DNA from: Isoetes taiwanensis
Taxonomy: Eukaryota > Streptophyta > Lycopodiopsida > Isoetales > Isoetaceae
Direction: 5' to 3'
NCBI GenBank assembly: GCA_021234155.1
Contig: JAJEKV010000028.1
Coordinates: forward strand, 12,044,134 to 12,108,133
Length of the DNA stretch: 64,000 nt
The position numbers and the translations under genes are program-made. Positions 1 to 64,000 of the stretch are shown here, one piece after another (the stretch's first letter is position 1; each line of letters opens with the position of its first letter). The notes beneath the pieces were generated by a model. That model saw only the letters and a program-made list of their open reading frames with translations. It did no database searches and was not told the origin of the DNA.

Positions 1-735
1 GGGTATTTTGAGATAAGAAGAGCTTTAAGATACTCAATACCTGATAGAGCATTTGATTGCACAACAGCAACTCGGGAGCCTCAGAAGGAACTGCAGAAGT
101 ATGAAATAAAACCCTAAAGGTCAATTTACAAAAAGAAATGTACTTGGATCACATCGTTGTTGACCAAACAGATATAATTGAATGACAAAAAGAACAATGA
201 AGCAAATACTACTGGCATGGTTGCTCATGTTCATCATCACAAGCCTTTGAATAAAATCACTCATAAGTCAGTACTCGGCATATTGGTAGAATAGAACTAT
301 CACACATAGAAAATTGCATAGAGGTATCTTACACACTCATTGGCACCAGCATCAAGCTACTGCCCTAGAATTAACATGGATACCAACAAAATCAAATGGT
401 TTCCTAATGGAACTAAAAAATATCAAATTTTTGTTGACTATCAAAGAGAAAATGCCAAATACTATATCCATCATGTAGAATGATATAATCAAACTTTAGA
501 ACCTAAACTTTGGCATCGATTACCTAAAAAAATCGATCAGCCAATCTAGCAACCGGTGCTCGTGCCAGGGCTTGCTCTCGATGATTTTATGCTGCTAATG
601 CCGCAAGGCATGGTTCCAAAAGTCCTTCTCTGGGTACATATTTTCTTTCTCTGAGTATCAACAGTCAGAAGGTGGAGACAAGAAATATCTTAATCATGGT
701 TGTCTGACGAGGGACATAGCTCTAAAGTTGATCGC
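1..735. other. AT-rich stretch without a recognisable gene
   Basis: I see no convincing coding exon, RNA gene or terminal repeat here. The right end runs into the LINE reverse-transcriptase remnant that becomes readable from about 740, so part of it may be upstream ORF2 sequence that has decayed beyond recognition. Confidence 0.4.
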
Positions 736-1672
736 GTCCGTATTGTATACATGGAAGATCTCAAGCATGAAAAGGCTCAAGCAACATCTCATAACCACTT
801 CTAGGCTTTTTTCACTAAGAAACATCTTCCTTTTCAGTCAGAAATACGAGATGCAGTTTTATCTAGGATTCCCCCTATCATCTCTGACGAGCAGTGCGTA
901 TCAATAGAGGTGGCTATAACAGCTCATGATTTAGGTTTGGCGATCGTTGGACTAAAAAGAGGCAAGTGTCCAGGTTTGGAAGGTTTGCCAATTGAGTTCT
1001 TTGAGAAGTATTGGAAATGGCTAGAGCCAGATGTGTATGATGCTTTCTGTGACTTTGCGTGGTCTACTACTTTGGATAGAATTCTAAACACAGGTGCCAT
1101 CTAACTCATCTCTAAGGTCAAGGATCCTCAGACTATTTTCAGACTGGCGACCGATCACCTTATTGTCATCTGTATATAAGATCTTTGCAAAGCAGGTGAA
1201 GAACATCTTGGACGAGTCCCAGACATTCTTTCAAAAAGATGATGAACAATGTTGCTACTGCTTACGATAAAATCTATTGGGCATGTAAGCAAAACCTTCC
1301 AATTGTGTACCTTAAGCTTGATTTTATGAAGGCTTACGACAGTGTTAGCTGGGAGTTCAAGCGTCGACGTATGCTAAGACTAGAATTTGGGATTCACATC
1401 AGACATTATGAAGTTGCATGTCTCTGCTCGGGTGATTGTTATGTTCTATGGTGAGCCGTCAGAGGTCTTCTCACTTGGTCGTGGTATTCGCCAGGGATGC
1501 CCTTTAGCATCATTGCTCTTCACAATTGTCGCAGAGGCTTTATCGCAGTTATTCATTATTGCAACCACAAAGGGACTTCTCCATGGGCTCACAATGGAGG
1601 ACGGCATACAAAAGATTTGCAATCAATATGCAGATGACACGTTTCCTACATCAAATGCCAACAAATAGGATC
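736..1672 (+). pseudogene. LINE (L1-type) ORF2 reverse-transcriptase remnant
   Basis: Pieces of a non-LTR retrotransposon reverse transcriptase can be read in order across several frames. They are an N-terminal stretch with GLPIEFFEKYW (about 980-1015), the palm stretch LDFMKAYDSVSW (about 1317-1352), the GIRQGCPLASLLFTI block (about 1483-1527) and the catalytic box QYADD (about 1624-1638). In L1-type elements the two Asp residues of YADD bind the metals for target-primed reverse transcription. At least three frame changes and several stops lie between these blocks, so it is dead. The reading ends soon after YADD, where a different LINE fragment in the same orientation begins, so this copy is truncated before its thumb and zinc-finger regions. 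Confidence 0.85.
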
Positions 1673-1673
1673 T

Positions 1674-2760
1674 GTGCCTCCGTATGGTATCTCGGAACTG
1701 TCGGGCTTGCATTGGCAAAAAGGGGAGAGTCTCAACTCTATTGCACCAGATATGGATCTCATTTTCCTCATGGAAACATGGGAACATGCAGGGCACAAAC
1801 TGTCAGACCTCCCATGGCTATCTGCATTTCTCAATGTTCAACGAGTGCACAGGCAAGCGAGGGCATGGAGGGGTAGCCTGCTACTATCGTGCAACCTTGG
1901 TGCAGTCAATCTCGCTGCACAGAATAGACAGGTACAATCGTTACTTGTGGGTGCGCGTGCAGCATGACAGTGGCAGCATCCTCTTTGTAGCAGCATGCTA
2001 CTTTCCACATGCCGAGAGCAACTTCTATAACACTCATCTGAGTGTGGATAGATTAGAGCCCTATGTCGATCTATATGATGATATACAACAACACAAACAG
2101 TTGGGCAAGGTCATGCTACTTGGAGACTTTAATGCACGCACAGGAGCCGAGCAGATCCCGAAATTTGAGCCCCTGGCAGAGGACGTCTTGCAGTTGAATC
2201 CCGCAAAGGTGGCTTGGTCAAGGATATCAGATGACAACCATATTTCACGCTACAGCAGATAGTTGTTGTTGTTGGGTAGTATATTGACCTGGTTATTTGC
2301 AATGGGTTGGCACAACGGCCGTTTTTCAGCCGCTGCACTTGTAGATAGGAGAATTAAGGGGGCAGTTCTAGTGTCGTGGAGTATGTGCTGATAGAGGAAC
2401 AGGATCTGCACCTGGTTACCCATTTTTGCATTGGAACAAACACTCAGGGCGAAGAAGTGAACTCAGACAATCAGCCCCTTTTCTTGCATGTACATTGCCA
2501 GCCTCCCCGTGCATCCATTGCCCCAACATCCCAGGGGCGCCCCGGCTGCGCCTGAATTATGACCATGCAGAGACCTATGCCCGAATGCTTGAGCATGATT
2601 TGGAGGGACTACTGCAGCTCCCCACACTTCAGCAGCAATCTGTCCAGCTGACTCACATGCTTCTGACAGCTCCTCAAAGATGCTTTGGGAGAAGCCACTC
2701 ACGGAGGACCTCGGGCGCTATTACTCGTTTTGTATGGTCTGTACCCACTTGACATGATCA
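1674..2760 (+). pseudogene. LINE endonuclease domain remnant (second LINE type)
   Basis: An apurinic-type (EEP) endonuclease fragment of a LINE. One frame gives MDLIFLMETWEHAG (about 1752-1793). The next frame gives GHGGVACYYR, YLWVRV, AACYFPHAES and the family-typical LLGDFNARTG (about 2118-2147), the loop holding catalytic Asp and Asn residues. Past about 2530 the frame LRLNYDHAETYARMLEHDLE matches the linker seen in the minus-strand LINE at 62.1-62.4 kb (DYRKQAEYESVLERELQ), so the two copies belong to the same broad LINE class. The frameshift near 1840 and stops near 2260-2400 make it a pseudogene. It abuts the L1-type remnant, showing a composite of two elements. Confidence 0.8.
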
Positions 2761-3009
2761 GGAGTCTGCTGATATGTGATAGGCTCTGACTTGTGCCATT
2801 GAGCCAAAATTACAGTGGGCATCTGTTGTACTATTGGCAATATTATCAGCTGATGGAAGAATGACATTTCATAGATTATCCTATCCTAAATAACACTTAT
2901 AACAGGTGGAAGAATGGAGTCTTACATCTGAATTAGCTGATGGACGTCTCTAAACAACTCAATGTCTAGTTGTTGGACCTAGTTTGGCTTATTGGATCAT
3001 GCCATCTCC

Positions 3010-3500
3010 AACCTTTCATGTCTTGAGGATAGCCAATGCCCGATCAGCAAATTTCCCTACTTTGTCAAGCTTTTCCCTGGGAATGGTTGCACAAGCAAGG
3101 CAACCAAAACACTCAAAATAAAACGCATCAGGCTTCTTGGTGTAACACTCATATGGTGTTTTACGTTCCTTGAAGAGAGCATATACAATCCTATTTGAGT
3201 ATGTGATGTTGTCATAACAGCCTGCCCAAAAGTGAGCTCTATGTACCATGATAGCAAGCAAACTTTGATGTCTCCTCTTAACTACTGCATTTTGAACATG
3301 ACCATAGGATACAATCAATTTGTTCTGTAAAACTTGTCTGAAACAAATTCACACTTGTTACCACTTCTATTTTAGTTTCAAACTTTTCAACCATGGCCAC
3401 AAACTATTGAAACTTTGGAAAGGCTTCAGACTTGTATTTCATGATCGTGAACTAGAAGAAGTAGAGGTAGGCATGTAACAAATATCAGTATCTGCTAAAA
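3010..3500 (-). pseudogene. Ty1/copia integrase fragment
   Basis: The minus strand from 3318 encodes about 100 residues resembling the second half of a copia integrase core. NAVVKRRHQSLL stands where copia elements have NGVVERRHRSLL, followed by ITYSNRIVYALFKERKTPYE and FGCLACATIPREKLDKVGK, as in the usual stretch downstream of the catalytic Glu. The Glu normally found in VERRH is Lys here, so this copy would be inactive. Weak similarity continues upstream to about 3500 with stops. No LTR, RT or gag is visible nearby. Confidence 0.75.
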
Positions 3501-4405
3501 TCATCAACTGATATGAGAAATGCATCTGCTTAGTTCACATGGTCAGAGTAAAGAGATTTATTTGTGTTGAGCTGTAAGTTTTAAGATGCAATATCTTTGA
3601 TCCCACATTAGAATTCAATTTCAGTTAATAGCATATTTACCATTGTTGAGAAAATTTTGTGGTAATTCAATGAGTGTGACGTTAGAGTTTAGAGTTCACT
3701 AAAAAGAGCAGTTCGACATGTTTGTTTTTGGATTGATCATGCTTTTAAATTTAGGAAAAGAGCATAATCCATGTAGTTCTTGTAGCTTCAATTCCTCAGG
3801 GAAGGTTAATAGGCTGGGCCAGAAAAGGTATGACACAGTTAAATCAACATGCTACATTTCTACATCGAAATTGTGAAAGCCTACAACTCATAGTTTGCTT
3901 TCCCATAAAATGGCTTTGTTAATGATATGAACAAAATGAGGCCAATGTTAAGACAAAGATCTCAGAATGTGTATACTCTAAGAGACACCTGACAATGAGC
4001 TGTGAAGTAATTGTCGAGCTTGAATTTGATGACTCGATATGAAGCAAGTAGAGACATGATCAGCAATGAGCTAGTGTTTCAGATATTTTGACAGCGTTCG
4101 AAATGCATCCATAGATAGAAAACATTAGCTCACAGAATTGGTAGTACTTATCCAAAACTCCTTGTTAATCATTTAATTTCATGGAAATTTTATGCAAGTG
4201 GACGATGCAGAAATGGAAGGGGGCAAAAATGCAAATATACCAAAGCCTTTAGCTATTATTCTTGTAAGACCGAACTGAAAACATAACCTTATATCTGCAT
4301 TTTATTTTTTGGAGCTTAAACGAGTATTGTAACGATTCTTAAATTTTAAGAATTCTTGAATTAAGGAGTTTTATTTATTTTGCATCATGTTTAGTTCTAA
4401 TGTAG

Positions 4406-4816
4406 ATGGATGAGATTTTGCAAGACCCGTTTAATGTTGCGGTGCGGATACTCTCAGAGATATACAAAGTGGCGAGGGGGATAGAGGAACAGATTATAGA
4501 GGTACAGGATACTGTTGGTATTATCCAGCTTGCAAGGAAGTTGAACCAAAGGTTTGACCAGATTATGAGGGATCACGAGCAGCCATTGGAGCAGCGGCGC
4601 AGCACGGGGATGATCACACATGTTACACATCAGACACCAGTATCGTCCTCAAGCCATGACACCACCCCCTCTATTCTATTCTATTCTATTCTATTCTATT
4701 CTATTCTATTCTATTCTATGGGTCCTACATCGACGGATCCTATAGATACACCTAGAAATTCGGCAGATCCTACCTTTATAACTTCCACAAGTTCTAGAGG
4801 TAGAGGGAGGCCATGA
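4406..4816 (+). pseudogene. Unrecognised ORF interrupted by a (TATTC)n tract
   Basis: A 136-residue open frame. Residues 1-65 look like a soluble, partly helical protein (MDEILQDPFNVAVRILSEIY...). Residues about 89-104 are pure translation of an (ATTCT)n pentanucleotide run at about 4673-4719, and the end is Ser/Thr-rich with a closing RGRGRP. I do not recognise the family. It opens the series of broken coding pieces assigned to a probable CACTA element, and the microsatellite suggests the frame is no longer under selection. Confidence 0.35.
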
Positions 4817-5127
4817 CCCCCACCTTCATGCGAGAAGCAGCCTGTGCAGGTATGCATAGATATTACATTTTCTGTATTTTGCTTCTTTTATTTCTTGTTC
4901 TTTTCTTATGATATTGCATGTTGGTTGCTTTCTAGATTGGTATCTTTAAATATGAACCAGACACAAAAATTATACAAGGTACTACAGGTCTTCCTTCAAT
5001 GGTTATAAGCAATTTGGGGAACGGGGTCAAGGGTTTTTGCAAAATCCATAAAGAGGATCACCAACAATTTGTTTTAGTGGAAAGAACCACATAAGCACAT
5101 GAACCAACAAAATAGATCGCATATTGA

Positions 5128-5340
5128 AGAAGTACGTTTGTATCTAGATACTTTTATTGTTATTTAGTGATATTCCAGAAGTTTGTAACTAAGTTTTTTT
5201 GTACCTAGATTCTTTCATTGTTATTTAGTGATATTCAAGAAGTTTGTAACTAGATTTTTTTATTGTTATTTATTATTAATATTGTAGAAGTTTGTAACTA
5301 GATTTTTTTATGGTTATTTAATCGTAACAATGTAGGTATT
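5128..5340 (+). repeat. Tandem repeat, about 60 bp unit, 3-4 copies
   Basis: The phrase AGAAGTTTGTAACTAGATT followed by TTTTATTGTTATTTA recurs at about 5177, 5240 and 5287, with a weaker first copy near 5128. Units are AT-rich and differ by small indels. The array sits between coding pieces of the probable CACTA element, probably within an intron. Confidence 0.7.
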
Positions 5341-6429
5341 GAGAGACTCAGCATGATGTTGGATTTGATAAATTTGAAGTGAAACGCAAGATGTCCGCTG
5401 TTTTGAGGTAATCATATAGAAATTTATAAAATACAATATCAATGCATTATATTTAAGATGATTCGATATTTTGGAAGTGTTTATACGTTGTTAGAGTTGA
5501 AACTCATGTTTCAATTCTATGGTTTTGTAGGACACGATGTTATAGAATGAAGCAAAAAGCTATGATGTCTTTGGAGAAGAACACTCCAAAGCCTGAACGA
5601 GCAAGTGATTTATGAGTGGGCAATTAAAGAAGCCAAATTGGATAAGGCAGGAGATAAAAGACATGCACAACAAAAAGTAGCAGCTGCATAAGTTCTATAG
5701 TTACTTGATGTAACTAGATTATTATTAAAAACTTTATTGAAGTGGTTACACTATAGTGCTAGAAAGGAAGATACTGGTGCGGCCCGTCGACTTAGTAGTG
5801 GTGGTGAACTTACATTTGCCACGAAGTTTGTAAGTTTTCTAACTTTCCTTTTTTTTTTTTTTGGTTTCTATTATTCGAGTATAAATAACGCTCACACATC
5901 TTTTATATTGTTTCATTTCAGTACTAAAAATATGGAAAAGAGCCAATATTTGACCATTCGCTAAAAGAACGTCGTTTGCTAAGTTGGAGCTTTATCTTGC
6001 TCAGCATAACACATGGCCCATGCACCATACTGATGAAGAAGTAAGTTCATACGACATTATTTACGCAATGACATTATTTACGCAATTATTTAATCATAAT
6101 TCTTTTGCAAAGAATTATGGGCAACTAGGCGATGAAGGAGGGGGTGATATTGATGTTTCTAACGTGGATTCTGCTGACGATAGCATTCCCCTTGACATAG
6201 AGGGTGATAAGATATATGCATGTGTGGGATTATTTTGATGGAGACGACGATATGAGCAGTAGCTATGTTGCATAAACATGTTGAAACAATTTGAGCCATA
6301 TTTTTCTTGTATACGTTATTTTGTATCATGTAATCAATTTTTCATTGTATTCTTTTACTTCTTGGAGATACTCATTCCCTCCCCTCCCCCCTCCCCTCCC
6401 TTTTTTTTTTTAAATTTAATTTATTTGCA

Positions 6430-6657
6430 ATTGACACCCGTGACAACGAACCATGGGTACAAGTGAAAATCACTCGTGACATATGACAATTGCAAATACA
6501 CGTGGTATAAATATTAATTGGTGACACGCGACAATTATGATTAAATTTTATTACACGTCGCAAATATTGCATTAGTAACACGTGACAGAATAACATTTTG
6601 TAACGTGTTACAAGTGGTTCTTGGTTGGTAACGCATCACAAATGACCTTTTGTGGTG
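6430..6657 (+). repeat. Subterminal repeats and right terminus of the CACTA-like element
   Basis: A motif of the form GTRACACGTGACAAT recurs about seven times at roughly 30-40 bp spacing (near 6434, 6475, 6520, 6552, 6572, 6600 and 6628), with variants such as GACACGCGACAATT and AACGCATCACAAAT. Such arrays are the transposase-binding zones of CACTA elements. The outermost bases read TTTTGTGGTG. Confidence 0.6.
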
Positions 6658-6969
6658 CAAATAAAAAAATACCAATTAATGTATTTTCGTTACAACAAAT
6701 GTTACAAACTATATTATATTCTATTAGTGAGTGGCCAAGTCAGCTTAGTAGTACCTATGTCTATATAGCATCATTAGTGCTAGCCTCAAAGATCAAAGTA
6801 CATGAGCTCATTGCAAGTCCAGAACTTTATATGGGCGAGTACTGAGGAAGGTGTTGTGATTAAGATGGCTTGGTCAAAATGTATCCTTCTAAAATGGGCA
6901 AATGGTCTGGATATGATGGACTTCTTACTGCAAACCAAAGTCCTTATTTCAAAGTTCATTTGGAGACTC

Positions 6970-8228
6970 CTGAATGGTAAAAATGGCTCCTAGTTTAAAC
7001 CTTCTTCGACAAGCTCTTGGTCATTGTAACCCTCTAGGCAAGAAGACAGTCAAAGCAGTTCTGCCTTGGATATTATTTCAATCTCTGCAGCATTTTCCAA
7101 ATGCTTCTCCATTTCTGCGTGGATTATTGGCACTATTTATTGGCACTATTGGCATTATTGACACTATGGGAGGTCTATTGACACCTCTTTTAGCCATGTT
7201 CTTCCTTCCTTCCTTCCTTCTATCCACACCCTATTGGAGACTCCATGGTTCTACTGGCTGCATCAGTTCTCCCCTTATATAGAGAAGATGGGTTCTTGCA
7301 GGTGTCATCTCTATTCAAGTATAGTATAAAGTCGGTCGCCTATTGTCTTGGCCTGAATTTCAAGGAAAATTTATACTCTTTTGTTTGGATGTGTATGTAT
7401 AGGAGAAGGTCGCAGAAAATTTGCCTCTTCAGGTTGGTGTTACCAAAAGGCTGACTTGGGACTATCACAAAAATATTCACAAAGGCAAGCACTTTGTCAA
7501 ATCACTATATTGCCTCCTCTTAGCACCACGATCCCTCCCCTCGCCTGATGGGTGGCGCCTACATGTTCCACAACACAACATGACACTGGCTTTGGGATAA
7601 GTTGCTCCATCCTAAAAGTTTAGTACTTTGGTGTCAGGTTATCCACAGGTGCTACGTGTTACTGCCTTCCCGCATCGTTATGATCTTCACATATCTGCAA
7701 TATGCCTGCTCTGCCTTTTAGACGTTGAGACTCTTGAGCATTATCTTTTTTATTGTCCAGAGATTTCACCAACGTGGTCCTGGCTACAAGTTTAGTTCAA
7801 CAGCGCGTTGGACTGCCATTCCATCCTCTTGGCATCTATCCCAATGCATGGCCCCGAGCTAAATAGAGGGCATTCCATCTTGGTTCTGGTTGGTTCCTGT
7901 GGTCGATATGGGAGCATCGCAGACGCCACATTTTTCAGGGTGTTTACTCATTTGCACATGGTGTCATTGTCGTGGCCTAAAAAAAAAAATGATACGGCTT
8001 ATGAGTGTTCCTTCCTTGAGTCAGCAGTGACGATTTGGATTCAAGATCTTCAAATTGGTTCTTATTGTTAGTCTCTTATTCTGGAGTAAGTACATTGTGC
8101 TTCAGGCTCGTGCTCTTGTGGCATCTTCTTGTGCTTACACAGTTAGATGAGTCATGTAAATTCTGTACTTTTCATATATCTAAATAATAAACTATTTTGC
8201 TTTCATTCAAAAAAAAAAAAAAAAAAAA
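6970..8228 (+). pseudogene. 3' end of an L1-type LINE (zinc-binding domain and poly(A))
   Basis: Between about 7600 and 7790 a frame reads HRYDLHISAICLLCLLDVETLEHYLFYCPE (in two pieces here), matching the RT zinc-binding domain at the C terminus of plant L1 ORF2, with paired Cys, then His and Cys. Upstream frames from about 7000 are fragmentary ORF2 sequence. A 3' UTR with AATAATAAA follows, ending in a poly(A) run of about 20 at 8209-8228, which defines the 3' end and the + orientation. The body has many stops and is dead. Confidence 0.75.
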
Positions 8229-9150
8229 CTAGTGGTAAGGTAGGCTTGGGGCAAAGGAATAGAAGGAAAAGAAAAAAGGAGGGGGTAAATGCGAAGAGGA
8301 GGACCATTGGATTCAATGGTTAAGGCATGTTGAAGGTTTTGAGTTAGAAATTAAATTGCGAGGGTTTGTAATACATAAAGAATGTGCAATGATCTTATAA
8401 GTGTTGTAGCAAATTCAATGGCCAAGCTCTTAGATGGCAACATTAAATTATATGTATTTGAAGTAGCTTATATTACCTTGAAGGAAAAACTTGGTGTTTT
8501 ACTTCTATTATCGTGTCTTTTTTTAAGACTTCCATTTAGGAAGTTAACCTGGATGACAGTTCAGACATGTTTGTTTCTAGACCTTTAGTACGCCAACAAT
8601 TTCTTTAAGTCTATAAGCTTAAGGCAAAACCTGATTTTTTACTTCTACTATCATGTCTTATTTTATGGGTGATGGCTTTAGCATTTCAAATTTGGGTGAT
8701 GGCTTTCTCAAATCAAAGCTAACCATGAAGCTTTGACGCATTCTCTAATGTCATTTTGTCTCGTAGAAATGAAGTTCTATTGTGTGGGGAAAAATCTTCA
8801 TATATACAATGGAAGGAATCACTCTTAAGAAAGATGAATGACGATAATTTGAATCCATTTTACATTCTTTAATCTTTGCAATTCTCGTCCAAATTGACCA
8901 TATGTTGTTGTTATGGCAATCCATGAAATTTGCTTTCCTTTCTAGCAAATAGTCAATGTAGTGTAAATGCTTCCTCTATGATACCAATCACATTTGCCAT
9001 ATGCATCAATCAGGGTTGCATTTATCGAGAAAAAGATCTATACATTGTCTGCATTGCTCGTGCTATAGCAGGCTCCAGGTTGTTATTTGAGGGAGAGGTA
9101 TCTTGCTAAGTGGTGGGAGAATAATAGTATCAGAGAATAAATCCACAAGA
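8229..9150. other. Intergenic AT-rich sequence, nothing recognised
   Basis: Begins directly after the L1 poly(A) tail. Short open frames here show no family features. A near-repeat of AAAACTTGGTGTTTTACTTCTA and GCAAAACCTGATTTTTTACTTC occurs about 140 bp apart (near 8486 and 8622), which may be an old local duplication. Confidence 0.3.
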
Positions 9151-9154
9151 ATAC

Positions 9155-9250
9155 ATGCATAGCATTTACATATAAAAGCAAAAGCATTATAGCAAAAGCA
9201 TTTACATATACATGCAAAAGCATTTACATATAAAAGCAAAAGCAAAAGCT
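9155..9250. repeat. Minisatellite of AAAGCATTTACATATA units
   Basis: The word GCATTTACATATA appears three times (near 9160, 9197 and 9221), separated by runs of GCAAAA. This gives an imperfect array of roughly 95 bp. Confidence 0.7.
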
Positions 9251-9900
9251 ACTTACCAGAGAAATAAATTAATCTTACTGTAATAACCAAAGCTTACGAC
9301 AACAACATCAGTAGAAAATGCATCATCAGCATAAATAATATTCTATTTCATCCCAAATTGAAAGTGGAGAACAACAAAGCATTGTGCAAAATGACATGTA
9401 TCAAATATTATTCACATTGGTAGTCCTAAAGCATGTGGGGGCATGAGCTACCATCATTTTGATTTGGTCTATGGCAAATAGAGTGCTACAGATGATAGGA
9501 AGCCAGGTATTATTGTTTCTAGTCCAACTCTATTTTGTAGAAGTATTTTGTTGAATCCTATTTCTCAAAAGCTGCAATATTTTGCGTCACACAACACATG
9601 AATATTCTAATCTTATTCTTGTCATGCTGAATGTAATAGGGTAATATCATGCATCATTCTAGAGTAGTAGGTTCTGCTAACCATAAATAGAAAATAACTG
9701 AGCACAAACAAGTGCCTTCCATAGCTACGATGTAATGGCAGCAATCAGGTCAGCTACAACCTTTTGCTGCTCCTCCATTCCATGAACTGACATCATGTGG
9801 CCAGTGATCCGTTTTTGCTTAACACAGAGGACCTATTTAGAAGATATTACTGTGCAAGTTCACATGTATCCATGTCACACATGGATACCTAGACATTTGA
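9251..9900. other. Gene-free stretch next to a PPR remnant
   Basis: No coding exon, RNA gene or repeat boundary is recognised. The last 150 bases may be decayed coding or 3' flank of the minus-strand PPR remnant that follows. Confidence 0.3.
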
Positions 9901-9904
9901 CTTC

Positions 9905-10390
9905 CCTCTTATATCCCTATGACACCATAGACATTTACCATTAACATATAGCCAGCAGCAACGTCATCAAAGCATTGCTTCCCTAGATTGACATTCCTAT
10001 CCATGGTATCCATTTGAAGGGTAGCCCCAAGCAAATTTTCTGCCTCCTCTAGACAACCTGCATGTCTCAAAAGATCAGTCATACTAGTAAAATGGCCCAC
10101 CTTGATTTTCTCTCATATTTTTTAAATACCATAGACCTTTCTTCATCAGGCCAACATGACTGCATGCTATAAGTGTACTTGCATTTGAGGCCTCATCTGG
10201 TTATCTGGCTTCATCTTGCATCTTATGGGAACATCCTCGTGTCAATACGCCTTCTCCATATTGGATGTATCCTGCAATCATTGTGTTCCATGATATGGCA
10301 TTTCTGTTTGACAAGGTGATCCATGGTCAAGTGGTTTGCCTTGAAACCCACTTGTCTTGTGCCCTTAATTTTCCTATTTCTGCCCAATGT
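9905..10390 (-). pseudogene. PPR (PLS/E-class) protein pseudogene
   Basis: Read on the minus strand, the order of motifs is that of a plant PLS-class pentatricopeptide-repeat protein. First comes NAISWNTMIAGYIQYGEG (near 10.3 kb), then ACSHVGLMKKGLWYL, then GHFTSMTDLLRHAGCLEEAE (from 10097), then NVNLGKQCFD and GYMLMVNVYG. These match the last repeat and E region (VSWNAMI, CSHAGL, HYACMVDLLGRAG, AGYVLLSNIY in family members). Such proteins bind organellar RNA for editing or processing. Stops and small frame changes near 10.1-10.2 kb break it, and neither the N-terminal repeats nor a DYW domain is present. Confidence 0.8.
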
Positions 10391-10439
10391 TTAAGTTTCT
10401 CATCTAGTACCTATAGTCATGTAATTGCTTGACTTATTC

Positions 10440-11130
10440 AATGTATATAAGGTACTTATTAGTGGGTTCATTAAAGGAAGCAAAACTGGACAAGTTAGTA
10501 TGCTTGTTGCTGATATGTCACTCAAGGGTTATTTCTCAGAGAGCATTATCCATTCACGGCATAGAAAAGGAAGTGATGATGTAGTGCGCAACTTCTAAAA
10601 GACACTGTTGACATGGGTGCTTCTAGCATGAAAGCAAGCGCCAACTCATTTGAAAATATTTGTAAAGTTGGTGGATTAAATGAAGCAACTATAGTATTGG
10701 ACAGTTTGATCGAGAAGGGGCGTCAGCTAAATATCAATACTGTAACTTGCCCCATGAAACTCATTGTAGGAAAGTAAGCCATCAAAGGCTATCAAGATTC
10801 TTCAATTCATGGTAGATAGAGGATATGTCTTTGATTTCACTGTCTAGAACAGGGTTACTAGTGCATTTTGCACAGCACGTGAAGTAGAAGAGGCTCATAA
10901 ATTCTTTGAAATCATGATATACCGAGGAATGGCGCCTTATATGGTCATGGTCTTAGTAGTGGTTTTTGTAAGGTGGCAAAACTTGAACAAGAGAGAGTTT
11001 TCTGTAAGACATGGTGCAGAATGGTTTTGTTCCAGATACGATTACATACATGATGCTCATTTATGGTCTTTATAACAGACAGATTAGACAATGCATATGA
11101 GCAAGTCAAGGCTTAAGCTGACAATGGCGA
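10440..11130 (+). pseudogene. PPR (P-class-like) protein pseudogene
   Basis: On the plus strand, frame-shifted fragments resemble tandem P-class PPR motifs: ICKVGGLNEATIVLDSLIEK (near 10.65-10.72 kb), AFCTAREVEEAHKFFEIM (near 10.87 kb) and SGFCKVAKLEQ (near 10.96 kb). They fit the consensus of 35-residue helical pairs with xxFCKxGxLxEA phrases. At least four stops or frameshifts are present. It lies next to, and in opposite orientation to, the PLS-class remnant, so the pair does not come from one transcript. Confidence 0.65.
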
Positions 11131-11169
11131 TAGGTTTGATATAGTTACTGAAATGGCTGAGATTTATTG

Positions 11170-12560
11170 TTTTTCATTATCCATCTAGAAACCCTAGGCG
11201 CCATGTAGCGCAACTTTTCGCCGACAACACAGTTTTTAGCATAACTTTTGATCCAGGACTCCGTTTCAGGTGAGGCTTATTGTTTTGGAAGCTCTCTCCG
11301 AGATCTTTTCGATGGTGTATGATATGCCCATGTTTGGTTATGTTTTCTGTGTCAAAAACAGTCATGTTCCGGCCGGCTTTGGTAGGGTTCGCAGTATTGG
11401 TTATTGTGTTACAGATCTTTTAGATTAAGGCTTCACAAATTGATTTGGTTTGCTCTAGATTCTGTCCACTTTGATTTAACTTTTGTATATACCCGCTTTG
11501 ATTTCATTTATAGAGCTTCACCATGACAGAAAGGGCCAGTGATAAGGAGAGATTTAGTGTACGGATGGCCAGGGAAAAGAAAAAGCCTCCTACTCAGGAA
11601 TCATTGCTCACACAGGAGGTCCCTCGTCCTACTAGTGCTCGGTCTAGCATACAGCTCCATGGTCAGGGGCAAGCTAATTCCAGTGTAATAATGGATTTGC
11701 CATCTTCTCTTTTTGGTCCCCAGCGGCCTCTTCATATCGGCACAAGCAGGTTTGGTACATTTACCTTCCAAGATCGGGAGGATCTCCAAAGTGCTCTAGA
11801 CCTGCAAGTTCAGTGTTTGCCGCCTACACTTCGTGACCAGGTACGACTCATTCATTCTGAGGGAGGAATGACAGCCACATCTATGATCATGATCATGTCT
11901 ATTGAGAGGTGGCCACACTTATTACAGTTAATACATGCCTTCGTTCCAGACCCTAAAGCTCCATATGTGGGCACAAGTGATGCCTCAGTACAGACACTAA
12001 ATCAGAAGACACATTGTGTTGAAGCGGCAGTGCAGACATTGGAAAGGGAACATGTTGAGGTGGGAGTACAGACATCTCCACAATCCGAAGGGGACCAGGA
12101 GTCGCAGTGTCGAGCTAGCAGCCAGGAGCAGGCTGCCTCATTATCTTCTGTTACCAGGAGCCTGAACTTGCGTATTATAGGGGTTGCAGAGGCAGAAGAT
12201 GATGCCCATTCTGATGTGGATGCGGCTTTGCATTATTTCACTGATGTCATGCATGTGAAGATTGATGGAGTTGTCTCCGCTACTAGGGTGGGAGCGGCAA
12301 GACCTGATCGTCCTCGCCATCTCTTGGTTCAGTTTCAAGACACTCTTAGCTGCTTACATGTTCTTAAGCATGGAAACCATCTCAGAGGGACTAGTTTCTC
12401 AGGAGGACCTCTCCCCTCTTCAATTGTGTAACCGTAAGGAGGAGCTCTGCAAGGTGAGGGCAGCCCGCCTGCAAAAGAAATGGGCAGTGTACAGGAGAGG
12501 CGCAGCAATTATTCTAGACCAATGGCCTTCAAATCCTTGGATTGGCTATGTCTAGATAAT
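11170..12560 (+). mobile_element. 5' end of a LINE (5' UTR plus ORF1)
   Basis: A segment of about 350 bp of apparent 5' UTR precedes a long ORF1. The sequence stops resembling a LINE at about 12560, before any endonuclease or RT, so only the 5' portion of the element is here. The family is probably the same class as the minus-strand LINE at 59.7-63.0 kb, because the ORF1 C-terminal region (SPLQLCNRKEELCKV) is matched there by SPLQLSRSCEELYKI. Confidence 0.6.
11523..12431 (+). CDS. LINE ORF1-type protein (302 aa open frame, C terminus shifted)
   Basis: A 302-residue ORF with a basic N terminus, a middle part with three VQT-containing short repeats (residues about 155-190: SVQTL, AVQTL, GVQTS) and a C-terminal RRM-like domain (about 215-295: LNLRIIGVAE ... 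ATRVGAARPDRPRHLLVQF). This arrangement fits the RNA-binding ORF1 protein of plant LINEs, which coats element RNA. The expected C-terminal domain (EDLSPLQLCNRKEELCKV ... KKWAVYRRG) continues in another frame up to 12555, so a frameshift lies near 12385 and the annotated end at 12431 is probably premature. No ORF2 follows. I infer a defective copy. Confidence 0.7.
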   Translation: MTERASDKERFSVRMAREKKKPPTQESLLTQEVPRPTSARSSIQLHGQGQANSSVIMDLPSSLFGPQRPLHIGTSRFGTFTFQDREDLQSALDLQVQCLPPTLRDQVRLIHSEGGMTATSMIMIMSIERWPHLLQLIHAFVPDPKAPYVGTSDASVQTLNQKTHCVEAAVQTLEREHVEVGVQTSPQSEGDQESQCRASSQEQAASLSSVTRSLNLRIIGVAEAEDDAHSDVDAALHYFTDVMHVKIDGVVSATRVGAARPDRPRHLLVQFQDTLSCLHVLKHGNHLRGTSFSGGPLPSSIV

Positions 12561-13263
12561 TTTAGAAGTATAAAATTACCACTAGCATTAGCATATCTTC
12601 TCCTTGGTAGTCTTTTAATATTTGGTTATGGTGTTTATTGATGGGGCCTAGTCCCCAGATTTTAGATGGGCTGTTGCCCTTGCATGTGCCGTCCCATAAC
12701 CCATTGGGTTCCCGTGGACGTAAAAATTCATCTTATCTTTATCTTATTGAACATGTCAATGGATGGATTTGTAAATCACAGAAAATAAACGAGGCTCTGC
12801 CTCCTTCCTCTATGGTTCAGATAGGTCAGGCACACAACGATCCAGCTATACAAGCACATGATTAAACGTTGTTAAAAACCATACTCATACAACTTGGTGA
12901 TGCTTGCTTGATTATGAGGCATTCACTCGCTAGATTAGTGACAAGGATTTTGTAGCAAGGCAATACCTTCAACCATCTTTATTATCAGAAAGCATGCTTA
13001 GTTGTTATCTCAGTTGTTTGGCAAATGCAGAGGTCCACTAACTGATGATGTCTGCCTTATTTCATTAGCAACTACCTGTTACAAAATTCTTCTGTCATCA
13101 AATCCAAAAGGGAGGTGTGATTTCATGCTTGATCTGTATGGGATGTTAAATTGTCATCCATTTTATTAAGAATCAATAATCAACAATACAACCTGAAATT
13201 ATTCCAGTCAAACTGGCAATGCCATTTCCAATTTTATTTCACAATGGCCTCTTCTCTTTTTTC
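12561..13263. other. Gap between LINE ORF1 and the 3' end of gatA
   Basis: The short open frame at 12638-12865 shows no family features. The last few hundred bases should hold the 3' UTR and polyadenylation region of gatA (minus strand), but I cannot place a clear signal. Confidence 0.35.
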
Positions 13264-16200
13264 TTATAAACTTGGTGCTACGAAATCAAGATTTAATGTC
13301 TGCTCAAAAATATGGCCCACAAATAGTAACTTATCCTGCAATAAGACACGGAAATGACTAAGAATTTGGAAAGAGGATAATATCAATATATAAGCTTACC
13401 TCTTCGAAAGCATTGCCAACGATTTGCAAACCAACTGGCAATCTACCCATCTCCCCATCAACAAATCCGCAAGGTACAACTAATGCTGGAAGGCCAGCCA
13501 GGTTTACATTCACCTACAATCAAGATGTGTTTGTTGATTGTTATTGTTAGCTTAGATTTTGCGGTCCAAAAGAAACCATATGAAGGAAAGCGAATGCTAG
13601 TTAAGTAAACATGTTAAAAAAACTTTTAATATTAAAGAGGAATTTATAGACAATTTGGATTAGATATAAAATTATAGGCATGAAAATGTTGTGACCTATT
13701 ACCAGCTTTAAATGGGGAGGCCCCATACAGAACAAAAGCCTGGAAATCATTGAGGCTAAGAGCTTTCTTTTAAAATTCACCGCATTCAATGCAATCAACT
13801 TTTAGAATATGCGCACACTTTCAAATTTACGTGCATAAGAAATGCATCAACTTTCACACTAATACAGCTTTCTAAAAGAAGATATGTCAGAATAAGTGGC
13901 CGCTTTTAGTTTGGGTCCATGAACATATTACAAATGCCGCACTCACCGTCATAATGTCGCCCATATACATGCTTAAAGGGTCAGTTGACTTTTCACCTGT
14001 CATTAGCATATTCTTAATATAAGATTTTCCAGTGATCCATCTGCTTGTGAAACAAAATTTCTAACCAATCTTGAATGCTGCAGTTGGCGAGACTGGAGAT
14101 AGAAGGATATCATTTTCTTTAAGAGCCGCCTCCATGTCTGTTTTAATCAAGGTCCGAACCTGCATAATTTGACTCCTTATATAGTGTAAAATACGTGCAT
14201 ATGTGTTGAATATTAGAGCCGTTTTATCTGTCATTTTTCAGCCCAGGAGCGACAAGGAATGTTTTGCCACAACCATCACTAATCTGACTGGTATGGTTCA
14301 ACCAGTCATAAGTTCAAATAGGCAAATAATCATAGATTTTAAAGCTGGTCAAATCAGTCCTACCAGTACTGGCTTGGAAATCACACCTCCTAGGAGATGC
14401 TACTGGGACATCAGCTCTTTGTGTTGCCATCAAGCAGGCACAAGGAGTATTGGCTCCGATTTTGAGATTCTTCTAAAAATCTAGAACAGTTCAAAAAACT
14501 CAAAAAACGGCAAAAAGGGTCAGGTTGTAATAGAACTGCTTAATGAAGATTAAGTTGACTTCCAATATTTCACTCAGCTAATAATGGATTCCATGTCTCC
14601 TCTCAGCAAGAGAAAGCAAGTCAAAAGTTCTAGGTCCCAAGCCCTAAAAACTCTCCTATGGGAAGTTTATGTTATTTGAACATCTAATATGATGTAATTC
14701 ACTTCTTTTAAGAGTCAATTAGCATCAGAGTTGTCTATTTTGGTCTCATGGGCATCTTATGTGCTTTTCAAGAAATTATACTTCTTTGATACATACGTTG
14801 AGCTGACTAACATTGGAAAATAATATTTTTCTGTAAATAGACTGGAAATATCTTGAACTAAGATGCTGCCATTTACCTGTTGTGCACGCTTGTAAAAGGC
14901 ATCATAATATCCTGCTGATAAAGCATAAGTCCCAGTGAGTATTCGTCTTTTCACCTGCAGGAACAAAAAGGCTGCCATACTGTAAATGTCCTACTAGCAA
15001 TTCAGAAATCAATGTTTACCTCAAGACCAAAACCTTGGCCACGAGAAGCTCCATACATTGAAGATAACTCATCTGCTTCTGCTCGCGGACCATACCTGTG
15101 TAGAAATGCAGTTATTTTCCATTTACATATTTAGGTATCAAATAAGAAATCTTCACTGTTACTTACCGAGCACCATCATAGCGTGCAAGGTTTGAGGATG
15201 CTTCAGAAGGAGCTAAAATGTAGTACGCAGGTAACCCCAATGAAAACCTTGAAAGAGAAATCTGCTACCAAGTATAAAAACCAATGATTCTAAAAAGCAA
15301 AGCATTATATCAGAACATAATTTCACAAGAATACAACGTGTATAGTGCCTAACTTTCCACCTCGTTGATTGTGGCTCCTAGCTGCTCCAAATGAAGTGCT
15401 GCAGATTGAACAGATGATGCTACACCAGCATCTACACTGTCATGCATGGTTTCCTTGATGAGCCCGCAACGCAGGCCAGCCAAAGGCTTTGATTCTAGAA
15501 ATTCAGGAGGCTGCAATTGAGCTCCATAGTCACTCACCTCCTAAAACACTCAGATTTATCAAAATCATACCAAGTTACATTATCATTACTAGCAAGAAAA
15601 TTCCTACCTTGATGCTTGAAGTTGCATCCTTTTCGTCTTTCCCAGCAATCACCCCAAGGAGAGTTGCTGTGTCAAGGACAGAAGTACCAAGACAACCAAC
15701 AACATCCAAAGATGAAGCATAGGCCATAAGGCCGAAACGAGAGACACGTCCATAAGATGGTTTTAGCCCAACAATTCCACAAAACGACGCAGGCTGCCGT
15801 ATACTCCCCCCTGTATCACTTCCTAAAGCTGCTGCACACTGCCTGGCTGCTACAGCTGCTGCTGAGCCCCCAGATGATCCACCTGGAACACGTGTCAAGT
15901 CCCAAGGATTGGAGGTAACCTGATCAAGAAGCATTGAAGATTCTTAGATGCTTCCAAGAAAGTGTTAAATTGTGACAACTACATTCTTCAATGAACTTTT
16001 ATGTATCATATAATTCTTAATAGCTGCAGAACATATGCCGATATGACAAGTTTCTACATGATACTACATAGACATTAGTCTTTGGCACTTCGAGGCTGTC
16101 TTTTCTCTCCGAACCACTTAATCAAGACAGGAATCAACTTTCTATCCACTAGTCCTTGGCAATATACAAGGTATAATGTGCAGTCCACAATTACCTTCCA

Positions 16201-17160
16201 TAAAATTGTATGTTTTCTGTGCATAATGATTTTGTGAATGCGAAAAGGACAATGTGAAGCCAGTTACAGAGGATCATGTCACTCTGAAATTCTTGGTGCA
16301 AGCACAGTTTGCATTCTTCGTAAGCTGAACTAACATAAAAGATGGTCAATGCAACTGCCCCTTCCTTTGTTCTTTTATATGTCAGAGGATGAATTTTGCA
16401 ACCATGAAAGAGCCATATTCTATCACTCTTCAAAAGGTTGGCTTCGTTAAATAAGTTTCAAACTTTATTATCAAAATGGTGGTAGGTTTCTTTTATGCCT
16501 AATAACAAGCTTGACATAATTTGCTCTATCAACGCTTACTTGAAACGCGGAGCCCTCAGTGGAGCTGCCCATACCAAACTCGTCCATGTTGGTCTTCCCC
16601 ACCAAAACAGCTCCTGCATCTCGCAATCTGCTCACAGCAGTTGCATCATAAGGAGGCTGATAACCGTTCAGAATTTTCGAACCTCCAGTAGATGGCATAT
16701 CCATGGTGCACAAATTATCTTTGATGGAAATTGGCACTCCAGCTAGAGGTCCCAGCTTCTGGCCTTGAGCTAGATTCTTATCCACTTCTGCTGCAGCCTT
16801 CAGAGCAGATTCTTCTGCTATATGCAAAAAACTCTTAACTGATGGTTCGCATTTTTTAAGCCTAACCAAATACTCCTCCATCACATCCACAGCGGTTCTC
16901 TGACGCTGCAATATATCATCCCTAATCTTCTTAATTTCAGAATGCGGCCTCACCTTGCTTTCTGTGAATTGGGCGGTTCCTGATTGAGAAGCTTTTAAAG
17001 CTACTACTTTGGTGACTATAGCAGTTGATAAAGACAATGCAAATAGAAACCGCGATGCCGAGGATGGGGAACATTGTGGACCTAATAAACCCTGAGTACT
17101 ACCAAAAGATGGGCATGTTACCGGAGTAGGATGCCTGCCTGTGGTGGCGATGGTAGCCAT
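13264..17160 (-). CDS. GATA: Glutamyl-tRNA(Gln) amidotransferase subunit A, organellar (10 exons)
   Basis: Subunit A of the GatCAB complex, which amidates Glu-tRNA(Gln) to Gln-tRNA(Gln) in plastids and mitochondria and supplies ammonia from glutamine. Exons: 16540-17160, 15608-15919, 15361-15540, 15167-15261, 15020-15095, 14877-14954, 14066-14159, 13947-13996, 13400-13513, 13264-13335. All joins keep frame, with GT at the donors and AG at the acceptors, giving about 563 residues (Arabidopsis homologue about 540). The amidase-signature triad is visible: Lys147 (ISIKDNL), Ser222 (GGSSGGSAA) and Ser246 ([10 protein letters not shown]). The first 60-70 residues are Ser/Ala-rich and probably a transit peptide. 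The C terminus [18 protein letters not shown] is family-like. The donor of the third exon (GAG then GTGGAAAG) is weak and was chosen by alignment to INEV[13 protein letters not shown]. A MITE lies just upstream. No defect seen. Confidence 0.96.
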
Positions 17161-17251
17161 GGACCTGCTCCCACAAACCCAATCTTAAAGGGATGATATA
17201 AAACCCCTTGTAAAACCTTTGGTCATCCAGCGATAATTTGCCACATAAGCC

Positions 17252-17581
17252 CAGATTCCACTGGGTGGAAATTCCTGAGGTGGAGTCAAGTTACTAGATT
17301 TTTTTCTGACGGGGTTGTTGCCCGGCAGATAGCTGGCAAGATGCACGAAAAGATGCCAGCTAAGCTCAAGAAAGCTTCAATTACAAAACTATCACGACTT
17401 GTGTGGAATGCTCATTCCGGCACTTTGATTCCAATAAGCTGGTATTTATTGCAAGCAAGGCTGCAATGGTATTTGTTTAGCTTAGCTGGCATCTGCCAGC
17501 CATCTGCCGGGCAACATCCCCCGTCACAAAAAATTCTTACTTGACTCCACCTCAGGAATTTCCACCCTGTAGTGGAATCCC
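17252..17581. mobile_element. MITE with long terminal inverted repeats upstream of gatA
   Basis: The left arm (about 17252-17342) and right arm (about 17491-17581) are inverted copies of roughly 90 bp. GGTGGAAATTCCTGAGGTGG (17265-17284) is mirrored by its exact complement in the right arm, followed on both sides by GAGTCAAGT, a T/A run, GACGGGG and GTTGCCCGGCAGAT. The 150-bp centre has no ORF of note. The outermost bases are ambiguous: CCCAGTGGAATCTGGGCC at 17641-17658 also mirrors the left flank near 17249, so the element may extend to about 17660. I could not fix a target duplication. It lies about 90 bp upstream of the gatA start codon and may affect its promoter. Confidence 0.8.
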
Positions 17582-17662
17582 AACATCGGTGTCAGTTGCT
17601 TATTTGTTGCCCATCGATTTATCCTCACAACAACTGCCGGCCCAGTGGAATCTGGGCCTAAT

Positions 17663-18270
17663 GGAATCTGGGCCTAAGAATCGCCATTTCCATTAGGTTG
17701 GTCTTTGCCTACATCGCATAAGAAACTTTAAATTTTAGGCCTAACGCAAACATTGGTGAGAATCCAATGCCTCGAAAAGTCAGGGGTTCCTTCGCCTTAA
17801 ATTTTAGATGCTTCAGGAGAGCACCTTAAACCTCGAGTTCCTCTGGCTTTGTCTTTTCACCTTCGCCCTTTTGCCCTCTTCTGATAATCTGGTTTGTTTT
17901 ATGATGAGAATCAATGTTTCCAGAATTGAGGTAATGGGATTGAGTGTTGAAACGAGTCTTAGGCTCTAATGACATGACACTGTAAAGAAGCTGAGACAAA
18001 ATCATAATGGGGATGTGCTCTTAACCGGCAGGCTTTTGGATCAAAGCAAACTTGAACGTCTGTTGCAGATCCGTGATATGCCGGAACCAGCTGATTGTAG
18101 CTTCGGATTCAGGTTTGGATGATGATGTCTTGGTCTGGATGCTGATAATTTTGCCCCACGGGTCTGATAATCGTGATATGGTTGCCGATAAACGTTGTTG
18201 TGGGTCTGATAATCCTGCATCGGGTCTTCATAATCCATGCTTGGTATTCAGCGTCAGCAGCCTGCCGGTT
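17663..18270. other. Gene-free stretch between MITE and foldback element
   Basis: No coding exon is recognised. TGGAATCTGGGCCTAA occurs twice in tandem at about 17647-17677. Confidence 0.3.
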
Positions 18271-18271
18271 A

Positions 18272-18377
18272 GAGGGGTTCACTCCCATGCTCTCCCATTA
18301 CGCTAGATAAATGGGCTCGCCCCTCCGGGCTCGCCCATTTATCAGACGTAATGGGCTCGCAGGGGAGTGAACCCCTT
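18272..18377. mobile_element. Foldback (near-perfect palindromic) element, about 105 bp
   Basis: The sequence folds on itself almost end to end. Left-arm blocks AGGGGTTCACTCCC (18273-18286), CCCATTACG and GATAAATGGGC pair with GCCCATTTATC (18333-18343), CGTAATGGG and GGGGAGTGAACCCC (18363-18376). Mismatches are limited to short internal bubbles, with a tiny loop near 18323-18327. It could be a MITE or a terminal structure of a larger element; the GGGGTTCA core recurs in the hairpins near the Rep gene at 46-49 kb. Confidence 0.75.
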
Positions 18378-18549
18378 CTTACACAATGCGATGGAATGCC
18401 TTTTTTTAATCGATATTGATAGCGTCTTTTTGGCAAAGTGCTTATTCATATTCACAGTTCCACAAAGGAAGACACCGAACTGTCTTCCCCTCCATCAATT
18501 TTGCTTCCGTTCGGTTTTGCTCTCATGTTGTGCACCTTGATAGAGGATA

Positions 18550-18808
18550 AAGAAATAAGCGATAAGATCTGCATTGCTGCTTTGTGGATTTTTCCAAAGC
18601 TTTTGACATGATCCCTAGGGAGAAGCCGTTGAAAAAATTAATGTGATTAGGAGTCCCCTAGGAGTTGCAAAATATAGTATACATGTTATATGAAATATGA
18701 TCATCTTGAACGTCACCATTAGCACGACCTATGAATAGTAATGCTGGAATCTGCCAAAGGTAACCACTCTCCTCCACATTGTTTGGACTATACACCAAGC
18801 ATGGAGGT
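18550..18808 (+). pseudogene. LINE RT fragment cut by the gypsy LTR
   Basis: The + strand encodes FVDFSKAFDMIPREK (about 18575-18619), the RT palm motif with the first catalytic Asp, then LGVP, then a frame with CPLSSTLFGLYTK just before 18800. The same LFGLYIDK phrase occurs in the minus-strand LINE RT at 61.2 kb, so this is another copy of that LINE class. It breaks off where the gypsy LTR begins at 18809. I did not find its continuation beyond 30.86 kb, which fits a deletion at that end. Confidence 0.7.
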
Positions 18809-20373
18809 TGTTACGAACCAAAATTTTAGTACCAAAAATTTCGATTTGTACACAGAACAAGTACTGCCTCCCACAAGGCTATATACATGAAAGCCACGTA
18901 TACAGATAACAAAATGACAATACAATATATAACTATATATACACACGCAATCCCGTCAACTATCAAACAGCCTGCAGTACATGCTTCCACGTGTTAGTAA
19001 CATGCATAAGAGTTATCCAGTAGAGTCAACATGAACCATTGACTGGCAGACTGCAAGAACACACAAATGGAATCCACCACGCGCACCATAACATCTGCCA
19101 ACCCCGCCATATCTAGACAGTACGTCGTCTAGAACCCCCACGCTGGTGGATCCAGTGTAAAGAGAAACTGCAAGCACACTAAGAACCACTAAATCACTAG
19201 ACTGTTGGTACATGCCTACCACTGTCCATACTGGTGGCAAGCACAACCTCACCAGTATCCAAGGCCCTAGCTAGACAAGCAACGCTGGTCTAATTACATG
19301 CATGTATACAACTCTCTTAGATAAGCACTCATCTTGCTTACCCAGTATCAAGAAGATACTTTTACAGTGGAGCATAGCTCCACAATGGACGTCCTGCTTT
19401 CACTGGACTGTTGATAGACACATGATATTGTCCCACACTCACAGGCATCCATTAGGATGAGCGTTAATGCATTCTTACAGGTGTAGCCTTGCAGCAATTT
19501 GGCTTCCCAGCCAAAGTAGTAGCATAAGCTTCGAATGATCGTTGCACTCACGGTGCGGTCAGCCATAGCTTATGAATTAGCTTCAGCTAATTCTATAAGA
19601 CCTACAAGGAGTAGCTTGAAGAGACACCAATTTAAGGCGCGCCCACTTAGTTTCTGAGGGCCTTTCCACAAGGATTATATTGAAACTCTCATAATATAAA
19701 CTAGTGACTAATTTAAGGCCTGCTCTAATGCCGCAGACTACCACTACAACTCTGCCACCATGGCACAACTAATTTCGTGGCTCACTTGAGATCAAGCTTC
19801 TTTGCTTCACCAGCAAAACTCCTTGCACATTATCTCTTATAGTTCGTTCTTCTTGAAATCGACTTCACTCCTTTTCTCTCTGCCTTCTGACCTTCTCTTC
19901 CTTCTGTAGCATTTTTTTTCCTTCCGCTGTACTGCTGCCATCTCCTGCTTGTTGAATCCACTTGCCAACATGGCAATGCCACATGGCGTCATTCTCACAA
20001 CAGGTTAATGCCGCAAAGAGATTTGGCAGTACAAGCTGCACGTTCAGGTGACCCCCCAATTTAAGGGGTGCTTATCCTTTTTTTATAGTGGTTATTAAAC
20101 CATTACTTCAATAACACATGCATTGCCTTGTTACCATATTCCAAGAAATTAAATCTTAATGGTTAAGGTTATCAACCACAACCATAGGAACAAGGCAATA
20201 TGGTCCCCTAGTCTATCAGGCCATGGTGCACCACTACAACTTAGACTAGACTAGGGACTCGTGCAACCATGAAATTTCTATGGCCAATATACCATACAAA
20301 TATTGCGTTACGCCAAATATTAACACGAATGCAAATTTACTACAATAGTCTGCCATTAAATTCAGGCGTAACA
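18809..20373 (-). repeat. 3' LTR of the gypsy element (1565 bp)
   Basis: The minus strand begins TGTTACGCCTG directly after the polypurine tract and ends GGTTCGTAACA, giving TG...CA ends. The stretch 18809 to about 19297 is repeated in the same orientation at 30347-30856 with high identity (for example CAAGTACTGCCTCCCAC and GGCTATATACATGAAAGCCA in both). The remaining approximately 1075 bp have no partner in the window. Confidence 0.9.
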
Positions 20374-20384
20374 TTTCTCCCCTC
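20374..20384 (-). promoter_or_regulatory. Polypurine tract for plus-strand priming
   Basis: On the minus strand GAGGGGAGAAA immediately precedes TGTTACG, the start of the 3' LTR. This is the expected position and composition. Confidence 0.85.
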
Positions 20385-20597
20385 TGGGATTCTTGTCCTC
20401 AAGAATCGGCTCCAAACCATTTAGCCATTACATCTAGATATTGAGTCATGAAACAAAGACTCCCAAGTCACTTTTGTGACAGGTCTATGTTTCCATTTTA
20501 CCAAAAATTCCATCTGGACTCTTTGGCAGATTTGCATTATCCGGGAATTCAATATTCTTTCAGGGGTAGGTATTCTATCCAACTCCACCATGTGTTC

Positions 20598-22183
20598 TTA
20601 AGAAGGCACAGCATTCCCAGCTTTCCCCAGAGCTGGTCGCAACTGGCTCACATGGAAAATTGGATAAATGTCCACATTCGGTGGAAGTTGCAACTTGAAG
20701 GCAACGTCACTATACTTTTTCAAAATCTTATAAGGACCATTGTATCTTGGGGAGAGCTTTGGTTTCTTCCTTGCAAGCAATGGCAATATTGTTTTTCTTT
20801 TCATATTTGCAGGAAAGACTACACGAAGGTATACCATTTGACCCTCATGCAGCTCGATCGGGGCTCTCAACAAATTGGCACATGCCCTTGCCCGATCCTG
20901 GGCCTATTTCATATGCAATTGACACAAACCAAGTGTCACATCCATGCCTTCAAGTATACTTATTGCCGCATCAGTTTTCAGCCCATCAAAAGCAAGTGAT
21001 ACAGGCCCTCTGGGATTTCTCCCAAACATAGCCATAAACGAGCTAGTTTTGATGCTCTGCTCGTACCCATTATTGTAAGCAAACTCCGCAAATGGCAAAT
21101 AGTCCTCCCATCTGAATTGCTGAGTGGCCACATAAGATCTCAGCATATCCTCTGGAATTTGATTCACTCTTCTAGTTTGCCTATCTGTTTCAGGATGATC
21201 TCCATTAGAGAACTGAAGAGTGCTTTTTAATGCAGAGAACAATTCTTGCGAGAAATTCCCAATGAATTTCATATCTTGATCGCTTGCAATAGCTTTGGGT
21301 AACCCATAAATAGGGAATACAAAGTGCATATAAGCCTTGGCCACCACCAAGCCATCAGCATTCTTTGTCAGAGGTATAAAGTGTGCATACTTCATCAATC
21401 TCTCCACAATGACAAGTATCTGGGTCTAGTGATGCACGATACGAGGCAACTTCACAATGAAATCCGTAGAGATTTCACTCCACCTCTCCTCCAGCACTGG
21501 CAGAGATTGCAAAAGTTCTGGAGTCTTGCCTCGACCTGCTTTAATCTGTTGACATGTCTCACAAGTTTTCACATATTTCTGCACATCCTCTTTCAAACCA
21601 GGCCAGTATAACATTCTTTTGAGCAATTCATATATTTTCCATTCACCTCTATGCCCAGCATAAGGTGCATCATGAAATTCGCTCAATAATTGCTTTCGTA
21701 AAGTGTCCACAGTAGGAACATGAATACATCCCTTATGGTACCAGAGTTCATCCTGGATATCCCAAGCATTAGGTAACTTGGATAGATGTTGTGTATTCAG
21801 AATATAGGCATCCAAGTCATATGCTTGCATGATATGTGACACCAGAGAAATTTCGCATTGAACCATTACATTAACTTCCCGAACCCTAGAAAGAGCATCA
21901 TCAACAGGGTTCTTTTTTCCGCGAAGATGTTCAACATGAAAATGAAATTGTAAAGAGAGTCTGACCATCTTGCTTGCCTTGGACTTACCTTAGCTTGGCT
22001 TTGCAGGAATTTAACGGTTTATGATCGGTATAGACCACAAACTCACATTTGTTACAGAGATAATGTTTCCAGACCTTGAACGCATGAACCATCACCAGTA
22101 ACTCCTGTTCATAGGTGTAATAGTTCTTCTCAGCAGCATTGAGTTGGCAACTTTCATATGCCACCACTCTACCATCTTGCATG
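20598..22183 (-). pseudogene. Gypsy pol, 3' half: RNase H end, integrase, C-terminal domain
   Basis: Reading down the minus strand: the RNase H end with MQDGRVVAYESCQLNAAEKN and VVYTDHKPLN (22182-21990). Next comes the integrase HHCC finger (FHDAPYAGH, then CETCQQ, near 21.7-21.5 kb), with DFIVKLP carrying the first catalytic Asp and ASDQDMKFIG the second. The third acidic residue, normally Glu in QTERVN, is Arg here (QTRRVNQ, near 21.16 kb). A GPF/Y-like tail (SPRYNGPYKILKK, PIFHVSQLRP) closes at 20598. Stops occur near 21430 and 21980, and a frame change lies near 20900. The CACTA insertion at 22184 separates it from the rest of RNase H. Confidence 0.9.
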
Positions 22184-22640
22184 CATTATAACCCCAAAAT
22201 CTGCTCAACATGTAGTTTTTTCATGTCTTTTTTGGTAAAAAACAACACATAAAAACTACCCATAGTTTTGTTCCGAAAATGCTAGAAACAACACATAGTT
22301 TTTTAGTGTGGTTTTTCACACACAAATAACGCGTAGTTTTCATCCGTGATTTTCAGAGGAAAGCAATGCGTAGTTTTTATGTGTATCTTCACCATGGTTT
22401 CTAATGCGTAATTTTATGTGTAGTTTTCACTCAAAAACAGAAACATCACATAGTTTTTAAATGCGGTCTTCATCTAAGAACATGCATAGTTTTTACATGT
22501 AGGGTTTTTTAGCATAGTTTTTCTTTAATTGTCCACATGTTATTTTCTTTGTTTGTAATGCAACCATGTATTGTTTTTCATACAATTTTTTCTAGACGTA
22601 TTTTTTTCTAGTGTAGTTTTACAGGAACAATGTATTGGAT
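22184..22640 (+). repeat. Left terminus and subterminal array of the CACTA element
   Basis: After the 20-bp terminus, a motif of the form RYRYGTAGTTTTT (for example CACATAGTTTTTTAG, ATGCGTAGTTTTTATG, AACGCGTAGTTTTC) occurs about ten times in 400 bp, mostly in one orientation. This is the usual layout of transposase-binding sites at CACTA ends. Confidence 0.8.
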
Positions 22641-23404
22641 AAAATGAAAACAACAAGTATAAAAAACCTATAGTAAACAAAGGAACTTTTGCATTGTCGA
22701 ATAAAATGAGTATACATGAACATGCATTTTCAGTTTAAATTTCGAAGTATACAACTCATTTCCAAGTTTGAATTTCAAAGTATACAATCACATGTTCATT
22801 TCCAAAGTATGATCTTATTTTCAAATAAAAATTCCAAGCTTTACAATTACAAACTAAGCAGTGTATTCTGCAATATATATTCTGCAATGTAAAAAATTTG
22901 TGATGTTTCAGATTGTAATAAGGAACAATGTACAATATATTCCACAATACAATCAGCTATATGAAATAATAGGGGGGCAAAAAACAGGAGGCTTCCATAT
23001 CTGCAATGCCAAAAACAAGCAATCAGTGAAAGGACATGGAAGCAGATAAGTGAAAAGAAATGAAAGCAAAAGACAAATATGCTTCTAAATAAAAAGGAAT
23101 AAAACAGGAGGTACCGAAAGGGGTCTTTTTTGTTCTTCAAGAATCTGCTCCTCTGAATCGATTCTACAGTGCCAAACTCATGAAACGGTTCCAGCTACAA
23201 ACTTCCATTTGAGCTCCAATCTCCACAACTACTGCATTATGTAATTTGAAGATACCTTTTAAGGCAGTTTCCTTTGTGTTCTAAAAGCTAGTGCATCAAA
23301 AATTTCCTTCAAAGGAATCCTGTTTACATCAGTATCATACTATTTTCATGTCACAGCATTCCATCCCCGTTCCTCTTTTTTGCATCGATTCAACTCGATC
23401 CCCG

Positions 23405-23572
23405 GTCATTATGGCTTATATGGCAGAGCCAAGATCTACCGAAAATCCAGCTGTTTTACACAAAAACACAAGCAAAAATCAGAGGTCGTTATGGCTTATA
23501 TGGCAGAGCCAAGCTCTACCGAAAAATCCAGTTGTTTCACACAAGTAAACACAAGCAAAAATCAAACACAAG
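23405..23572 (+). repeat. 81-bp tandem duplication inside the CACTA element
   Basis: TATGGCTTATATGGCAGAGC followed by CAAGNTCTACCGAAAA occurs at about 23409 and 23490, and the following CACAAGCAAAAATCA is also duplicated. There are two copies with a few substitutions. Confidence 0.85.
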
Positions 23573-23825
23573 TAAAGGAAAGAAAACAGAAAAACAACCC
23601 CACAACTCACAAGAACAACAATCGGATGTAAACCAGGGGAGCTGCAAAGAAGAAGAGGCACGGAGTTGGATCGGTCAGGGAGCCACTGGAGTCAGGGGGC
23701 CGCTGTTAGATCCGCCATTGAGAGTTGGAGCCAGGCAGCGGGGGGCCGGAGTTGGATCCGCCAGTGCAGTTGGAAGAGAATAATCGAAAATAAAGAAAGG
23801 GTTTAGGGTTTTGGTTCGAATAAAG

Positions 23826-23940
23826 AAAAGAAAAGAATAGAATAGAATAGAATAGAATATGATTTTATCGTCCACGGAGACCAACTGGCCTATGGGACCC
23901 AAGTACAAAGAGAGAGCAGCAGGCGTATAAAGAAAATAAA
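23826..23940 (-). mobile_element. 5'-truncated LINE 3' tail with (TATTC)n end
   Basis: The minus strand reads CCCATAGGCCAGTTGGTCTC, then CGTGGACGATAAAATCATA, then a (TTCTA)n run. It aligns with the 3' tail of the LINE at 59.76-59.83 kb (CTCATAGGTCAAGTTTGGCC, then CGCGGACGTTAAAATATA). Only about 80-100 bp upstream of the tail is recognisable, so it is a very short copy or a SINE using the same tail. It sits within the CACTA element. Confidence 0.65.
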
Positions 23941-25247
23941 GACATGCTTTTCAAATTTATCCCGTGCAAGGGCGGGATAATATTTGAACTAAAGTTTATA
24001 GGCCTATATTGCTAATTGCGGGAACCTACCATGGCTTGAAAATATCACGAAGTAACTAGAGAAAATGCCGCTTCGCATTTAAGACGACCGGAAAAATAGG
24101 GCATTTTATAGTGTATGTTGTCGAACTTTTTTGCTTTTAACACTGAAAACTTGTCGGGAATATTTTGACTTGTCTAAAATTTCCAGAAATTGGTGGATTT
24201 TTCGGGCCAAATCCCCATTTTAGAACCGTAGCCTCAATATGCTGTCAAATTTCGTTTTGTTAATCAAAACTTTGTCACTCGTGATATGTATGGTTAGTGG
24301 CATTGCATAATTTTGTCTAGTCAAAATTTTAAATGCACTTCAATTCTACGTGCTTAAGTTTTGGATATACTTATACCTAAACTTTGGGTGCGTAGGCTGC
24401 ATCCCCATTAGGCCGTTATCTTGGCCTGACTTTGCCACATGGCAAATCCAGCTAGAATATTAGCATTCCCATTATCTTCAATGCACCGGAGTTGTGCTGA
24501 CGAGTCCAGGGCAGATTCCCTTTCTTCGAAAGGTAGCAGAGACTTCCAAATTCCCCAATTTCGAATTGGGTTTGTCTTCTAGCGATGATGCTTTTATCTT
24601 CTTGCCATCAAGACAAATCCTGGTAGCTTGACGACAAATCTTGATGAAATGGAAAATTGGGTTGCAATGTGAACAGGCATCGTTCATGTGCCTCTAACTT
24701 GTTGATATAGCATAGAGAAGAAAATCCAGCTCTTTCCGAACCTAATGATAAACTTACTCGATTCATATTTTCATTTTCATGTGTGTGACAAATCTACAAC
24801 TTCTTTTTTCCCGTGACAAAACTTATTGTTTGTAACCTGCAACGTGTGCTAATGAGTTGGCAAAATGTGGTGATGATGTGGCAGAAGTGGCATGATGATT
24901 CGACAAAGTGTTATTTTTGCATTTTCACGAGATGCCTAAGAAAATTGAAATCTACAAAAGGTGACATGGAATATGATGATATGGCACTCCAAGTGGTGAC
25001 ATATCATGCCAAGTAAGCAAGGCCAACCAAAAATAAAGTACGACCTTGGTTTTTCATGAGGTGGTGTGGCGTGTTTGGGCGACATGGCAAGATATGGATG
25101 ATCTGGACATGATGATCAAGCATTTTGCAAGAAATTGGACAACTTTTAACGTTTCATGAAGGATTTGGCAAGGGAATTTAGGGACACTGAACCCAACCTA
25201 CGTATCTCACTCAAAAAAACCCTTTTGTCCAAAAAATTGGCCTAGCC

Positions 25248-25392
25248 ATTTTCTATGTAAAGTGCATAAAATGCTTAGTCACGAAATTGTATTTCATTAA
25301 AAAAGGAAAATCATTTGAAGGAGCCTAGGGGCATGTTTGAGGCATAGTGTCTAGTCATTTTCTATTTAAAGTGCATAAAATGCTTAGTCATC
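25248..25392 (+). repeat. Short direct repeat inside the CACTA element
   Basis: TAAAGTGCATAAAATGCTTA occurs twice (about 25257 and 25367), in both cases preceded by CATTTTCTAT and followed by GTCA. The surroundings from 24.8 to 25.7 kb are rich in TGGCA/TGCCA words with ATGATG, but show no clean array. Confidence 0.75.
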
Positions 25393-26446
25393 ATGTGATA
25401 TGGCACACCATCCAAAGAAATGCCATGTCACCATGGAGAAATATGCCTTCCTAAAAAGTTGCCAAGTTGTCTATGCACATTTTCATTTTTCCATCCCTTC
25501 ACCTCACTAGTCATATTTACCACCTCATGATACCCATGCCATGTCATCTCTTTTGATTTTTCCCTATAGTCACTTTCTCAAAAAAGAAAAAGAAAAAATG
25601 TATTTGCTCTTTTTTATGCCACCTCGTCATTTCTAGTGCCATATCATTGCCATGTACCTTGTGTGCCACTATTCCACTCTGCATAGCCACTCTGCACCAA
25701 CAAAGCAAATTTCGACCACAACTACATCGACCATGTAAATGGCATGCTTTTCCAAGTCGAACAAGGCCAGAACTTTGCACGGCTGCCTCACTAGAGGGGA
25801 GAGGCTAGACCCCAAAAAAATTTCCTGAGGCAGCCTTTCCTAGCGACGCTCCTCCGAGAGGTCGTATGCTAATGCCCCCCTCCGGTAGCTTGGTTTCCCT
25901 ATCCAACCATTGAAAAACTCCAAGATCGGTCCGGGAGAACTTATCTAACCGCGAAGCGTCATGCGTGAGACCGTGTCAAAACCCAAGTGTTTCGTAGTTC
26001 GGGCAGTATAAGGGCCTCAGAATGGCGATTTGACTTCGCCAAATTGTCCAGAATGGCAAAAGTACCCTAAGGACCAAGATAAACAACCAGTTTTGGCAAC
26101 AAAACAAATAAGAACACTCTACATGGCAGTATTCCGCAGCCACTTTCTAGGCCAATTGACTACATATGTGTTGGATATGAGCTACTTTGGCGCCTTGGAG
26201 AAACGGTAGTCTTCTGTCCATGAAACTTGGTCCCTAGGGTAATATCGACATTCTGAGTCCATTTGCAGAGCCAATTCACAGTTTCGGAGTGGGAGAATTG
26301 CACGTCCGTGGACATGGGCTTTCGGGAGAGGACTTTTGGGGCGAGCTACTTGCCGAGGGTTTTAAGGGTCCTTCTTCTGGCATCAGCACTCTCCCTTTAC
26401 ATGATGATATGGCGCAAGGTCCTATTTGAATCTGACTAGGACATGA

Positions 26447-27190
26447 CCTCTGAAACATAAACCATGTGTATTGCTAGGTTACTGTAGGGTTTATGTTATG
26501 GAGGTCGAGTTTTGGCCGCTTGCACTTGGGACATGGTCGAGAAGCTACAGTTGAAGACATGAAGCAATAGGAACTAACAAAATGGGGTTTGGATTTATTC
26601 TCCTTCCAATGTGGCAATTAGAAGTCAAGAGCGCCTTTTGCAGTAACAAGATTGTTTGGGATCATTCGGGATGGCCGATAGATCCGAACTCCGTTTTTTC
26701 AGTTACCATGGCTCTAAATGAATGTTTAGAGATGGTGCACTGAGTTATCCATGAAAATGACTATGTTTCGGCCTCCGAAACGTAGATCCTTTGTGTTGCT
26801 AGATTCTTGAAGGGTTTACGTTTTGAAGGTCGAGTTTTAGTTTGTTACACTTGGAACGTGGCTGAGAAGTCGCAATTGAGAACGCGAAGCAATTAGAACT
26901 GATGCAACGGAGTTTGGATCTCTCCGCCTCTCGATGTGCCAATTAAAAATCAAGAGCTGCTTCTGCAGAGCAAGACATTGTTTGGAATCATTCTGGATGG
27001 TCGATATATCCAAACCCCATTTTTTTTAGTTGCCATGACTCTGCATGCATGTTTAAAGACAGTGCACCGAGTTATCTATGACAAGGACAGTGTTTCAGCC
27101 TCCGAACCATAAACGCTATGAGTTGCTAGGTGCTTGAAGAGTTTAAATTTTGGAGGTTGAGTTTTGGTCTTTTGCACTTAGGATGTATGT
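26447..27190 (+). repeat. About 326-bp tandem repeat, 2.2 copies, in the CACTA element
   Basis: Unit starts are recognisable at 26447, 26772 and 27099 by CCTCYGAAACRTARA followed by GTTGCTAG and GGGTTTA. Long matching blocks follow in each unit (GCACTTGGNACRTGG, GAGTTTGGATCT, CAATTAGAAGTCAAGAGC and CAATTAAAAATCAAGAGC, GTTTGGAATCATTC). The third copy is cut off after about 90 bp. No ORF spans the units. Confidence 0.85.
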
Positions 27191-28079
27191 ATGATATGGA
27201 TATTGTGTGTTAAAACCTCTAGATTGCTTAAGGCAACCAATCTCTGTGCAAAATTTGAAAAACGCATGGCATCAATTCATGAATTACATTAGGATCCCTA
27301 AAGAAAAATGAGGTAGTTACACTCATATCTAAGTATCTTGAGCTATGCTGATCTTTTTCTAATGATTTTTAGAGAAACAACAAGAGAAACATTGTGATGA
27401 GATGTGAGAAAGAAATGGCTCAATTTGAATCCGGTATGTTTGAGAAAACCGGGTTCAAATTTGGAAGAAAATTTGGCTAGTGCACTTCCCTGATAAACAA
27501 ACAAAGGTCTGCACACTCAAATGATGACATCTCGAGTTTTAGTGAACATTTTGATAATTTTTTGAAATTACTATCAATGAAAAGTTGTAGGAACATTTGG
27601 AAAAGACTCGGCCTAATCTGGGACTGGGATGATGGAGAAAAATGAGTTCAAAGTGGTCTCGACAAATAGCAATGGTGTATGAAATGGGAGAAAATGATGT
27701 ATAAGGAGACGATTTTTTGAGTAGAATGATGGTAGTAAAGCCTTGTGAAATAGCAAATCGTGTCTTAAGAAGTAACTTCATGGCAAAAGCTTGAATCATG
27801 CAAAGCACCGTTGAATTTCGAGTGGTCTTCCAAACTTGGGGCCCTCAACCTTTGACTTCAAATGTTCAAGATGCTTAAGTGATCGTGTCCTTCAAGAAAT
27901 GCCTATATGATGCAAAACTAGTGTCCATCTTTGGTTCTTCAAGCAATGGATGTCTTCAAGTTTCACTGTCTACAGGCTCTCGCACACACATGTATGAAGT
28001 CAAATGCTAGTGAAGTGTGTCAAGCATGCATATAGCTCTTATATGCTGCCATTTTGTGACAGTAATGGCATGTGGACAA

Positions 28080-28416
28080 CTTGTTCATACATGGATTCTT
28101 AGAAAAACATAAAAAACCACATCTAGAAACAAAAACACTACCTTAAAAAACCACTTAAAAAAAACATCCCTTCAAAAAACCATACCGCCTGAGAAAACAA
28201 CACATCCTTAAAATAGAAACTACACCTCCTTAAAAAGCCACACATTCTTAAACTAAAAAAACTATGGCTCTTTAAGAAAAACTACAACACATCCAATAAA
28301 AACCACACCTCAGTATAATGACTACGTGTAGATTTTTTTCAAATCCTCAAAAAAACAACCCATATTTTGTTTTTACTGTTGTTTTCAGCTGTGGACCAAA
28401 TGTTGGAGTTATAGTG
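28080..28416 (-). repeat. Right terminus and subterminal array of the CACTA element
   Basis: This array is the mirror of the left one. AAAAACYACACC/T motifs (for example AAAAACCACACCTCAG, GAAACTACACCTCC, AAAAACCACATCTAG) occur about ten times between 28110 and 28320, followed by the terminal CACTATAACTCC read on the minus strand. Confidence 0.8.
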
Positions 28417-29330
28417 ATGAGCACAACACCAATGGCATAACCATATGCATCCCTGTAAACCTCATAAAATTTACTCATGTCTGGAATCAACAGAATGGGC
28501 GTTGAGGTTAGCAACTGCTTCAGCACATCCATTGCCTGTTGTTGCTTCATTGTCCATTGCCAATGGACATTAATTTTCAATAACATAGTCAGAGCAGCTA
28601 CAATCTTGGCGAACTTCTAGATAAATCTACGGTAATAACTGCTAATCCCAAGAAACTATGCAATTCGGATACATTCTTTGGCACTGGCCAAGACTGAATT
28701 GCCTTTATCTTCTTGGGGTCTACAGCTACATCCTCTGTAGATACAATGTGGCCCAAATATTCCACCTGTGCTTTCAGAAATTCACACTTGGACATCTTCA
28801 CATACAACTTATGTTGTTTGAGCAGAGTTAGTACAAAATGCAAATGGTCCAAATGCTCATCTAAGTTTTTGCTATACACCAGGATATCATCTCTTATTCT
28901 TGATGGTGATCTTATTCAAGACACGATAATCAATCACCCCCTCATTGAACCGTCCTTTTTCTCAACTAGAATGACAGATGCACCATATAAGGGGATTTGC
29001 TAGGCCTCACAAACCCTTTGGCCAACACCTCATGAACCTGCTTCTTTACCTCCTCTTATTCCAATATGGACAGTCTATATAGGGACTACGAAATACAGGT
29101 TTGGATCCAGGCTCTAAATCAATCTCATGTTCAATCTCTCTACTAAGTGGAAGACCTTCAGGCACTTCCTCAGGGAACATATCCCGAAATTCATACAATA
29201 GATCCTGCAATTCTTTCTGGCCATTTGTATTCTCTATGACCTCGCTATCAGCATTCATATGACAACACTCAAAAGCAGGATAACATTCATCAATTAATAG
29301 ATTAATAGAAGAAAACATTGATTGGAAGAT
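28387..29330 (-). pseudogene. Gypsy pol, 5' half: RT and start of RNase H
   Basis: Minus-strand blocks: FRDMFPEEVPEGLPLSREIEH (split here by position, 29.2 kb), the stretch leading to FRSPY, VHEVLAKGFVRPSKSPY, and VLNKITIKNK (near 28.92 kb). The sequence then jumps straight to DDILVYSKN (28.87 kb), so roughly 80 residues between the primer-grip region and the YLDD box are deleted. It continues with CEFLKAQVEYLGHIVS, SWPVPKNVSELHSFLGLA, TSTPILLIPDMSKFYE and DAYGYAIGVVL, where the CACTA element interrupts it. Several further frame changes are present. Confidence 0.9.
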
Positions 29331-30332
29331 TTACGTATCGGTTTCTTCACCTGAATCCACCTGTAGACTTAGGCTTAGACTGTTTAGACTTTTTCTTTTT
29401 GAAAAACCTATTTTTCCTCTTTGAGAACTTTCAGGATGTCCTCTTAAAGGACTCATCCTCTTCCTCAAGCTGATGAACTAACATCGTTGCCCGCTCAAAA
29501 TCCTCGGGCATCAATCCGATTATCTGCTTCTTGAGAGCAACCTCGATAGGCCACCTAAAAAGAAGTCCACCTGCCAAGCCTCGAACAAATCTCCAACCCT
29601 GTATATAACCCCGTATCTTATTGATATAAGCACTGAGAGAATATGTCTGCTTACAGTATCACAGCTTCTCAAGCGCATCACGATCATCATCTGAGGTGCA
29701 TACTCCCCAATAAAGTACTTCCTGAAATGGACCTGGTATTCATATCCTTCTTCATGGTAGGACCATTCCACCAGTTATAGGCATCCGATTTCAGCCGCAT
29801 CTATGCAATAAACAACCGCACCTTGTCGCCTTTATTGGTAGCCTAAAAAAAGGTCTCAAGCTTGTCTATTCAAGCCATCACCTCTTCAGCAATGCCTTTC
29901 CCATCCCAATTTGATATCTTAGTGCGCTCGAGATTGCGTATATCCTCCTTGCTCAATCTAGAACTCTTCAGTGACTGCTCCACAGCAGCACTAGTACCAA
30001 GTACATCTGGGTCCATCAGCACTACTGCCTGAGACTTCCCCTTCTTTGCAGACTTCCCATGGCCATCCATGCCAGCAAGGGTCTCCAATACAGTTCTCAT
30101 AGCAGCCTGTGTGTCTAAAACTGCCTTGAGGCTCAGCTGCACATCCAGCAAGTCCTCACTCCACTTCATCTGCATGGTCTCCAGGCTCTTCTGGGTTCCT
30201 TGTACGCGAGCAGCCAACCCTCATACACCAGGTTCCTCCTCCATAGGAGTCACCTGTCCTGCTACAATATGTGCACCTGCACTAGTCTCAACGTGCTCCA
30301 TCTCAGCTACTCTAGGTCCAAGCCGCCACTTA
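29331..30332 (-). pseudogene. Gypsy gag-like region
   Basis: Downstream of the primer site the minus strand has a 115-residue frame (30217-29870) with a helical, Gln/Leu-rich N terminus and a Lys-rich middle. A second frame (29771-29520) reads EVHFRKYFIGEYAP-like capsid sequence in degenerate form. A basic KKK/Ser-rich stretch near 29.4 kb is in the nucleocapsid position, but I see no clear CCHC knuckle. Its assignment to gag rests mainly on position between the primer site and RT. Confidence 0.65.
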
Positions 30333-30345
30333 GGCTCTGATACCA
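30333..30345 (-). promoter_or_regulatory. Primer-binding site, initiator tRNA-Met type
   Basis: The minus strand reads TGGTATCAGAGCC one base after the LTR end (...AACA). It is complementary to the 3' end of plant initiator tRNA-Met, the usual primer for plant LTR retrotransposons. Confidence 0.9.
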
Positions 30346-30346
30346 C

Positions 30347-30856
30347 TGTTATGAACCAAAATTTTAGTACCAAAAATTTTGATTTGTATTCACATCAAAG
30401 TACACAGAACAAGTACTGCCTCCCACGAGGCTATATACATGAAAGCCACATATACAGATAACAAGATGACAATACAAGATAACTATATACACACGCAGTC
30501 CCACCAACTATCAAACAACCTGCACATCTTCCACGTGTTGGTAACATGCATAAGAGTTTCCAGTAGAGTCAACATGAAGCAACGACTGACGGACTACAAG
30601 AACACACAAATGGAATTCACCACATGCAACATAGCATCTGCCAAGCAAATGCATCCCGCCATATCTAGACAATACGTCATCTAGAACTCCAGCACTGGTG
30701 GATCCAGTGTAAAGAGAAACTGCAAGCACACTATGAACCATTAAATCACTAGACTGTTAGTACATGCCTACCACCATCCCATACCGATGGCAAGCATAAC
30801 CTCACCAGTATCCAGGGCCCTAGCTAGACGAGCAACACTCGTCTAATTACCTTGGG
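30347..30856 (-). repeat. 5' LTR of the gypsy element, truncated to about 510 bp
   Basis: It is collinear with 18809 to about 19297 of the 3' LTR. Similarity stops abruptly after GTCTAATTAC near 30850. It carries one extra insertion of about 10 bp (TCACATCAAAG) near 30385. The missing upstream part would include the U3 region and promoter. Confidence 0.88.
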
Positions 30857-33578
30857 ATCATACAGAGGCAATTTTAGGCAAACAATTTCCTTATGCATTA
30901 CATTCTGATATCGAAGTCGAGCTTCGATCATTTGGGACGGCAGAGGGGATTGTTTGTCAATTATAATACTAGTTTGCAAGTGGTAAATTGGAATTAATTT
31001 GGGAGGAGGAAGGGAAAGAGTTTGCTCAAGTTACCATCAACGAGCTAATCCAGTACAATTGCTCAAACTCGGACTCTAGTGAACACTACCTTGCTTAGTA
31101 ACAAAATCAACTGGTTAGTTGATTCCCATGTTGATAGATTGTTGGCTCATATGGACCATAAATCCATGTCACTAAACGAGGAACAAGTCTAAGAAGATAT
31201 AGTTGTTTCTGTGACGTTCCCCTAAAATATACAGTATAAATATGCATATTTCTAGGCCACATCACCATAAAGGCCCACCTTAGTAGCCTTGTATACCGTA
31301 GAGTGTGGATAAGGGAGCGTGGTTAAGCTATTTACATAATTTAGCCAGCCTTAGGGATGGGACCATTTCCACATGGCCCCATCCTATTGGGTAGCCGCCA
31401 CACGGATGCACCTAATTGGAGCCACATGGCATGACATGGCAACCCTAGGCCATTTTTCTGGCTCCGACAGTGTTGGAACATTGCTCACGCTCAAAACTCT
31501 GTTTCGAGAACCGTCTATTGTGGCATAGCATAGCAAATCAGCCCCCAGAGCGTGTGCGCATGAGAAGGAGTAGGGGCTACTTCGAACCATTTGCAGGCCA
31601 TGGAAGGGAGTTCCTCACGAGTAGGTATTTGGAGTAGAGTCCTTTGTAGATCACCTAGAAGTTATTATTCCAGATGAGTTAGCATTTCGTATCTCTAGTA
31701 GAGCTATTCTAGAACCCCCAGTCTGGATCTGAAACCCTAATCAATGAACCCTAACTATAAGTTAGATGCATGTGATTAAGAATAGATGTTATTCTCATTA
31801 TTTTGCATGTTATGTGGATATGTGATGTTGGTTGATCATGTTTACTCCTCTTGTATTGGGAAGGGGGATAAAGATCTAATAGCCATTATTTAGATGATGC
31901 TCCTAGTTTAGATGATCCCGTAGTTCCTATTAGTTAGTTGCGGCCTTTGCATAGGAGCCCACCCGGCTACGGGGGCTATGGAGTGACTAAGCACCACATA
32001 ATGGAGTTAGTGGCAAAGTGGAGGGAGGTCCCTGTTGGGCACAGCCACTGGGGACCCATAGTGGCCTAGGCCTATATTCGGTCACTTGGTGTGGGCTGGG
32101 TATGGGTCCGACACTTCCTGCGTCAGTGGTGTCGTCCTGACTCTCAAGAGTTGCAGGTGCCGGCCTGGCTCTCGGGTACGTACATGTGTCATCACGATCC
32201 TCTAGTCGCCCAGGGAGACATTATTCCTCCAGAAGGGGAGATGCAACGCTTCCTACCTCATCGGACTGGGGAGATGTAACCCGAAGTAGCCCCAATGGGT
32301 GATACTATGAGGCTATATCTCTGGCAGGTTATAGTCATGCGAGAGCCTGATTTAGCCCATCTACAAAATATGCACAGGAGGGGCGGAAGGAGTGGTCAAC
32401 CCTAGCCATTGCCTATAGCCAGCCCCGCCATTGTTATATCTCGGTCTGCTCGATCTTGAGGCCCGGCCGTCAGTCTACTTTCCCCTTACGAGTCCGAGCC
32501 TTACACTATGTTGTTGTCGTTGATGTACCCATGGATGGATAGATGTGCTACCCTTCGTGGTAGTCGATTATGTTATATTGTTTCCAGTGCTGATATTATA
32601 GTATGCTTCTGCTGTTATAGGAGCCCATAGGAAGATGGGTGCGAAAGACACCTCCGTGTTTCCCTACCCGCATCCTGGCCATCCCAAGAATGGGGCATAT
32701 GAAGGGCCCCATGTAGCACATGAATTCCTAAAAGTTTGAAGTTCAAAAGTTCTTTATGGACCCATTTAGGTCCTCCAAGGGTTCAAATTTTGAAAATTAA
32801 TAGTTACTATTAAAGAAATCAAATGCATTTAGAAGGCGAATAGTATTTAATATGTAATTCCATTGAAAAATAATAGTACCTTGATATTCTTATTTTATTT
32901 CAAATATTATGGATGTGAAATGGTTTCTAGATGTCTGTTTTTTAGAAATTCTTTAGGAACCCGACTGAGTCTCTCAAGGACAGAGTTTTCGATTTGGTCA
33001 TACCTACCTTAAATTTTTAAGAAATAACATGAAACTTGAAAGATGAGTAGTACCTACAGTCTATATGCATAAAAAGTTAATGTTACTTTGAAACTTGTAT
33101 TCTATGCCGAATGTCATGAGATCATATCATACCATTGAAACCATCGAATTGGATATATTTTAAGGTGCAATTCTGTTAAGCTTGTGAAGAATTTTATTTT
33201 GCTATTGAATATGTGGTACAACTTTAAGTTAACCTTGCAATTCAAGTGTTAGTATTTAAAATCTCCCAAGTATTATAGAAGACTAGTCCCTAATATAGAC
33301 AAGGGATTGTGGGACCGTAAGGTTGATGAACCCAAACAGGTCCTAGAGATAACTTTAGTGTTAGGCATTACTTGACATACATTGCATATTCTTCAAAACA
33401 CATAGTTTGACATAACCATTGATGTCTTCTTGGTTTTGACCATTGAGAATTACATGTGCAGTGTGTGTTCCATCAATTCTTCTACAAATTAAAGCTCATG
33501 AAATAGTATGGTTTGCTAGTTGATGAAACTGTTTGTTTATAACATGAGGTTTCAATGGTTTATGGGGTTTACGATCTT
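30857..33578. other. Unassigned region, with possible solo LTR and degenerate repeats
   Basis: Short coding-like scraps at 30.9-31.2 kb (EEEGKEFAQVTINELIQYN and similar) are not recognised. From about 31209 (TGTGACGTTCCCC) to about 32717 (...GTAGCACA) the sequence is GC-richer, has TG...CA-type ends and lacks coding, so it could be a solo LTR. No target duplication was seen and I hold this loosely. At 32750, 32950 and 33330 a degenerate phrase GGACCCATTTAGGTCCTCCAAGG (variants only) hints at an old repeat. Confidence 0.3.
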
Positions 33579-33590
33579 TAAATCTTTAAG

Positions 33591-33807
33591 AAGAAGAAGA
33601 AGAGATTTTAACGTCACGCCACAAGGCAGCGTCCTATCGGACATGTGACACTTTACAACACACCCAGATGGGTCCTGCCCCCACCACTTTACATTGCTGA
33701 AGTGGGTCCTTCCCCCACCAACTTTACATTGCATGGCCACTTTCACAACGAGGCGTTGAACCCGTGACCTTGGGTATGGCAGTTTAACGTCTTACCAGGG
33801 CTTTATG
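33591..33807 (-). mobile_element. tRNA-derived SINE with 11-bp target duplication
   Basis: The minus strand starts CCCTGGTAAGACG (box A-like, 33788-33800) and has GGGTTCAACGCC (box B, 33752-33763) about 30 bases on, the spacing of a tRNA promoter for RNA polymerase III. The 217-bp body ends GACGTTAAAATC followed by (TTC)n. An exact 11-bp direct repeat AAATCTTTAAG flanks it (33580-33590 and 33808-33818). The tail matches the LINE tail at 59.77 kb, suggesting mobilisation by that LINE. Confidence 0.88.
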
Positions 33808-33867
33808 AAATCTTTAAGGGCTTTAAGGAATCTTTACAATTGATCTTTTTAGTTTTTTTAGTGTTTG

Positions 33868-34008
33868 GGTTGCCCCTAGGGGGGCAAACTCTTGTTTATG
33901 TGGGCTTTTGGCATATCCTAGGTATATGCTAGAATATCCCTAGGATATGCTGGTGACTGCTCAAAACCTCCTACTTCCTGTAAACTGGCGGTCACCTGGT
34001 AAAAACTC
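33868..34008 (+). repeat. Dispersed repeat, copy 1
   Basis: It starts GTTGCCCCTAGGGGGGCAAAC (one internal palindrome) and includes GGCATATCCTAGGTATATGC and GTAAACTGGCGGTCAC. It matches 39686-39825 in the same orientation at roughly 75-80 percent by eye. It has no coding content and no obvious terminal duplication. Confidence 0.8.
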
Positions 34009-34747
34009 CGACGTCTCATTTCTTGAAGCCGGTTTCTTCCTTTTGCTGTGAATCGCACAGGTAATGTTATTCTTCGCACCTCTGTAAGTATGGACAGAGC
34101 CTCATAGCATCCATTGCATGTCTGTCATACCCATTGGCGGAGCATCTTACATTCCTGCGTTTATTTAAATCCTGGTTGAAGATTCAAACGGTCTTTGTTT
34201 CACTTTATAGCAGTGACTACATTTGCAGCAGAACAACCTTTGAGCAGTCCTTGGAGCAAATCAAGTGTGGAGCAGTTTTGGAACTCAGGTACCGTCTGAC
34301 TTTAAGAAATTGAATCAACATCATCTTTTTTGGGTTTTACCATGCATTCCATGCTCTTCACGAACGTTCTAAAATGGGTCACTTCTTCTTGCTGAACCTC
34401 TCTTTATATATTTCTGTTGCCTTAACTAGGCCAGAACAGTGTTGTTTACGTACGCGTACGTATCCTTTATGGACGTTCAGTACCTCATGGAAAGTACTAG
34501 ACGTACTGTACATGAAAAAAAACTGCAAAAGTTCTTTGAAATTTTTTAAGTGCCGTACTTATCATAAGTACTTGTACGGGACGTACTTAACGTCCTAATA
34601 AGGTACTAAACATGTCTAAATGAAACTTTCTACAATATGGCCCTTACTTTTCCTTGCACCCCTTAGACCCATTGCTAGGGTGAAATACATCATTTTTACC
34701 AAGCTAATACATCATTTGGCAAGTTAATTAGGGACTTGGAGCATGCA

Positions 34748-34808
34748 AAAGTATCTTTATCTAAAGTAACATGCAAAAGTATCTTTATCTAAAGTAACAT
34801 GCAAAAAA
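34748..34808 (+). repeat. Short tandem duplication inside the hAT element
   Basis: ATGCAAAAGTATCTTTATCT followed by AAAGTAAC is present twice head-to-tail, and a third partial ATGCAAAA follows. Confidence 0.85.
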
Positions 34809-35211
34809 AATAAACATATCTTGTGTACCTTATTGCAAAGCAACGTGAACTAAGGCTTTGCTTTAAAAAAAGTTTTTCGTGATTCAACACATGGCTTTTT
34901 CATTGCAATTGTTAAAAAATAAGAGGCTTTGGCTTTGTTAAAAAAATGCAACTCTTCAAATCAAATGGTTTTGGCTAAAAAAAAAAGAAAACACAAAAAG
35001 ATAAAAAAAAAAACTAGCATTCTAGGTCACGACCACATTCTATCAGAGTCCCTCCGCCGCAGACAGAGAAATCTCTAAGTTCTTCTGCCTTTCTGCTGCT
35101 TGTCATGAAATCGAACTTCTACTACTAGTGTCTACTTGGAAGCCATCCAACGTTTACTTGAAAGCCAGTGTTCAAACTTCAAACAAGGGTAAGTACAAAA
35201 TAAAACCATAT

Positions 35212-35214
<3 letters not shown>

Positions 35215-35250
<36 letters not shown>

Positions 35251-35366
35251 GCAAGGTTGGTGGGACTTGCACCCACCCACGTCTCCCACCCGATGGTTGC
35301 CAGTGGGTTTTGAACCCTGATGGGGATTACCCCAATCCAAGGCCTTACCACTAAACCACCACCGCG
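35215..35366 (-). mobile_element. tRNA-derived SINE with poly(A) tail
   Basis: The minus strand begins GCGGTGGTGGTTTAGTGGTA (box A within it) and has GGGTTCAAAACCC (box B, 35305-35317). It ends in a run of 31 A residues (35245-35215 on the minus strand). The body is about 120 bp. Possible imperfect target duplication TATGGTGTAATC / TATGGTTTTATT lies on the two sides. It differs in body and tail from the SINE at 33.6 kb and so is a separate family. It inserted into the hAT element. Confidence 0.85.
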
Positions 35367-35432
35367 ATTACACCATAGCTTCTTCCTTTCTGATCTGATA
35401 TATTTAATTTGCAAATTATGCAGTGACTTTGA

Positions 35433-35702
35433 TTGACAAACATGCCTCCTGAAGAAAGTAAATTGTGGGAAAAGTGTTGTGTGAATCTCGCCAAGCAATC
35501 AAATGGAGATAGAAGTTGGAATTGTAAGTTTTGTGGTAGATATGCTACTGGGACAAAGACAAGGTTGATTTGCTCATCTCAGAGCCAAAATCGGAAAGGG
35601 AATAAAGAAATGTCCTCTTGTGCCTGATGAGATTAAACAAGAGGTGTTTGTAGAGATTGGAGAAGCTAATACGAGTGTAGAAAATGCTTCTTATCATTAT
35701 AT
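35433..35702 (+). pseudogene. hAT transposase N-terminal BED zinc-finger remnant
   Basis: The frame from 35433 reads LWEKCCVNLAKQSNGDRSWN, then CKFCGRYATGTKTR, matching the BED finger (CxxC with the following G-x-T-R) that starts plant hAT transposases. A frame change near 35605 is needed to continue into VPDEIKQEVFVEIGEA. The His pair expected after CxxC is not evident (the region is SSQSQN). No RNase H-like catalytic domain follows. Confidence 0.75.
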
Positions 35703-36028
35703 AGTACAGGTTTCTATGAATACAACTCCTTTTTTTTTGTATAAATAATTGCAATTTCATATATATTTAATAGGAGTGCAAAGAGATTCTGTCACTGGTA
35801 GCGAGGTCCATGGTCAGATAGCATAACTATGAAAAATGGGCAAATGGACATTTGGCAGAAGTACTAAACATACTAGACGTACGCAACGTACTGTACGTGT
35901 ACTAAACAAAACAAAAAAAAACGTACTTAACGTACTTTGAACTCCAAACGTCTTCTAAGCGTCCTGTACGCTTGTGTACGTCTAGTACCGTACTTGTACA
36001 GGACGTACATGACAACACTGGGCCAGAA

Positions 36029-37853
36029 CCAAGGGGCACTTATGCTTCGCATATACTGAACTTCCCAAGAAAATTTGAATTTGAACGTCCATTTTTTATT
36101 CTTACCTATGTTCAATGGCGTAAGATTTGTTGTGGGCAGACAGAGCTGGTTTAGAAAATGCACTTGAGAAACACAAGCTTTATTTTCTAGATCTAATGAG
36201 AGGGGATGTGAGATTCTTGAATTCTTGATTTGGGATTCATTTATAGGCAGTTCTACAGTGGGTTATTTGAAAAAACTAAATTTTGATTATGAGGGGACAA
36301 TTGTTCTCATGCCAAGGATTTGTTGATTCTTGATTTACAGCAATGAGGATGGTACAACAACGAAAGAAGCAAAAGAAGCATCAAAATATGTCCAATTCTA
36401 CATACATGCAATTCCTCTACAGCGTTTTAAGACTATGCTACACTTGGCATGTTGATGCAATTGTGCACATATTATCTTCATGCGCCTACTTCTGCGATAA
36501 AAATACGTCTTTGAACAGGGCAGTGCTGCTTATCTTCAAAGCATAGGAGAGCATGTTCCTCCCACTTTACCAATATTTTCTGTCCGTAAAGGGCTAGAGA
36601 TTAATTCCAAGAGCACTTCGGAATCCGTCAGCCTGTGGTCGTCATATCTGGGCGTTCATTCTCAACAGAGATCATGGATCAATTGCCGATCTGTTGGATG
36701 TTTTGTTCTATCTTTATGATTGGTAAGATTGCATTGTTATCCTTCCTTCTGTCTGCTAATTTGATTTTTTTTCCAAATCACCACGATTATTGCATGTTTG
36801 TGCTTGGATAAACTGATCTTGCATTACTTTTTTAGCATGCATGGATGTAAATTTAATTGTTATTTCAGGGTTGCTTGAAGTAGGCTCATGTGGAGATCTT
36901 TGAAAGAGAGGTTCGTCTCTCATATTGGGATAAAATCAAGCAGGTATTATCTAGCCAGATACAGAACCTATTGCCCAGACCAATGCTTCTTATGGACGTG
37001 TTTTTCCTCATTCAGAAGGCTCAAGTATTCGAGTTTCAAACCATATTTAAAATCTTCATCAGTTATTATTCAGTTGATCAGTTTGACTTATTTCATCAAT
37101 GCCAAATTATTGTTTGAAAGCTGTCAGCATGAACACAACTCTGATATGCCTTTTTCTTGGGCGGGCACCGCGGCATCAACTTAGTATAGCTAAATATTTA
37201 CCTGAGCATACAGGTCAAGTGATTAACATCGGAAAGTAGCTTCAGATTTTAGACGCATTTTAAAGTTTTGGAGTGTTCTGACATTTGGGTTTTCTGGAAA
37301 GAACTGTCTTACTTTTGTAACCTAATTTGATTGCAATGGCTCACCTTTACAACATTGCAATCCTGCTTTCTTGTTTGTCTTTGTCATATTGCTCCTATAC
37401 GCACGTTCTTTTTTGAATATGTAACTTAAATCCAGGAAAATGTTGGCCATATCATCTCTGGTTGTTTCATTGTGCGTATCTGGAGTAATAAATCTTACAG
37501 TGAGGTTAAAATGACCTCGCATAAGGAAGTTGGGTAAGAGTTAATATTTGAAAGGGCACTGATTAATCTATATATAGCAGCAGGGATCTTACTGTAGCTG
37601 CAGGTTTGTTTGAATGCATCATTGGTAAATTTTGTTCTGCGATGCATTCGAGACTGGTTGTTTACTTGCTTCGCAGCCTGTTTGGGATTTTCAAGTGTAT
37701 ATCCTTGCAGTGGGTCTTTCTCTCATCCTAGACAACTGAAGCTTGGCCCTTATGTTGACTTATGCAGAAAGTGCTTTTAGTATTAGTCTTGTCAATGTGG
37801 AGTTCATTATAGGTCTTCTGTTAATGTCAGTGCTTTATTTTGTGGATCCTCAG
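36029..37853. other. Region upstream of the SR-like exons, no recognised exon
   Basis: I searched this stretch for the RRM exons expected upstream of the SR45a/Tra2-like exons and did not find RNP1 or RNP2 motifs in any frame. An exon-like piece at about 36885-36943 (acceptor GAAGTAG, then AHVEIFEREVRLSYWDKIKQ, then GTATTA) is not recognised. Confidence 0.35.
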
Positions 37854-38251
37854 GCGAAGAGAAAACGAGCAAGGGCCCCAACACCTGGGAAGTATCTTGG
37901 TGCTAAGATCGTAGATATATGTGAGTTCATAATGGATATTTGGTTTTCTTTTACCTAAAGTTTTTTTCCGCAGCTTCATGTCGGGGTCATAGCAGGCGAC
38001 ATGGCAGTGATGGATATAGTTTGAGGCATTCTCCTACTTATTCTCCTTACCAGAGTGGCTATGATAGATCACCTTCTTATTCTCCTTACAGGTCAAGATA
38101 TCGGAGATCCTACAGTCGATCTCCTAGTCCAAGTCACAGTCGTTCCCGCTCTCCCTACTACAGCTCAAGGCACTATCGAAGTAGAAGCAAAAGCTATTCA
38201 CCACATCGACGTCGTTCTTATCGGTCATACTCGAGGTCATATTCGAGATAG
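37854..38251 (+). CDS. 3' exons of an SR45a/Tra2-like serine/arginine-rich splicing factor (partial)
   Basis: Two exons, 37854-37920 and 37974-38251, joined by a 53-bp intron with GTGAGT donor and CCGCAG acceptor. The join is in frame. The first encodes AKRKRARAPTPGKYLGAKI, the linker that follows the RRM in SR45a/Tra2 proteins (PTPGxYLG is diagnostic). The second encodes an approximately 90-residue RS domain with SPSYSPYRSRY-type and RSYSRSPSPSHSRSRS-type repeats, ending at TAG. Such proteins regulate splice-site choice in the nucleus. No RRM or N-terminal RS exon is found in the preceding kilobases, so it is either a gene with very distant 5' exons or a truncated copy. A 3' UTR-like stretch follows. 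Confidence 0.75.
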
Positions 38252-39685
38252 AGATCTCCATGCTAGGGTATGATCAACCTCATGGAGCATTAGTGAAAAG
38301 TGTATTGTTAGTTGGAGCACATCAAAAGTGTGTAAAGTAGTTAAATTCCTGACATAAAAATGTTTCAGTAGTGTAAGTATTTGGTTGGCTCCATGTACTC
38401 AAGCAATTTAAGATGTTACAATATTTGTCTTAGTGAATGAATAGTTCTGCTTCTGCTGTTGCATCTGGCATAATTGTGCAGATCAGATTGGGGATCTTAT
38501 CCAGTGAGAGAATAAGTATGTGAACCCTGGAATGCACATCGTGCTATAATAAACCAGAACAAGATTGGGAGCCTGGCACAAATGAAACGAGGATGCACAT
38601 TATGAGTCATCTGCCTCAAATTTTTGTCTTTAAGCAATGTTTCCATTCCAGAAATGCTTTTTAGCATGGGGTTACACAGTGGCCTGCCATTATAACACTC
38701 TAGAATGGAAATGGGCTTGCCCATCCTGCTGTAGCAGGCAGCGCCGCTCTTGTTGCAGCTAATATTGCTCTTGTTGCAGCTCCAATTTAGGCCAAGATCC
38801 AAGATTTTGCGTTTAGATCCAATTTTATGCTCGTGTGCAGCTATTGCATTCGATGCTGCTGGGGCAGACATTGAAATGGCAATTGAAATACTAAGCTGAG
38901 AAGGTGCTACCTAGGAGTTTCTAGAGGAATGCATGTTTGTCAAGGAGAGATACTATACAGCGTTCACTTAAGTGAATTTAGAAGATGAAAAGTACAACAG
39001 CCCTTTTCAATGGTTGTAATCCATTCTTTTGCTGATTTTATTGATGAGTCCAAATGTTCCTATAATGTTACAATCAAGTTTGGCCTTATCTCCTCTTGTG
39101 CAAAAATTTAGAAAGAGCAAAAAAGGGTTATCTTATTTTAAAATCACCACTTTGACATTCGGTTGAGCTAAGGGCTTTATAGTGAGCTAAATAATTTATG
39201 TATTTAATATTGTAAACATTAGGCAAGGCAAACCTAGAATGGAATGTTTTGAGATTTATAGTGCAATGTGAAGCGCAAGACCCCAGCACAAAGGGTAAGC
39301 ATAAAGTGTATACAGTTATTCCAACATAAAGATAATGGCCAAAAGTGAGTATCTGTTCTTGAATACAAGACACTTAGTGTATTATTGTAATTAAGATATG
39401 AAATCATGAGGATATCATGCCTTCTTGTGGTTGAAGTGGAGCTTGATTGTACAAAGCATAGAATTTTGAATAGACTAGAAAATTTTATGATCCCCGAACG
39501 ATTGATTGTGCAATCTCTTGGAGTTTGGTTTAGTCATAACACATTAGTTTAAATACGAATAGATCTCGCCTCTTCGTGAGGGGAATGACTCAATGAGCAA
39601 TGTTGATGTTGTATATGCATCTCATCGACCAGTTGGCCTTAGTGGATGTAACGCTGTCTACAAGAAATTAGTCAGATAGATAGAT

Positions 39686-39825
39686 GGGTTGCCCCTAGGG
39701 GGGCAAACCTTGGGTTAGGTGGCTTTGTGGCATATCTTGGGTATATGCTGGAATATACTCAGGATATGCTAGTGACTGAAACCCATTGTTTCTTGTAAAC
39801 TGGCGGTCACTTACGTTCTGGATCT
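39686..39825 (+). repeat. Dispersed repeat, copy 2
   Basis: It begins GTTGCCCCTAGGGGGGCAAAC, like copy 1 at 33868, and ends near CTGGCGGTCACTTACG. Same orientation as copy 1, 5.8 kb apart, with the SR-like exons between them. A short (GATA)n stretch adjoins its left side. Confidence 0.8.
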
Positions 39826-40699
39826 CCGATGTTCCAACCGGGTAACTGGCAAGGCAGGGATCGTACAGAACATTAACTTGCTTCTGGCTGAATTTAAGGA
39901 GATTAACACTAGCTCAAGATTTAAGAAGAATATAACATCAATTCAAAAGATTATAGCATGAATTCAGGTCAGAATTTAGAGTTGAGAAGATAAAAAATGG
40001 TTTTAGCAAGTCGGTCGGCATTTTCTCCTTCTCAACCTACATCTCCTCTGCATCTATTTGTATGTGTGATATCCGACTCTTTAACACGGGCTTATGAACA
40101 TTTTAAACAATTATGAGCAGTTGATTGTTTATGCATCAGTAGGCGAGTTGCTCTTTTGGTTCTTCAGTCTAGCATAGGTTTCTTCAGAGTAGTACATTAG
40201 TTTTTTCCTCTAAATCTTAGCCTATTTTGCTTCTTTCAACTGTTATTGGAATGCGGCTGCTAAAAGAGCATGCATTCTTTTCCATCCACTATACCGAATG
40301 TTCGAGTATGAAGTAGATTGTATAATATGGGTATAGATAAGTTGCAGGTGCAAAAATAGCAAGGTGGTATTCACTGTTTTGACGTGTTTCTACATCAGTC
40401 CATTAATATGGTTATGTACTCAGTAATATGATTATGTACTCAGTAACATGCAACTATCTTGGTACTCCAAGAATCATGCTTATTCAAGCAAACATACTGC
40501 ACGATGGCATGTGCAATTGCCTTCTTGGACTTTCTTTAAGTTTGCTGTGCCACGAAATATTGTTTACTCAAAAATTTATCCTTCTTTTTTAAGGATGTTT
40601 ATTAGGATTATATCAGAAACTTGGAAGTATCATAGCATACAAAGATCCCTCATGCATAATATGTGCATTTTGCATGATATTGCTCTCTAGAGCCTGATA

Positions 40700-40923
<224 letters not shown>

Positions 40924-42281
40924 CCCATAGATTCAGCTTGTTTATAAGAAAGAGCTGGCCAAAAGGATCTGATACGGGTAAGGCCTCAAGGTTTGCACTG
41001 ATGTCAAGACAACACATCTAGATAATAAGTTATGACTCAAGCACTCTTATATCATATTGATACCATTCTTACACCATATCAATGAAATTCTAGATTAGCA
41101 CTCTTGGTCTTGGCCATTTACCAGTCCAAACTTAAAACATAAAAACTGCACTGCACCAGGCATCAATGCTCATATATGGCTATCATTCTTAAAGGTGTCA
41201 TATCTAGGTCTTGGAACCGTTGTTGTTGTTTTAGAAGATAAAAACAACAAAATAAAAAAACAAGCAAACGCACCTTCAGGCCATCAGAGGGCAACCCTCC
41301 GTGCGTAGCACCTTGTTCTTCTTAGGTTAGATTTTATCGGTTAGATTTAATAGACAGCTGAAACAGAAAGATAAAGGTAGCCAGATGCAGCCGAAGCGGG
41401 GAGAAAAGGGGAGATGCAAGTAAACAAAAGGGCAGATGCAAGTGAAGCAGAGAAGGAAGGGTAGACGCCGACTGATTTGCTAGAAGGAGTAGTAGTCGTG
41501 GCTGATTTGGTAGGATTTTCATTACAGACTGGAGGCTCTTGAAGGTTGATTTAATTAAATACTCATTTTTATATGATATGAAGGGCTGGATCATCATTTG
41601 CAGGTTAGGTGGAAAGCTTAGAAGGCGCCCTACTTCTTGTGAAGACAGGTTTCTGTTGCTTGTGTTGCTAGGGAAGTTAAGGTAGATGCTCCATTACCCT
41701 TTGTGTAAATCTATGTTTTGTAGGTGTTCCTCATGTCATACAGGAGGTTACGTTTTGTTTTTTTGCCTTATTACATGTTTGAGGAATGACATGACTCTTA
41801 TGTTCTATACTTTGGTGCTGCCTATTTTGGCAGGAGTTTCAAACTCCACATGAAGCTAATCCTGATCTTGTATAAATCTTATCTGGAATGGTCTAGGATG
41901 CATCTGCTCTAAGTTTAAATCTGTTGCATGGTTTCTAAGTCTAGCTAGTGTATTTGTACATGTCGCTTGTACAAAAGACTAGGTCACATGCAATTTTCAT
42001 GGTTTAGTGGCCCCAAAGAAAAATAGAGCCACGTCAGCATTTGATCTCAGCAAAAAAATATTCCCAGATCCTGCGCGGGAGGCAAAGCAATTGCACCATC
42101 GAACACTGAAGCTGAAATAGATGCTTCTAACTTTACTGAATCAGATGCCGAAGCTACTAGGGAACCTAAAGTTGTTCTGCATAAGATTCATCTAATACTT
42201 CTCAAAAGAAGCTGTGGGAGAAGATGATGTGGATATTTGTACGAAATCGATGATCTATAATCTCCTTTTGCAATTACAAAT

Positions 42282-42572
42282 AATAAGAAGAGGAAATTTA
42301 GGCTAGAAGCTTCAAGTTTTGACATACTGAAGGTCTTTGAACCTGTCATTCTAGATAAACCAAGGAAAGGAAATATAAAGACATCTTAGTCAAACTATGA
42401 AGAGCATAGCATACACTATATAGACTGGATAACATCGTCATGTGCTCTTAGCAGTCAATCTATGCATACTAGTTTATGGCATGAGACCGTATTTAAACTC
42501 CATAAACATGTGCTCAAAAATATCAAGGGAGAAATACCAAGAATAGAGAAAAATCCTACACCAGATGTTTGA
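42282..42572 (+). pseudogene. Unrecognised coding-like remnant (97 codons, one internal stop)
   Basis: This frame reads like real protein (KKRKFRLEASSFDILKVFEP ... EEHSIHYIDWITSSCALSSQ ... HKHVLKNIKGEIPRIEKNP) and is broken only by one TAG at about 42388 before the TGA at 42570-42572. Similar acidic coding-like sequence lies just upstream (GEDDVDICTKS, near 42.21 kb) in another frame. I do not recognise the family. Confidence 0.35.
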
Positions 42573-43764
42573 GCATTTGGAATGGCCTTTTGTTTTTTGG
42601 AATAAAAAGCCAATCTTGTACCTTGTTTCATGCAATCTTTCTATCATAGAGTCTTTCTAGCATGGCAGAGCTCTACCTTAAGCGTTTTGTCAACTTTTGT
42701 TCACATATCATTACTTTGGCTTGTAGACCCCATCTACAAAATATAGTCGAAAGGGTATTTTTCTGTATATAAGGCATTACTATTCCTTGATGCTTTTCAA
42801 GGAAATAAAAAAAAAAGCTAGTTATGTACGTTCCTCAGAAAAATTAAGAGGGCGATAACCTGCAGCCCTAGCTGTTATGGTAAGACCAGTAAGTGCTGCA
42901 GGTCATCCACCTTAACTGAACAGGGGCAAGCAGGTCTTCTGTTTAAATAATCAAAGTGCTACCAGATCCGTTAGAAAGATCGCAGCTGAGGATTCCACCA
43001 TCAGAAAGAATCTGCATGATGATACCAAATAAATGGCTGAGAATAGTTTGATTGAAAGGATCTGACCCCAGCCAGTTTGACCAGAAGCTTATTTACTTAA
43101 CACAGGCCCAGTTCCAATGCTCTGCTGCAGCAAATCTCCAAACCTAAAAAACTGTAAAAACTTCATTCAAATATCATCTTGCCATGAAAACAATAGACAA
43201 AAAGAGACCAAAACACCTGGAGAGGGACTAGGCTAGTGTTGGACTTTGAAGTTCATACAGTAATATACATTCTTGAAAAATATCTTGTCTTGATATAACA
43301 AATATACGAAGGCATGTAGCCCTTCTGCCATGCCTGTATACAATGCAAAAGGGTCTCTAAACCAAAGTTAAAGCAATAGACGCCACTAATTGTTCAAGGT
43401 TGAGGATGTCACTGATGCTGCTTCTTGGAAGCTGAAATTTTCATCTAGAAAATTCATAATATACTATCATGTGAGACATTTTATCATTTCCCAGTGTTGA
43501 TAAAGAACAAAAACAGCCATGGCATAAACTAAGGACAAACATAGCCTTCGCATAAACGGTTAATACATGAAATGCCTGCATTGAATGCGAAAAGCTCCAA
43601 GGCAAATTTGTAATAAGCATCTGTGCCACATTGCAAGACTAGGGTGCCTTGTTCAAGGTTTAAAGATGTTATGATGCAGTCTTCCATACACAAAACTCAT
43701 TGCATCCCACCTTAGAATGATCTGGCTCATCTAGTTCTAGTTTTCACAGACCTTCCACCACCTT

Positions 43765-44955
43765 CTATGAACACCCCTCATTCATAATCTGAAAATGTTT
43801 TTGGATTGCACCTAAACCTTGAAGTCTGGCATCGACAACAAAATAATCCACACTGCAAACCCCTTCACCATGTGGTGCACTGTCCAAATATCGCCACCCA
43901 TCGATAGAAGAACAGTAGGCAAAGACTAAGACCTGCGTTTTCCCATTGTTATCAACAATGCAAGATTGCACACACACAAGACCATTAGCAGCAGTGGCTT
44001 TTGTCAATGTCAAGTCATCATCAATATCAAAAGATGATAGCAGCAAAAAAAGATATGATTTATCTTCTTCATTGCAAAGCCATGTGGATAGTAAGTGTCT
44101 CTTCTCATTAATTCCAACCAACATAAGTCTGCCCTTGATTTGAATCAAGACATCCACTTTCCATTCCCCAAATTGATCTTCAGGTAATAAGAACTTCTTA
44201 TGTGACCAAGAATCAATATCAATGGAGTAGCTCCATATCTTGCCATCCTTTCCTAAGAAATAGATTGAGTTTCCAATAATGGGATGCGGTTGATTAGGTT
44301 CATTCAAATCATAACTAGGTCCAGGATATCCAGATGTACTTCTACTCCAACTCCCAGTGTGAGATTTATAAACTAGAAGTTGAAGTGTTGACGTAATAAG
44401 GATAACAATAAAGCTATTATCTAACAAATCAACATGGAAAGATAGGTTGCGCAAATTACAATCTGTGTCAGAGAGAGGGGGGCTAACCAAGCATTGAACT
44501 GAGGGGGATTTACACGGATCAAACAAGTATAATTTATCAGACATGATATCATAAGCACAGAGAAGACCATAAGAGCTATCCAGGTAGCTAATGAGATAAT
44601 CACCAGGCCATGGCTGCTGTGTCCAAGCCTTTTCTGGACTAATGCATGGGTCACACTTCTGACCTGGAAGAAGACCTGTGTTAAGGTACACACAAGCAGA
44701 TCGTACATGCTTTTTACAGTTGCAGGGGAGTAGAGCTTGGAAACCATCAAAAACGGGATAAGAAGGGCAGTCGCTATGATCATAAATATACATACAACCT
44801 ATGGTAGCCCTACGTCTCCAGCATTGCTTAGAATGAATAAAACGATACCAGTGCTTGGAGACAAGAGAAAATCGAGCCAGATCTCCGAAATCATCCAATC
44901 TTCGAAATACTTTCTCCGCAACCTCATCCGGGAGCTTGCAAAACAGAGTTTTCAT
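43765..44955 (-). CDS. F-box protein with kelch/propeller-like C-terminal region
   Basis: Intronless ORF of 396 residues. Residues about 5-50 (CKLPDEVAEKVFRRL, then FSLVSKHWYRFIHS) form an F-box, the segment that binds SKP1 in SCF ubiquitin ligases. The rest has spaced blocks such as GLLCAYD, LYLFDPCKSP, SIYFLGKDGKIWSYSID, DSWSHKKFLLPEDQFGEWKV and RLMLVGINEKRHLLSTW, with the spacing and aromatic pattern of F-box-associated kelch/beta-propeller substrate-binding domains. Length is normal for plant F-box proteins. The start is the first in-frame ATG and sits five residues before the F-box. No intact neighbour suggests its target. The frame has no defects. Confidence 0.92.
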   Translation of the reverse strand: MKTLFCKLPDEVAEKVFRRLDDFGDLARFSLVSKHWYRFIHSKQCWRRRATIGCMYIYDHSDCPSYPVFDGFQALLPCNCKKHVRSACVYLNTGLLPGQKCDPCISPEKAWTQQPWPGDYLISYLDSSYGLLCAYDIMSDKLYLFDPCKSPSVQCLVSPPLSDTDCNLRNLSFHVDLLDNSFIVILITSTLQLLVYKSHTGSWSRSTSGYPGPSYDLNEPNQPHPIIGNSIYFLGKDGKIWSYSIDIDSWSHKKFLLPEDQFGEWKVDVLIQIKGRLMLVGINEKRHLLSTWLCNEEDKSYLFLLLSSFDIDDDLTLTKATAANGLVCVQSCIVDNNGKTQVLVFAYCSSIDGWRYLDSAPHGEGVCSVDYFVVDARLQGLGAIQKHFQIMNEGCS

Positions 44956-45952
44956 CTTTCAGGAGCGTGGAGTTCATCGGTTTAGAAGCTTATTTTATGG
45001 ACTTTCTCAATCGGTGTAACTGGGTATGGTGCGTGGGGAGCCCTAGATAGAATTCCAATAACATAATGGCACGGTTGTACTTATATTCAATGGTCAGAAC
45101 ATGCAGAGCACATAGCAAGCCACGATTAAGTTCTGCAATTGTTGTTAGGGCATGGAATAACCTAAGATTTTGTAAGGTTTTGGGATGTATTCGTATGGCA
45201 AAATGTTATTTTGCTGATGTCAGTAAATGGGTTTTGAGTTTCCTAATGTGTTTGGAATTTTTTCTTGTTATAGCTCTATCTTTTCCTGGAAAGTAGGGTT
45301 TCTGCCATTTGTGTGCGTGAGGGCAGGGCGACGTGGCCTTGGCGGCCTTCTTCTGGCGAAGCTCATCGGACTGCTTGGCCATGGCAGCCTCCTTGTGGCA
45401 AAGTTATAGCTGACTGCATGCCTGGCCCGAGAAGATAGTGATGTAATTTAATTGCTTGGCTCCAAAGGATGATGCTGGCGGAGTTGTTCTAGTGGATTTG
45501 TTGTTGCATGCTTCTTGCATCTTCCAGCAATTTGCAGGGCGACGAAATAATGTTGTTTGTGGTTTTCTTTGCAAGAGGAGTTCATGGCAGGGCATGAAGA
45601 GTGTGTGCAGGATCACATAAGAAACCCCATCTTTTTTTATATTGGCAGGGTAAATCGATGCCCTCTGTGCCAAAACCTGTAACATGGAGTCGGATTTACA
45701 GGGATGGGTAAATCATTCCCAAAAATGCCTCGTGCTCTGCTGGTTTTGGTTTCACGATGGCTAGATAAATTGACGCCTTGTGTTCCACAAGGGGATTTTT
45801 GTTTCAAACTTATTTTGCATGTCTCTGAGCTATTCTGATCTAATTTGAAGCATCATTACTTTTTATGCCTCTGTTTTGCAGATTCCTCTGGTATGGAGCT
45901 AATGGCAGACACAGCTTCAGTTTTTGTTGTCTTATCTAGAATGGCAGGGCAT
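44956..45952. other. Gene-free interval upstream of the Rep-like locus
   Basis: It should include the F-box promoter. From about 45118 (CCTAAGATTTTGTAAGGTTT then TGTATTCGTATGG) it resembles 46545-46640 (ATAAGATTTTCTAAGGTTTT then TGTATTCGTAG), both followed by TGANGTCAGTANATG. This is an old duplicated block in the Rep-like locus. Confidence 0.5.
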
Positions 45953-46303
45953 TGGTACTGCCGTTTCTTGGCAGGGGGTTCAAATCCCCAATTATTTTGC
46001 TGAACCTGCAGTATATTGGCAGATAAATGCTGTGTGGATGTCTTTGTGAAACAGATTCATGATATGCTGCTGAACATTCATGTTGAACAGGAATGGAGTT
46101 CCTTTAATCTGTGTAGTTGCTGTTAAGCACTCAGTATGTACGTGTTTGACTTCAATGGAATACATTGTAGTGCACCTTAGGATGAGGTGGAAATTGGGGT
46201 TTGACCCCATCTTGACTTCTAAGGGACGGCCACATGTTGTGCATTGGGCATATGACATGGAATATTCTGATAATCAATGGTTGAGATTGAGCGATTATAG
46301 GAT
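45953..46303 (+). repeat. 3'-end-like repeat with hairpins, copy 1 (upstream of Rep)
   Basis: It starts GGTACTGCCGTTTCTTGGCAG and GGGGGTTCAAATCCCC, two small stem-loops in series. It ends with TTGGGGTTTGACCCCATCTT (46195-46214) and AGCGATTATAGGATT near 46290-46305. The blocks recur in the same order downstream of the Rep gene at 48955-49227. Confidence 0.6.
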
Positions 46304-46312
46304 TGAGCGATT

Positions 46313-46527
46313 GAATGGCCTGCTCTTGGCAAAGCTTTCGAGGTCGCCTTCATCCTTGCTGCGGTTGTAGCTGCATTTTGTGGTTGTGGTGTTGCTGCTG
46401 CAGTGGACTTGTTCTTTCGGCTATGGTATTCCGCATCCCAGGTAACATGCTGAAGAGGGCAGCTAGATGTAGAAAACAAACCTTGCCTCCTGAAGCTAAA
46501 TTCCCTTGTGTTGAGGATGCTTTCTCT
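46313..46527 (+). repeat. 215-bp direct repeat upstream of Rep, copy 1
   Basis: GAATGGCCTGCTCTTGGC to GATGCTTTCTCT. It is nearly identical (about 95 percent by eye) to 46854-47067. Both copies contain the frame MLKRAARCRKQTLPPEAKFP followed by CVEDAFS, so the duplicated sequence may include an N-terminal exon of the Rep protein. Confidence 0.9.
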
Positions 46528-46853
46528 TAAGTTCCCAAAATGTTGTTTGGGTGTGGTGTTACATAAGATTTTCTAAGGTTTTGCATGTATTCGTAGCCTA
46601 TTTTGTTATAAATCTGACGTCAGTATATGTGTTTTGTTGTTCCAGTGGTCGTTAGGTTTTTGTTTGAAAGTTGTAGTTTTTAGAAGGTCAGTGGTGGCGA
46701 TGGGTTCGCGTCCGCGTGGAGCGGATGGATTAGAGCAGAGGGAGTTCTGGCCACAGCTTAGGAGCTCGTCGGCATGTCGTGTTGCAGTATCAGGTAAGTC
46801 TGTTGTTTGTTTGTGGCGATGTCGTCTGGGAGTGGGGGTTTTTTATGTGGTGT

Positions 46854-47067
46854 GAATGGCCTGCCCTTGGCAAAGCTTTCGAGGTCGCCTTCATCCTTGC
46901 GTGGTTGTAGCTGCGTTTTGTGGTTGTGGTGTTGCTGGTGCAGTGGACTTTCTCTTTCGGCTGTGGTATTCTGCATCCCAGGTAACATGCTGAAGAGGGC
47001 AGCTAGATGTAGAAAACAAACCTTGCCTCCTGAAGCTAAATTCCCTTGTGTTGAGGATGCTTTCTCT
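46854..47067 (+). repeat. 215-bp direct repeat upstream of Rep, copy 2
   Basis: Second copy, starting 541 bp after the first. It ends at TTTCTCT, four bases before the apparent splice acceptor (ATAG) or frame change that opens the Rep frame. The 326 bp between the two copies is unique apart from the old block described for 45.1 kb. Confidence 0.9.
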
Positions 47068-47071
47068 ATAG

Positions 47072-48010
47072 GGGGATAGGGAGGGCACGTCCAAGGGTAG
47101 GGGTAGAGTAGAGGGTGAGGATGAGGGCAGCGGCCTGTTGGATGTGAGCCTTACTTTGGGTTATGCTGGGACTGATGTTCCCCTTGCCATGTTCCACAAA
47201 CTTGTGGATTTTCTCAAGACCCAGACTATTGCTGGGGCTGTAGCCCTTGAAAGGGGATCAGACCTCGACCATTTGCACTGCCAGGGGGTGCTGAGGAGCA
47301 CCTTGAAGACTCCTCGTGCCGTGAATGCTGCCATCAAGAGGTTTTTTGGCTGGGGATCTCAAAGGCCGACTGGGGTTCTTCTGATATGCAAGGCTCTTAA
47401 GAACACGAGGATGCATTGTTTTGAGGGGTTAGTGTGATATTGCTTGAAGGACCTTGGTAAAGTCCATTTCAAAGTTTGCTTGCACAATGTTTCTGAGAGG
47501 CAGATCGAGATGGGGAAGGATCTCTATCTGCTTCATGGTGCAGGTGACCTGAAGAGTGTCCTTGTGTTGGATAACAAAAACTTATTGCACAGGGCCCATC
47601 ACTTTGTTAAATACCATGGTAGGAAGCAGCTGTCTGCTTCCCTTGTCTATATTGTATGTCGGATGCTCAGGACTGGGAAATTCATTCTCTCTAGTCAACG
47701 GATCTTACCTACTAACTCTGCTTTTATTTCAGAGCATCGGGTGAAGGCAGCATGGAGAATAAATCTCAATCCCTCACAGGCCATGCCTAGTGACGTGCGA
47801 TGTGTGATTTTTAATATCCCTGCAGGTATGCAACCCGTGGAGCGAATAGGTAAGGCACGGAAGAGATACTATGATGATGTCCCCAGTCCTGGAGATGGGG
47901 ATGAGGGCTTCGTGGACATTGCTGAGGACGAATTCAGGCCTGCAATGGAAGGGACTTCCGAGCAACCCGATTACATCTCCTTGCTGTTAATTAATGGAAT
48001 GTTCCATTGA
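47072..48010 (+). pseudogene. Rep-type HUH endonuclease (putative single-Tyr rolling-circle transposase)
   Basis: The frame from 47072 opens with an Arg/Gly/Glu-rich stretch. It then has LLDVSLTLGY (Rep motif I position), DHLHCQG (47267-47287; motif II, two His of the HUH metal site plus QG) and, 50 residues later, YCLKD (from 47438; motif III, the nicking Tyr and Lys). A TGA at 47435-47437 sits immediately before that Tyr in the same frame. About 190 residues follow, including HNVSERQIEMGKDLYLLHGA, HRVKAAWRINLNPS and an acidic tail. HUH Reps nick DNA and form a 5' phosphotyrosine link. No helicase is seen, unlike Helitrons or viral Reps. The 5' end may be a splice site or a frameshift after 47067. 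Endogenous viral Rep is an alternative, but no capsid gene is seen. Confidence 0.7.
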
Positions 48011-48136
48011 GTTCTGCAATTTTTCTTTAAGAATGTTATTGCTTAGGAGTTTGTAACGCTTTCGAATGAATGGCATGTTCCATTGTCTCAGTTTTTTAAC
48101 ATGTTTGCTATGGTTGTATGTCTTCTTTTGTTGCAG

Positions 48137-48658
48137 CCTTGGAGGATTGACCTCGCATGCATGCAGGAGTATGCCTATGCCTTTATCTTCCGATCCGATG
48201 CTGAAATGGAGAATGGGCACCAAGAAGTGGCTGAATTTCCTGCACCTCCTGATAGGCCCCTGGAGCCTGCATTGCCTCAATCTGCTGCCTCTCAGCCCCC
48301 TTCTGTAGAAAGCCTGATTTCCAATGGTCTGCCACATCCTAGTATAGCATCTCCAGATGCAGAACATGCTCATGTGGCATCCGAGTTACTCACTAGCGTT
48401 GTCAATATAAACACACTTGCTGAAACTGTTGCAGCCTCTGTGCGTTTACGTCGGATGCAGTTAGGTCGTCTTTTCCATGAGCTAGAAGAGACAATTGGCA
48501 CTATGGAGTGGGACGAGGTTGCAGTGTCCACAAGGAAAAGGCAGGCCCTTAGGAGTCATATGAACTTGGCGCGGGCGCTTTTGCTGCGAGAACTCAGGCA
48601 TATTGACATGTACATCCTTAGGATTTTGCAATTTGCTTTTCATGTGTTCTATCTGTAA
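48137..48658 (+). pseudogene. Downstream exon, possibly the C terminus of the Rep-like gene
   Basis: After a good acceptor (TTTTGTTGCAG, ending at 48136) a frame of about 170 residues runs to TAA at 48656-48658. It opens PWRIDLACMQEYAYAF, has a Pro/Ser/Glu-rich linker (PAPPDRPLEPALPQ) and ends in an Arg-rich helix (VRLRRMQLGRLFHELEETIG, TRKRQALRSHMN). I do not recognise a domain. Its place in the same gene is inferred from adjacency and strand; the donor of the intervening intron is uncertain (candidates near 47986 and 48052). Confidence 0.45.
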
Positions 48659-48906
48659 CAAGCTCACAGGCGTAGGACATGCTTGCGAGGAGGCACGCGG
48701 AGGCACTAAATATTACTATGAACTGATGTGACCTGCTGTGTTGTTGAACTTTGAACACTTTCATGCTGCTGTTTTCTTCTTGTAGTTGCATTGCATAGTG
48801 TGCATGGAGCATGAGTTGTGCATTTCAAAATTTTAAAAATGTTTTACTGAATTGTTATTGCATATGCATTGGTGTGGCTGAGCATCTGCACGGGACTAGC
48901 CCCCTG

Positions 48907-48942
48907 CCATAATGGGGAGCCCTTTGGGGAGCCCCATTATGG
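48907..48942. repeat. Perfect 11-bp stem hairpin downstream of Rep
   Basis: CCATAATGGGG (48907-48917) and CCCCATTATGG (48932-48942) enclose a 14-base loop. It lies 250 bp past the last Rep-side stop codon. Rolling-circle transposons often carry a hairpin near the 3' terminus, so it is a candidate terminal signal. Confidence 0.85.
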
Positions 48943-48954
48943 TTGGCGAAGCAT

Positions 48955-49227
48955 CAGGGTACCGGCTTCGGTCGGTGGGGTTCAACTCCCCATGCTTCTG
49001 TTTGCTTGTTTGCTGCCGTGGGAAGCATGACAGAGGCTGCAAGGGGGAGCCACTTATTCATGTAACAGGTTGACCTGTTTTTCAGTTTGACCCCAACCTT
49101 TGGGTGATGTGGAAATGGGGATTTGACCCCATCTTAATTTGGGGTGGACGGTGGTGCTCATTGGCTTTTGGATATGCTCGGGAATATACCTTTTTCCAAT
49201 GGACAGGATATAGCGATTATAGGATTC
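48955..49227 (+). repeat. 3'-end-like repeat with hairpins, copy 2 (downstream of Rep)
   Basis: It starts GGTACCGGCTTCGGTCGGTG and GGGGTTCAACTCCCC and later has GGGGATTTGACCCCATCTTA (49116-49135), ending AGCGATTATAGGATT (about 49213-49227). Same block order and orientation as 45953-46303, at perhaps 65-70 percent identity. It is the candidate 3' end of the Rep element. Confidence 0.6.
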
Positions 49228-49800
49228 ATACCTGCCACTGTAACCAAGAGCTAGCACTGGCCATAACCCTGATTAAGTAGATTAACCGGCCTAGTAGAGT
49301 ATGGAATGAGAATTCCAACATCGAACCTCGAAAGTGGAAGAATATTTTTTCCCAAGTAGCAGGGATTATAGAGTTTGGCTAAGTTATAGATTCAAGGGAA
49401 AAGAATAAGTCAAATGAGGATTCTAGTAAATTTGGAGTGGAAATTATGCAATGGCATCGAATTTCACGCAAAATGGGTCGAAGAATCATCCAAATCCGAG
49501 ATCCGGGTGAAAAATGGCGCAAACTCATAATTGAAACCCCAAACCATTAGAAAAATTGAAAATTTGAAATAATAATAATAAAAAGGGAATAACCATTAAT
49601 AAGGGTGGCTAATTAATAGGAGTAATAATATCAATGGAATATTTCGTGGCATGGAGACCATCTTTCCTTTTTTAAACACCATTTTAGCCTCTTTTCCTAA
49701 TTTTGCCCTAAACCCTCTCTCTTAATCTCCAAATTTAAGTTAATCGGTTTCCACGACCATAAGATATGGCGAACTCGAGTGCAATAAAGGAAATTTAGGA
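49228..49800. other. AT-rich gene-free stretch
   Basis: No gene or element boundary is recognised. A short AAT/ATA-rich tract lies near 49570. Confidence 0.3.
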
Positions 49801-49819
49801 GCCCCCAGAAGAGGCCCAG

Positions 49820-50880
49820 CATGGCGGAGCTAGCCATGGGGAGTGGCAAGAACATCCCCGAGCATCTAAGGCCGAGGCATGGCGAGGGCGATGAGGCCAG
49901 CACCTCAAACTTTACGGACGAGACATACCATACCACCTGGACCTAACGAGCCTCAAGCAGCTCACCCGAAAGGACTCAATGCACCGCCGAGGCCGTCGAC
50001 TGGGGTATGTTCTCAAGGAGTGAGGGGAGGCCCCAGCAGCTGCAACAACAAGAAGAGCAGTAGCAAGAAGACCAACAGCAGCCGCAGATGGAGGGGCCTT
50101 CAAGGGAGAGGAAGGAGAACGAGAAGGTAAGAGAATGGGAGGAGGAAAGAGAGGAGAGAGAAAGAAGGGAGAGGCAACGGGAGAGAATCTAAGCATAGGG
50201 AGGATGTAATGCGGGAACTGTCCATATCAAAGAACCTCGCCCGACATCACCCAACAAAGAGGAGGAGGACGAGGAGCAAGATGAAGAGGAGGTCGAGGGA
50301 GGAGATGGAGAAGAAGAGCAAGAAGAAGAAGTGGGAGAGACATCAGACCCCAACGCCAGACCGCCTTATCCAAAGTGGCCCAAGCCACCGAAGGTAATGA
50401 AGAAGTAGAAGGTGGGAGAGAGACCCTTTAAGCTCAAGCACGATCGAGTTTGAAAGGAAGAAGGCGGCCTTTAAGGTCTACTTCCAGCGACGGGCGCGGT
50501 ACAATGATTGGTACCGTAAGTAGAACGTCTAGAAGTTCGTGAAGGGTGGCAGGCCAAAGAATCAATCAAAGCCCCCTCCACCTCGGCCAGTAGCATCAAA
50601 AAGGGTCCATCAAGGGCCCAACTCCATGCACGCAAGGGTCTTCTGAGAGATTAGGCACTTCCAACAGTGCATTAACCTCTTGATTCGGAAGGCGCCCTTA
50701 GAGCGGCTCCTCCGAGAGATCATGCAAGAGTTTATAACGAGACTATCTGATTACATCCATGACAGTCCAATCCTTGCAGGAGGCAGCTGAAGCAGAGCTA
50801 GTGCAGCTCTTGGAGGAGGGCAACCTATGCGCAATTCACACCAAAAGAGTTACGGTCATGTCCAAGGACCTGCACCTAGC
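49820..50880 (+). pseudogene. Decayed ORF with polypurine, charge-rich coding
   Basis: From ATG at 49820 a frame reads MAELAMGSGKNIPEHLRPRH and continues 40 codons to a stop. Other frames give a Gln-rich piece and a long Glu/Arg/Lys-rich segment (50.0-50.4 kb), either acidic or basic depending on frame. A later piece reads KAAFKVYFQRRARYNDWY (near 50.46-50.51 kb). The layout could be a retroelement gag or a transposon accessory protein. I do not recognise it. Confidence 0.3.
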
Positions 50881-51004
50881 TTGAAGAATTAAAAGGGATA
50901 AAAATTAGAGCTTTTTGTATAAAATTTTGACTCTGGATGTACTAAAATCTCTTAATTAGTGTAATGAGTTTAAATTTCCTTGAAAAGAAAGTAAAAGTAG
51001 GTCA

Positions 51005-51300
51005 GAAAAAAGTGACCCGAGTCACTCCGCGCCAAACGCCTTTCTGAGAGTCTCGGAAACCCTTTTGCGCAGAGTAACCCATTTTGCTCATTTTTTTATT
51101 CAAAGTGTCAAATTAACATGAAATAACTTGGTAGATAGGCTACAATCGAGCAAACTTGCATACTTTATATCACTCAAAAAGTGGCCAAAAGAGACCCATC
51201 CGGATCACTCACGCCAAACGCCTTTCCGAGGGTCTCAAAAATTCCTTTCGCGCGGAGTAACTCGGTTTGACCATGTTTGATCCGAATTTGTCCAAAAATC
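51005..51300 (+). repeat. Tandem repeat, about 180-bp unit, 1.6 copies
   Basis: CACTCCGCGCCAAACGCCTT, then TCTGAGAGTCTC, then TTTTGCGCAGAGTAAC (from about 51024) is repeated as CACTCACGCCAAACGCCTTT, then CCGAGGGTCTC, then TTTCGCGCGGAGTAAC (from about 51205). It lies just left of the LTR element at 51421. Confidence 0.8.
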
Positions 51301-51420
51301 GCCCAACAAACCACTCTAATATGTTTCTTGCTTTGTTTTAGCTAGATTAGCACAATAAATTAGCCAGATTGGACATCTATAGCTCCTAGAACATAGATTT
51401 TTCCGAGCAGACAGTTCCGG

Positions 51421-51762
51421 TGTTAACCACTTAGTGGTTACCATTGTGCACATGCTAGGTGTCAGTGGTGGCAGACGACACTTGGCATGTCAGTGGTGGC
51501 AGACGATACTTGGCATGTTTAGGATAGCATAAGTGTAGGATTTATATTTAGCTAGATGTAGGGCTCATATTTGCAGTCTACACTATATTAGACCAGAGCC
51601 TCTTCAAATGTATTCAGGTTTGATCTCATATTTGGAGAGTCTCATTTGCTGCACATTTCCTATATTCTTTCTTGTTTCATGATCTTGAGCATGGCAGGCT
51701 TGTAGCATCCGACAGTCATGGACTGCTGCTGCAAGATGTATGCCAATAACTCAAAATTAAAA
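51421..51762 (+). repeat. 5' LTR, portion shared with the 3' copy
   Basis: It aligns with 54059-54390 at roughly 90 percent. It contains a 28-29 bp tandem duplication (GTGGCAGACGACACTTGGCA, then GTGGCAGACGATACTTGGCA) present only once in the 3' copy, so one copy has changed since insertion. Confidence 0.85.
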
Positions 51763-53299
51763 GTGCCGTCATTATGCCGGGGTTTGCTCAAGATCATTTC
51801 TTTAGCCTTGTTGTTTGTTGTTGTCTTGATGTTCTCATTCTTCTCCATTTTGAAGACTTCTTGTATTTTATTCTCCCCCCTTTAGATTTCCTTAGTTAGC
51901 CCAACAAAGTCGATTCAGTATCCGCTTGCCTTTGTTTTTCCAAACAGCTGATGATTCTGTCAGCTGATCAATTTAATCTTGTTTATCTGTTCTCAAGACT
52001 TTGCTTTTTAGGTGCAGCAAGCACAGTTTGCAGTTACAGGATTTCTGAAGTGGTAACAACACTCCTCTTTCAGCAAAATCAAGTGGTTGTTTTTCTGATC
52101 TTCCATCTACTGCAATATTATAAAAAATATGATGACCCTTCTCGTTACCTTTTCTTTTATCTCTGTTTATCAAACAGTTTGTGCACTTTGCGCACCAAAA
52201 AAAAAAAAAAAAAAAAAAATTCTGTATCACATCACAGGACGCATATCAGTATGGCGCATATCAGTTTGTATCTGCCAATCTTAAGCTTTCCAAGAAGATT
52301 TCTTTTTCAGATTATTTGGCTGAGGGCCAGCACTTTGGCTAGCCCCCAAAGCCCAGTAGCAGCATGATTACGCACCCCACCTTAGTATTTGCATCAAAGT
52401 TTGGATTGGTTAATCTATTCAGAGTACAAGAACTATTTCCAAGTATACTGGCCCTACAAGGCGAGTTCCTTCCTGATTGTTGATTTTCATCTGCATAAAG
52501 ATACATATAGCACCAAAGCACAGTCAGCAATTTTTTCTGGCCAAGCCCCTTCAGTCTATTCGACTTCTTTATTGAGTTTTTTCAAGAGGGCCAGCACTTT
52601 GTCTAGCCCTCATTCATCTGCCCAAGCACATACAGGCGGCTGAGAAGTCATCTTCAAGCAAAGAACTCTTTGAAGCCTCGGGTCTGATTTATTCAGATTC
52701 TCTGCTCTATATCATGTGCAAGCAACCACAAGCAAATACATTAGCAAGCCAGCAAGGATAGCACAATCCCCACATTTACATCAGTCAAGGCTGGAAGATT
52801 ATTTGTGGGGCACAGTCTGGGCATCATCACTGTTTCTGCAGCTTCAACAATACCAAGCTCCCGATCTCTGCCTCTTTCTTCCAGTTCATGGCATCGTCGT
52901 TCAAATCCTTTTTTTTTTCGAAGCACAGCTTAGGCAGCGAAAATCCCTCAAGCACATAGAGCAGTACATATGCTATTATCTCTTGTATCAGATTCCATAT
53001 TGAAGTTATATCCGACAATCAGCCGAAGTTGAGATAGATTTCGCAGCTCAGAGCTTCAGGCACACCGATTTGTCAAATTCTTTTGTTAGAGCAGAACATA
53101 TTTAGCAAGCACCTGTGGCAGCGGCAGCTCACAGTCTAGATCCGGATTATAGGCCCTTTTGCCGCTCAGTTCGCCAACACATCATAATCACTGAAAATAG
53201 AAGGGAGCCCCGCCACGCCATAGCCGTCAACAGAGGATTTTAGGGTTCATGCCCAACTTTTAGGGCTCACGGCATCTCTTCAGGGATGTTTTGTGACAT

Positions 53300-53660
53300 G
53301 TAGGTTATGACCCCACGGCTCACGGCCCACGCCGTGACACTTTGCTCATGCGCACGCCTGTGTGTCATGCTCACGGGGCCCCACGCCCACATCCACGGGC
53401 CACGGCCACGCCTTAATTCATGCTGCGCTTCATGCCCATTTTTGCTATCATGGGTCGCGAGTCACACTATTCTTATGGCCACGCTCCACTTTTAGTGACC
53501 ACGCTCATATCATGGCCACGCTCATTTTTTATGCCCACGCTCATCATTTTTATGGTCACATTCTTGGGTCCACGCCCTATCCTACTTGGTGGTATCATGG
53601 TCATGCTCGTGACTCATGGCCCACGCTGTTTCAATTCAAGCCACGCCTCGAGACCATGCA
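53300..53660 (+). repeat. Degenerate CCACGCTCAT-rich tract inside the LARD-like element
   Basis: Words of the form ATGGCCACGCTCAT (also CCCACGCCG, GCCACGCCTT, ATGCCCACGCTCAT) occur a dozen or more times over 350 bp. Composition differs sharply from the AT-rich surroundings. Overlapping open frames here follow from the repetition. Confidence 0.75.
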
Positions 53661-54058
53661 CGCGAAATATCACTTCTTGGAAGACACGAAGCATCCACGC
53701 TTATCTTTACGCTTCTTTATGGCTGATAACCGGGTACATATTCTGGGTACATATTCGAAGACCCCCTATACTTCATCTTTAGTGGAATTGTGGGCTCTAT
53801 TTGTTAACGATGACCTACCCATAATATAAGGGGATGGTCTTTATGTTTTTCTTGGCCCAAGTTCCTATGATTCATGTTCTCCATCCTTCCGGTTTTTATT
53901 AAGTCATCAACGCATTCATGCGGATCTTTTACGAAGACATAACCCAACCATTACCATCATTTATACTCTTAAATTTTTGGCACCATGTTGTAATTGTTGG
54001 ACTTATCTTATAAAAGTCTGTACATGTTTTTGTGCTGAAAACTTTTAGGGGGAGGCAG

Positions 54059-54390
54059 TGTTAACTACCTAGTGGTTAACATTGTGCACATGCTAGGCGT
54101 CAGTGTGGCAGACGACACTTGGCATGTTTAGATTAGCATAAGTGTAGGGTTTAGATTTAGCTAGATGTAGGGCTCAGATTTGCGGTCTACACTATATTAG
54201 ACCGTAGCCTCTTCAGATGTATTCAGGTTTGATCTCATATTTGGAGAGCCTCATTTGGCATACATTTCCCATATTCTTTGTGCATATTTTGTCTCTTTCT
54301 TGTTTCATGATCTTGAGCATGGCAGGCTTGTAGCATCCGGCAGTCACGGACTACTGCTGCAAGATGTATGCCAAGAACTCAAAATTAAAA
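54059..54390 (+). repeat. 3' LTR, truncated
   Basis: It starts TGTTAACTACCTAG directly after the polypurine tract and breaks off after CAAAATTAAAA. It contains a 17-bp segment (TGCATATTTTGTCTCTT region, near 54281) absent from the 5' copy. Confidence 0.8.
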
Positions 54391-56220
54391 TCCGGCACGG
54401 AAACCTAGGCAACCCTGATCTATATAAGGGGACCTCATTTGAGGTCCCCAATGGTTATCGAAGGGGAGGAGTACCTCTTCGCCAACGACATCCTCCACCT
54501 ACTATATTGCTTGGAGGAAGGGCTACGAATCGACGAGCTCTTAGGGTTAATTGCAGTGGGGCAGCATCGACTACGCTTACTAGGAAATTCCATGAGAAGT
54601 AGCGGAACGATACTCATATGCCGGGGAGACAATGTCGGATGTGGCAACATATGAGTACATAAGGCAGGTATATCAGCAGCACCAACCAATCATCCAAGAA
54701 GAGGAATTCTGATATGAGGCAAGCTAGGGGGAGAGGTCCACGACAAAAGGGCTAAGGAAATTTATGGCAAAGTATACTTTCAATGATTGATAAGGGCCAT
54801 CAAAGTTAGACAATGGAATATTTTTAAGGGACAATCTTTACTCTATATTAAGCAACTATTAAAGGACGGATCGTGATAAAACAATGATACAAAAAAGGAA
54901 GAGATTGCATTCTTAGTGACACAGACCTTTTTGCAAAAAAAAGCAGGACTTCGACTATAAATCGGCAGTATTCGGCCAGTTCAATAGAGCACCATCATTC
55001 TGCACCTATTCTAGTCTTCAATGGCCTCACAAGTATTCCTGCTGTACTAGTTTTGGATTCTTCTAAAGGTTCGATTCCACCTCTTCTGAGATGATAATAG
55101 AGTCTTTAGGACATATCCGAAGTTGTTTCCTTCTACTCATAATTTCCTCAAAGCCAATCTAAGCTAGAAGTCATCTTGTGATGGGAGCTACTGTGAAGTA
55201 GCGGTGATCAATCCCTAAAGCTAAAGCTTGGGACAGTGTTTGTAAATTTTGTAAATTTGCCTTAAGCCTTGCTATCGGATCTGGTTGGATGGCAGAAGTA
55301 TGCCCATATCAATCTGTTTGTAACTTGATTTGAAAGGTACTACAAGCAATCTCTTATTTTTCTATCTAATATTTGAGTAATAGTCTCTATTTTCTGCAAT
55401 CCGTATCAAATTCCAAGCAATCCAGAGCACCCTATACAAGCTGGGCAGGGGCCCAAACATGAGTCGCCCCGTCCGATCAAGTAGCATATAACACAGGAAA
55501 GGCATAATATTTGCATTATGCCAGACCAGAACAAAAGCACAAAAGAAAATAAATGGCATTTACATGGGAATCTCAGCTCATTGGGTTCGATGCTTAGGAG
55601 CTCCGCAGACATGGCTACAGATTGTTCAAAATCACCACGAAAAGACATAACAAGATCGGGCTCTTCAAAATAAAATGCATTTAGACAGGGATATAAGGCA
55701 GTGACGGAAAACTATAGAGTAAGTGCAAACACTCTTGCATAAGAAATCAAAGCAACAGATCGATTTAAAATATTATAGATGAGGGAAAACACGAATCACG
55801 TCATCCTCTTCAAGAGATCAGTGGCGCTTTACAGCCTAGATTTTGACCGAGGGCATCTAAGAGACGCCTCCTTGACAGTAATGGTGGCTACGACACCCCA
55901 GCTTCCACCTCTACAGATGGCACTAGCACTAGAAGGTGGGTCATCATGCAACATTCTACGCAACATCGGCAAGGATCTTCGGCTCAAAGATGTTAAGTTC
56001 TTCAAGTCCAAGAAGAATTCTCGGGATTGAACTTTTTTTTTACTATGTATTAATTAAATGTTCCAACTTTATATGCACTACTAGTATCATAATATTTCAA
56101 ATTTCAAAATTGTATATTCATGTTACGTTTAAAATATTTCATTGTAACCTTGTAAATTGAATGGGTAAGATGAATGAATATAGAAATATCATAACAACAT
56201 GTAACTTTGAATAACAAGTA
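54391..56220. other. Unassigned stretch between LARD-like element and gypsy gag
   Basis: It opens with a 71-residue frame at 54439-54654 (YLFANDILHLLYCLEEGLRI and similar) that reads like protein but is not recognised. The rest has no visible family features. It may be further decayed gypsy sequence upstream of the gag piece. Confidence 0.3.
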
Positions 56221-56223
56221 TGT

Positions 56224-57830
56224 GTGGCTAATCCTTGCAGTCAGAAACATCGGCTCCGCCTCACAAGGTCAGGGTCGGCAACACAACCGCGCCTAGGAAC
56301 CTCTTGGGCGGGGAACATGAGGAGGAAGACAACATGTCAGTTGAAACCAAATCAGCTGGAGCAGCTAGTACAGTGGGCTATGCTGCTTATGCGAGCCCAG
56401 GAGTGCAGACCTTTGCCACCATCACCTCCCCAAGGACCAGAACTAGCAAATCAGCCATAACAGAAAGAAGTTCAAGTGGCAGATAAGAACATGAAAAGGA
56501 AAAGAAGAAGTAGATGGAGCCCAAGTACCTCCAACCTAGCTGACAGTATGGACAGTGGATCACACAGTAGCTCAGAAAGTGAGTCAAATGGCTCACATGT
56601 CGAAAATGTGAACCGTAAAGGCGTAGTATTCTTGTAAGGAAATTGGCAAAGGTCATGAGCAATGTTTAGAAAACCCAAAAGCTAGGTCAGTTTTGCAGGT
56701 TCAAGACTTTCAGTAAAGCCTTCCACAAATACTATGTTCAAAGGTCTCACATAAGCAGGCAAATCCGGTAATTCTACATATTAAATCAAGGGAACTTGTC
56801 AGTGGCTATGTATATAAAAGAGTTCATGAGACTAAGATTAAATGTACCAATAATAACAGAAAGACAAGCGGTGGATGGATACATTGAAGGGTTGAACAAC
56901 AATATCAAAAGGCTTATTCGAGCCATCAACCCGAGGACAATAGGGGAGGCAAAAGATAAGGCGTCGAGCCTAGAAGAAGCAACCCCAACCCAGCACAAAA
57001 GCAATCCTTCTACAAGGCAACATGGTCTTATCCCCATAGGCAGACATCTACCACAACAATAGGGCAGCAGTCACAGGGTAAGACGGATAAGAAGGCCTCA
57101 TACAGGGATCAGCAAGCACCAGAGGCACAACAGGAAAATCAGTAAAGTACTTCTTGGATAGCATTCCCAAGGAAACGAGGCAAGAATGCATCAAAAAGAA
57201 GTTATGTTTCAGATGTTTCTAGTTGGGATACCGCACACGCGATTGCCTGTTTGTTATGCAAGCAGCCCTAGCATAACTTATTGATTGGGAGTCGCTGACA
57301 GAGCTGGATGACAAAGACGACCAACAGGAGGCACAAGGCTACATTGAGGGTGAGTGGGATATGTGCAGCAATTGAGTCAGGTAATGTCGAAGATCAGTCC
57401 AGTTATTTCAGCAGAGGGGATCATAAATGATAAGCAACTTGGCACAGGGGATCATAGATACAGGTAGCTCCCACAACTTTGTGTCAACCAGGTTAGCAGC
57501 ATTGTTAAAATCCAAGACTCTCAAATCAAAGCCAAGGCTAGTTAGTATCACGAGTGGGGCAATTATACCAAATGAAGAAGAGTCAAATTTGACATAGACC
57601 TAAGCGGAACCAAGTTTACTATGCGGGCAGAAGTGATGGACATTGGTAAGTATGACCTTATAGTTGGCATGGAGTTCTTGAAGCCGACAAAGGCAATGAT
57701 CGATTGCAACAAGCATGAGATTTCATCCCCTCCAGAGGCATGCATGCCCATCACAGACGGCTAGAGGGCCACTGCCAGTATTCGACTTGAACCCCATTGA
57801 AGGTGACGCATCACCCAAGAGGTGTCGAGC
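56224..57830 (+). pseudogene. Ty3/gypsy gag and protease fragment
   Basis: An N-terminal Ser-rich part (56235-56486 and following) is followed by the capsid-type segment MSVAMYIKEFMRLRLNVP ... AVDGYIEGLNN ... GEAKDKASSLEEA (56796-57000), typical of retrotransposon gag. A zinc knuckle follows in broken form: CFRC then GYRTRDC (near 57.21-57.25 kb), with the His changed to Arg and a TAG inside. The aspartic protease is clear: GIIDTGSSHNFVSTRLAALL (about 57447-57506), then in another frame GKYDLIVGMEFL (57643-57678). Sequence recognisable as pol stops by about 57.83 kb, with no RT. Multiple stops make it dead. Confidence 0.85.
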
Positions 57831-59489
57831 TCATGCCTTGCCCACACGCAGTGGCAAAACATTAAGCCTAGCCCACTAAGATCCCTGGTAGGCTTTACAC
57901 ACCAGAGGGATCAATCAGTGATGGGACAAGTCCCCCTTATTCCACCGGTCTAGCCCCGCCACCCACAACCAGGCGGGCTCTTGTGCACGGGCTGCATTAA
58001 TTGGGAATTAATGATGCTATTTAGGATCATCTGCTACTGAAGGTTTCAGGGTCTCTAAACCCCTTCCCACATACATAGGAGAGCATAGAATGGAACATCA
58101 TCAACATCAAAGAACTGAAATACTGAATAAGATATAATCTATCTTACCTAAACACACAAGGTTAGGTTCTTTCCGTTCTGTTGTTGATCTTAGGATCTAC
58201 AAGGCTGATAAGACTGATCTAACATGCTATCTAACTCATTGCCGGGCTAAGAGTCGGCTTTGCACATCAGAATCGCAAGTTACCTGATCCTTGGCTAGCT
58301 CCAGCTCCCCGGAATGCATCCATGCCTTCGTTCTTGATGAAGATCGCTGCACCTGATCAATCTAATGTGCAAAGGCGGCTCAGCGGCGCCTGGCAATGCG
58401 AAATGGTAGCTTGCCTTAGCCGAAATGGCTCGGGGGAAGTCCTAAATCTTGAAAAGAATAAAGGTTTAGGGTTTTCCCTTTGGTTCCTTATATGTGAACT
58501 TTTAGGGTTAGGTTAGAAGGGACCAAATGGGGTATTGCCACTTGGCAAGGGGGGTTTTAGTTGTATATATTTAATATACATGCACAACATGCGAGGTTGC
58601 CCCCTAGGTGCAACCCTTTACGGCTCTCAAGTACTTGTCATGACATGTATGCGTGTGAAGGCCCCCAAAAATAAACTACTGTACATAGCCACTACCAATT
58701 CATCTAAAAACCATGATATATATGGTATTTTAGGCATGAATTTATTTGACAAAAGAAAACCACATGCCATAGTGGTTTGGCAAGCTAGTAGTGGTTTGTG
58801 ATATGGTTATTTATGTTGGTTATTGGTGCTATAGTGGTTTATTAGAACTAGTTTGGTTTATGAGATAGTTTCATGCATATGATAGTGGTTCGTCAAAACT
58901 AGTAATGGAACTATATTGCATTTGTGACATGACTTTTGGAGGTTAATTTTATTGTATGACATGATTTTTGTTGAGACAATTTATAAATGACATGCATTTG
59001 GTGGGATGCACATTAAGATTTATTAGTCCTATACGACTTCAAGGCCATTGGACCTTGTACGGAACCATGTTTGAATGTCAAATGAACTCGACAATTATCT
59101 TTATGAGCTAATCTACCGTTTTTTATTAATGATTGTCTTCTTATGTCAATTAAGTTATCAAAATCCAATTTATCGAAGAAACACTCATTATGTGCATACA
59201 ATCATATGCACACAACGTCAGCATTTATCTTCATGTTGTGAGGAGAACCATATGGAAAATTCTAGAAAGACCCTCAATCATTTGATAATTCTAGTATTCC
59301 ATAATTAAACAATAGTTTGGATGGGTGAACATTTTCTGATTCTTGCAAACGCATACCTGTTTTGCATGTTGTTGACTTGCTATACTGTAGCAGAAAGTTT
59401 ATATGAATGTAATCAATTGTTGGAGGCTATGGGTATGCGATATTTATGTCTCACGAAGAAGGATACGAGATACAGGATGCTACATTGCA
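57831..59489. other. Unassigned stretch, possibly with LTR remnant
   Basis: No recognised coding. From 58.0 to 58.6 kb the sequence is moderately GC-rich and could be an LTR, but no partner copy is in the window. Confidence 0.3.
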
Positions 59490-59679
<190 letters not shown>

Positions 59680-59736
59680 GGGCTTTTTATGTTTGCGGGG
59701 ACCCAAGAGGGTCATGGGACGAGTACATGCAAAGGA

Positions 59737-59850
59737 AGGAAGGAAGGAAGGAAGGAAGTATATTTTAACGTCCGCGGAGGCCAAACTTGACCTATGAGAC
59801 GGTACATGCAAAGACACAAAAGCGAGATAAAACCACAAAGAAAAAGACAA
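59737..59850 (-). other. LINE 3' tail followed by (CTTCC)n
   Basis: The minus strand reads TTTGCATGTACCGTCTCATA, then GGTCAAGTTTGGCCTCCGCG, GACGTTAAAATATA and five CTTC-type units. A diverged second copy of the tail (TTTGCATGTACTCGTCCCAT, then GGGTCCCCGCAAACATAAAA) follows directly, with its own (ATCT)n. LINE tails are the template ends recognised by their RT. Confidence 0.7.
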
Positions 59851-60249
59851 ATGCTACTATACAATGTGTCCCTACTACCGGGATGAAAAAACCCCACATG
59901 GGAGGAAAAACCCCGGTAGTAGGCTCTCGGATCCCTTGTCCCGTAAGGGATTCTCCGCGGTAGAGACTTGCAAAATGTAGGATGCGAGGCGTGCAACCAT
60001 TGGCGATGCCAAAGAATCGATGCAACCGGTGCCGCAGAGCATCTAAGATCAGCATGTGTTGCTCGGATATGCGTATATGCGGACACTCTTGCGAGCATGG
60101 TGCTCATCCTCCACCGTCCGCATGTGGCAACACCGCATATTCTCTCATGCCGGGGATTCTCTCGCCCTCCATCCAGTAGTCCAACGACTGTCTCAATTGC
60201 GAGATGATGGGACCCCGTCCTCACGGAGGCAATAGCTCTCCGTTTCTTC

Positions 60250-62059
60250 ATAGATATATGCGCTTTCAAAATCCGTGTGGGCCATGTTCCGGTGTTGGAT
60301 TAACTTATGTGTGGTAGTGCTCGCTTTTAGGCTTTGCACGAAGTGGTCGCATCCCAAAGAGTGGTGGCAAAGCGCATTCAGGTGTGCGGCCTTGTCCCCG
60401 GGCATCGGCATAGCCACAATCTGGCCGGTAGTCTATAGCCCACGCTATAACCACCCCGGCGATTGCTCTGCCATACCCTCTTCGGTCGTTGTGGCTCTTG
60501 TGCCAATAATGAGCCCTCGGGGAAGACGTTGTGTATCCATGCCGGTGACCTTGTGGAAATATGCAAGATGTCTCACAAGATAGCGGAATGTTGCGGGGGC
60601 CGTAACCCAGCCTCATATAGCAAAATCGATAAGGCACCGTGTCCTTGATACCTAGGCTATATGTTAAGAAGGCCTTCTCGCACCCTCTCTAGCTTATCCC
60701 GTGTGTTCTTGCTAATTGTTGGACCCCGCACCTCTATCCCATACAACAATACCGGTTCAACGAGTGCTCTCGACAGTGTGCTCTACGTGCCCAGTCACAT
60801 AGGTCTATTCTCAGAGTAGCTATTCGCTCAAGATAGCATACGGGGCTTTCCATCCCGCAACCGGCCGCTCTTTCCACACGGTCATCCCATAACATGTTAG
60901 CGCAAAAGTCGATTCCCGTGATACTTTGAAGGTCCTTACAACATCCACCTTCCCTCCGTAATAGAGATCCGGGATATCATGTCATGAGGAGAGGACTGCC
61001 AGAGCTTAGTTTTCTCGCAGGTTCACCGCCATTCCCTTGTGTCACGTAACCCACTAAGAGCGCCCAAATGCCGCCGCATACTCCCCGGGTCGTATGGGAT
61101 AGCAAGTCTACATCGTCCGCATAGAGCAATTGCCTTATACCGTATGCCTCGTAGCTCAAGGGCCACCACCCCCATGTTCTTGCATCCGTGTCTCCAACTT
61201 GTCAATGTAGAGACCAAAGAGCGTTGGAGATAACGGACATCCCCGCTTAACCCCTATGGTGCTAGCAACTTCGGCCGATCCGATGCGCAGTAATGCAAAG
61301 ATATATCCCATCATAGATCTATAGATGACATTTTGTAAGTCCCTGTGGGGCATGCACCCCGCAAATGCCGCCACAACAGTCCCGAGGGACCGTATCATAT
61401 GCCGCCTTGAAATCTACGAAACAACAAGATGCAGTCACGCCACGCATTGCGGTAGTAGCTTCCATAAGGATTCCGAGAGTGAATATATGGTCGACAGGGA
61501 GTGGGCGGGGCGAAACCCGCCGCCAATCCGCGACGTATCGGCTTCCTCAAACCACCGAAGTTAACTTTTTCTCCACCACACCGCTAAAAGCTTTGGCGAG
61601 TAATGGGCTCACCATGATCATGCGTAGTTCGTGGAATCATCCCTATTACCCGCCTTATGAATTGGGGTGACCTTGCTAACCATCCACTCCCCGGAGGCCC
61701 TCCCTTATGGCCCGGTTAATGATCGCCGCCGAGGCCCCAGCAAAGCTGGCCCACCCCATTTCAATAACTCGGCTTGAAGTCCCCGCAAGTCCTTCGGCTT
61801 TGCCATTAGCCGTGTGTCTAAGGCCCCGTTGGATGTCTTCCTCCGTGAGCCGCAAAGATTTCTCCTACGATCTGAACCCCAAAGCCTCCCGGGGATCATA
61901 CAACTCCTCCAAGCGATGCATCCACTGGTCTATGGTAATATTGCCGGGTGGTTGATGCCTCTTGTACAACACCCTACGCCAGAAGGCTTTCGGCTCGGCC
62001 ATCAACAAATCAAACATGCGCTGATGGTCTCGCAATGTATGCATGCTTTTGGACTTCAA
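60250..62059 (-). pseudogene. LINE ORF2 reverse transcriptase and C-terminal part
   Basis: The minus strand shows MFDLLMAEPKAFWRRV (62.0 kb), the RT palm stretch IGVKRGCPLSPTLFGLYIDK (61.25-61.19 kb) and the catalytic box QLLYADDVDLLSH (61.13-61.09 kb). Downstream pieces such as EPVLLYGIEV (near 60.74 kb) follow. The family-level picture is a non-L1-like LINE with APE endonuclease. Stops at several points make it non-functional. Confidence 0.85.
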
Positions 62060-62066
62060 GAATGCT

Positions 62067-62698
62067 CTATAGTCCTCGAATGGCTCGCCGCCGCACCGTG
62101 GATCCGAGACGCAGGGCGCAGCTTTGGGTCTTTAGAGCCTTGCACTCAGCGTCAAACCAGGGATTCTGAGGGAACTGCGCAGTGTCCATTCGCGAGCGAT
62201 CCCTCGCTGAAAAGCATGCACTAGCTGCTCTGAGTAAGGCGTTTACAAGCCACTCCCACCTATCATGTAACGTGCAAAGGGCATCAATCCCCTGCAGTTC
62301 ACGTTCCAACACAGACTCATATTCTGCTTGCTTTCGGTAGTCGGGGGTGTATCGCAACCCCTGATGGTTTCTACCCTGTGATTGCGCTGCTCCCAATCCA
62401 AAGAGATATAAAGTGGATAGTGGTCTGACAAAGCCTCCTCATATCCTGTTCGTGTGCCAATTGAGAGCTCGCTGATCATGTCAAGTCCTACCACTGGAGC
62501 AAGGAGATAGTCTACCACGCTAGCTCCACCATCATGTCTATCACTCTTGCAAGTAAAACCCCCTGATTGCGGCCATCTGATCATACCATTGCACACTACC
62601 ATGTCAAAGACCTGACAGAGTTGGGAAAGAGCCCAATCAAAGGCGCGAAGCCCAAATCTAGGATTCAATACTTGTTCTTTTGCATTCTTTCTTCTCAA
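62067..62698 (-). pseudogene. LINE ORF2 endonuclease C-terminal half and linker
   Basis: The frame from 62698 has VVCNGMIRWPQSGGFTC, then VVDYLLAPVVGL, then LSDHYPLYISLDW, the last with the catalytic Asp-His of EEP endonucleases. A linker with YRKQAEYESVLERELQGIDA and NPWFDAECKALK follows in a second frame (62396-62067). Frames change near 62.3 kb. Confidence 0.85.
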
Positions 62699-63010
62699 AT
62701 CTTATACAGCTCTTCACAACTTCTCGATAACTGCAAAGGGGAGAGATATTTTTGCATAGGAAAATGAGTGGCTTTGAGGTGACTCACATGTTGCAAAACA
62801 TACAGGCGGCCCTGTGGTGTATGAAAATGCACTAGAATATGTCGGGGTGTTCCAATGCGAGCACCAATCCATCTAGTTGCGAATGTGCCATGACTCTATA
62901 AGTGATATGTGAAGAAGGCGTGCATCTGAGCAATCCTTGTCTCAGGCACTGCTACTATACGTAGGTTCAACGCTGGCTTATTCCGTCCAATTCGATTTTG
63001 GTTCTTCGAC
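62690..63010 (-). pseudogene. LINE ORF1 C-terminal fragment
   Basis: Read on the minus strand: LNLRIVAVPETRIAQMHAFF, then WIGARIGTPRHILVHFHTPQ, then HLKATHFPMQKYLSPLQLSR and CEELYKI, with one or two stops. Each block lines up with the ORF1 at 11523-12555 (LNLRIIGVAE, RPRHLLVQFQ, EDLSPLQLCNRKEELCKV). It runs straight into endonuclease sequence at 62698, so the ORF1/ORF2 junction and the endonuclease N terminus are deleted. Confidence 0.75.
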
Positions 63011-63570
63011 AACATTAGAGGAAGAGCACTAGCTAGGGGACATTAAAAGATAGTTAAGCTACACACAAAAATTTATAGGGATATTTAAGCTTATTAGGCA
63101 GCTCTATAACATCTCCTAGCCAAGTATTATGCCGCCTTTGTAACATAATGGGACTGCAAGCAACTTTTCTTCGACCTCCTCCCACTAGACCCTTTGACTC
63201 CCTTCATGTTATCTCAGAGATTTAACCTCCCATGTTACCCCTATGAAATGGAAGTTTTTCTACTTTCAAGATTTGAACAAATAAAATTCGATGCTAGAAT
63301 AAAAATGACCTTCAATGTTTTCATTTTGGTGCTTAATGAATGTCTTTATTTTGATGTCAATTAATCTATTATCAATAATCTGGTGCTTTAAAAAATCAAA
63401 TAACTACAAGGCTTGCATCTAGTCTTTAGGTAGAGAAGCTCCTAATAGATGAAGCCCTGAGTTTAAGATCTCACTTGTTGTCATGTGTTGTTTCAACAGG
63501 TCCACGTCATCATTGAGTTCATGAAGCGTCTGCATTTGGTTACATTTCAAGTAGTAGTTCTTTGTTGAGC
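63011..63570. other. AT-rich gene-free stretch
   Basis: No gene or element is recognised between the LINE and the terminal tandem repeat. Confidence 0.3.
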
Positions 63571-64000
63571 TTCCATCGGTGCAAACTGCAAGGTTGGCAT
63601 ATGTTGGATTAGCTGCTGATGCTAAGGTGTATTGCTAATGGCCATGAGCAAGGCCTTACATATTTATATACATTATAAACCAAGATTGTTATTGCCAACG
63701 ACCACTGTAATGTATATGATCATGACTTACTTGCACCTCCATGATGGGTGCAAGCTATAAGGTTGGTAATGTTGGGTTAGATTCTAAAAGGAGGACGTTA
63801 AGGTGTATTGCTAATGGCCATGAGCAAGGCCTTGTATATTTGTATTCATTATAAACAAAGGTTGTTATTGCCAACCGTCTATAATGTGTATGATCATGAC
63901 TTAGTTGCAGCTTCCATGGGTGTAAGCTGCAAAGTGGAGTTAGATGCTAGAAGAAGGATGTTAAGATGTATTGTTAATGGCCATGAGCAGGGCCTTGTAT
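63571..64000 (+). repeat. Tandem repeat, about 170-bp unit, at least 2.5 copies
   Basis: Unit starts near 63579, 63748 and 63920 (GGTGCAARCTRYAAGG). Each contains GTGTATTGCTAATGGCCATG, AGCAAGGCCTT, TTGTTATTGCCAAC and TATGATCATGACTTA. Identity between units is high. The array runs off the window. Confidence 0.92.

Follow-up and report, generated by a model that had tools for sequence, protein, structure and literature searches.

Comparison with described HUH systems

Helitrons, which are eukaryotic HUH transposons like the element described here, combine two tyrosines with a Pif1-type helicase and have a 3′ subterminal hairpin. The Reps of CRESS-DNA viruses (circovirus, nanovirus) have an H-x-Q and YxxK motif layout. 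The transposases of Replitrons reportedly have an upstream domain, proposed for oligomerisation. Replitrons are already on record in lycophytes (PMC10741241, citing Craig 2023), and that paper gives them a length of 0.9-4 kb and short (5-11 bp) direct repeats at the termini.

We analysed a 64,000-nucleotide stretch of the Isoetes taiwanensis genome (the window), in which an earlier note, made by eye, had placed a Rep-type HUH endonuclease gene, either Replitron-like or novel. The locus is very probably a decayed Replitron of a large family in this lycophyte genome, in which ORF1 encodes a Rep with H-x-Q and a single tyrosine (YCxKD) and ORF2 is a separate gene. It resembles Replitrons in its Pfam HUH domain, its one tyrosine with no helicase family found, its length of about 2.7 kb, within the 0.9-4 kb range, and its non-seed plant host. 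As far as we are aware, it differs from them in its separate conserved ORF2 and in having 3′ ends built from 15-17 bp units, one or more per end. With CRESS-DNA virus Reps it shares the nuclease fold and the motif layout; unlike them, it has no detected SF3 helicase domain and is dispersed in the chromosomes as an element bounded by ends of its own. It resembles Helitrons in an inverted repeat near the 3′ end, but their two tyrosines and Pif1-type helicase were not found in it.

The Rep gene

46987..48010 (+): ORF1, Rep-type HUH nuclease pseudogene, with a frameshift near 47068, a TGA at 47435-47437 and a damaged tail
47272..47286 (+): H-L-H-C-Q metal motif; both His and the Gln in 28/28 copies
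47438..47452 (+): YCLKD, catalytic Tyr motif; Tyr in 26/28 copies, Lys in 27/28

The motifs VSLTLGY, DHLHCQG and YCLKD follow one another in the frame at 47072-48010, as the earlier note had described, and 54 residues separate the second histidine from the tyrosine, in line with the spacing given there. That all three lie in one frame held for their order; the frame itself is not open, with the TGA standing directly before YCLKD. It starts just past a 1-base insertion near 47068 that is absent from 15 of 16 other aligned copies. ORF1 has its start codon at 46987. The tail of the window ORF1 is unlike that of intact-tail copies.

The HMM search that the note had proposed for this frame matched a Rep/HUH profile, Pfam Replitron_HUH (PF21859): the half of ORF1 before the TGA scored 28.5 bits (2.2e-6), which is exactly the curated cut-off, while the second half reached 21.4 bits (3.3e-4), under the cut-off. 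A Pfam scan found PF21859 far over the cut-off in all four intact ORF1s, and Replitron_C (PF21860) in one of the four at E 0.055 and 14.3 bits, against a cut-off of 27. The relatives detected by sequence are Replitron proteins. The YCxKD tyrosine is the sole invariant tyrosine across both protein alignments. Conservation of the HLHCQG and YCLK positions, on which the note had staked its reading, extended to the second histidine, the glutamine and the tyrosine, but not to the first histidine, which is Gln in 11/11 Riccia relatives. Because the second histidine and the Gln that follows two positions later do not vary in 12 aligned proteins, the metal pair of the family is H-x-Q.

The nuclease domain has the HUH nuclease fold of CRESS-DNA virus Reps, with circovirus Reps structurally nearest and 137 matches at E ≤ 0.001 in a viral library. 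Foldseek against the PDB gave nothing at E ≤ 0.001, the top match being papillomavirus E1 (3.7e-3); a sequence search of solved structures returned nothing relevant, and plasmid records gave no match. Pfam searches of three window frames and seven proteins at E ≤ 10 showed neither helicase nor capsid families, as the note had observed. With one conserved tyrosine and no helicase family by Pfam, the Helitron combination of a two-Tyr Rep and a Pif1-type helicase was not found, nor was the SF3 helicase domain of CRESS-DNA viruses among the Pfam families of ORF1 or ORF2. Pfam, the 28 copies and the structure comparison support a decayed, helicase-free, single-tyrosine Rep of the Replitron type in a plant; they do not support the option of a novel class.

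Family and ends of the element

The HUH region was used to search the genome (1,658,258,908 bases in 1110 pieces) for the further copies that the note had suggested seeking. All 150 scored places, the best 150 of 2683 candidates, matched at E ≤ 2.8e-34; together with the Pfam matches, this places the frame far outside what chance would give. For comparison, 20 close copies, 7 more distant ones and 9 stretches with neighbouring copies were taken. Many copies have stops or frameshifts. In this sample, which is the best 150 of 2683 candidates and not a random one, 11 pairs lie less than 50 kb apart, against 0.67 expected under uniform placement, and 8 of the 11 are on the same strand. Five close pairs were compared: two have flanks, or the greater part of the stretch, in common and resemble duplicated segments, and three resemble independent insertions, so that we claim no insertion preference.

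46527..49225 (+): whole decayed Replitron copy; homology with other copies ends here and the flanks differ
46527..46643 (+): terminal and subterminal part of the 5′ end, TTAAG..., in which a TACATAAG motif is common to lineages, from 23 aligned 5′ ends and a profile search
49115..49132 (+): first of two inverted repeats close to the 3′ end, ATGGGG...CCCCAT
49170..49190 (+): the second of these repeats, imperfect, GGCATAT...ATATGCC in many copies
49205..49225 (+): 3′ terminal unit GGATATAGCGATTATA, one here and two or more in several copies

At the left limit, homology between copies breaks off sharply at TTA[AG]GTT. The right end consists of one or more GGATAGAGCGATTATA units, with different flanks in every copy; for the window copy this limit is placed at 49219-49225, a margin of a few bases. 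A second lineage (L030, L034 and L035; aligned blocks 95-98% identical) has TAATGTGTCC at the left and ACACCCAAAACGATAAT units at the right. Both lineages carry two inverted repeats within about 120 bp of the 3′ end. For the second repeat, 155 of 220 cells were paired, where shuffling gave 147 on average and 161 at most; since 155 falls within the shuffle range, this covariation is not significant. The joint alignment fold retained only 5 pairs of the first repeat. An A precedes the 5′ end in 15 of 18 copies, giving ATTA; GATTA recurs in the 3′ unit, and the second lineage shares TAAT. Target-site duplications are likely, if weakly shown: by the Replitron criterion of 2-8 bp, 13 copies gave a permutation P of 0.0044, or 0.046 without L021, and the best cases measure 8 bp (L016) and 7 bp (L013). 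An 18-bp repeat at L021 was rejected as a clean target-site duplication because its flank is a satellite array.

The window copy has a neighbour of its own kind:

45126..46312 (+): second Replitron copy, internally deleted, upstream and in the same orientation; terminal profiles match at both ends, the 5′ one at E 2.1e-18 and the 3′ one at E 9.4e-31

Between the two copies, 46313-46527 (215 bp) exactly fills the gap and repeats, at 96% identity, the leader and ORF1 start of the element itself (46853-47067). Head-to-tail second Replitrons with their own ends, 25-215 bp off, occur in 2 of the 28 sequences searched (L015:6993-7856 and the window, 45126-49225), and no further end pairs turned up in the others. 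Sequences resembling a tRNA T-arm, of the GGGGTTCAA-CCCC type, lie at about 45970-45995 and 48965-49000 and possibly derive from a SINE. Neither ARAGORN, run for tRNA genes, nor an Rfam scan returned anything in the window. Elsewhere on the minus strand, open frames resemble, by eye, an amidotransferase subunit A exon (16471-17184) and an F-box protein (43765-44958).

A second conserved gene

48138..48658 (+): ORF2 region; in the window copy the start is damaged and the frame is clean from an ATG, at 48206, onward

The earlier note had taken the frame at 48047-48658 for a long extra C-terminal domain of the Rep, with introns. This was not supported: the Rep ends at a common tail and stop, and what lies downstream is a separate conserved ORF2. 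The tail reads DYTMAVN in the window lineage, DYTMAIG in L032 and GDCTMAVG in L034, and a TGA follows it, across lineages, in 11/11 copies shown, a set selected because the tail is intact. The ORF2 frame has its own ATG right behind an acceptor-like AG. It is present in 24 of 27 other loci, at 35-88% identity, and in 6 of 9 further loci; one locus, L029, holds it twice in opposite orientations, at 240-644 (+) and 940-1359 (-).

ORF2 is under coding selection. Among 18 copies of the window lineage, differences at the three codon positions are 0.085, 0.042 and 0.267, against 0.205, 0.265 and 0.221 by the same measure in the leader. Median dN/dS, leaving out pairs with saturated or very small dS, comes to 0.131 over 180 of 210 ORF2 pairs and to 0.133 over 239 of 378 ORF1 pairs; between lineages the ORF2 median is 0.274 (25 pairs), at saturated dS.

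A Pfam scan of three ORF2 proteins gave none at the cut-off and one sub-threshold match at 0.15, and a protein database search found no ORF2 homologue. The window ORF2, folded alone, forms two long helices, with an N-terminus that stays loose (pLDDT 74.7, pTM 0.41). The idea that ORF2 corresponds to a domain within the Riccia Replitron protein was tried with hhalign and rejected, with nothing found (probability 0.1). Provisionally, the conserved second gene is new as far as the literature searched, the founding Replitron description lying outside that search.

Leader and possible splicing

46794..46799 (+): splice-donor-like AG/GTAAGT in the leader; AGGTNAGT in 17/17 aligned copies
46982..46986 (+): CAG/GTAAC immediately ahead of the ORF1 start codon, perhaps an acceptor or a donor; CAGGTAA in 15/17 aligned copies

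The form AG/GTNAGT is kept in all 17 aligned leaders. The simplest reading of these signals would be one leader donor with two possible acceptors, one leading to ORF1 and the other to ORF2. The ORF2 message probably arises when the shared leader is spliced past ORF1.

Alternative readings

An intron that removed the ORF1 stop would make ORF1 and ORF2 one protein, with ORF2 as a long C-terminal domain, and the acceptor-like pyrimidine tract and AG just upstream of ORF2 suit such an arrangement. We consider it unlikely, in view of the ORF1 tail and TGA common across lineages in the 11 intact-tail copies, an acceptor phase that, as read from the alignment, varies by lineage (0, 1, 1, 2), and a fitting GT in only one of four lineages when the ORF1 tail alone is considered. 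Selection on the two frames could also reflect the host having taken over some copies, or ORF2 alone, which would account for low dN/dS at high dS, as between the ORF1 of the window copy and its 11 paired copies (dN 0.046, dS 0.416). An old family kept active through transposition yields an equal ratio, however, and the many copies with stops or frameshifts and the flanks resembling dispersed insertions speak against a host role, leaving it very unlikely.

Origin of the locus as a piece of an endogenised CRESS-DNA virus, and not as a transposon, would fit the structural proximity of circovirus Reps and the viral-library matches, but is hardly credible: the SF3 helicase family is absent from the proteins scanned with Pfam, the copies are dispersed with common ends and different flanks, and the relatives by sequence are Replitron proteins.

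Proposed mechanism and implications

For the Replitron, characterised HUH enzymes suggest how the parts might work. The Rep would cut a single strand at the terminal units of the 3′ end, beside the subterminal inverted repeats, and by the same analogy would stay covalently bound to the DNA end through its tyrosine; the copied strand would be pasted into a new site with the assistance of a host helicase and polymerase. ORF2 is a small helical protein that most likely acts together with the Rep, oligomerisation and DNA binding being examples of what it might do; as a separate helical protein it could take the oligomerisation role proposed for the upstream domain of Replitron transposases. It is possible, if somewhat short of probable, that lycophyte Replitrons are two-gene elements in which a leader donor is joined to the Rep or, spliced over it, to an ORF2 partner of an undescribed family that is required for transposition.

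Replitrons rank among the least studied eukaryotic transposons. A Rep without a helicase should need help, and the conserved second protein would be a first candidate for a partner. With its many copies, sharp ends and distinguishable lineages, the Isoetes genome suits both defining the ends of Replitrons and testing how a single-tyrosine Rep moves DNA in a eukaryote.
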